Assembly: GCA_034926675.1 (NCBI GenBank)
Contig: JAYFQW010000063.1
Span: 1 to 37,322 of the forward strand
Source of the DNA: Clostridia bacterium
Lineage (GTDB): Bacteria; Bacillota; DTU025
Direction of reading: 5' to 3'
Length of the DNA: 37,322 bases
The notes under the pieces were generated by a model. That model was not told the origin of the DNA. It saw only the letters and a list, made by a program, of their open reading frames with translations, and ran no database searches. Both the position numbers and the translations under genes were made by a program. Positions 1-37,322 of the stretch are shown piece after piece; positions within the stretch are counted from its first letter, which is position 1, and every line of letters starts with the position of its first letter.

Positions 1-585
1 ATCAGTAATGAACCCAGTCCCACAAGGCAAAATACGTGCATCAGCAGTCTGAACATGGGTGTGGGTGCCCACCACCGCAGAGACGCGCCCATCGAGGTAG
101 AGGCCTAGGGCCTGTTTCTCGCTGGTGGCCTCGGCGTGGAAATCGAGGACAATCGCATCGGCCTGCGATCCGATCGTATCAATGACTCGGTCGGCCACAG
201 CGAACGGGCAGTCGATGGCCTGCATGAAAACGCGGCCCTGAAGGTTGACCACCGCCAGTCGATACCCATTGCTCACTACAATAGTCCAACCATAACCGGG
301 CGCTCCGGCTGGATAGTTGGCAGGCCTCACTACTCTCCTTTCAGTGGGGAGGTAGGCCATCATCTCTCTCTTGTTCCAGACGTGATTGCCGGTTGTGATC
401 ACATCAGCGCCGGCGCCGAGGATCTCACGAGCGATCTCAGGAGTGAGCCCGATCCCACCCGCTGCATTCTCTCCATTCACTATCACGAAGTCCGCTTCGC
501 CGCGGGATCTCATCTCCGCGATGTGTCGGGCGGCGCCTTCCCGGCCAGGTCTTCCGATTAAATCACCGTACATGGCGACTTTCAC
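1..585 (-). CDS. ymdB: YmdB-family metallophosphoesterase, C-terminus cut by window edge
   Basis: The reverse strand reads 195 codons from a GTG at 585 to the window edge with no stop, so the C-terminal part is missing (the family is about 260-270 residues). The N-terminus VKVAMYGDLIGRPGR matches the family signature, followed by the metal-ligand blocks VNGENAAGG, TTGNHVWNK, DFHAEATSEK and GTHTHVQTAD, typical of the YmdB 2',3'-cyclic-nucleotide phosphodiesterases (TIGR00282). In Bacillus, YmdB lies directly downstream of rny and affects biofilm and motility choices and RNase Y activity; the same neighbourhood is present here. The GTG was chosen because GGAGGAG ends about 10 nt upstream and the family begins at this point. 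An intrinsic terminator lies between this gene and its upstream neighbour, so it probably has a separate or read-through-limited transcript. Family assignment is confident; the in vivo role here is inferred. Confidence 0.93.
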   Translation of the reverse strand, partial: MKVAMYGDLIGRPGREGAARHIAEMRSRGEADFVIVNGENAAGGIGLTPEIAREILGAGADVITTGNHVWNKREMMAYLPTERRVVRPANYPAGAPGYGWTIVVSNGYRLAVVNLQGRVFMQAIDCPFAVADRVIDTIGSQADAIVLDFHAEATSEKQALGLYLDGRVSAVVGTHTHVQTADARILPCGTGFITD

Positions 586-606
586 ACGATACCCGCTCCT
601 CCAACG

Positions 607-638
607 AAAAGGGGCAGGTCCTCAAGGACGCCTGCCCC
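607..638 (-). terminator. Intrinsic terminator between the hypothetical gene and ymdB
   Basis: Reading the minus strand, GGGGCAGG and CCTGCCCC form a stem extended by GTCC/GGAC around a short loop, with one bulged G. TTTTCGTT follows immediately. The hairpin sits 39 nt after the stop of the upstream hypothetical gene and 22 nt before the ymdB start, so it probably ends or attenuates the rny transcript before ymdB. Confidence 0.75.
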
Positions 639-676
639 CGCCGCTCCTTAGCATTGAATGCGCCGAAGACGCCGCA

Positions 677-1240
677 CTAAGCAGGGCGGTTGAACACGAC
701 CACGCGCCCGCCCTCCCTGAAACCTATGAGCCTCTTCTCCTGGGTCGTCTCTTTGAGGTCCGCCAGCAGGTTTGCGATGAACTCCTCCTGGACTATGGCC
801 TCTTCCTCCTCCAAGGCCTCCTGTCTGTCGGTTACAAGATCGTCGGAAAAAGCCTCAAGGGTGAGTCCGATCAACAGGGATATCTCTTCCCCAGTAAGTG
901 TCACCACATCTCTGACGATCTTTATCTGAGTGACAATCCCGAGGTCGGATGATTCGATCTCAGCAACTGGTGATTCATTGAACCTAAGAAGGTCAAGGTA
1001 CACCGAGATGCTCGCAACTGCGCGGGTGCGGAATGCTTCGAACTCATCTGATTCCACCTTGCGTGACACCATGAAGGAAAACCCAAGCAGCCGCGTGTCA
1101 GGCATGTACGAGACTGTGCATATCTCGGGATATCGGACCAGAATCGAGACGAGCAATCCAACGCTGGCCGACGAACCGTCGACCTCCCTTGTGCGCACCT
1201 CTTTCACCAGCTTCACCTTCTTCCACCCAACATGCGCCAT
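677..1240 (-). CDS. Hypothetical protein between rny and ymdB
   Basis: This is a 187-residue protein that I do not recognise. It is soluble in appearance, with no membrane segment or signal peptide. The first half looks mixed alpha/beta (KVKLVKEVRTREVDG, then hydrophobic strands such as VGLLVSILVRYPEI). The second half is strongly acidic, with an EALEEEEAIVQEE stretch, and ends in a short GGRVVVFNRPA tail. The ATG at 1240 lies 65 nt after the rny stop and has only a weak Shine-Dalgarno (GGGT); GTG codons a few residues later are alternative starts. It is co-oriented with rny and followed by a terminator, so it most likely shares the rny transcript. The position suggests a link to RNA turnover, but nothing in the sequence proves one. 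That it is a gene is supported by open-frame length, co-orientation and the terminator just after it. Confidence 0.7.
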   Translation of the reverse strand: MAHVGWKKVKLVKEVRTREVDGSSASVGLLVSILVRYPEICTVSYMPDTRLLGFSFMVSRKVESDEFEAFRTRAVASISVYLDLLRFNESPVAEIESSDLGIVTQIKIVRDVVTLTGEEISLLIGLTLEAFSDDLVTDRQEALEEEEAIVQEEFIANLLADLKETTQEKRLIGFREGGRVVVFNRPA

Positions 1241-1305
1241 ACCCAGACTTCGCTACTTGATACCTGCTGACCATCTTACGCCTGAATGCGCACGCGCGCT
1301 CACCG

Positions 1306-2847
1306 TCATTTGGCGTAGTCAACGGCCCTCGTCTCGCGTATTACTGTGACCTTGATCTGGCCTGGGTACTCCAGCTCCTGTTCCACCCGCTTGACGATAT
1401 CGCGGGCCAGCTTAGCGGAGCTGAGATCGTCAATTCTATCCGGCTTCACCATGATCCGTATCTCACGGCCAGCCTGTATCGCATATGCCTTGTCGACGCC
1501 ATCGAAGGAGTCAGCAATCCCCTCCAGCGTCTCGAGACGCTTGATATACGTCTCCAGAGTCTCTCTCCTCGCGCCGGGCCTGGCCGCTGATATGGCGTCC
1601 GCGGCCTGTACCAAGACCGCCTCCACGCTTTTCGCCTCTTCATCACCGTGGTGCGACGCAATGGCATTCACTATGGGAACAGACTCTTTGTACTTCCTGG
1701 CAAGCTCAGCGCCTATGACAACGTGCGGACCTTCCATCTCGCGGTCGGTAGCCTTGCCGATGTCGTGCAGCAATCCTCCACGCTTCGCCAAAGCCACATC
1801 GGCCCCGAGCTCTGCCGCCATCGCGCCAGCAAGGTGAGCCACCTCGATGGAGTGCTGAAGGACATTCTGCCCATAGCTCGTACGGAATTTGAGCCTTCCG
1901 ATGAGCCTGACCAACTCAGGATGGATTCCGTGCACGCCAAGTTCGAACGTGGCGCGCTCGCCCTCCTCCCTGATGGTGGCGTCCACTTCCTTCTGAGCGC
2001 GCTCAACCATCTCCTCAATGCGCGCCGGATGGATCCTGCCATCCTGGATGAGACGTTCGAGCGCAATCCTAGCGACCTCGCGCCTGACGGGATCAAACCC
2101 CGAGAGGATCACTGCCTCGGGGGTGTCGTCGATTATGAGATCGATTCCTGTGAGGGTCTCGAGCGCACGGATGTTTCTTCCCTCACGCCCGATTATTCTG
2201 CCCTTCATCTCATCGTTTGGCAGCGCCACTACAGACACTGTGGCCTCAGCGACATGATCAGCCGCGCATCTCTGGATTGCCTGGGTTATGATATCGCGCC
2301 CTCGCTTCTCAGCTTCCTCCTTGGCCTGGGCTTCGATCTCCTTGATCATCACTGCGGCCTCATGTCGGACATCGATTTCCACTTCGTGGAGCAGCTGTTC
2401 ACGAGCCTGATCCGATGTGAGCCCACCTATGCGTTCGAGTTCCTGCCTCTGCTTGCCGAACATTGCCTCCGCTTCAACGTGGGTCTTCTCTATTTCCTTC
2501 TCGCGCCGTTCCAGCGCGCTCTCTTTCTTTTCCAGCTGGTCGCTCTTGCGGTCGAGTGTCTCCTCCTTCTGCAGAAGCCTCCGCTCAGTTCGCTGGAGTT
2601 CAAATCGCCTGTCACGGTTCTCCCTCTCAACCTCACCGCGCATCTTATGGGCGTCTTCCTTAGCTTCTAGGATCGCCTCTCTCTTCTTGCCTTCTGCTTC
2701 CTTCTCGGCTTCGTCGACTATCCGCTTGGCCTCATCTTCTGCTGACGAGATCTTCGCTTCGGCGATCCACCTGCGCGCCATGTAGCCCGCCCCCACGGCT
2801 GCGCCTGCAATGACCAGATAGATAATCGCTTGTATGAATGGGCTAAT
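1306..2847 (-). CDS. rny: Ribonuclease Y
   Basis: RNase Y is the membrane-anchored endoribonuclease that starts mRNA decay in Bacillota. From the proposed start the protein is 513 residues, the usual family length. Order: N-terminal membrane helix ([20 protein letters not shown]), a long charged coiled coil rich in E, K and R (about 30-180), a KH domain with [12 protein letters not shown] (about 217), and an HD domain with the metal-binding HD of LLHDIGKA (about 361) and SHHGDEE. The frame stays open 129 nt further upstream to an ATG at 2976, but that would add 43 residues absent from the family and has a poor ribosome site. The best Shine-Dalgarno, AGGAGGTG, is followed after 7 nt by ATT at 2847, so an ATT start is proposed. 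A sigma-A promoter lies upstream. The identity is certain; the start is the uncertain part. Confidence 0.96.
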
Positions 2848-2862
2848 GCCAATCCACCTCCT
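2845..2862 (-). promoter_or_regulatory. Strong ribosome-binding site followed by a probable ATT start of rny
   Basis: On the minus strand AGGAGGTG (2862-2855), a full anti-Shine-Dalgarno match, is followed by 7 nt and then ATT (2847-2845) in the rny frame. No ATG, GTG or TTG exists in frame at suitable distance. A TTG at 2852 is out of frame. Confidence 0.6.
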
Positions 2863-3013
2863 CCACAGTTTCTCTGTAAAGAAACGGCCCCATGCCGCCA
2901 CACAACCGAATCCGATCACGGACTCGACCTCCACCGAACGCATGTGAAGTGGTGATCGCTCCCGTGATGCGGCCATGGAGCGTACGGATACAGCTTCTCC
3001 TGCTCCATCGTTG

Positions 3014-3043
3014 ATTCTATATGTAGTGCGCGAGGACTGTCAA
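3014..3043 (-). promoter_or_regulatory. Sigma-A-type promoter of rny
   Basis: On the minus strand a perfect TTGACA (3043-3038) is followed by an 18-nt spacer and TAGAAT (3019-3014), a 5/6 match to the -10 consensus. An overlapping TATAGA with 16-nt spacing is an alternative -10. It gives a leader of about 160 nt before the proposed ATT start. Most of the 303-nt stretch between rny and recX (2848-3150) is this leader and promoter; the rest is GC-rich sequence (a GCGCC-type run at 3054-3079) with no gene. Confidence 0.7.
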
Positions 3044-3150
3044 GCAAACCGAAGCGCCGCGCCGCGCCGCGCGCGCCGCATCCTCTGATGCTCTGCTTGT
3101 CTCCTTCGAGAGCAGGTCCATGGGCCCGACATGCATCGGCCGCGTCCGGG

Positions 3151-3693
3151 TTAGGTGAAGAGCTCACTTATAGCATGGGCGATGGCATCAGCGCGGAACC
3201 CACGCCTCTCCAGAAAGCCAGCCACACGCCTACACGCTCGCTGCCTGGACTCATCGTCAGCGGCATCCGCAGCCGTAATGCGCTTCCTCGCAAGGGACAG
3301 AGCCGCCTCGCGCTCATCGATGCCTTCGGATTCGTACGCCTCCGCTGCTGCAGCGCGCGCCAGATCATGATCGATGCCCCTGCGAACAAGCCTGAGAGCG
3401 ATCCCTCCCACCCCGTGACGCTGCTCCTGTGCAGCATAGCCCGCCCATCGCCTTGCGGTGACATGGTCATTGATGTACCCGCGGGAGATCATCTCCGCCA
3501 TTGCCTGTTCCACATGGTCCTGAGAGTAGCCGCGCACGGACAGAGCCTGCCGTAGTTCCGCCTCTGTGCGCGCCTGAACGGCCAGGAGCTTGTACGCGGC
3601 TCCACGTGCGCCCTCTAGCGTGCTCTCGCGCCGACCCCGCGAGCGTCTGCGCCCGGATCCGTGACCGATCCCGCGTTCACCGTCACCTGGCAT
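3151..3693 (-). CDS. recX: Regulatory protein RecX
   Basis: RecX binds RecA filaments and modulates (usually inhibits) strand exchange. The protein is 180 residues with the three-helix repeats of the family: [20 protein letters not shown], then [21 protein letters not shown], then a C-terminal repeat ending [15 protein letters not shown]. The ATG at 3693 overlaps the end of recA by 11 nt and is preceded by GGAGG 12 nt upstream, inside the recA coding sequence, so translation is probably coupled to recA. The frame is open far into recA, but that part is only a shadow of the recA reading frame. A basic stretch after the start ([13 protein letters not shown]) may help nucleic acid binding. Expression should follow recA and the SOS box upstream of it. 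Confidence 0.9.
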
Positions 3694-4828
3694 TCTTCGG
3701 TTTCGCCTCCGGCCTCGCTCCGCCTGCATCGCTGCTCCCGACGGAGTCGCGCGCAAGAGCGCCCTGCGCGGCTTCCGCCTCCCCAACGCCCTGAGCAGAG
3801 CTAGACGATGCAGCTGGCTCCCCCGCGGCGCCTGCCGTGCGTGCAAGCCCTGTGGCCAACCTGATCTTGGACTCGATCTCGGCAGATAAGTCAGGGTTGT
3901 TCTTGAGAAACGTCCTTGCGTTCTCTTTTCCCTGGCCAAGCCTGAGGTCGCCATATGAGTACCATGTGCCGCTCTTAGTTATTACTCCGGCCGGTTCTCC
4001 TACGTCAAGCATGGCGCCTTCGCGGGAGATCCCCTCGCCGTAGATGATGTCGAACTCGGCCTCCCGGAATGGCGGGGCGACCTTGTTCTTCACGACCTTA
4101 GCGCGCGTGCGGTTGCCTATCTGCTCTGAGCCCTGCTTGAGCGACTCCACGCGCCTCACTTCAAGCCGCACTGACGCGTAGAACTTCAATGCCCGCCCTC
4201 CTGGCGTGATCTCCGGGTTTCCGAACATCACACCCACTTTCTCACGAATCTGGTTGATAAACACTACGCAGGTGTTGGACTTGGAAATCGCCCCGGTCAG
4301 CTTCCGGAGCGCCTGCGACATGAGCCTGGCCTGAAGGCCCACGAAGGAATCTCCCATCTCCCCTTCGATTTCCGACCTTGGCACCAATGCGGCCACTGAG
4401 TCGACTACCACAATATCGATGGCGCCCGAACGCACCAGGGCTTCCGTAATCTCCAGCGCCTGTTCGCCAGTGTCGGGCTGAGATATGAGGAGGTTGTCCA
4501 CATCCACGCCCAGCCTCTTGGCGTAGGCCGCATCAAGGGCATGCTCCGCGTCGATGAACGCGGCGATTCCACCAAGTTTCTGCGCTTCCGCGATTATGTG
4601 AAGCGCGACTGTGGTCTTGCCTGATGACTCAGGGCCGTATATCTCTGCCACCCTTCCGCGGGGCATTCCGCCCACTCCCAGAGCGATGTCGAGGGAGAGC
4701 GCACCGGTGGGTATCACTTCAATGGCCGTGTTCGCGGCCGATTCGCCGAGCCGCATTATTGAACCCTTGCCGAACTCCTTTTCGATCTGCGATAGCGCTG
4801 CCTGAAGCGCCTTATCTTTTTCACTCAA
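3683..4828 (-). CDS. recA: Recombinase RecA
   Basis: RecA is the central homologous recombination and SOS-sensing ATPase. Visible motifs include [15 protein letters not shown], Walker [17 protein letters not shown], Walker [13 protein letters not shown], loop L1 [21 protein letters not shown], and the [14 protein letters not shown] region. The C-terminus carries an Ala/Ser/Gly-rich, low-complexity tail of about 50 residues ending [10 protein letters not shown], longer than the usual acidic tail. The preferred start is TTG at 4828: AAAGGGG lies 9 nt upstream and the protein then begins [12 protein letters not shown], as in relatives (381 residues). An in-frame ATG at 4855 would add nine residues but has no ribosome site. 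recX follows with an 11-nt overlap. A promoter and LexA-type box lie immediately upstream. Identity is certain. Confidence 0.97.
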
Positions 4829-4864
4829 AGCTGATCGCCCCTTTCCCATCCACATCGCACTTCA

Positions 4865-4893
4865 ATTATACCATACCATCCGCACACATGTTC
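4865..4893 (-). promoter_or_regulatory. recA promoter
   Basis: On the minus strand TATAAT (4870-4865) is a perfect -10. The -35 position 17 nt upstream is GAACAT (4893-4888), poor as a -35 but part of the LexA-type box. The promoter starts only 17 nt after the thpR stop and about 37 nt before the recA TTG start. Confidence 0.7.
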
Positions 4894-4894
4894 G
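4881..4894 (-). promoter_or_regulatory. LexA/DinR (SOS) box overlapping the recA -35
   Basis: CGAACATGTGTGCG on the minus strand fits the Gram-positive LexA box CGAACNNNNGTTCG except for one base in the second half-site (GTGC instead of GTTC). It covers the -35 region, where LexA binding would block polymerase, so SOS induction of recA-recX is expected. Confidence 0.7.
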
Positions 4895-4910
4895 CCACGC
4901 TGGCAGCGCT

Positions 4911-5480
4911 CTACGCCCGGAGTTTGAGTTCTGAAAGCGTGGTATAGATGGGCCCAGCGGGAGTGAGAGTGCTCGCGACGATGTGCACGCTATCCACTAG
5001 CATGCTTCCAAAAGAGGCGCCAGCACTGCAAGCCAAAGCCTTGGAGACGGCTGCACCTGCCGATTCTCCCCTCGCTCTTCCTATAGTCAGGTGGGGCCGG
5101 AACGCCTTGTCGGCCCCAGGAAACCCGGAAGCGATGGTGCTATCGTCGATCGCTAGGGCAATCCTTGAAAGCTCCTCGGCGCCGCCGCGGACCCCCACCC
5201 AGAGAACGCGAGGCCTGCTCACATTGGGAAACGCGCCTGCCCCCGCGAAGCCCACACGGAACTGCCTTCCACCGGCCAGAGCCCCTCCCACCGCGGCCTG
5301 CAATGCGGGAATGCGGGAGCGCTCAGTATCCCCGAGGAACTTGAGGGTGAGATGGAGGTTACAGACCTCCACCCATTTCACAGAGGAATCGATAGTTTCC
5401 ATTGCCCTCACATACTCTGCAATAGCGTCTGCCGCGTCTCCGTGCAGCCGCACTGCGATGAAAGCCCGCACGCTCGCCAC
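4911..5480 (-). CDS. thpR: RNA 2',3'-cyclic phosphodiesterase ThpR (2H/LigT family)
   Basis: This is a 189-residue member of the 2H phosphoesterase family. The two catalytic HxTx tetrads are present: HLTL (H43, T45, in NLHLTLKFLGDT) and HLTI (H130, T132, in FRPHLTIGRAR). The N-terminus RAFIAVRL is also typical. Family members hydrolyse 2',3'-cyclic phosphates at RNA ends or show in vitro ligation of tRNA halves; the physiological role is unclear in most bacteria. The start is GTG at 5480 with AGGTGGTGA just upstream. It lies 30 nt after the cinA stop and is followed at once by the recA promoter, so it is probably the last gene of the ftsH-like/cinA transcript. The order cinA-thpR-recA occurs in many Bacillota. 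Confidence 0.92.
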   Translation of the reverse strand: MASVRAFIAVRLHGDAADAIAEYVRAMETIDSSVKWVEVCNLHLTLKFLGDTERSRIPALQAAVGGALAGGRQFRVGFAGAGAFPNVSRPRVLWVGVRGGAEELSRIALAIDDSTIASGFPGADKAFRPHLTIGRARGESAGAAVSKALACSAGASFGSMLVDSVHIVASTLTPAGPIYTTLSELKLRA

Positions 5481-5510
5481 ACTATCACCACCTGCATAGG
5501 AATTCCAGGT

Positions 5511-6845
5511 TCACCTCGGGATTCCTCTATCGCCGCCGTCCCCCGAGTGGGTGATTTCTGCGCCATTCCCGGGCGATTCGGGGTATGCTTCCTCAAGATG
5601 ACGCCTGATGAGGTCCAGCGAGAAGCTGCAGGCACGGTTTCTCACCGACTCTCTGTCTCCATTGAAGCGAATCCTCGCAGCTATGACCCGCGTCATCCTG
5701 GCGTCAACCAACCCGAAGTGAACGAGCCCAACGGGCTTGTCCTGGCTGCCTCCTCCGGGTCCTGCGATGCCAGTGATCGATAGCGAAATCCGCGCGCCAG
5801 ATGCGTTTGCTGCGCCCCGCGCCATTCTGATCGCTGATTCGCGGCTCACCGCTCCGTGAACAGCCAGAGTGTTTTCATCCACTCCGAGTTCCTCGTTCTT
5901 GGACCGGTTGCTGTAGGTAACGAAGCCACGCTCGAAATAGTCAGAGCTCCCCGGAATCGAAGTCAGCTTTCCGGCCAGAAGCCCTCCAGTGCAGGACTCA
6001 GCGGTGCAGATCGTAAGCCCCGCCCGACGCAGGCAGCGGCCCACCACACTCGCGAGCGTGTCGGCCTCGCCTCCATAGGCGAACCTGCCCAGCCTGCGGC
6101 GGACCTCCTCTTCCACACCATCCAGCATGGCATCAGCGGCAGCCTCTGTGGCAGCCCGCGCCGTGATGCGCACTTCACACTCACCGTCGCCGGCGTATGT
6201 AGCTGCACTCGGGTTGTCGCGGCCGTGCGCAAGGTCGAGTATGAGCTGTTCGAGGCGGGATTCGCCGATCCCGATGGTCCTGACTGTCCTCGACCTGATC
6301 GCCTCAACCCCGCGCTCGTTCCTTAGGTACTCCCGCAGGTAGCTCGTGACCCATCCATCCATCATGAGCTTCATCTCCCGTGGGACTCCAGGCATGCACA
6401 CGACCCGCTTGACACCCTGCTTGAACAGGACTCCCGGGGCAGTTCCGATTGGGTTGGGAATTGCCTGTCCGGCCCCTGACTCCGGAACCAACGCCTGCTT
6501 CCGGTTGGACTCAGGCATGGGTGTTCCTCTGGATGTGAACATCGTCCGAAGGTGCAGCAGAGCCTCTGCATTCTCCACCAGTTCCACTCCAAGGACATCC
6601 GCCACCGTCTCCTTGGTGAGGTCATCCTCGGTTGGACCCAGACCGCCAGTGACCATGATCACGTCCGCCCGCTCCAGCGCGTCTCTTACAACAGACGAGA
6701 GCCTGTCGTGGTTATCTCCTATTGTCGTCTTGCGATAGAGGGAAAACCCGAGCCCGGCCAGGGCTCGGGCGATGTATGCCGCATTGGTGTCCACTATCTG
6801 GCCAAGCAGCAGTTCAGTCCCTACCGACACTATCTCCGCCTTCAT
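5511..6845 (-). CDS. cinA: CinA: competence/damage-inducible protein with nicotinamide-nucleotide amidase domain
   Basis: The 444-residue protein has the full two-domain form. The N-terminal molybdopterin-binding-like (COG1058) domain begins MKAEIVSVGTELLLGQIVDTN and contains TGGLGPTEDDLT and PGVPREMKLMMDGW. The C-terminal PncC-type domain has CTAESCTGGLLAGKLTSIPGS, YSNRSKNEELGV, GAVSRESA and SITGIAGPGGG; in characterised relatives it deamidates NMN for NAD salvage, while the N-terminal domain can act as an ADP-ribose pyrophosphatase. The ATG at 6845 has a GGGGGTG ribosome site. The gene follows the FtsH-like gene after 27 nt and precedes thpR by 30 nt, suggesting one operon. Location next to recA is conserved in Bacillota and in competent streptococci. 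No defects are visible. Confidence 0.95.
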   Translation of the reverse strand: MKAEIVSVGTELLLGQIVDTNAAYIARALAGLGFSLYRKTTIGDNHDRLSSVVRDALERADVIMVTGGLGPTEDDLTKETVADVLGVELVENAEALLHLRTMFTSRGTPMPESNRKQALVPESGAGQAIPNPIGTAPGVLFKQGVKRVVCMPGVPREMKLMMDGWVTSYLREYLRNERGVEAIRSRTVRTIGIGESRLEQLILDLAHGRDNPSAATYAGDGECEVRITARAATEAAADAMLDGVEEEVRRRLGRFAYGGEADTLASVVGRCLRRAGLTICTAESCTGGLLAGKLTSIPGSSDYFERGFVTYSNRSKNEELGVDENTLAVHGAVSRESAIRMARGAANASGARISLSITGIAGPGGGSQDKPVGLVHFGLVDARMTRVIAARIRFNGDRESVRNRACSFSLDLIRRHLEEAYPESPGNGAEITHSGDGGDRGIPR

Positions 6846-6872
6846 TGACAGAACACCCCCAGTTGGGGATCG

Positions 6873-8435
6873 CTACGCACGGCACGGGGCAGCATCGTTC
6901 CCCCGCGACGTATCCAGGGATGGCGATGGGCCCTGCCCCGCGTTCTCGCCCGCCCTCGCCATTCGCTCCCGGAATTCGTCCCCCTCCATTCGCTCACAGG
7001 ATGCAAGCTCCTTCGCCGTGCTGCGGATGAAATCGATGAACTCGCACAGCAGTGACTTCGCCCGGCTCTCTTCCCGTCGAACGAGCCCCGTAAGTGCATC
7101 GTGGTACCGCTCTCTGGGAATATCAGGCTCTGAGATGATCCCAAGATCCGAGAGCCCCCAGTTGACCATCTTTCGCGCCGTTGAGATCGCCTGTTCTATG
7201 TCTTGAGACGCTCCGCTGCTCCTCGCTCCAAGTACGAGCTCTTCGGAAACGGCTCCAGCCAGCAATACTGCCATCTCCTCGGCGAGTTCATCTCCAGTCT
7301 GAAGGTACGTATCCGACCGAGGCGAGTGCCTCACATACCCCAGAGCCTTGCCTCGGGATGAGACCGTAACTGAAGCCACCGAACCAGGCCGCAGTATCTC
7401 ACTTACGCATGCATGGCCGACCTCGTGTACGGCCACTCTGAGAAGTTCCTCTTCTTCAGGTTTTCGCCCGATTCGTTCGCCCATGATGACCTTCTCTATG
7501 GCCTCAGAGAAATCGGCCATAGTGATCGTGGCCCTGCCCGAACGCAAGGCCATGATAGCAGCTTCATTCGCCAGGCTCTCGAGGTGAGCTCCGGAGAACC
7601 CGAAGGTCTCCCCTGCCAGCCTGTCGAGATCGACATCGTCGGCAAGGGGTTTCCGCTTAGTATGGATCTCCAGAATCCTGCGCCTTCCCTCTTTGTCAGG
7701 AACACCCACGCTTACCATCCGATCGAACCTGCCAGGACGCATCAAGGCCGGATCCAGCAGATCCGCCCGGTTAGTCGCCCCGATGACCAGCACCCTCACG
7801 CCATCCCTGGAGGCGGCCGACAGTCCGTCCATCTCCACTAGGAGCTGGTTCAATGTCTGATCGTATTCGAGGTGGCCATCGTGCTTCCCACGCACTCCTC
7901 CGAGCACATCAATCTCGTCGATGAACACCACGGCATTACGCTTTCCTGCGGCAGATGCGGACCGCCTTGCACCCGAAAACAGCTCGCGGACACGCTTCGC
8001 GCCTACTCCAGCGTACATCTCGATGAACTGGCTTCCAGCCGTCGCGAAGAAGACCGCATCGGTGTAGTTCGCAGCGGCGCGCGCCAAGAGTGTTTTGCCG
8101 GTTCCAGGCGGGCCACTCAGAAGTATTCCTCGCAGTGGCCGAATACCAAGGCGGATTGCACTTTCCTCATTCCTGATGAACTCCAGAGCCTCCACCAGTT
8201 CCCGTTTCGCGGATTCCTGCCCGCCCACATCTCCGAAGGTGACGCGGGCGATGCCCGACCCAGCTTTGGCGGCTTCCACCACTTCGAACTTGCGCCCGAG
8301 CATCTGCCCGGATGAAACGAGTTCGAACAGAGCGATGAGTCCGCCTGCCATGATCACTGGGGTGACATCGTACCCAAATGCCAGGCAGAACAGGGCGGCA
8401 GCAGCCAGCATGCCGATAATCGCATCTCTCACCAT
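6873..8435 (-). CDS. FtsH-like membrane AAA+ zinc protease lacking the extracytoplasmic domain
   Basis: This 520-residue protein has the AAA+ and M41 peptidase domains of FtsH. Visible are two N-terminal hydrophobic segments (about 5-20 and 26-42) joined by only about five residues, Walker A GPPGTGKT (108-115), pore loop FIEMYAGVG (Y141), Walker B VFIDEID (170-176), second region of homology ATNRADLLDPALMRPGRFDR, zinc motif HEVGH (337-341), and a third metal ligand in SGASQDIEQ (D412). All catalytic residues are present, so an active ATP-dependent protease is expected. FtsH normally is about 600-650 residues with a 70-100-residue domain between its membrane helices; here that domain is missing. 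The start overlaps the preceding membrane-anchored gene by 7 nt, and cinA follows after 27 nt. The substrate is unknown. It is probably a paralogue rather than the housekeeping FtsH, which I cannot check within this window. Confidence 0.9.
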   Translation of the reverse strand: MVRDAIIGMLAAAALFCLAFGYDVTPVIMAGGLIALFELVSSGQMLGRKFEVVEAAKAGSGIARVTFGDVGGQESAKRELVEALEFIRNEESAIRLGIRPLRGILLSGPPGTGKTLLARAAANYTDAVFFATAGSQFIEMYAGVGAKRVRELFSGARRSASAAGKRNAVVFIDEIDVLGGVRGKHDGHLEYDQTLNQLLVEMDGLSAASRDGVRVLVIGATNRADLLDPALMRPGRFDRMVSVGVPDKEGRRRILEIHTKRKPLADDVDLDRLAGETFGFSGAHLESLANEAAIMALRSGRATITMADFSEAIEKVIMGERIGRKPEEEELLRVAVHEVGHACVSEILRPGSVASVTVSSRGKALGYVRHSPRSDTYLQTGDELAEEMAVLLAGAVSEELVLGARSSGASQDIEQAISTARKMVNWGLSDLGIISEPDIPRERYHDALTGLVRREESRAKSLLCEFIDFIRSTAKELASCERMEGDEFRERMARAGENAGQGPSPSLDTSRGNDAAPCRA

Positions 8436-8980
8436 GTGGCAGGAACACCTCCTCCCACATCGCCACGGACTCCCCTTGGGGCCACCTCATACAGCTCGTG
8501 GGAGCCGTTGGAAAGAGCGATATAGACGCACTCCTCATCCACCCACAGCCGGCATGAACTCACGCCGGCGGCCTTCGCTATGGCCTGTGCCCGGCTCTCC
8601 ATACTCGCAAATGACCCGGTGGATATGGCCTCCTGTATCACGAAGTGAATCCTGTGGTAAGCCTCGCGAAGCGCATCGTCGCGCGAATCGAGTATCCTGA
8701 TCGTGATATCATCGCGCTTTGTGGCCGCGCTCGCAGCCCACGAAGCTCTCTTCATGGTCTCTTCAAGATCATTCACGCCCTCAAGGCGCAGGCTCAGCAC
8801 CATGCCCTTTCTGGTGGCCTCAGTTGAATGAGACGTTATCTCGGGCATGGACGCAAGCGCTATCCGGAGCGGACGCGCAACGGAAGTTCTTATGAACACC
8901 TCGCGCCCACCAAAGAGCAGGACGAGGGCGATAGCGAGGCTTGCCGCCACGGTTCTGATATGCACACCCGTCGACTTCAA
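8429..8980 (-). CDS. Membrane-anchored hypothetical protein, partner candidate of the FtsH-like protease
   Basis: I do not recognise the family. The 183-residue protein starts with a short positively charged segment (KSTGVHIR), then one hydrophobic helix (TVAASLAIALVLLFGG), then about 150 residues that should lie outside the membrane by the positive-inside rule. The extracytoplasmic part has a helix-rich middle (NDLEETMKRASWAASAATKR, DDALREAYHRIHFVIQEAI) and a C-terminal strand-like part (SCRLWVDEECVYIAL). The TTG at 8980 is the chosen start: GGAGG lies 7 nt upstream, whereas the in-frame ATG at 8986 directly abuts the Shine-Dalgarno. Its end overlaps the FtsH-like gene by 7 nt, which implies translational coupling and a joint function. 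An extended -10 promoter lies about 45 nt upstream. Confidence 0.78.
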   Translation of the reverse strand: MKSTGVHIRTVAASLAIALVLLFGGREVFIRTSVARPLRIALASMPEITSHSTEATRKGMVLSLRLEGVNDLEETMKRASWAASAATKRDDITIRILDSRDDALREAYHRIHFVIQEAISTGSFASMESRAQAIAKAAGVSSCRLWVDEECVYIALSNGSHELYEVAPRGVRGDVGGGVPATW

Positions 8981-9025
8981 GGGCATTCCTCCATTCTCTC
9001 AAACGGCCCTTAAGCTGCACGGATG

Positions 9026-9034
9026 ATTATATCA
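9026..9034 (-). promoter_or_regulatory. Extended -10 promoter of the hypothetical/ftsH-like/cinA/thpR operon
   Basis: On the minus strand TGATATAAT contains a perfect TATAAT (9031-9026) with the TGn extension (9034-9032). No good -35 is seen at 16-18 nt, which is normal for extended -10 promoters. It lies in the 98-nt gap between rpe and the membrane-anchored gene. Confidence 0.6.
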
Positions 9035-9078
9035 CACGACAATTGGGGGCGAGCTGTAATTCCACGGCAGTCTTTCCA

Positions 9079-9750
9079 TCACTCCCGGGCCAGAGCACCC
9101 GCCTCCGCAGCCGACCTTAGCTCGCGCACTGCCTCCGAGGCATCTGCTGCCCCGAAAACAAAACTGCCAGCCACAATGGTGTTCGCCCCTGCACGGGCCG
9201 CCTCTCCCACCGTGCCCGGCGTCATCCCCCCATCCACCTCGATATCCGGGGAAACGCCGATGGTCCTCGCCATCTCGGCAACCTGCACGACCCGGCCGAG
9301 AGAGCGACTGATCATCGCCTGGCCCCCGAATCCCGGGTCGACCGTCATGATCAGCACCAGATCGGCGATGTCGATCACGTTCTCTATTGCCGACACCGGC
9401 GTCGCCGGGTTCAGAGCCACCCCTGCCCCGACCCCCAGTGAGCGTATCCGGAGAAGAAGGCGATGGAGGTGGCGAGTCGCCTCAGCATGCACGGTGATCA
9501 CGTTCGCTCCGGCGTCCGCAAAAGCTGCTATGTGATCCTCAGGTCTGTCGATCATCAGGTGCACATCGAAAGGAAGATCAGTAGTCTTCCTGATGGAACG
9601 GATAACGGGAGGCCCTATGGTGATGTTCGGGACGAAACTCCCATCCATTACATCAATGTGAATCATGTCAGCGCATCCTGCAACTCTCGATATGTCGCGG
9701 GCCAGGTTCGCAAAGTCCGCAGACAATATCGACGGGGCAATCTTGATCAC
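9079..9750 (-). CDS. rpe: Ribulose-phosphate 3-epimerase
   Basis: Rpe interconverts ribulose 5-phosphate and xylulose 5-phosphate in the pentose phosphate pathway. The 223-residue protein has the family blocks IKIAPSILSADFANL, IHIDVMDGSFVPNIT, DVHLMIDRPEDHI, VLIMTVDPGFGGQ and DIEVDGGM, with the metal-binding His and Asp residues in place. The chosen start is GTG at 9750, preceded by GGAGG at 8 nt spacing, which gives MIKIAPSI; the open frame continues upstream into rsgA, but that part is unrelated to the family. It follows rsgA after 37 nt and closes the kinase-rsgA-rpe cluster, an arrangement conserved across Bacillota. Confidence 0.95.
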   Translation of the reverse strand: MIKIAPSILSADFANLARDISRVAGCADMIHIDVMDGSFVPNITIGPPVIRSIRKTTDLPFDVHLMIDRPEDHIAAFADAGANVITVHAEATRHLHRLLLRIRSLGVGAGVALNPATPVSAIENVIDIADLVLIMTVDPGFGGQAMISRSLGRVVQVAEMARTIGVSPDIEVDGGMTPGTVGEAARAGANTIVAGSFVFGAADASEAVRELRSAAEAGALARE

Positions 9751-9787
9751 ATCCCGCACCTCCACATGAAGCCTTGCTGCCGTATAG

Positions 9788-10696
9788 CTACTTGTACTGC
9801 CTTCTCTCCGCCTCGCGCAGTTCCCCGAGAATGGCAAGATAGTGAGAATAGCGGCTGTAAGGAATCCTACCCTCCATGACAGCGGCCTTGACTGCACACT
9901 CTGGCTCGGCGTCATGAACGCATCCTATGAACTTGCAGCCCGGCGCAAGGCCACGCATCTCGGGGAATGCCGGCCACAGATCTCGGGGCTTCATGGAATC
10001 AATGTCGAGGACCGAGAACCCAGGCGAGTCCGCGACCAACCCGCCCGAATCAAGAGGGATTAGCCGAACCTCACGCGTGGTATGCCTTCCCCGGCCTATC
10101 CTGGCGCTCAACTGTCCCTCCGCAAGGTTGTGGCCTGGTTGGACTGCGTTTAGAAGTGCGGATTTCCCTGCGCCCGAAGGCCCCGAGAACACCGAGATCC
10201 TGTTGGCCAGAGCAGCAATCACCTCCGTGATGCCCTGGCCCGTACGCACGCTCGTGGGCATCACCTGATAACCCACGTCTGAGTAGGTGGCCATCATATC
10301 CGCACAGCCCGACGGGCCAGCAAGATCCATCTTGGTCACGCAGATCACGGCGTGCAGAGAAGCCTGCTCCACAAGGACCAGTATTCTGTCGAGAAGGTTC
10401 AGGTTGGGGCTGGGCTCGGCCGCAGCCATCACAACCACTGCCTGGTCCACATTGGCGATGAGCGGCCTTGCGAGGCAGGTCGTTCTCGGAAGGATCTCCT
10501 CTACGATTCCGCCGTCGGCATCACGCGTCACGCGGACCGAGTCCCCCACTGCCACGCCGTCCTGGCGTTTCTTCACATTTCCCCTGGCAGCACAGGGTAT
10601 AGTCTCATGGCCTATGAGAACCCAACAGATGCCGCCAGACACCCTCACGATGATCCCAGTATCACACGTCCTGCACTCTGATGAGATTGCCGTCAA
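9788..10696 (-). CDS. rsgA: Small ribosomal subunit biogenesis GTPase RsgA
   Basis: RsgA is a circularly permuted GTPase acting late in 30S maturation. The 302-residue sequence shows an N-terminal OB-fold region, then the GTPase motifs in permuted order: G4 TKMD (121-124), G1 GPSGAGKS (172-179) and G3 DSPG (223-226). The C-terminal zinc knuckle has C254, C259, H261 and C267. The start is TTG at 10696 with GAGG 6 nt upstream, which makes a 35-nt overlap with the end of the kinase gene; GTG codons further in are possible alternatives. The overlap with the kinase gene suggests coupled translation. In B. subtilis the corresponding kinase PrkC phosphorylates RsgA (CpgA), so the pairing has a functional basis in relatives. 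Confidence 0.94.
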   Translation of the reverse strand: MTAISSECRTCDTGIIVRVSGGICWVLIGHETIPCAARGNVKKRQDGVAVGDSVRVTRDADGGIVEEILPRTTCLARPLIANVDQAVVVMAAAEPSPNLNLLDRILVLVEQASLHAVICVTKMDLAGPSGCADMMATYSDVGYQVMPTSVRTGQGITEVIAALANRISVFSGPSGAGKSALLNAVQPGHNLAEGQLSARIGRGRHTTREVRLIPLDSGGLVADSPGFSVLDIDSMKPRDLWPAFPEMRGLAPGCKFIGCVHDAEPECAVKAAVMEGRIPYSRYSHYLAILGELREAERRQYK

Positions 10697-12635
10697 CCCA
10701 CACCTCGATCTTCCCAGGCCCGTACACCTCTACGACATAGCGTATGGAATCGCCGGGCCGGTGAGATTTCGGGCCATAGCTTATCCTCTCACCGTAGCTG
10801 TCGATCACCTTGAGCATAACCTCCTGCACTTCAGGCCCTGCAGGGACCTGGTAGCTCACTTCGAACTTTCGCGGACTGGAATCGGATCCTGAGTCTCCAC
10901 CGCCAGACCTCTCCGCAAGCACAAGGTCCACTGCGGCGCCTGGTTCGGCCTGCTGGTATGGCCCTGGACGCTGCTCCACGACTGTTCCAGCCTCGTAGAG
11001 GATACTGAATTTCGAAGTGACCTGGCCGACAGCGTAGCCAGCTCGGCCAAGGGCTTCCCGCGCCTGATCGAGTGTCATCCCAATCACAAGGGGGATCTCA
11101 GCTGGAGCTGGCGGCGGTCCCGATGAGAGCGTGATGTCGACCTTGGACCCCTTCGGCACGTACATGCCAACCTCAGGCTCCTGCGCGATTATCTTGCCGG
11201 TGGAAACGTCTGAGTGGTATCCAGTCTTCTGCTCGCCCAGCGACAGCCTCATTCCCTCCAGCTCGAACTTGGCCTCTCTCACGGACTTGTTGAACAGGTC
11301 GGGTACAGTGACCATCTCCGGGCCAAGGCTCACTGTTACCCTTACTACGGAGTTCACCTTGCGTTTCGTCCCCTTCGGAGGGTCTTGGTCGATGATGTGA
11401 TTGTAGTCCACCGTGTCGTCATACCTTTTCGCAGACGAGTCAAGGGTGAGTCGATTCTGCCTCGCGGTGCTTTCCGCGTCCGGCAGTGTCATTCCCACGA
11501 AACCCGGAACGGCCACTTCGGCAACTTGTATCCAGTCTCTGAATGCCTTGAGCCCAACTGCCGCCGCACCGGCGAGCACAAGAAGGACAACCAGAGCGGA
11601 TGCCAATACTCCTGCGCGCCGCGGTTTCGATCCTCGCCTGTGATTGTCGTTCGCCACCTTGTTGGTTGCCTCCCCCGCCACACCGAATGGCCGAGTAGTG
11701 TCAAGCGGGTTCTGTGCTGCAGTGGTGGGCAGATCATTCGCAGCAGAAGCCTGCTCGCTTACTGGCTGGCCCGGGATAGCCATCACGTCGCCCGGCCTGC
11801 CGGGCTCTCCCTGTCGCGCCCTGGCCATCGCCTGACTGATGCCATTTCGAAACGCCCGTGCAGTCCGCCACCTGCGTTCCGGATCCTTCTCCAGTGCCCG
11901 GAGAATCACCCGCTCAAGCTCGACTGGCATCGCCGGATTGAGAGCCCTCGGAGGCATCGGCTCATCCTGGATGTGCTTGAGCGCTACCGCCACCTGAGTG
12001 TCGCCTGCAAATGGCAGTTTCCCTGTGAGGATCTCATACATCACTACGCCTAGGGAGTATATGTCTGACTCGGCAGTAGCCGCCGCACCCCGCGCCTGCT
12101 CAGGAGATGTGTAGTTCACCGTTCCTATCACGGTTCCGGTCTCCGTAAGCGCACTCGCCGATGCCGCCCTGGCGATCCCGAAATCGGCGACCTTCACTCG
12201 GCCTTCCGTGTTTATCAGTATGTTGTGTGGCTTGATGTCCCGGTGGATTATCCCATTCGAATGAGCGTGTTCCAACGCGCCAAGGATCTGTTCAGTGACA
12301 TTCACTGCCTGGTCGACAGTGAGCTTTCCGTCGCGCACTATTACATCGTGGAGGGTGAGCCCATTTACCCATTCCATGACGATGTAGTTGGACCCGGCCT
12401 CCTCACCTACATCATACACATTGACAACGTTTGGATGTGAGAGGCCAGCAGCGCTCTGCGCCTCTCTTCGAAATCTCTCCCGAAACTCATGATCCGAGGC
12501 GAACTGGGGCCTCAGAACCTTAACGGCAACTATCCGGTTGAGAAGGGTGTCCTTGGAGCGGTACACCACCGCCATGCCGCCCTCTCCAACAGTCTCGAGA
12601 AGAGAATACCTGCCTCCCAAGAGCTCGTTGGTCAC
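10662..12635 (-). CDS. prkC: PASTA-domain Ser/Thr protein kinase (PrkC/PknB)
   Basis: The 657-residue membrane kinase is of the type that senses muropeptides or lipid II and phosphorylates division, cell-wall and translation proteins. Kinase motifs: glycine loop VGEGGMAVVY, lysine in VAVKVL, catalytic HRDIKPHNI, DFGIA and the activation segment ending YTSPEQARG. A Pro/Ala-rich linker leads to one membrane helix (AGVLASALVVLLVLAGAAAVGL). Outside follow three PASTA repeats (starting VPGFVGMT, VPDLFNKS and IPLVIGMT) and an extra C-terminal beta-rich domain of about 80 residues ending WVDGNLIRVQDV. The start is GTG at 12635 with GGAGG 7 nt upstream, overlapping the pbpA stop by 4 nt (GTGA). The cognate phosphatase gene lies three genes upstream in the same run. 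Confidence 0.96.
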   Translation of the reverse strand: MTNELLGGRYSLLETVGEGGMAVVYRSKDTLLNRIVAVKVLRPQFASDHEFRERFRREAQSAAGLSHPNVVNVYDVGEEAGSNYIVMEWVNGLTLHDVIVRDGKLTVDQAVNVTEQILGALEHAHSNGIIHRDIKPHNILINTEGRVKVADFGIARAASASALTETGTVIGTVNYTSPEQARGAAATAESDIYSLGVVMYEILTGKLPFAGDTQVAVALKHIQDEPMPPRALNPAMPVELERVILRALEKDPERRWRTARAFRNGISQAMARARQGEPGRPGDVMAIPGQPVSEQASAANDLPTTAAQNPLDTTRPFGVAGEATNKVANDNHRRGSKPRRAGVLASALVVLLVLAGAAAVGLKAFRDWIQVAEVAVPGFVGMTLPDAESTARQNRLTLDSSAKRYDDTVDYNHIIDQDPPKGTKRKVNSVVRVTVSLGPEMVTVPDLFNKSVREAKFELEGMRLSLGEQKTGYHSDVSTGKIIAQEPEVGMYVPKGSKVDITLSSGPPPAPAEIPLVIGMTLDQAREALGRAGYAVGQVTSKFSILYEAGTVVEQRPGPYQQAEPGAAVDLVLAERSGGGDSGSDSSPRKFEVSYQVPAGPEVQEVMLKVIDSYGERISYGPKSHRPGDSIRYVVEVYGPGKIEVWVDGNLIRVQDV

Positions 12636-14041
12636 CCGCTCACCTCCATCTCGTCCAAAGCTGTTACAAGTATATCACCTGCCAGAGGAGCCGCAGCCGT
12701 TCCTCCGGCGCCCGCATTCTCCAGCACGATGGCCATGGCCACCCGGCGCTCCCCAGATCCGTCCACCGCAAACCCCGCAAACCACGCGTGAGGCTCACCG
12801 TGAGGGTTCTGGGCGGTCCCCGTCTTGCCTCCGATATCGTAACCCGGCCTGCCAGCCCTTACTGCAGTACCGCGTTCCACCGCGGCCCTCATCGCCTCAG
12901 TGACTAACGCTGCTGCCGCCGGGCTTAGGGGCCTAGGAAGCTCGCGGGGCCTTCGGACTCGCACCAGATGGCCATCGGGTTCCGCTATCTCCCGAACTAC
13001 ATACGGCATCATCATGGCCCCGCCATTCACCGCCGCCGCAATTGCCATCGCCATGTGCATAGGAGTCACCACGAGGTCGCCCTGGCCTATGCCAAGCTGC
13101 CCCAGGATGTCGCCGGATTGAGTGAGCTTTGCCATGCCGAGCCTCGCGGAGGCGGTGGGGATGTCAAACGGCGCAGGCCTATCCAGAAAGTAGCGGGCGA
13201 GCGCCTCCGGAAGAGACGAGCCAAGCCGCAGTGCTAGTTCCACGGCCACCACGTTGCATGAGACCGCAACGGCGGTCTTGAGATCAACGCTCCCGTGGGC
13301 GCCGCCCGGGTCCCGAATCACTGTGCCGCCAGCCCGAATAGACCCAGAACACTGGAACACCTCATCGACGCCGGCCACGCCTGCGTCGATGGCTGCCGCC
13401 ACGATCGCAGTCTTGATGGTTGATCCAGGTGGATATAGCCCTGTCGTTGCCCTGCAGAGGAGTGGCGAATCCTCCCTCGACAGGGTGAAACCCCACATCT
13501 CCTCAGCTCCGTATGGAATGAACCATGGGCTGCTCGCGACCGCCAGGGCCTCGCCGGTGGCGGCGTTTAAGACCACTGCCGCTCCACGTCGCCCGGCGAG
13601 GGCCCTCTCGCAGGCCCGCTGCACCCCAGAGCTGATCGTAAGCCCGAGAGAGTAGCCGCGAGCACGATTCCCAGCAAGAGTCCAGAGCAATCCAGCCCGA
13701 TTCAGTAGGGGCTGCCTCCCCATAAGCCACGGATCATAGGCGGCCTCAAGCCCTGCCTTGCCAATGGAAGGCCCTGCGTACCCGATCAGCGGCGCCAAAG
13801 AACCAGGCCCGTTGTAGAATCGGGACAACAGCCCGGGCGCGTAGGAGCCGCTCACCACATTCCCATCCCGATCCAAGATGCTCCCTCGGATTATCTCTCT
13901 ATCCACATCGGCAACGCGAGGGTTCCCGGGGCTCGTAGCCAGGCGGTCCGCCTTAATCGCCTGGTAGTACGTGGCCCCCAGCGCCAACACACAGGCGCCA
14001 AGCAGCCATGCCTGCACAAGACGGCGGATGCGCCGGTTCAC
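12632..14041 (-). CDS. pbpA: Class B penicillin-binding protein (PbpA/FtsI type transpeptidase)
   Basis: This 469-residue protein has one N-terminal membrane helix (LVQAWLLGACVLALGATYY), a short dimerisation region (REIIRGSILDRDGNVV) and a transpeptidase domain. The three active-site motifs are complete: SxxK as STIK (207-210), SxN as SCN (261-263) and KTG (406-408, in GGKTGTAQ). The length and the reduced N-terminal domain resemble actinobacterial PbpA more than the large PBP2/FtsI proteins. It cross-links peptidoglycan and should partner the SEDS glycosyltransferase encoded just upstream, whose stop overlaps this ATG by 4 nt (ATGA). The downstream kinase overlaps it by another 4 nt. Such strict coupling suggests equimolar synthesis of a SEDS-bPBP-kinase module. 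Confidence 0.94.
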   Translation of the reverse strand: MNRRIRRLVQAWLLGACVLALGATYYQAIKADRLATSPGNPRVADVDREIIRGSILDRDGNVVSGSYAPGLLSRFYNGPGSLAPLIGYAGPSIGKAGLEAAYDPWLMGRQPLLNRAGLLWTLAGNRARGYSLGLTISSGVQRACERALAGRRGAAVVLNAATGEALAVASSPWFIPYGAEEMWGFTLSREDSPLLCRATTGLYPPGSTIKTAIVAAAIDAGVAGVDEVFQCSGSIRAGGTVIRDPGGAHGSVDLKTAVAVSCNVVAVELALRLGSSLPEALARYFLDRPAPFDIPTASARLGMAKLTQSGDILGQLGIGQGDLVVTPMHMAMAIAAAVNGGAMMMPYVVREIAEPDGHLVRVRRPRELPRPLSPAAAALVTEAMRAAVERGTAVRAGRPGYDIGGKTGTAQNPHGEPHAWFAGFAVDGSGERRVAMAIVLENAGAGGTAAAPLAGDILVTALDEMEVSG

Positions 14042-15393
14042 TGCGAATCACCGCCATCTCCTAGGCGTGGCGCCATGCCGGCAGCAGACCTGCCTACTCT
14101 GTTCGAGGCCATATCGCCCTCGACCTCGGCGCTTTCCGTGGACCCGATCAAGAGGCCGGCAAGGGCAAGGCTGGCCACCATGGAGCTTCCCCCGTAACTC
14201 GCAAAAGGCAGAGTCACTCCGGTGAGCGGCAGGATTCCAAGGTTTCCTCCTATGATAACGAACGTCTGCACAGCTATCAGATTGGCGGCCCCAATGGCCG
14301 ACAGCGCCATGAACGAGGTCCTAGCCCTCATCGCCCTTCCGTACCCATGCCCCACAAATGCCATGTATACCAGGATGAGTCCGATAGAGCCTGAGAGCCC
14401 GATCTCCTCTGCAGCTGCTGCAAACGACATATCTGTCACCGCAGCAGGCACCTGCCAGGGCGAACCGCTCCCGTACCCACGGCCCAGAATTCCTCCACTC
14501 GCTACGGCATACAGCGACTGCACCACCTGATATCCAGCCCCAGACGGGTCAGCCCAGGGGTTAATCCAGGATGTAAATCTCGTGCGGACATGGCCAAACA
14601 CGGCAGCGGCGATGATCACGATCACCACCCCAAGCCCGAGACCGCCCCCCCCGATTACGCGGTTGCCTGAGGCCGCGTACAGCATGGCAACACAGGAGAT
14701 GTAGAGAACCATGGCTGTTCCCACATCTCGCTGCGCCGCGATAAGGCCCATCACCAGAGCCCATATCATCACCGTGCGCCTGGCTCGAACGCACGACCAC
14801 ACCTTGCCGATGCCCAGCCTGGCTTCACAGTCAGGCTCGGCAGTGGGAAGGCTCGACAGGCCGTCTGCGCCAAGAATCACACACGCAACCTTCACAAACT
14901 CAGACGGCTGAAACCCCACGCCCCCCCAAAGCAGCCAGGATCTTGCTCCGCCTCGCTCTAGGCCCACCGCCAGAGTGATCACAAGCAGAGCGACCGACCC
15001 CACTGCGGCAGCCGCCGAAAACTTGGAGATGCGGCCAGATCGCTGCAGGAAGACGACACACGCAAGCGCGATGCTCCCTATCCAGATGAGCCCCACATGC
15101 TTTGCTGCCAGATCCGGCCTCAGCCGCGCCACCGTGACACAGCCCATGACAGTTGCCGCTGCAGAAAGCGGCATAAGGATCTGATCGCCCTGGAAACCCA
15201 GCAAGACAAATGCGGCATGGCATAGGGCAAAGGCGACAGATGCCGCGAAACACAGCCCGAGCGGCTCGCCCAATGCCCGCCCAGTGGCAGCAAAGGAAAG
15301 CGAGGCGCCCTCAACGATGGCAAGCAGCATGACCAGCCCGATGAGGGAGCGTTCAACCTCTCTGTGTGAGCGTCTGACAGTTCCTAGGCCCAT
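14038..15393 (-). CDS. rodA: SEDS peptidoglycan glycosyltransferase (RodA/FtsW family)
   Basis: A 451-residue polytopic membrane protein with about ten hydrophobic segments. Signature segments include GGVGFQPSEFVKVA, the QRDVGTAMVLY stretch (usually QPDLGTA), NPWADPSGAGYQVVQSLYA, and the C-terminal GGNLGILPLTGVTLPFASYGGSS. The family polymerises lipid II glycan chains together with a class B PBP. The change from QPDLGTA to QRDVGTA is conservative for the acidic residue. FtsW and RodA cannot be separated with certainty by eye; the actinobacterial-like operon context favours RodA. The ATG at 15393 overlaps the phosphatase gene by 10 nt, with GGAG about 11 nt upstream. A hydrophilic C-terminal tail of about 35 residues follows the last helix. 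Confidence 0.93.
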   Translation of the reverse strand: MGLGTVRRSHREVERSLIGLVMLLAIVEGASLSFAATGRALGEPLGLCFAASVAFALCHAAFVLLGFQGDQILMPLSAAATVMGCVTVARLRPDLAAKHVGLIWIGSIALACVVFLQRSGRISKFSAAAAVGSVALLVITLAVGLERGGARSWLLWGGVGFQPSEFVKVACVILGADGLSSLPTAEPDCEARLGIGKVWSCVRARRTVMIWALVMGLIAAQRDVGTAMVLYISCVAMLYAASGNRVIGGGGLGLGVVIVIIAAAVFGHVRTRFTSWINPWADPSGAGYQVVQSLYAVASGGILGRGYGSGSPWQVPAAVTDMSFAAAAEEIGLSGSIGLILVYMAFVGHGYGRAMRARTSFMALSAIGAANLIAVQTFVIIGGNLGILPLTGVTLPFASYGGSSMVASLALAGLLIGSTESAEVEGDMASNRVGRSAAGMAPRLGDGGDSQ

Positions 15394-16106
15394 CCTATAT
15401 CCGACTCCTCGATAGTCCCCATTGCAACGGTTATGTTATCGTGCCCGCCCCTGGCACAGGCAAGACCCACCAGAAGAGCACATGCATCCTGGGGCCCCTC
15501 GGCCGTGCTTACCACAGCAGCCATCTCCTGTGCGCCTATGACATCGTGAAAACCGTCAGTGGACAGCAGGATCACATCGCCAGGCGCCACGCAGCGCTCC
15601 CGAGTGTCGATGTCGAGCCTGTCGCAGAAACCAAGCGCCCGCGTTATGGCGTGCCTCTGCGGATGTGTCTCAGCCTCCTCCGGGGTGATCAGGCCGGAAC
15701 GAACGAGCTCTCCCACCACCGAGTGATCCGTCGTCAGCTGCGATACTACGTCGCCGCGAACCAGGTATGCCCTGGAATCCCCCACATGCCCAAGGTGGAG
15801 AACGCCTTTCCTCACTGCGGCAACTGTGAGGGTAGTGCCCATGCCGGCGAGAGATTCAGAACTCCGAGACGCCTCAAGCACTCCCCAGTTTGCTGCAGCT
15901 ATGCACGCCGCGACATCAACATCATCTCCAGAGTCCCATTGTCCGCAGTACGAGGCCACTGTGCGGATAGCAATGCCCGCAGCCACCTCGCCCGCATTGT
16001 GACCACCCATTCCATCAGCCACCGCCAGACACTGCCTATCGGCGAAACATGCATCTTCATTCGTATCGCGCATCAATCCAGTATCGGTGGCGCACCCGAG
16101 CAGCAT
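15384..16106 (-). CDS. prpC: PP2C-family Ser/Thr protein phosphatase (PrpC/PstP)
   Basis: A 240-residue PPM/PP2C phosphatase that reverses phosphorylation by the PASTA kinase of the same cluster. Metal-binding and catalytic motifs are complete: RDTNEDA, VADGMGGHNAGEVAA, GMGTTLTV, GHVGDSRAYL, LTTDHSVV, ILLSTDGFHD and GGHDNITVA. It is soluble: the soluble Bacillus PrpC form rather than the actinobacterial PstP with its membrane tail. The ATG at 16106 follows AAGG at 8 nt; the frame continues upstream but without family similarity. A tiny membrane-protein gene ends 5 nt before this start, with its last codons forming the ribosome site. The end overlaps the SEDS gene by 10 nt. Confidence 0.95.
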   Translation of the reverse strand: MLLGCATDTGLMRDTNEDACFADRQCLAVADGMGGHNAGEVAAGIAIRTVASYCGQWDSGDDVDVAACIAAANWGVLEASRSSESLAGMGTTLTVAAVRKGVLHLGHVGDSRAYLVRGDVVSQLTTDHSVVGELVRSGLITPEEAETHPQRHAITRALGFCDRLDIDTRERCVAPGDVILLSTDGFHDVIGAQEMAAVVSTAEGPQDACALLVGLACARGGHDNITVAMGTIEESDIGWA

Positions 16107-16111
16107 GATTA

Positions 16112-16249
16112 TCACCTTCCACTGCGCACGGCCTGGTCTTCCCTCCGGACTGCAGCCTCTGCTAGAATCCCATGGCACACTCTGAATAGGAACAGATAGA
16201 GCGCCGCAATGCATGCCATTCTAAACAGTGTGATCACAATCTGAGCCAA
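16112..16249 (-). CDS. 45-residue membrane protein resembling the N-terminal anchor of FhaB, without an FHA domain
   Basis: A small gene starting at TTG 16249, preceded by a strong GGGAGGG at 8 nt spacing, and ending with TGA 5 nt before the phosphatase ATG. The product has one hydrophobic helix, with pieces LAQIVITLFRMACIAAL and YLFLFRVCHGIL, then a short charged tail (EAAVRREDQAVRSGR). The LxLFRxxxLxALYLFLFRV pattern resembles the membrane anchor at the start of FHA-domain proteins (FhaB) that lie upstream of pstP in Actinobacteria and of prpC-type genes in some Clostridia. No FHA domain follows. It overlaps the 3' end of rlmN by 29 nt. It is either a functional small membrane protein or what remains of an FHA gene; the good ribosome site and tight spacing favour translation. 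Confidence 0.55.
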   Translation of the reverse strand: MAQIVITLFRMACIAALYLFLFRVCHGILAEAAVRREDQAVRSGR

Positions 16250-17294
16250 GACTACCGCCCTCCCTGAGCCACCTTCGCCGGAGCTGCCCACAGGCAGCGT
16301 CGATATCTGCGCCCATCTCTCGCCTGATAGTTGTCTCGATTCCGGACGTGCGAAGGATCTTCCCAAACCTCTCAGCTGCATCGGCCGAAGACCTCTCGAG
16401 CCCCGTTTCCGCCACTGGATTCAGCCTTATAAGGTTCACATGGCATAGCGTGCCTCGTATCAGAGCAGCAAGCATCGCTGCGTGATCTGAGGAGTCATTC
16501 ACCCCGGAGATCAGCGAGTATTCGTAGGTAACCCGCCTGCCAGTGATCTCCGCATACTCACTGCACGCGTTCACGAGTTCCTTTACTGGGTATGTCCTGT
16601 TGATCTTCATGATCGCGGTTCTCGTGTCATCATCTGGTGCATGGAGCGACACCGAGAGAGTAATGGGAAGACCCTCGCCGGAAAGCTTCCGGATGCCCGG
16701 AAGTATCCCACATGTTGAAACCGTGATATGCCGATACCCGATCCCAAAGCCCCGGTCCCAGTTGATGAGCTTGATGAACTTGAGTACGTTTTCATAGTTG
16801 GCAAGGGGCTCTCCCGACCCCATCATCACGACCGAACTGACTCGCTCGTTTCCCACGTCATTGCTCACGGCGAGAATCTGGTCGATCATCTCGCTGCATT
16901 CAAGGCTGCGAACTAGCCCCCCGATGCCAGAGGCGCAGAAGGAGCATCCCATTGCGCAGCCCACCTGCGACGACACGCAGAGGCTCAGCCCGTAATCGTG
17001 TGGCATCAGGACTGTCTCGACTGCGTTGCCGTCAGCTAGCCCGACAAGGTATTTCCGCGTCCCGTCCGTCGACCTGACCTTCGCGATCGCCTCCGAGGGG
17101 CGAATGGGAGTCGCCTCCGCGAGTAACTGCCTGAGGCGGATTGGAAGGTTGGTCATGCTGGCGTACGATGAGAGACGCGCACGATAGAGCCACTCAAGGG
17201 TCTGGTCCGCCCTGAAGGCGGGTTCCCCGAGAGAAGCGAAAAAGGCCCTGCATTCAGAGACCGACATGCTCTTGATATCCACGCTAGTAATCAT
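16221..17294 (-). CDS. rlmN: Dual-specificity 23S rRNA/tRNA m2A methyltransferase RlmN
   Basis: RlmN is the radical-SAM enzyme that methylates C2 of A2503 in 23S rRNA and A37 of some tRNAs. The protein has 357 residues. The Fe-S motif CAMGCSFC is present, as are VVMMGSGEPLANYENV, HITVSTCGI, LPITLSVSLHAPDD and YEYSLISGVND. The methyl-carrying cysteine lies in ADIDAACGQLR near the end, so both essential cysteine sites are intact. The ATG at 17294 gives the usual length; its ribosome site (GGTGGA) is close and only moderate, and a GTG four codons later is an alternative. The open frame continues upstream without family similarity. It heads the kinase/cell-wall gene run, as in other Bacillota where rlmN precedes prpC. 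Confidence 0.95.
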   Translation of the reverse strand: MITSVDIKSMSVSECRAFFASLGEPAFRADQTLEWLYRARLSSYASMTNLPIRLRQLLAEATPIRPSEAIAKVRSTDGTRKYLVGLADGNAVETVLMPHDYGLSLCVSSQVGCAMGCSFCASGIGGLVRSLECSEMIDQILAVSNDVGNERVSSVVMMGSGEPLANYENVLKFIKLINWDRGFGIGYRHITVSTCGILPGIRKLSGEGLPITLSVSLHAPDDDTRTAIMKINRTYPVKELVNACSEYAEITGRRVTYEYSLISGVNDSSDHAAMLAALIRGTLCHVNLIRLNPVAETGLERSSADAAERFGKILRTSGIETTIRREMGADIDAACGQLRRRWLREGGSLGSDCDHTV

Positions 17295-17375
17295 TCCACC
17301 AAACTCACATGATTCCTTTGTATCATGAGCCCGTGCGGCAGTTCCCACCCCAGAGTCCTGGGCCAGACAGCAAGA

Positions 17376-17403
17376 CAGGCGGTCCGCGCTTCCGGGCCGC
17401 CTG
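17376..17403 (-). terminator. Hairpin after the nucleoside ABC transporter operon
   Basis: A 10-bp stem (CAGGCGG/CCGCCTG extended by three more pairs, one of them G-T) with an 8-nt loop lies 37 nt after the last permease stop and 82 nt before rlmN. On the minus strand it is followed by TCTTGCTGTCT, only moderately T-rich. It probably terminates the transporter transcript. No clear promoter for rlmN could be picked in the rest of the 145-nt gap. Confidence 0.5.
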
Positions 17404-17439
17404 CATCCTGCGGGGAGCAGCCATGGCCTCCACGAGGCC

Positions 17440-18393
17440 CTAGGCGCCGCCTCTCCTGATGTAGGGCTTGCCGCTCGCAGCCGGCGGTGTCGAACGCCCG
17501 ATGATTCCTGCAAGAGCCGCCATGGTAATGATGTACGGCAGCATCAACAGGAACTCCTGGGGAATCGCCCTGAAGCCCCAGGTCTGCGCTGTAAGCTGGA
17601 TCGCGTCGGCCAATCCGAATAGGAGGGCCGCCAACATGGCGCCCACAGGCGTCCACTTGCCGAATATCACCGCGGCCAGCGCGATGAAGCCGCGGCCAGA
17701 ACTCATGCCCTCGCGAAACAGGGAGAGCTGCCCCAGTGATAGTGTTACGCCGCCCATCCCTGCTAGAAAGCCGCTGAGTATTACGCAGAAGTAGCGTATC
17801 CCCGCCACGTTCACACCAACCGTGTCGGCGGCCTCTGGGTGCTCGCCGCACGCACGGATCCGAAGGCCCAGAGGAGTGCGGAACAGCACGATCTGCCCTA
17901 GAACTGCGACTATTGGGGCGAGATACACCGGAGGTGTATTCCTTCCGAGGATGTCGCCGAGTATCGGTGTCTTGAGGATGAACGGGATGGTCCAGTTTGC
18001 AAGCTTAGTGACGGGCTCGGTCTGCCCGGCACGATCGAAAATGGCGCGGAGCAGGAACCCAGTTAAGGCCGCAGCCAGCAGGTTGATGGCAACGCCAGAC
18101 ACGGTCTGGTTTGCCCTGTATTTGATGCTGGCCACCGCGTGTATCGAGGCCATCAGTGCACCTGCAATAGCGCCCATGAGAAAGCCGATCCAGGCGTTCT
18201 TGGTGATGTATGAGAAGAGAACGCCGAAGAAGGCGCCGGTCAGCATCATGCCATCAAGCCCGATGTTCACCACTCCGGATCTCTCGCTGAATACTCCGCC
18301 CACAGCAGTGAGAATCAGAGGGGAGGCAAGGAACACAGTGGATGCCAAGAGGTCTATGGTAAGGTACTGAAGCATCTCCCAGTCGATGTTCAT
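17440..18393 (-). CDS. nupQ: Nucleoside ABC transporter permease, NupQ/YufQ type
   Basis: A 317-residue permease of the branched-chain/ribose-like class (BPD_transp_2) with about nine hydrophobic segments. The order [63 protein letters not shown] and [20 protein letters not shown] is characteristic of the second permease of BMP-dependent nucleoside importers such as Bacillus NupNOPQ (formerly YufNOPQ). The [10 protein letters not shown] segment is the cytoplasmic coupling loop. The ATG at 18393 has GGGAGGGAG upstream and overlaps the stop of the first permease gene by 4 nt (ATGA). It is the last gene of the transporter operon and is followed by a hairpin. Confidence 0.92.
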
Positions 18394-19490
18394 CGGACTC
18401 CCTCCCTCTTCCCAGTCCTGCTTGTGATGGAGGTGAGTATCCTCCGCCCAGGGATCCATCCTTCCACAAGGCCTTCAGCTGCAACCAGGAAAATCACCAC
18501 AGCCTGCACTATGCCGACCGTCTCCTTAGGCACATGCGCCATGCCCTGCATCATCTGTGAGCCACGGTGCAGCATGCCGAAGAGTGAGGCGGAGGCGAGT
18601 ATGCCGATGGGGTTGTTCTTTCCCACAAGCGCCACCGCAATTCCATCGAGGCCGAATCCCTCAAAAGCGAAGAGATCGAGGAACTTGTACTGAATCCCGC
18701 ATACCTGCATCGCTCCGGCGAGCCCCGCGAGGGAACCGGCAACAAGCATCGACATCAGCATGGCCTTGGAGGCGCTGATGCCGGCGTATTTCGCGGCATC
18801 CTGGTTAAGGCCGACCGCCCGGATCTCATAGCCCAGGGTAGTCTTGTATAGCAGGTAGTAGACGAGGAACACCGCTGCGATCGCAACAATGATCCCCGTA
18901 TTCACTCTGTATGTGCTATGGAAACCGCCGAAGAACCTGGATAGCTTGGCTGTGTCGGCGATCTCGGGGCTATATGGAGCAGCAAGGCTTCTATCCTTGA
19001 TGGGCCCCGTGACAAGATAGTGCGATAGGTACAGCGCAATGTAATTCATCATGATGCTGTTCACTACTTCATGCACCCCAAGCTTCGCCTTGAGGAACCC
19101 TGGCACTGACGCCCATATGGCCCCGGCGAGAGCGCCTGAGAGCAAGGTGAGGGGAAGATGGATTATCCGCGGAAGGCCGGCAAACCTGTAGCCCACCACG
19201 GCGGCTGCAACCATTCCCACAATCAGCTGGCCTTCTGCGCCGATGTTGAACAGCCCGCATCTGAAGGCCACGGCGATGGAGAGGCCTGTGAAGATAAGCG
19301 GGTTGATGTACACTATGGTCTCCGAGAGGTTGACGAGAGAGCCGAACGACCCGTTGAGCAGTGCGCCATAGGCTTTCATCGGGTTCGCTCCGGTGGCGAG
19401 CATTAGCACCACGCCTACGAGCAGGCCCACGATCACTGCAACCACAGGGACAAGCAGCCCCGACCAGATCGACTTGTTCGTGGCCTTCAC
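18390..19490 (-). CDS. nupP: Nucleoside ABC transporter permease, NupP/YufP type
   Basis: A 366-residue membrane protein, the first of two permeases of the importer. Typical elements are [58 protein letters not shown], the coupling segment [15 protein letters not shown] and [19 protein letters not shown]. The family forms a heterodimer with the second permease. The GTG at 19490 overlaps the ATPase stop by 4 nt (GTGA); the Shine-Dalgarno is weak, which fits coupled translation. The downstream permease overlaps by 4 nt again. Substrate specificity (purine nucleosides in characterised relatives) is taken from the family and not read from the sequence. Confidence 0.92.
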
Positions 19491-21040
19491 CTGCCACTCA
19501 CCCCCGCTTTCTGCCTTGCGGCGCCTGCCATCATGAGCCCAAGCTGCTCCTCAGTGGCCTCGCTGCGGTCGAGCATGCCAACGATCTCGCCCTCATAGAT
19601 GACAGCGATTCGATCGGCAAGCGCCATGATCTCATCAAGCTCCAGGGAGACGAGGAGGACCGCCTTCCCGGCGTCGCGCGCCTCCACAAGCCTGTGGTGG
19701 ACGAACTCAATCGCTCCCACGTCGAGGCCGCGAGTTGGCTGCGCCGCCACGATGAGGTTGGGCTTGCGCGATAGCTCCCTTGCGACGATGACCTTCTGCT
19801 GGTTCCCGCCTGACAGCGATCCCGCCAACACGTCCTCGTTCGGGGTGCGAACGTCGTATTCCTGGATCAGCCTGCGCGCCTCGGAATGGATCGTGTCCCA
19901 AGCCAACTGCCCGCCACGGCTGAATGGAGGCTTGTAGTACTGTTGCAGGATCATGTTCTCAGCCACGGTGAAATCCAACACCAGGCCATGGCGATGGCGG
20001 TCTGCAGGAATATGGACAATCCCCGCCTCGAAAACATGCCTCGGCGAATGGTTTGTGACGTCTTTTCCTCCAATGACAACCGTGCCTGCCGCAGCCCTGC
20101 GCATTCCAGTGATGGCCTCAATGAGCTCGCTCTGTCCGTTGCCATCAACACCGGCTATGCCGAGTATCTCACCGCCGCGAACTGAGAACGAGACACCGCG
20201 CACTGCCAGGAGGCGCCGGTTATCAAGGACCCGCAACCCGTCTACGACCAGCACGTCCGCCCCTGGATTCGACGGCCCCTTCTCAACCACTAGTTCCACA
20301 TCGCGCCCGACCATCATTCTCGCGAGCTGATGCGTATCGGTGCTGGATGTTGCGACTGAGCCCACCACCTTGCCTCGGCTGATCACAGTGACCCGGTCCG
20401 ACACGGCCATGACCTCTTTGAGCTTGTGGCTGATGAAGATGATCGATTTCCCCGTCGCCCTGAGGTTTCTCATGATCGTGAAGAGCTCCGACACTTCCTG
20501 CGGGGTGAGCACCGCTGTCGGTTCGTCCAGTATCAGAATGTCCGCTCCTCGAAGCAGCGCCTTGAGGATCTCCACCCTCTGCTGCATCCCCACGGAGATG
20601 TTCATTACCTTAGCATTGGGGTCAATAGCCAGCCCGTATTGCTCCGAGATCTCCCTCACCCTGGCCACTGCAGCCTTCATGTCCATGAACACCAAGTTGT
20701 GCGTAGGCTCATCGCCGAGGACGAGGTTCTCCGCAACAGTGAACTGAGGGATGAGCATGAAGTGCTGGTGCACCATGCCGATTCCAAGCTTCAGCGCATC
20801 GTTGGGTTCGCTGATCTGGGCCTCTTTGCCCCGCACTGTGATGGTTCCGGCTTCAGCCCTATAGAGCCCATAGAGGATTTTCATGAGCGTGGTCTTGCCC
20901 GCTCCGTTCTCGCCGAGTAAGGTGTGGATCTCGCCCTCTTTAAGAGTGAAGTCGACCGCATCGTTCGCCAGAATGCCAGGGAAAGCTTTGGTGATTCCGC
21001 GCATCGATAATACGGGGACACCCTGGGCCTTCTCTCCCAT
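19487..21040 (-). CDS. nupO: Nucleoside ABC transporter ATP-binding protein, NupO/YufO type
   Basis: A 517-residue protein made of two fused ABC domains. The first has Walker A GENGAGKT, signature NISVGMQQRVEI and Walker B ILILDEPT. The second has the altered Walker A GVDGNGQS, signature LSGGNQQKV and a Walker B lacking the catalytic Glu (LIVAAQPTRGLD), an asymmetry normal for this subfamily (also RbsA-like). The ATG at 21040 was chosen over an in-frame ATG 18 codons upstream because GGAGG lies 7 nt in front and MGEKAQGVPVLSMRGI fits the family start. The gene is separated from the binding-protein gene by 99 nt containing a strong hairpin and overlaps the first permease gene by 4 nt. Confidence 0.94.
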   Translation of the reverse strand: MGEKAQGVPVLSMRGITKAFPGILANDAVDFTLKEGEIHTLLGENGAGKTTLMKILYGLYRAEAGTITVRGKEAQISEPNDALKLGIGMVHQHFMLIPQFTVAENLVLGDEPTHNLVFMDMKAAVARVREISEQYGLAIDPNAKVMNISVGMQQRVEILKALLRGADILILDEPTAVLTPQEVSELFTIMRNLRATGKSIIFISHKLKEVMAVSDRVTVISRGKVVGSVATSSTDTHQLARMMVGRDVELVVEKGPSNPGADVLVVDGLRVLDNRRLLAVRGVSFSVRGGEILGIAGVDGNGQSELIEAITGMRRAAAGTVVIGGKDVTNHSPRHVFEAGIVHIPADRHRHGLVLDFTVAENMILQQYYKPPFSRGGQLAWDTIHSEARRLIQEYDVRTPNEDVLAGSLSGGNQQKVIVARELSRKPNLIVAAQPTRGLDVGAIEFVHHRLVEARDAGKAVLLVSLELDEIMALADRIAVIYEGEIVGMLDRSEATEEQLGLMMAGAARQKAGVSGR

Positions 21041-21063
21041 AAACGTCCCTCCAGTCAAGACTA

Positions 21064-21091
21064 GGCGCTGAAGCCCTAGGACTCCAGCGCC
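21064..21091 (-). terminator. Hairpin between binding-protein and ATPase genes
   Basis: On the minus strand GGCGCTGGAG and CTTCAGCGCC form a 10-bp stem (one G-T pair) with an 8-nt loop. No T-tract follows. A hairpin here is expected to attenuate read-through or protect the 3' end of the binding-protein mRNA, so that more binding protein than ATPase is made. Confidence 0.5.
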
Positions 21092-21139
21092 CAATCCCTG
21101 CTCTTGCTGCCAGAGTACGCCGATTGCAGAGTCAGTTGG

Positions 21140-22156
21140 CTACTTGAGATCCTTCGCGGACTGCGGAGGAGCCTCAGGGACAACGTACTGGCCCTTGCGG
21201 ATCTTCTCGGCCCACTCGTTCGCCTTGGCGGTGGCTTCCTTGGATGCATTGTTCGAAGCCTCGGGCGCCAGCCCGACGCCGTCCTCAGCGATTCCGAACA
21301 CCTTGGTGCCCGACTTGAACTTCGGATCGAGCAACATCTTTGTGCCCTCGAACACGCCCACGTCAACCCTCTTGATCATGGAGTTGAGCACATTCTTCGG
21401 GGCGAGATGCGCCTGGTCGGAATCGACGCCGATAGCCCATAGGCCGTTCTCCTTGGCCGCATCGATCACGCCGATGCCGGTAGCGCCGGCCGCGTGGAAC
21501 ACCACGTCTGCCTTCTGCCTGAACATCGAAAGTGCAACTGTCTTGCCCTTCACAGAATCATTGAAAGTGCCGGTGTAGTTGTCGAGGATTACGATGTCTG
21601 GATTCGTTTTCCACACGCCGCACTTGAAGCCAGCCTCAAAGCGCTCGATGACGGCGAACTTCATGCCTCCCACGAAGCCCACCTTGTTGGTCTTCGTGGT
21701 GAGAGCTGCGAGCACGCCGACTAGGAACGATCCCTCATGCTCCTTGTAGAGGACACCGAGGACGTTCTTCATGGCCTTGTACTCATCATCGCTGTAGCCA
21801 TAGTCGATGATTCCAAACTTGACGTTCGGGTACTGCTGCGAGACATTCTTCACCGCGTCGGCCATGAGGAATCCGATTCCCCATACCACATCGTGGCCAT
21901 CGCGCGCCAGGGAAGCTAGGTTGCCCTCGTAATCTGACGGAGTGCGCGACTCTATATAAGAGATCTTCGCGCCGAGTTCCTTCTCAAGCCTCTTCAGGCC
22001 GACGTAGGCGGAATCGTTAAACGACTGGTCGCCAAGGCCGCCGATATCGAATACGATGCCGACCTTCGGCGCCGAAGCGGTGAACGCGGGCAGAGCCATG
22101 CATACGAGCATGCCGGCTGCAAGCAGAAATACCAGAGCGCGTTTCAAGGACTTCAT
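21140..22156 (-). CDS. bmpA: BMP-family nucleoside-binding protein of the ABC importer
   Basis: A 338-residue extracytoplasmic solute-binding protein of the basic membrane protein (Med/BmpA, PnrA-like) family. Family segments: KVGIVFDIGGLGDQSFND, WGIGFLMADAVKNVSQQYPNVKFGIID, VGFVGGMKFAVIERFEAGF, ADVVFHAAGATGIGVIDAAKE and AIGVDSDQAHLAP, with the ligand-binding D and F residues of the first block. The start ATG at 22156 has GGGAGGATG upstream; an in-frame ATG 11 codons earlier lacks a site. The signal peptide (KSLKRALVFLLAAGMLVCMALPAF) has a cysteine in its hydrophobic core, but the residue before it is Val, so this is not a standard lipobox; cleavage after TASA by signal peptidase I seems likelier. 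Relatives in Gram-positives are usually lipoproteins. Confidence 0.92.
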   Translation of the reverse strand: MKSLKRALVFLLAAGMLVCMALPAFTASAPKVGIVFDIGGLGDQSFNDSAYVGLKRLEKELGAKISYIESRTPSDYEGNLASLARDGHDVVWGIGFLMADAVKNVSQQYPNVKFGIIDYGYSDDEYKAMKNVLGVLYKEHEGSFLVGVLAALTTKTNKVGFVGGMKFAVIERFEAGFKCGVWKTNPDIVILDNYTGTFNDSVKGKTVALSMFRQKADVVFHAAGATGIGVIDAAKENGLWAIGVDSDQAHLAPKNVLNSMIKRVDVGVFEGTKMLLDPKFKSGTKVFGIAEDGVGLAPEASNNASKEATAKANEWAEKIRKGQYVVPEAPPQSAKDLK

Positions 22157-22265
22157 ACAATCATCCTCCCAAACAAGGTTCTTGGACAAGGACAGTTTCG
22201 CCGCTTGCGGGCGAATTCCTTCTCACTCGCAGCAAGTTGTGGCTTCCGTCTGCTCTCCATGCCAG

Positions 22266-22321
22266 GGCAGGTTCTCCGGAATCGCGATGCTAAATATTCC
22301 AAACCCAAGGAGGAGCCTGCC
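22266..22321. promoter_or_regulatory. Nested inverted repeat in the divergent bmpA-gdh intergenic region
   Basis: GGCAGG (22266) pairs with CCTGCC (22316), then CTCC with GGAG, and inside GGAAT with ATTCC, so a hairpin of up to 15 bp interrupted by small bulges can form on either strand. It lies about 110 nt before bmpA and 58 nt before gdh. The rest of this 223-nt region shows no convincing -35/-10 pair; a TAAATAT inside the repeat is a possible -10 only. Function unknown: operator, leader structure or chance. Confidence 0.35.
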
Positions 22322-22379
22322 AGCAAACGGCGAAAATACACTCGCATGCTGTATCGTATACGCAAATGGGGGTAGTCAA

Positions 22380-23630
22380 ATGGCAGACAGCCAGTATGAA
22401 CAGGTGCTGGCCCGGCTCTCGACAGCAGCGAGAATACTTAACCTCGAGCCGGGACTGTACGAGATCCTTGCCCAACCCGAGCGGACGCTCGAAGTCTCAC
22501 TGCCAGTTGAGATGGACGACGGAAGCATCAAGGTGTTCATGGGCTACAGGTGCCACCATTCCACCGCGCGAGGTCCAGCCAAAGGCGGCGTCCGATACGC
22601 TACCGACGTCTGTATGGATGAGGTCAAGGCCTTGGCCTCATGGATGACATGGAAGTGTGCGGTTGCTGGCATACCCTACGGCGGAGGAAAGGGCGGAATC
22701 CAAGTAGATCCGCTCAAACTCTCCCAGGGTGAGCTGAAGAGGCTCACCAGACGTTACGTTTCGGCAATCTACACGATGATTGGGCCTGAGAAGGACATCC
22801 CAGCGCCTGATATGGGCACTGATGCCAAGGTGATGGGCTGGTTCGTCGACACATACTCCACACTCGCCGGAGTGTACACGCCCGCAGTGGTAACGGGGAA
22901 GCCCATCCCGCTTGGCGGATCGCTAGGCCGCAAGGAGGCCACTGGCCGAGGCGTGATGTTCACCACTCGCGAGATCCTGGCAAGAGCAGGCCGTAAGCCA
23001 TCCGAGGTCACCTGTGCGGTGCAGGGATACGGGAACGTCGGATCCCTCTCTGCCACACTCATACACGAGTTGGGCTGCAAGATCGTTGCAGTCAGCGATG
23101 TCACCGGTGGAATCTGCAACCCTGCTGGCCTCAACATACCGGATATCAACAGGTACGTTGCAGAGCACAAGTTCCTCGAAGGATACTCTGCACCGGGAGT
23201 CAGCCAGATATCCAACTCACAACTTCTCACCATGGATGTGGATCTGCTGGTTCCAGCGGCATTGCAGGGCCAGATCACCGAGGCCAACGCGCCGAATATC
23301 AAGGCGAAGTGGATTGTTGAAGGCGCCAACGGCCCAACCACCGCCGCAGCTGATAAGATCCTCGAGGAGAGGGGCATCATAGCCGTCCCGGACATTCTCG
23401 CGAATGGAGGCGGCGTGGTGGTGTCGTATTTCGAGTGGGTGCAGAACCTGCAGAACTACTACTGGTCGGAGCAGGAGGTCAACACGAAGCTCGATGCGAT
23501 CATGACGAAGAGCTTCGCCGAAGTGTGGAACTTCTCAAGGCAGAAGAACCTCAGCATGCGCACTGGCGCCTATGTGCTCTCAGTCGCAAAGGTAGCCGAG
23601 GTGATCCGCATGAGGTCGATCTTCCCGTAA
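22380..23630 (+). CDS. gdhA: Glutamate dehydrogenase (Glu/Leu/Phe/Val dehydrogenase family)
   Basis: The only recognised plus-strand gene. The 416-residue protein has the small hexameric GDH layout: substrate-binding MGYRCHHSTARGPAKGGVRY, AVAGIPYGGGKGGI with the catalytic Lys region, PAPDMGTDAKVMGW with the catalytic Asp, the Rossmann motif QGYGNVG, and VEGANGPTTAAADKIL and DILANGGGVVVSYFEW. The length and sequence fit NAD-type catabolic GDH of the RocG/GudB kind, interconverting glutamate with 2-oxoglutarate and ammonia; cofactor choice cannot be settled by eye. The ATG at 22380 has GGGGGT upstream; the frame continues upstream through the intergenic region without family similarity. It diverges from the nucleoside transporter and converges on rimO. 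Confidence 0.95.
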   Translation: MADSQYEQVLARLSTAARILNLEPGLYEILAQPERTLEVSLPVEMDDGSIKVFMGYRCHHSTARGPAKGGVRYATDVCMDEVKALASWMTWKCAVAGIPYGGGKGGIQVDPLKLSQGELKRLTRRYVSAIYTMIGPEKDIPAPDMGTDAKVMGWFVDTYSTLAGVYTPAVVTGKPIPLGGSLGRKEATGRGVMFTTREILARAGRKPSEVTCAVQGYGNVGSLSATLIHELGCKIVAVSDVTGGICNPAGLNIPDINRYVAEHKFLEGYSAPGVSQISNSQLLTMDVDLLVPAALQGQITEANAPNIKAKWIVEGANGPTTAAADKILEERGIIAVPDILANGGGVVVSYFEWVQNLQNYYWSEQEVNTKLDAIMTKSFAEVWNFSRQKNLSMRTGAYVLSVAKVAEVIRMRSIFP

Positions 23631-23665
23631 ACAGATCCAAGGCCGCGAAGGCGGCATGCGGAGAA

Positions 23666-23703
23666 TCTGGTGAGGCCGCGCCCGCGTGGCCGGCCTCACT
23701 AGA
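23666..23703. terminator. Long hairpin terminator between convergent gdh and rimO
   Basis: TCTGGTGAGGCCG pairs with CGGCCTCACTAGA in a 13-bp stem with one G-T pair around a 12-nt loop. It lies 35 nt after the gdh stop and 4 nt from the rimO stop on the other strand. Flanking T content is low on both sides, but position and stem strength suggest a shared bidirectional terminator. Confidence 0.65.
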
Positions 23704-23707
23704 TTCA

Positions 23708-25138
23708 CTAGATGTGCGCCCGGCATTGATGCCCGCTACTCTTCTCCACGTTCCCCGCGGGAGGCCGACTGACTACTTCTGCAGCTGCATCGTAATCGCG
23801 GGCATCGGTTATCCGAACATCCACAAACTCGCCCTGCCTTAGCGTAGCATCGCCTACGAACACCGTCCCATCCACCTCTGGGGCCTCAGCGTATGAACGA
23901 GCATCAACAAGCAGGTCCGACTCGGCAGACGGACCGTCTACGATCACCCTGACGACCGTGCCAACTCGGGATCTCCCGAACCCAAGCGAGATCGCAGCGA
24001 GGGCCTCCATCACCCTGCCGCGACGCTCCTTGGCAATGGAGGACGGCACCTGGTCGCGCATGTCGAAAGCTGGTGTTCCTTCCTCAGCTGAGAACTCGAA
24101 GACCCCTGCCCGCTCAGGCCTTACCGTGTCCACGAAATCGAGAAGGTCATCGACATCGGCTTCGGTTTCGCCGGGGAATCCCACTATGAGCGAGGTGCGG
24201 ATGACGACTCTGGGGATGCGCGCGCGAATCTCCCGAACGGTCTGCATCATCTGCTCGCGGGAGGAGCTCCGGTTCATGGCCGTGAGCACTCTATCCGACC
24301 CATGCTGCATGGGGATGTCCATGTACTTGACTACCTTGCGCTCCTCCTCGAACACGGAGATGAGTTCCTCATCTATTCGGGATGGATAGGCATACATCAC
24401 CCTGATCCATTCGATTCCATCTACCCGGGCTACCGCCCTCAGCAGTGCCGGAAGGGATGGACCCCCATAGATGTCCTGCCCATATCTGGTCGTGTCCTGA
24501 GCGACCAGTATTGCCTCCCTGACTCCCTGCGCAGCTAGGCCCTGCGCCTCCCGAACGATCGACTCTAGGGGACGGCTTCGCACAGGGCCACGCAGAGAAG
24601 GAATCAGACAGTAGGCGCACCGGTTTGCGCAGCCCTCCCCTATCTTTATGTACGCGTAATGCTGCGGAGTGCTCACGACTCTCGGGCTGCCGTCGGATGC
24701 CAGGTATCCCGCCTTACCGACGATTGTCAGCTTCTCGCCTCGGAGAGCGCCTTGTATCGCCTCCACGCATCGTCCATACTCTCCGGTTCCGACTATCGCG
24801 TCTACCTCGGGCATCTCCTCCGTAAGCGCCCTGCCGTACCGCTGCACGAGGCAGCCAGTCACCACCAGTGCACGGATCTCGCCCCGACTTCGCCTGTGTG
24901 CGTACTCGATAATAGAATCGACCGATTCCTGAGCAGCATCTGCTATGAAGCCGCAAGTGTTGACGAGGACCACATCTGCCTCGCCCTCGTCGGAGACTAT
25001 CTCCATTCCCGCCGCGCGGATCATTCCCATCATGTTCTCGGTATCTACGAGGTTCTTCGAGCACCCGAGGGAACACACAGCAACCCTGGGGGCGCCTTCC
25101 TTCGCAGGTCCTGCCGTTGGAGTCACGCGATCACCCAT
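23708..25138 (-). CDS. rimO: Ribosomal protein uS12 methylthiotransferase RimO
   Basis: RimO is the radical-SAM enzyme that methylthiolates a conserved Asp of ribosomal protein S12. From ATG 25138 the protein has 476 residues. The N-terminal UPF0004 domain carries its cluster cysteines in VCSLGCSKNLVDTE, VNTCGFI and VTGCLVQRY. The radical SAM motif is CANRCAYC in GEGCANRCAYCLIPSLRGP, and a TRAM domain ends the protein with a longer than usual tail (about 30 residues). LGCSKN and the IPSLRGP context fit RimO rather than MiaB. The start is not certain: AAAGG directly abuts the ATG, while a GTG four codons later has better spacing. It lies 7 nt after the TPR gene and is the last gene of the ftsK run. 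Confidence 0.94.
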   Translation of the reverse strand: MGDRVTPTAGPAKEGAPRVAVCSLGCSKNLVDTENMMGMIRAAGMEIVSDEGEADVVLVNTCGFIADAAQESVDSIIEYAHRRSRGEIRALVVTGCLVQRYGRALTEEMPEVDAIVGTGEYGRCVEAIQGALRGEKLTIVGKAGYLASDGSPRVVSTPQHYAYIKIGEGCANRCAYCLIPSLRGPVRSRPLESIVREAQGLAAQGVREAILVAQDTTRYGQDIYGGPSLPALLRAVARVDGIEWIRVMYAYPSRIDEELISVFEEERKVVKYMDIPMQHGSDRVLTAMNRSSSREQMMQTVREIRARIPRVVIRTSLIVGFPGETEADVDDLLDFVDTVRPERAGVFEFSAEEGTPAFDMRDQVPSSIAKERRGRVMEALAAISLGFGRSRVGTVVRVIVDGPSAESDLLVDARSYAEAPEVDGTVFVGDATLRQGEFVDVRITDARDYDAAAEVVSRPPAGNVEKSSGHQCRAHI

Positions 25139-25145
25139 CCTTTGG

Positions 25146-25949
25146 TCATTTCCCCGCGATGGCCGCAAGCTCTTTCCTCGCTGCCGCCTGGTCATCAAGG
25201 GCGCCCTGAGGGTCCTCAATGTCAGGCGCCATCATGAGGAGCGTGTTCAGGATTTCCCTGGCTTCCCGGTATTCCTTCACAGCAATCAGGCACCTTGCCA
25301 GAGTGAGCTGGTGAGCAGATGGCTCCGAGTCGAGCCTCATCGCGGTCCTTGCCTCTTCGAGCGCTTTCTGGCGGTTGCCGATGGACAGCGGAGGCCCTGG
25401 CAACTGCCTGTACAGCTCCGCCAATACTCTGTGGGCATCTGCTCGATCCGGATTCAGAGCAATGCAGCGTTCCAGAGCTTCTCTCATGGGCTTCGCCATG
25501 AACAAGCTCTGCAGAATCCCCTTCGCAGTGCCGGTCTCACCAATAGATGAAGCAAGCCAGTAGAAGGCATTATCGTTCCTGGGGTCCGCCTCAGTGCCGT
25601 TCTTGGCCGCGCTCTTTGCCTTCTCAAACCACTCGATCCGACCTTTTCGGTCATCCTTCGCGAGCCCACAACCCTTCCACCAGTAGGCCCTTGCGAGCCT
25701 CCACAACACCTCGGCATCCATTGGGGACTCCCGGTCCGTTTCCTCAAGCATGGTGATCAGCTGGTCAGCTTCCTTTGGATCTGTTCTCTTCGTCCAGCGC
25801 AGATCTGCCGCGGCAATCGCCTCGTCCGGGGCAGCCGTTGCCAGTGAATGGAGGGGCGCGATGATGATCAGCATCAGCGCTATCATACCGACAACGATGG
25901 CAGCACGGGCTGCCCTGGGGATGGCTGTCTTCTCGGCCACGGTCAACAT
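25146..25949 (-). CDS. Membrane-anchored or secreted TPR-repeat protein
   Basis: A 267-residue protein with an N-terminal hydrophobic segment (AAIVVGMIALMLIIIAPL) followed by Ala-rich sequence (SLATAAPDEAIAAA) that could be a signal-peptide cleavage region or an anchor. The rest is helical with TPR-like repeats: AEVLWRLARAYWWKG, NDNAFYWLASSIGETG, ADAHRVLAELYRQL, and EPSAHQLTLARCLIAVKEYREAREILNTLLMMAP. The overall form resembles the extracytoplasmic TPR proteins seen with transport or envelope genes. The ATG at 25949 has AGGAGG 11 nt upstream; a GTG at 25961 overlaps the Shine-Dalgarno itself. It follows the Gdt1-like gene (stop 15 nt upstream) and precedes rimO by 7 nt. Function is not known; scaffolding outside the membrane is the plain reading. 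Confidence 0.82.
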   Translation of the reverse strand: MLTVAEKTAIPRAARAAIVVGMIALMLIIIAPLHSLATAAPDEAIAAADLRWTKRTDPKEADQLITMLEETDRESPMDAEVLWRLARAYWWKGCGLAKDDRKGRIEWFEKAKSAAKNGTEADPRNDNAFYWLASSIGETGTAKGILQSLFMAKPMREALERCIALNPDRADAHRVLAELYRQLPGPPLSIGNRQKALEEARTAMRLDSEPSAHQLTLARCLIAVKEYREAREILNTLLMMAPDIEDPQGALDDQAAARKELAAIAGK

Positions 25950-25964
25950 GATTGCCCACACCTC

Positions 25965-26234
25965 CTAAAATTTCCCTATGAGCAACAGGACACCGAGCAC
26001 CACAAAGCCTGAACCTGCGGCCACCCGCACCCACGAAGCAGGGACGTACCTGGCCACCAGACCTCCGGCCAGCACTCCAACTAGGGACGCCACTACCAGA
26101 GCAGCAGCCGATCCCACGAACACCGCCCAGGGCGACTTCCCCTCCGCCACAAGCATCATCGTGGCAAGCTGGGTCTTATCCCCGAGTTCGGCAAGGAAAA
26201 CGCAGATGAACGTCGACATGGCTACCTTAAACAC
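25965..26234 (-). CDS. Half-size Gdt1/TMEM165-like (UPF0016) membrane transporter
   Basis: An 89-residue protein with three hydrophobic segments and one copy of the family hallmark ELGDKTQ (E16-Q22) in the first. UPF0016 proteins transport Mn2+ or Ca2+ and normally contain two such repeats in about 200 residues; single-repeat versions are thought to act as homo- or heterodimers. Only one is seen here, so a homodimer, or a partner elsewhere in the genome, is needed. The start is GTG at 26234 with AGGAG 8 nt upstream, overlapping the end of the GNAT gene by 13 nt. The TPR gene follows. A Mn2+ export role is inferred from the family. No yybP-ykoY riboswitch can exist directly upstream because the start lies inside the preceding gene. 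Confidence 0.85.
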   Translation of the reverse strand: MFKVAMSTFICVFLAELGDKTQLATMMLVAEGKSPWAVFVGSAAALVVASLVGVLAGGLVARYVPASWVRVAAGSGFVVLGVLLLIGKF

Positions 26235-27118
26235 AGCACCATCTCCTGTTGCAGAAGGGTCAGCGCAAATCCAGTCGCCCGAAGCGCTTTCTCCTGATAC
26301 CCTCCCAGAGGCATGTTGAAGGCACGAGAAGCGGTGGATCGCGTCTCTTCATCGATTCTTGCGATCAGCATCTCGCCTATGCTCTCCCGTTCATCCGAGG
26401 TGAACTGCGGGGACACGGCGAAGTCTACAAGGTAAAGCCCCTGAAGCGTATCTCCGAAAAGCACATATCCGCACGGAGCAGAACCGCAGCTCGCCACGTA
26501 GGCTGAGAACTTGGGGGAGAGCCTGCCTAAGGACACTACCTCATTCTGCCAGCAGGGCCTCACTTCGTTGAACACCATCGACATGGGCAGAACGTCTCGG
26601 CTCCTCGCGGAGCTGAGTATGACATCGATTGCTCCCCGCTCCGGCACAGCAATGGGCGGCGGAAGCCCATCCCGGTTCCACATGCCAAGGGTCCGCACTT
26701 GAACAAAACCCAGCTTGCGGTAGAGTGCCTCTGCACGGAAATTGCGGTCCACCTCATCAAGCTGCAGGGAACTGAGCTTGAGCGTTCTGGCCTGGTAGAT
26801 CGCTCTCCGCATAAGCAACTCGCCGAGGCCGCGCCCTTGATAGACCAAGCGAACTCCCATGCCGCAGATGTAGCCGCGCTCTCCGCGAATTGCCAGGAAA
26901 ACGACGCCAACAGGGTACTGACCTGAACTGACGATGAACGAATTCTCCACGGAAATGTCTTCCCTATCAATCAGGTTCATCAGGCGATCGGGAGTCACGT
27001 GCGTATCAACATAGTACTGGCTGTACGCATCGTTGAATAGATCAACCAGAGCATCCATCTCAATGGCGGATGCTGGAGTGATCCAGTATTCCACACCTTT
27101 CGCCCAGGCCTTCTCCAC
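26222..27118 (-). CDS. GNAT acetyltransferase with a second, degenerate GNAT-like half
   Basis: A 298-residue protein. The N-terminal half (about 12-150) is a normal GNAT domain: acetyl-CoA binding motif YQGRGLGE (94-99 core) preceded by CGMGVRLV, followed by LQLDEVDRNFRAEALYRKLGFVQV. The C-terminal half (about 165-298) repeats the GNAT-like outline (GYVLFGDTLQGLYLVDFAV, IGEMLIARIDEE, LGGYQEKALRATGF) but lacks the Q/RxxGxG motif, so it is probably non-catalytic. The start is GTG at 27118, sharing one base with the previous stop (TAGTG), with an AGGGGGG site. It overlaps the Gdt1-like gene by 13 nt. The acceptor substrate cannot be predicted. Confidence 0.85.
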   Translation of the reverse strand: MEKAWAKGVEYWITPASAIEMDALVDLFNDAYSQYYVDTHVTPDRLMNLIDREDISVENSFIVSSGQYPVGVVFLAIRGERGYICGMGVRLVYQGRGLGELLMRRAIYQARTLKLSSLQLDEVDRNFRAEALYRKLGFVQVRTLGMWNRDGLPPPIAVPERGAIDVILSSARSRDVLPMSMVFNEVRPCWQNEVVSLGRLSPKFSAYVASCGSAPCGYVLFGDTLQGLYLVDFAVSPQFTSDERESIGEMLIARIDEETRSTASRAFNMPLGGYQEKALRATGFALTLLQQEMVLCLR

Positions 27119-29268
27119 TAGGATGCCCCCCTCGAACCCAGCTGCTTCAGCGCCTCCAGTGCAGCCTCTTCAATCAGCGATAGGTTCTTCGAGTCAGGCA
27201 AGGAGATCCCGGCTGTGCTCAGTACCCCAAACCTCGCGAGAGCTCGCCCCAGGGCAGCTGACGCGCCAGGATCGCCGAGCGGGTCGAAGCAGACCAATGA
27301 GAGGCCTGCCAGAAGAGGCTCCGATGCAACTGGCTTTGAACCACCATCAAGCACACGCGAGGCGAGTCGATCGAGCCCTCCCCTGATCCTGTCTGGGCTC
27401 ACGCTGTCGGAAAGCACCGCCATGGCCCTCGCATACACTCCCGGGGCGAGCTCCCTCTTGCGCTTGCCACGTTCCACGCTCTCACGCAGCAACACGGCCC
27501 TGAGCTTGTGCGTTGCCAGCGCCTCGCCGAGCCTGGGCTCGGCTTCAATCTCTACGGCCTTGCCCAAGAGAAACACGGCCAGCGATGCCTGCTCATGCGG
27601 AAGCGCCCCCGCCTGAGCCGCTAGCACCAGGCGATGCGCGGTGCAGAGGGCCTGCCCGGAATCAGAGGAGATGTCGATCCCGGCGGGAGGCGTCCACTCC
27701 TGGTCACGTGAGAGGACCCCCTCTGTTGCCCGCCCATGTCCGTCTGCCTCCGGCTGCAGGCACGCTCCATCCTCTTCCGATCCGCCGCCGCCAATCTGCG
27801 GCGCGGCGCACAGTGCGGGCCATTCCGAAAGCTGCCTCTGCACTTCCCGGATGATGCCTCTCAGATACGGGTTCGGCTGCGCCGACTCGCAGGCTTGCGC
27901 GATAAGCTCGGACAGCTGGATATCCACCTGTTCAAGCATGTGTTCCGCCGCCGCCAGAAGAGGCCGAGTCCGACTGCAGATGCCTTCCCTGACCGCCTCG
28001 ATCAGGGCCGACGCTGCCTCCCGTGGGACCAATGATTTCAGCATATTCTCGATTTCATCAGGATCGCCCGCACCATCTACGGTGCGCGTCCAGGGCTGAT
28101 GCAGAGCTGGTCCTGTCTGCTGGCCCTGCCTGCGACTGACTTCAAACTCGTACGCCCCGCCGCGCCACGCGCATTTGACGGCCCATCCGTGTACACATGC
28201 AGCGAATCGAAGCAGACGAGCCGAATCTGGCTCATGATCGTCGAGGGCGCGGGAAGCATCTCCCGAGGCGGCCTCATGTAGTCGATCCGGCGTGCATATG
28301 GCATCGAATCCACCAAAGTCACAGTCGGCTGGCGCCTCCTCGGCGGAAAGCAGCGCCGCGATGAGGCTGCGCACCTGGTTTACGAATATGCGGGCCTCTT
28401 CTCCAATCGCCCCGATCTCCCGAGCCATGGACCGGACCGCCGCCTCATGTGGTGACGCCTCCATGTCGGATGCAGCAGCGTCTAGCGCCCAGAAGCGTGA
28501 GATGATCTCGTCTGCCTGCCCCAGTAGGCGCCCGATCAGCTCGACCGCGTCGCGCTCCATCTCTAGCTCGGCGAGGGCAGCAGCCTCCGCCATCAGGCGC
28601 CATCCGGCGAGGTCCCCGCGGCGCGCAACCTCCGTAATGCATCTGGCAAGCTCATCGCGTTCACAAGCACAGATCAGGCCCTGCATCGCTCTCGCCAGGA
28701 ATTCCGCGTCCGGTTCGGCCGCAAGCCGCAACGACATGGCCTCGGCCCGCGCCCCTGACGCAAGAGACGCCACCGACATCCACTGCGCTATCTCATCGAA
28801 GCCCGGGCCCGGGTTGAGATACGGTTCAAGTCGAGACAGCGCCTCCTCCGGCCTTCCCCCAGCGATCGCAAGGCGAGCCTCGAGAACAGCATGATCCACG
28901 CCAGTCCTCTCTGTTGCTGCGAGAACCGCGGCTATCCCGGCCGCGGTCTCGATTCTGCCCTGTTCTATGCAGCGCTGTGCTCGCCGTGCGATGGCGCCGG
29001 AGGGGCCGAGGCCGAGGCCGAACCTCACTCCCGGAGACCCAAGAGCGGTCGGTGGAAGCTCCACAAGGGCTTCTTGAATGCGGTTCCACTGATTCAGCAC
29101 AGATGCCCCGATCCGTCTTCGGAGGTTGTCGTCGGCACGCTGCTCCCAGTAGGAGAGAAGCTTATCCAGGGCCTTCGGTCCGCGGTGGAAGAATTCGAAA
29201 ACCGTCTCATCAAGCAGCCTTCCCTCAACTCTTGCGAGATCGTCTACGAGGTCCTGAACCGTTCGCAT
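27118..29268 (-). CDS. Large helical protein of unknown family, TPR-like in part
   Basis: A 716-residue protein that I do not recognise. No membrane helix or signal peptide is visible. Residues about 95-240 look like an alpha-solenoid: repeats of Ala/Leu-rich helix pairs such as EARLAIAGGRPEEALSRLE and MQGLICACERDELARCITEV, with TPR-like spacing. A middle part (about 340-400) contains more mixed sequence including Cys residues (DCDFGGFDAIC, CVHGWAVKCAW). A Gly/Ser/Asp-rich linker lies near 490-530, and the last 180 residues are helical again (AVFLLGKAVEIEAEPRLGEAL; ERGKRKRELAPGVYARA). The ATG at 29268 has GGGGGGAG upstream and lies inside the 3' end of the ygiQ-like gene (44-nt overlap); the GNAT gene follows with 1-nt overlap. 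Intact coupling on both sides argues for a real, expressed protein, perhaps a scaffold. Confidence 0.8.
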   Translation of the reverse strand: MRTVQDLVDDLARVEGRLLDETVFEFFHRGPKALDKLLSYWEQRADDNLRRRIGASVLNQWNRIQEALVELPPTALGSPGVRFGLGLGPSGAIARRAQRCIEQGRIETAAGIAAVLAATERTGVDHAVLEARLAIAGGRPEEALSRLEPYLNPGPGFDEIAQWMSVASLASGARAEAMSLRLAAEPDAEFLARAMQGLICACERDELARCITEVARRGDLAGWRLMAEAAALAELEMERDAVELIGRLLGQADEIISRFWALDAAASDMEASPHEAAVRSMAREIGAIGEEARIFVNQVRSLIAALLSAEEAPADCDFGGFDAICTPDRLHEAASGDASRALDDHEPDSARLLRFAACVHGWAVKCAWRGGAYEFEVSRRQGQQTGPALHQPWTRTVDGAGDPDEIENMLKSLVPREAASALIEAVREGICSRTRPLLAAAEHMLEQVDIQLSELIAQACESAQPNPYLRGIIREVQRQLSEWPALCAAPQIGGGGSEEDGACLQPEADGHGRATEGVLSRDQEWTPPAGIDISSDSGQALCTAHRLVLAAQAGALPHEQASLAVFLLGKAVEIEAEPRLGEALATHKLRAVLLRESVERGKRKRELAPGVYARAMAVLSDSVSPDRIRGGLDRLASRVLDGGSKPVASEPLLAGLSLVCFDPLGDPGASAALGRALARFGVLSTAGISLPDSKNLSLIEEAALEALKQLGSRGAS

Positions 29269-31267
29269 GCCGCTCCCCCCTCTCTTCCCTGCTCGACCTG
29301 GGGTTCACACCCCGGCCATCGCGTCCGCGTTCACCTGAACGCGCATCTGCCCTCTCCGCGAGCCTGGCGCCATGCCTCAAGGCTGATTGCTGAGGCTTGC
29401 CTGGCACGCGCGACTTCGGCGCCCGCGTTCGTGAGGCTCGCGGCGCCTCGCGGGAACCCAGCGCGGTGGGGAATGGCCGCCCCACAGCCGCAAACGCCTC
29501 CGCCACAAGCTCCCTGTTCTCTGCCTTGGCTGGCTGCAGCAACGCCCTCTGCATCGCCTTTTCGCGGCCCGTGGCCACGTGGACCGCCTTTCCCGTCCGG
29601 GGATCGAGGCCCGTGTAGTACATGCATGTGGCCTCTGTCATCGGTGTGGGAGTGAAGTCCTGCACCTGCTCTGGAGTGTATCCGAGGGATAGTATGTAGT
29701 CGGCCAGGGCAACTGCATCGGCCAGGGTCGACCCTGGATGTCCGGAGATGAAGTACGGCACCAGATACTGGTCCTTGCCTTTCACCCGGTTCAGCCGCTT
29801 GTACTCCTCAGTGAAAGCCTCGTACACGTCGCACCCAGGCTTGCGCATGAGTGCGAGAACTCTATCCGACACGTGCTCAGGTGCAACTTTGAGCTGTCCG
29901 CTCACATGATGCGCCACAAGCTCGGGAAGAAACCCCCCGGAATCATCGAGCATCGCATAGTCGTATCTCACTCCGGACCGCACAAATACCTTGCGCACTC
30001 CGGGAACAGCTCTTATCTTTCTCAAGGCCCTGATGTACTCGGTATGGTCGCGCAGCAGATTAGGGCACGGCTCGGGGAATAGGCACTCCCGTACCCCGCA
30101 CCTTTCCCCGCGGGCGCAACCAGCCGCATAGAAGTTCGCCGTGGGTCCACCCACATCGTGAATAACTCCCCGGAACCGAGGATCCGAAGCCAAGCGTCTG
30201 GCCTCGCGGACCAGCGATTCAACGCTTCTGCGCTGTATGGCGCCGCCCTGGTGAGCCCATATGGCGCAGAAAGAGCACCCTCCGAGGCAGCCGCGGTGCG
30301 ACGTGATGCTGAACAGCACCTCTTCAAGGGCGGGCACCCCGCCCGCGTCATCGTAGACCCGGCTCCATCTGCGAGTGAACGGCAGTTCATATATCGAATC
30401 CATCTCGGGAGTAGTGAGTGATGCGGATGGGGAGTTCTGAATCACCACACGGTCACCGTGGCGCTGGATGATTCCCCTGGGATGCGGTTTTGCCATCTCG
30501 GCCCGGATCATATCGAATGCTCTAGCGAACGTGGGCTTGTCGGCTATGACCTCTTCGAATGACGGGATCTCAAGCCATGCAGTTCGGGGGCCACGGCCGT
30601 CTGCGTCCGTCTCTCCCAGACCAGGCTCAGGGATCTCCCTGGATACCGCCGCGGTGCCGGAGATTCCCTGAAGATTCCGCTCACCCCCAGAAAGCCTGTC
30701 TGCAATCTCGCACGCGGCCCGTTCGCCCATTCCGTATACTAGCAGATCAGCCTTGGAATCCAGCAGTATCGACCTTCGGACAGCGCCATCCCAGTAGTCG
30801 TAATGGGCGAACCTTCGCAGGCTCGCCTCAAGTCCGCCTATGACAATCGGAACGCCCGGGAAACACTCCCGTAACCGATTGGAGTAGACTATCACCGCCC
30901 GATCGGGCCTGCGCCCCGCTGTTCCTCCCGGGGAGTAGGCATCGATCCGCCTTCTCCTCCCAGTAGGAGTGCGGTTCGCCACCATGGAATCAACGTTGCC
31001 CGCGCTCACCCCGAAGAACAGGGCCGGAGGCGGCATGGCCTCAAAGGCCTCTCTTGATCTCCAGTCGGGTTGGGCGATCACCGCCACCCGATATCCCCTC
31101 GCCTGCAGCAGCCTGCCGAGGAGGGCGACACCGAACGTGGGGTGGTCCACATAGGCATCCCCAGTCACCAGAGTGATGTCTGGACGGTCCCATCCGAGTG
31201 CGTCAAGATCCTCCGTGCTCATCGGCAGGAGATCTTCTCCACTCATCCGATCCACGGCAGTCTCCAT
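29225..31267 (-). CDS. ygiQ: YgiQ-family radical SAM protein
   Basis: A 680-residue protein with the YgiQ layout: an N-terminal cobalamin-binding-like domain (DITLVTGDAYVDHPTFGVALLGRLL, VIGGLEASLRRFAHYDYWD), then the radical SAM core with CxxxCxxC at C327, C331 and C334 (HRGCLGGCSFCAIW), extra cysteines around CARGERCGVRECLFPEPC, and HVSGQLKVAPEHVSD and YFISGHPGSTLADAV. The family is widespread but its reaction is unknown. The last 70 residues are a basic, low-complexity tail rich in R, S and G; its 3' end overlaps the next gene by 44 nt. The ATG at 31267 has GGGG 8 nt upstream; an ATG at 31246 overlapping the preceding stop (ATGA) is an alternative start. Confidence 0.93.
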   Translation of the reverse strand: METAVDRMSGEDLLPMSTEDLDALGWDRPDITLVTGDAYVDHPTFGVALLGRLLQARGYRVAVIAQPDWRSREAFEAMPPPALFFGVSAGNVDSMVANRTPTGRRRRIDAYSPGGTAGRRPDRAVIVYSNRLRECFPGVPIVIGGLEASLRRFAHYDYWDGAVRRSILLDSKADLLVYGMGERAACEIADRLSGGERNLQGISGTAAVSREIPEPGLGETDADGRGPRTAWLEIPSFEEVIADKPTFARAFDMIRAEMAKPHPRGIIQRHGDRVVIQNSPSASLTTPEMDSIYELPFTRRWSRVYDDAGGVPALEEVLFSITSHRGCLGGCSFCAIWAHQGGAIQRRSVESLVREARRLASDPRFRGVIHDVGGPTANFYAAGCARGERCGVRECLFPEPCPNLLRDHTEYIRALRKIRAVPGVRKVFVRSGVRYDYAMLDDSGGFLPELVAHHVSGQLKVAPEHVSDRVLALMRKPGCDVYEAFTEEYKRLNRVKGKDQYLVPYFISGHPGSTLADAVALADYILSLGYTPEQVQDFTPTPMTEATCMYYTGLDPRTGKAVHVATGREKAMQRALLQPAKAENRELVAEAFAAVGRPFPTALGSREAPRASRTRAPKSRVPGKPQQSALRHGARLAERADARSGERGRDGRGVNPRSSREERGERHANGSGPRRRSRKS

Positions 31268-31680
31268 CTGAACAACCCCAACGCCCGCCCTGCATAGTAC
31301 AGGCCGAGGGCGATCACGACTGCAAACAGAAGCACAGTGATGACCCTGACCACGTTTCGGCTCCTTCGATCCCGCGTCTCGCGCTTGGATCTCTCGGTTC
31401 GGCCGGCCCGTTCCCGCTCCAACTGCCTGAGAGCCGCCTTCTCCTCAGCCCGCCGCGATTCGCTGAACTGAGCAATCAGGTCCGCGCCATCGAGTCCGAT
31501 ACAATCGGCGTAGTTGCGAATGAACCCCTTCAGGTAGACCTCGCCGGCGATGACGTCATACTCGCCCTGCTCAATCGCTACGAGATACTTGGTTCGAATC
31601 TTGGTAGCCTCGCTCACCTGTTCAAGGGTGATTCCACGCGCCTCCCGCTCCTCCTTGAGCATCGCCCCTATCTCATCCAA
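31243..31680 (-). CDS. RodZ/YmfM-like membrane protein with N-terminal HTH domain
   Basis: A 145-residue protein. Residues 1-70 form an HTH_25-type helix-turn-helix (LKEEREARGITLEQVSEATKI, IEQGEYDVI, VYLKGFIRNYADCIGLD), the RodZ cytoplasmic domain. A basic linker (RTERSKRETRDRRSRN) and one membrane helix (VVRVITVLLFAVVIALGLYYAG) follow. The outside tail is only about 12 residues, so the beta-rich extracytoplasmic domain of full RodZ is absent. RodZ ties MreB to the elongasome; the short form may still bind MreB. Start: GGAGG is followed by TTG at 31683 and 31680; 31680 has the better spacing (8 nt). The position after ftsK matches ymfM in Bacillus. The end overlaps the ygiQ-like gene by 25 nt. 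Confidence 0.85.
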   Translation of the reverse strand: MDEIGAMLKEEREARGITLEQVSEATKIRTKYLVAIEQGEYDVIAGEVYLKGFIRNYADCIGLDGADLIAQFSESRRAEEKAALRQLERERAGRTERSKRETRDRRSRNVVRVITVLLFAVVIALGLYYAGRALGLFRWRLPWIG

Positions 31681-31707
31681 CAACAGCACCTCCAGTCATC
31701 CCCGCAG

Positions 31708-34206
31708 TCAGCTGCGGCGCCCAAGCGCCTCGCTGAGCTCGTGCTCGCTCATGAACACTTTCCTGGGCTTGCTCCCCTCGTACGGACCGACGATGCCCAG
31801 CACTTCCATGGTGTCGATGAGCCTCGCCGCACGCGCGTAGCCCACCCTGAACCTGCGCTGGACTTTCGATATGGACGCTTCCCCAGTCTGCACCACCAGC
31901 CGCGCTGCCTCAGCGAAAAGCTCATCATCCTCGGCGATCCCCTGTGGGCCTTCCCGTGAAGTCTCGACACTCTGGGCCTCGTAACTGGGCCTGCCTCGCT
32001 TGCGAAGGTAGTCAACCAGGGCAGCCACCTCCTCGTCGGAGATGAAGGCGCCCTGCACACGAATTGGCTTCGGGAGACCAACGGGATGAAACAGCATATC
32101 CCCCTTGCCCAGAAGCCGCTCTGCTCCAGCAGTGTCGAGGATAATCCGAGAGTCAATCCCGGATGAGACGGCAAACGCTATTCTGGAAGGTATGTTCGCC
32201 TTGATTATGCCCGTAATTATGTCGACAGATGGCCTCTGAGTAGCGATTATCAGGTGAATTCCGGCGGCCCTGGCCATGAAGGCGAGGCGCGCAATTGCCT
32301 CCTCCACCTCTCCCTGAGCTATCATCATCAGGTCCGCCAGCTCGTCGACGATCACCACGATATATGGGAGCGGCCGCGTGGCCGGCCTCTCGTTCGCAGC
32401 ACCGGATCCGCCATCGGAGGCGGTCAGGCCCTGCCTATCCTCATCAGGCTCGGCATCAGCCCCACTAGCGCCGTCCGAATCGAACAGGAATTGATCGATT
32501 GTTCCCTTGGCCGCCATGTCGTTGTACTGGGCGATATTGCGCGCTCCTGCGAGCTGGAAAAGGCGATATCTGTTCTCCATCTCCTCCACCACCCATCTGA
32601 GGTAGCCAGAGGCCTTCTTGGGGTCGGTGACCACAGGCGCGAGGAGATGCGGTATGCCGTCGTAAACCGACAGTTCCACCCGCTTAGGGTCTATCATGAG
32701 AAGCCTTACTTCTTCGGGAGTGGCCTTGAACAGCAGGCTGCATATGATCGAGTTCAAACAGACGCTCTTCCCTGATCCGGTGGCTCCGGCGACCAGGAGG
32801 TGCAGGATATCCGCCAGATCCGACACGACCGGCGTGCCCGCTATGTCCTTGCCGAGGGCCATAGTAAGCCGGGAACTGGCATCCTGGAACTCCTTGGATT
32901 CAAGGACCTCGCGGAACAGCACGAAGGCCTTCTCTTTGTTGGGAACCTCGATTCCAACAGCCGCCTTGCCAGGGATGGGCGCCTCAATTCGGACCCCTGC
33001 CGAGGCAAAGGCCAATGCCAGATCGTCGGCGAGGTTGACTATCTTCGAGACCTTGACCCCGACGCCAGGCTGCACCTCGAACCTGGTAACCACCGGACCC
33101 CGGCTAAACGCTGCCACCTTGGCCTGCACTCCGAAACTGGCTAGCGTTTCCTCAAGAATTACTCCCTGAGCACCCGGATCCTCTGCATCTGCGCGCCCTC
33201 TCCGCTTCGCGGGCGCGTGGAGGAGACTGGTGGGCGGAAGCTCCGTCAGCTGGGAATCATCGATCAGCTTCAGCTGTCGGAGCGGCCCCGAAGCGGAAAT
33301 CGCAGTTTCTATGTCAGGCCCACTCCGGGCATCGGGATGAGCAGACGAAGCCGTCCGGATCGGCGCCCCATTGTCACTGGGCATTCCGCTGGGCACAGCG
33401 GCCTGCGCAACACTCTCTGCCGTGCTCGGGGCTGGATCCTTCGGCGCTAGGCCGGCGACGCCGCCCGAGATCGACTTGCCGGACGCATGATCGGCGCTGC
33501 ACAGTCCGGGCCTCTCCTCAAAGATGTTGATGACGATATAGTCGAACCCCATCCTGATTCCGTGGAACACGAGGCAAATAAGGCCCCATGCCATTCTGAC
33601 GATCCAGGATGCCGACACAGCGAGGGGAATGTTGGCCGCCACTCCAAGGCCGGCTGCTCCTAACGCGATGACGGCTATCCAGGATCCGGTGAGCCCGAAC
33701 AGCCTGAGCATAGCCCACGCAGCCCCGGCGCCGAGTGCGCCTCCGCCCAGTCGACCTGGCGCTTCCGCAGTTCCTCCGGCGACCCCCTGAACATACTGCA
33801 CAAACCCCATGTGCAGCCCAGAATCGCCTCTGGCGTTCATCTCGAACGCGACCACCACTGCAGATGCCGCAGCGAGAAGCCCGATCAACCTAATGGACAC
33901 TACGTATCCGGTTCTCCGTGCGAGCATCAGAAGGCCGGTCACTGCGGCAAGCAGCGGCACCGCGTACGAGCCGCGCCCGAACGCTGAAACAAGGGCATTC
34001 GCTGCCATACCGCCAACGTACCCGGCGGGGCCGCGCGCGAGGGAAACCAGGGAAATGCCTGCGGCCGCCAGAAGGAATATACCACCCAGCTCAGCCTGGA
34101 GGTCGCCTCCAAACGGCCTGCTGCATCTTGCCCGCTCGCGTTTCCGCCGTGGGCCAGCAGACGAGGCAGTTCTGGTAGGGCGCCGGACTGAGCGCTGTGA
34201 AGCCAA
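31708..34206 (-). CDS. ftsK: DNA translocase FtsK/SpoIIIE
   Basis: An 832-residue DNA pump that clears chromosomes from the division or sporulation septum. The N-terminus has a basic stretch then four to five membrane helices (about 40-220). A Pro/Ala/Ser linker precedes the motor. Motor motifs: [22 protein letters not shown], Walker A GATGSGKS (474-481), [20 protein letters not shown], Walker [10 protein letters not shown] (617-625) and [14 protein letters not shown]. The C-terminal gamma winged helix ([34 protein letters not shown]) that reads polar DNA sequences is complete. An acidic, Gly/Ser-rich insert of about 40 residues lies just before Walker B. The TTG at 34206 has GAGG 9 nt upstream. 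Division and sporulation forms cannot be separated from the sequence alone. It follows uppP after 27 nt. Confidence 0.96.
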
Positions 34207-34233
34207 ATCATCTCACCTCATCGGAGGTCAATT

Positions 34234-35067
34234 CTACTTCCCGAGCAACAATCCTCTAGCCGTCCAAAGGATAGTGGCAGTTCCAACAGCCCACAAGTAG
34301 TAAGCGAACACTCGAAGCCTCGCCTGCTGAATGAGTTTCCGAAGAAGAGCGATGGCGACAACACCGGAAACAAAGGAGGCCAGGGCGCCTGTTGCGATGA
34401 AGCGAAGGTCGGCGGATGCAATGCCGCTGCCGTTCCTGATCGGCCAAAGCACGGCCGCGCCTGCGATCACTGGGAGAGACGCGATGAAGGAGTAGGTCGC
34501 GGCGAAGGATCTCTCAAGCCCCACCCCAACTCCTGATGCGATAGTCAGGCCCGATCTGGATACTCCGGGGAACACGGCCAAGGCTTGTCCGACTCCCACT
34601 TCGAAGGCCTGGCCGTACGACATGCTGCACCCTGAGGAACCGCCCCGCTTCGATCGCCGTGGGCTGCCGGCCATCAGTCGGTCTGAACACCACAGCACGA
34701 AGCCGGAGAGTATGAGACCTCCGCCAACGAATGCCGGAGAGGCAAAGGCGCTCTCCACTGCATCGCCAGCTAAGAGGCCCACCATGGCCGCAGGAATGCT
34801 GGTGATGAAGAGGCATAGGGCAAGCCTCGCGCTGCCGTCTCGACGCAGAATGCCGCGGAATAACCCCGCGATTATCCGGACCACATCCCGGCCGTACACG
34901 GCGAGCACTGCGAATGCAGTCCCGACGTGGACTCCGAGGTCGAACGTGACCCCGGGTTCGATTCCCATGATGCTCTGAGCAAGGACTAGATGACCTGAGC
35001 TGGAAACAGGAAGGAACTCAGTTAGGCCTTGCACGATTCCTAGCATAGTTGCCTGCAGCGTAGTCAT
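34234..35067 (-). CDS. uppP: Undecaprenyl-diphosphatase UppP (BacA)
   Basis: UppP dephosphorylates undecaprenyl diphosphate on the outer face of the membrane to recycle the lipid carrier for peptidoglycan synthesis. The 277-residue protein has about eight hydrophobic segments and both family motifs: QGLTEFLPVSSSGHLVL near the start, and the second block around FPGVSRSGLTIASGVGVGLER. The ATG at 35067 has GGAGAGG 7 nt upstream and lies 50 nt inside the 3' end of the Na/Pi-cotransporter gene. The overlap indicates coupled expression of the two. The motifs are intact, so an active enzyme with bacitracin-resistance potential is expected. Confidence 0.95.
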   Translation of the reverse strand: MTTLQATMLGIVQGLTEFLPVSSSGHLVLAQSIMGIEPGVTFDLGVHVGTAFAVLAVYGRDVVRIIAGLFRGILRRDGSARLALCLFITSIPAAMVGLLAGDAVESAFASPAFVGGGLILSGFVLWCSDRLMAGSPRRSKRGGSSGCSMSYGQAFEVGVGQALAVFPGVSRSGLTIASGVGVGLERSFAATYSFIASLPVIAGAAVLWPIRNGSGIASADLRFIATGALASFVSGVVAIALLRKLIQQARLRVFAYYLWAVGTATILWTARGLLLGK

Positions 35068-36040
35068 GGTTGAACCTCTCCTTCTGGTTCCGGCGGCCTC
35101 TCACCGCCGCAACGAACTGCCTGGAGAACGGAAGAACTAACAGAGCAGTCGCCAGGTTGAACAGGGTGTGCGCATTCGCCAGCTGCACGCCGGAATCAGG
35201 CGATGTGAGGCGAAGCGCCTGGCAAACCGGGCCGATGAGCGGCAGGAAGATCCCTGCGCCGACCAGGTTGAAAATGATGTTCGCCCTGGCAAGAGCCTTC
35301 GCGTCATCGCCCGCCGGAACCGATGCCAGAAGTGCAGTTATGCACGTCCCCACATTGCTGCCGATCATCATAGCCACCGCCCCGGGAAGCGCAATCAGCC
35401 CCCCCGAGGTCAGCTCCACAAGTAAGCTGCTCACTAGGGCCGAGCTCTGCACCGCTGCGGTCACCGCGACACCGGCAAAGGCCGCCAACACCGTGTTGCC
35501 AGATGCCATTGTGAGCACGAGCCTGATGGTGTTGGAATCTGCAACTGCTGAGCAGGCCTGCCCCATGAGGTCGAGGCCCAGCACCACACCGCCAAAACCC
35601 ATGGCTGCCCCGCCTGCCAGACTCTGCTGCCTAGCTCGCGCCCGGAGTGCCTTGCCTCCACGCATCCGCGCGGCAGCCCGTGCCCACCCCACGAGCAGAA
35701 GCCCTGCCACTGCGGCAATCCACCCAAGCCAGGTCGGACGAAACCCCGCGATTTGCGCCGTTATGGTGGTCCCCACGTTCGCCCCAAGCACAGCCGCGAA
35801 CGCCGGCGCGAGGCCCATTGCACGCGCACTCACCAGCCCCACCAGGGTAACACTCACCAGCGTGGAGCTTTGAAGCAAGGCGGTGGCGCCCGCTCCAAAA
35901 GCAAACGCGGCCGGAACCGAGGCCCCTGTCAGCACCGTCCTGGTGCGAGGGGAAAGAACCTCTCCCAATGCCCTGCTCATCCCGGTAAGCGATAACAGAA
36001 ACAGGGCAAGGCCTCCCGCAAACGGAATTGCTGTAATCAT
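35018..36040 (-). CDS. Na/Pi-cotransporter family protein without a PhoU domain
   Basis: A 340-residue membrane protein of the PNaS (NptA-like) family. The inverted duplicated QSS motifs are present: ATALLQSSTLVSV with GANVGTTITAQ in the first half, and TAAVQSSALVSSLL with GSNVGTCITA in the second. About eight to nine hydrophobic segments are visible. The C-terminal PhoU-like domain of many bacterial members is missing; a short basic tail (GRRNQKERFNHDY) ends the protein. The ATG at 36040 has GAGGTG 7 nt upstream; the frame is open 12 codons further without a ribosome site. Its 3' end overlaps uppP by 50 nt. The family takes up phosphate with sodium in characterised cases; the substrate here is inferred. 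Confidence 0.9.
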   Translation of the reverse strand: MITAIPFAGGLALFLLSLTGMSRALGEVLSPRTRTVLTGASVPAAFAFGAGATALLQSSTLVSVTLVGLVSARAMGLAPAFAAVLGANVGTTITAQIAGFRPTWLGWIAAVAGLLLVGWARAAARMRGGKALRARARQQSLAGGAAMGFGGVVLGLDLMGQACSAVADSNTIRLVLTMASGNTVLAAFAGVAVTAAVQSSALVSSLLVELTSGGLIALPGAVAMMIGSNVGTCITALLASVPAGDDAKALARANIIFNLVGAGIFLPLIGPVCQALRLTSPDSGVQLANAHTLFNLATALLVLPFSRQFVAAVRGRRNQKERFNHDYAAGNYARNRARPN

Positions 36041-36121
36041 CACAATACACCTCGCCGGCGGCACATTCGGTCGCAAAACCGTATGCTGCCGGCTGGCGTC
36101 CTATGCAGCGCGCCGGATCTT

Positions 36122-36349
36122 CTACACGTTAGGGCGCGGCATATCCACGACTGTGCCTGGCGCTAGAGACGGGTTCAGGTAATCGGCGGGGTCAGTCGAC
36201 AGCACTCTTTCGATCCGCCCCCTTCCAGCGTCGGAAGGGACGATCAGGACCTGCACTCCGTCGACTGCTGCAAGCACCGGGAGAGGATCTCCACCATCAG
36301 CCACAAAAGGTGAAAGCACCTGCTCTATGGGCATCACAGTGTAGAGCAT
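36122..36349 (-). CDS. ylzJ: YlzJ-like small protein
   Basis: A 75-residue protein starting [12 protein letters not shown], the family signature of YlzJ-like proteins, followed by VDGVQVLIVPSDAGRGRIERVLSTDPADYLNP. It has no membrane segment or signal peptide. YlzJ is encoded next to tepA in Bacillus and Clostridia; its function is unknown. The ATG shares its first base with the tepA stop (TAATG), so translation should be coupled. The 81 nt after its stop, before the Na/Pi gene, contain only a short CCGGC/GCCGG stem and no clear promoter. Confidence 0.9.
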   Translation of the reverse strand: MLYTVMPIEQVLSPFVADGGDPLPVLAAVDGVQVLIVPSDAGRGRIERVLSTDPADYLNPSLAPGTVVDMPRPNV

Positions 36350-37089
36350 TAGTGCACCCGCCTCTTGCCCTTGCGGCCGGTGATCTTCCTTCTCGCCGCT
36401 ATGAGCTCGTCTAGCTTGGCCAAAGCGCCACTCAGGCCTCCCACCGAATCGATGAGCCCGGCCTCAACGGCGGTCTCCCCTACTAGGACGGTTCCGACAT
36501 CCCGGAGCAGCTCTCCTGTTCTGAACATGAGCTCACGGAACTTTTCAGCGCTGCACCGAGAGTGCTCTGATACGAACTTGATGACCCTCTCCTGCATGCG
36601 TTCAAGGTACTCGTATGTCTGCTGCGTGCCTATGACAAGCTGACCGGAGAGGCGCAACGGGTGAATGGTCATGGTAGCGGTGCTTGCGATCATCGAGTAG
36701 CTGCAGCTCACCGCGATCGGGACAGCGATCGAATGCCCGCCTCCGAGCACGATGCTGACTGAAGGCTTGGTCATCCCTGCGAGGAGTTCTGAAATAGCCA
36801 AGCCTGCCTCAACATCGCCGCCCACAGTGTTGAGGAGAATGAGAAGCCCTTCGATATCCGGGTTCTGTTCTATCGCCACCAGCTGCGGCATCACATGCTC
36901 ATACTTGGTGGTCTTGTTCTGGGGAGGAAGGACCGTGTGTCCCTCGATCTGTCCAATGATGCTCAACACGTGGACGTTGCTGCGGGGCGGCGCAGGGGTT
37001 GCAGCCTCGCCGAACTCCCTGACAGCGCCAATAGCGGTCTGGGCCTCTGGAGCACCCGCCCCCGGGTCAGTCTCAGACTCCACCCTCAT
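36349..37089 (-). CDS. tepA: ClpP-like protease TepA (translocation-enhancing protein)
   Basis: A 246-residue ClpP/crotonase-fold protein. The core is nearly family-standard: [60 protein letters not shown], the serine motif [13 protein letters not shown], and [15 protein letters not shown] with the His region. In Bacillus, TepA acts in the cytosol, linked to protein secretion and to degradation of spore proteins. The first about 35 residues are a variable, Ala/Pro-rich leader. The ATG at 37089 has GGAGG 11 nt upstream and gives normal length; it lies in the downstream arm of an inverted repeat that could fold over the start. A GTG two codons later is an alternative. The end overlaps ylzJ by one base. 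It follows the RNase J gene, as in Bacillus rnjB-tepA. Confidence 0.93.
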
Positions 37090-37136
37090 ACAGGGCCGCA
37101 CCTCCGATCCTTCGGTACGGTTAGTATGAGGGTGGA
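37079..37136 (-). promoter_or_regulatory. 13-bp inverted repeat enclosing the tepA ribosome site and start codon
   Basis: TCCACCCTCATAC (minus strand 37136-37124) and GTATGAGGGTGGA (37091-37079) are perfect complements 32 nt apart. The tepA ATG (37089-37087) lies inside the second arm and its GGAGG lies in the loop. A TTGACT (37146-37141) precedes the first arm by 4 nt; the -10 position 17 nt downstream reads TAACCG, which is weak. The element could be an mRNA hairpin that hides the start codon or a protein operator. Confidence 0.5.
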
Positions 37137-37212
37137 CTACAGTCAAATATGTATGCCCGGGACGCAGTTGCAGGAAATCCACCATCAGGACCCGACTGCG
37201 GCCTGGGACGAG

Positions 37213-37322
37213 CTAGACATCGACAACCACGGGGATCACCATCGGCCTCCTGCCAGTGCGAACGAACAGGAAAGAGGCAATTGCCTGCCTGAGCTGGTCC
37301 TTAAGAGATTGCACAACAAGGC
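37213..37322 (-). CDS. rnj: Ribonuclease J, C-terminal end only
   Basis: The minus strand reads about 36 codons from the window edge to TAG at 37215-37213. The end, with LKDQLRQAIASFLFVRTGRRP and then MVIPVVVDV, matches the conserved C-terminal domain of RNase J, which in relatives closes with a TRRRPMILPVVMEV-like sequence. RNase J is a metallo-beta-lactamase 5'-exo- and endoribonuclease. The position just upstream of tepA is that of rnjB in Bacillus. Only the extreme C-terminus is visible, so J1 and J2 cannot be separated. Confidence 0.85.
   Translation of the reverse strand, partial: LVVQSLKDQLRQAIASFLFVRTGRRPMVIPVVVDV

Follow-up and report, generated by a model that had tools for sequence, protein, structure and literature searches.

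The window analysed here, a stretch of 37,322 nucleotides from a Clostridia bacterium, carries on its minus strand genes for a PP2C phosphatase, a SEDS polymerase, a class B penicillin-binding protein (PBP) and a PASTA kinase, in that order as assigned by Pfam (Table 1); relatives with the same order were found. Directly before the phosphatase gene prpC (pstP), in the slot that heads such rodA-pbpA-pknB clusters, lies a 45-codon frame whose translation is LAQIVITLFRMACIAALYLFLFRVCHGILAEAAVRREDQAVRSGR followed by a stop codon. The frame shares 29 nt with the 3' end of rlmN, and 5 nt separate its stop codon from the prpC ATG (16106). Its length, ribosome-binding site, TTG start and distance from the phosphatase gene are all as described in the original prediction, which had been made from the letters of this DNA alone. 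Both wall synthesis genes downstream retain their signature residues, the SEDS protein having an intact TD motif and the PbpA-type PBP intact STIK, SCN and KTG motifs.

Table 1. The microprotein gene, its sequence elements and its neighbours in the window.
Feature	Position	Strand	Details
rlmN, upstream neighbour	16221..17513	-	Pfam PF04055, PF21016
Ribosome-binding site GGGAGGG	16258..16264	-	8 nt upstream of TTG
Microprotein gene, putative FhaB anchor without FHA domain	16112..16249	-	45 aa, TTG start
Hydrophobic helix (predicted), codons 4-29	16163..16240	-	Conserved R10, L17-Y18, F20-L21
prpC/pstP, PP2C phosphatase	15384..16106	-	Pfam PF13672, PF00481
ftsW/rodA-type SEDS polymerase	14038..15393	-	Pfam PF01098; third SEDS of genome
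pbpA-type class B PBP	12632..14041	-	Pfam PF00905, PF21922
prkC/pknB kinase, three PASTA domains	10662..12635	-	Pfam PF00069, PF03793

The product of the short frame is predicted to be a single membrane helix. Kyte-Doolittle hydropathy is highest across residues 4 to 22 (2.35 over a 19-residue window), and AlphaFold2, given the microprotein as a single sequence, returned one helix spanning residues 2 to 44 with a mean pLDDT of 93. No Pfam or NCBIfam family matched the microprotein, and neither did the curated FhaB/FipA model NF049868. In agreement with the original prediction that no FHA domain follows the helix, PF00498 had no match in the frame or anywhere else in the genome from which the window derives.

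The class to which the window belongs comprises 12 genomes from one order and three families (f1, f2 and f3). A short frame is present in the same slot in all eight f1 genomes, drawn from five genera, and in the single f2 genome (9/9), and because the same slot holds the same short frame across both families, the frame is more than a chance opening. The class microproteins are 45 to 64 aa long and share the pattern R.....aLYxFL. The position of the start is homologous throughout the class and the codon varies, being TTG in the window, GTG in G001, ATG in G002 and G005 to G007, ATG one codon earlier in G008, and probably CTG elsewhere. In G003 and G004 (L163 and L164), a CTG at the homologous position with GGGGG 8 nt upstream represents a possible start; in the G004 frame an in-frame ATG is also present upstream of the CTG.

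Nonsynonymous changes in the helix were fewer than the neutral expectation, obtained from randomly placed changes, in six of seven genome pairs (p = 0.0002 to 0.04), the seven pairs sharing genomes with one another. The closest pair, G002 and G007, counts against this, as constraint there was not significant (p = 0.42). The tails of the microproteins differ in both length and sequence between genomes, and no inactivated copy was found among the nine f1 and f2 genomes. We conclude from these substitution patterns that the helix is under purifying selection; the tails are not conserved. The comparisons confirm the 45-codon frame as a real gene for a putative single-helix membrane microprotein, its translation being inferred from selection only.

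Full FhaB occupies this slot in Actinobacteria and in many other families of Bacillota. In the latter it is a protein of 140 to 190 aa, in which an N-terminal helix of the same kind is followed by an FHA domain; an FhaA gene often lies upstream. An actinobacterial example is FhaB/FipA according to NCBIfam (NF049868, E = 2.7e-61). A profile was built from 27 FhaB anchors, with no class member among them, and searched against 23,317 open frames in six-frame translations of 140 loci. FhaB genes aside, it matched the bare anchor of G032 and all but one of the nine class microproteins (E between 4e-7 and 0.9 in this search, and up to 1.2 over the six-frame searches together), with only one other frame detected (E = 0.42). 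When whole genomes were searched with an FhaB-only profile, the microprotein was the sole match in seven of the nine f1 and f2 genomes, including that of the window (E = 0.0046), and nothing was matched in the three f3 genomes. Such matches involve a hydrophobic helix of about 30 residues and have modest scores, and were specific in the genomes tested: across all 12 class genomes no other membrane helix was matched at E values up to 10.

The class microproteins also share with FhaB anchors the slot, the start and the positions of the arginine, the LY pair and the F-aliphatic pair. FHA domains are absent from 12/12 class genomes, against their presence in 24/61 of the wider sample. Descent of the microprotein from FhaB (FipA) by loss of the FHA domain is well supported by these sequence comparisons. 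The likeness to the anchor of FHA proteins, first proposed from the helix pattern, is borne out by the FhaB-only profile match, by the shared slot and by the full FhaB found there elsewhere.

We searched 398 genomes of the phylum for anchors and inspected the resulting loci. Bare anchors were recovered in the eight genomes of family f24 (about 50 to 54 aa), in G184 (36 aa counted from its ATG) and in two Bacillota metagenome-assembled genomes (MAGs), L127 and L091 (32 aa). In all of these an FhaA-kind FHA gene is still present upstream, and among the bare-anchor lineages complete loss of FHA domains was seen only in the class of the window. Weak profile matches in G336, G343, G053, G190, G071 and G306 lie outside such clusters and were taken as chance.

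Four changes are required to explain the bare state on a tree of RlmN and PrpC, and well-supported branches force three of them. Although the tree is unrooted, change from FhaB to bare anchor is the simpler direction because full FhaB is widespread in the phylum and in Actinobacteria. Bare anchors would therefore have arisen about four times, at least three of them on supported branches. The original prediction had offered a stable microprotein family and an FHA gene cut back to its anchor as alternatives, to be told apart by aligning the interval in relatives. That comparison recovered full FHA genes in other lineages together with repeated short forms in the class, and both alternatives prove to be true together, in 9/9 f1 and f2 genomes and in three further lineages.

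We next consider the genes with which the anchor occurs. For co-occurrence counts, 61 relatives were picked by kinship alone. A PbpA-type PBP is encoded by 28 of them, 27 being recognised by PF21922 above the cut-off and G012 by tblastn, and an anchored open reading frame was found in all 28 (10 bare anchors, 17 FhaB and 1 fusion). Among the 33 relatives without PbpA, of which 32 could be scored, no anchor adjoins prpC; G017, which has ftsW and a weakly similar open reading frame, is borderline. The frame in question (L177), which lies some 330 nt before prpC in a cluster with ftsW but no pbpA, encodes a 126-aa product with a hydrophobic N-terminal segment. Its score of 4.6 bits against an FhaB model is only suggestive of an anchor with a decayed FHA domain.

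A genome scan by PrpC alignment yielded at least 80 named loci. Among those listed that carry ftsW and/or pbpA, the anchor is present in 40 of 41 scorable cases, a few of them scored by visual inspection where the profile had found nothing. The sole scorable exception among them is L078, a Bacillota MAG with FhaA, prpC, ftsW, pbpA and prkC and no recognisable anchor, which counts against a strict association, as do L105, L080 and L126, where the anchor occurs with only one of ftsW and pbpA detected nearby. In L105, a Desulfosporosinus MAG, FhaB and pbpA lie beside prpC and ftsW is missing between them. The FhaB of this MAG resembles that of G014, a similarity that places the class of the window with Bacillota, broadly taken. 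The listed named loci that have an anchor and no ftsW-pbpA all stop at a contig edge just past prpC.

Gene loss and rearrangement follow the same pattern. From f3, a sister family in the same order, ftsW, pbpA and the microprotein have all disappeared together, and rlmN-prpC-prkC remains; f3 genomes have two SEDS genes each, against three in the rest of the class except G004, which has two. G037 and G047 have prpC at a separate place in the genome, and an anchored FhaB directly precedes ftsW-pbpA. An anchored FhaB likewise precedes ftsW-pbpA in G094, G156, G203, G206, G256, G340 and G358, where prpC is not in the retrieved stretch. Loci retrieved for their arrangement were kept out of the counts because most had been chosen for holding an anchor. 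In G015 and G031, by contrast, the FHA gene before prpC has no helix, and there is no ftsW-pbpA. Three genomes of family f31 (L219, L260 and L261) encode anchor, FHA and FtsW as one protein of 553 to 596 aa. For these fusions, of which that in L219 occupies positions 4692-6353 of the minus strand, prpC was not found nearby. Separately, in three Coriobacteriia loci (L100, L110 and L111) the ftsW and pbpA matches fall in one open frame of 927 to 1286 aa, a predicted SEDS-class B PBP fusion.

In a tree test, 5/5 independent contrasts on supported branches agreed (sign test p = 0.06). By its pattern of occurrence, the anchor tracks the ftsW-pbpA pair and not prpC-prkC. The presence of the helix wherever ftsW/rodA and pbpA sit in or near the cluster suggests that this pair is its real partner. 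The original prediction had not anticipated this preference for ftsW-pbpA over the kinase and phosphatase genes.

We consider it rather probable, judging from neighbourhood and co-occurrence, that the microprotein is a minimal FhaB acting through its helix on the adjacent SEDS-class B PBP wall synthase. It would be a small membrane partner of the pair encoded just downstream, its helix packing against FtsW and/or PbpA and so helping to hold, place or tune the peptidoglycan synthase, in whichever direction that effect may run. In most lineages the FHA domain would bring in a phosphothreonine signal sent by the PASTA kinase; in the lineage of the window that input would have gone and the membrane part alone been kept. 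FhaB and the anchor-FHA-FtsW fusions offer an analogy for the topology, with the C-terminal tail expected on the cytoplasmic side of the membrane. Precedents exist for helices that act on SEDS proteins. The helix of RagB, together with its disordered region, is needed for RodA binding and is sufficient in vivo (PMC12457691), and the YneA helix targets FtsW (PMC13396833). Against our proposal, the published function of mycobacterial FhaB/FipA is attributed to the FHA domain, to PknA and to FtsZ, and not to the helix (PMC3989709), and FhaB is presented as a reader of phosphothreonine with FtsZ as a binding partner (PMC3989709; PMC11898655). In the literature searched, no claim about the FhaB helix was found.

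The bare anchor might instead be the partner of PrpC or PrkC, holding or tuning membrane signalling. Its gene does lie directly before prpC, with probable translational coupling, and Pkn kinases phosphorylate FhaB in mycobacteria and corynebacteria (PMC3989709). We nonetheless regard this as unlikely, given that rlmN-prpC-prkC occurs without the anchor in about 30 relatives, sister family f3 included, and that several genomes have an anchored FhaB with ftsW-pbpA away from prpC. A frame serving prpC alone was rejected, as f3 and some 30 further relatives have prpC in its usual position and no such frame. The close packing between rlmN and prpC would also suit a coupling leader that carries ribosomes from one gene to the next and whose peptide is useless. 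Such a leader has no need of a constrained amino-acid sequence in its helix or of a match to FhaB anchors; moreover, rlmN lies directly before prpC with no such frame in f3 and many other genomes, and in G001, G002 and G005 to G007 the frame stops 26 to 34 nt before the position aligned to the PrpC start. This makes the leader quite improbable.

A decaying fhaB remnant that is still open by chance would fit both the disappearance of FHA from the whole class and the variable tails. It would not be expected to show purifying selection on the helix across five genera, nor to lack inactivated copies in all nine genomes, and the same reduction has occurred some four times and is stably kept in a second family, represented by eight genomes; we hold decay to be very improbable. 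More doubtful still is an unrelated small membrane protein that came to occupy the FhaB slot by chance. The similarity is indeed confined to about 30 residues of hydrophobic helix, with a modest E value in the window, but the FhaB-only profile picked out no other membrane helix in the 12 class genomes, and slot, start and conserved positions all coincide with those of the FhaB anchor.

The conserved pstP-rodA-pbpA-pknA-pknB cluster of mycobacteria includes the gene for FhaB. Deletion of the FHA domain about four times with retention of the helix, together with the persistence of the anchored protein alongside ftsW-pbpA where the cluster is broken up, suggests that the functional core conserved in FhaB is its helix. 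We therefore entertain, at slightly less than even confidence, a wider proposal: that the RodA/FtsW-PbpA type of wall synthase in Actinobacteria and many Bacillota generally has the FhaB helix as its third subunit, and that the FHA domain is a phospho-control addition, dropped about four times to leave natural helix-only versions. If this is so, FhaB would have to be seen primarily as a partner of the SEDS-PBP pair and only secondarily as a reader of phosphothreonine. Microproteins of this class, at 32 to 66 aa, with non-ATG starts and an overlap with rlmN, are easily overlooked by gene finders.

Several known systems invite comparison. FtsL and FtsB (DivIC) are single-pass partners of the divisome FtsW-PBP pair; their periplasmic coiled coil is absent from the microprotein, and the Pfam search, which gave no match, revealed no sequence relation to them. 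YneA of Bacillus subtilis is an inhibitor induced by the SOS response; it carries an extracellular LysM domain and is not known to be encoded in any pbpA-prkC cluster. The likeness to YneA lies in a single helix reaching FtsW (PMC13396833). RagB (YrrS), also from B. subtilis, is similarly a small membrane protein with one helix and a presumed action on a SEDS polymerase, but differs in its extracytoplasmic disordered region and DUF1515, neither of which was found in the microprotein (no Pfam match, and predicted helix throughout), and in a topology opposite to that expected here. Compared with FhaB/FipA (NF049868, Rv0019c type), the microprotein has 45 aa instead of about 150 and is without FHA domain or linker, but the two share the N-terminal helix with R/K...LYxF[LIV], the slot before pstP/prpC and a cluster with rodA/ftsW, pbpA and pknB/prkC.
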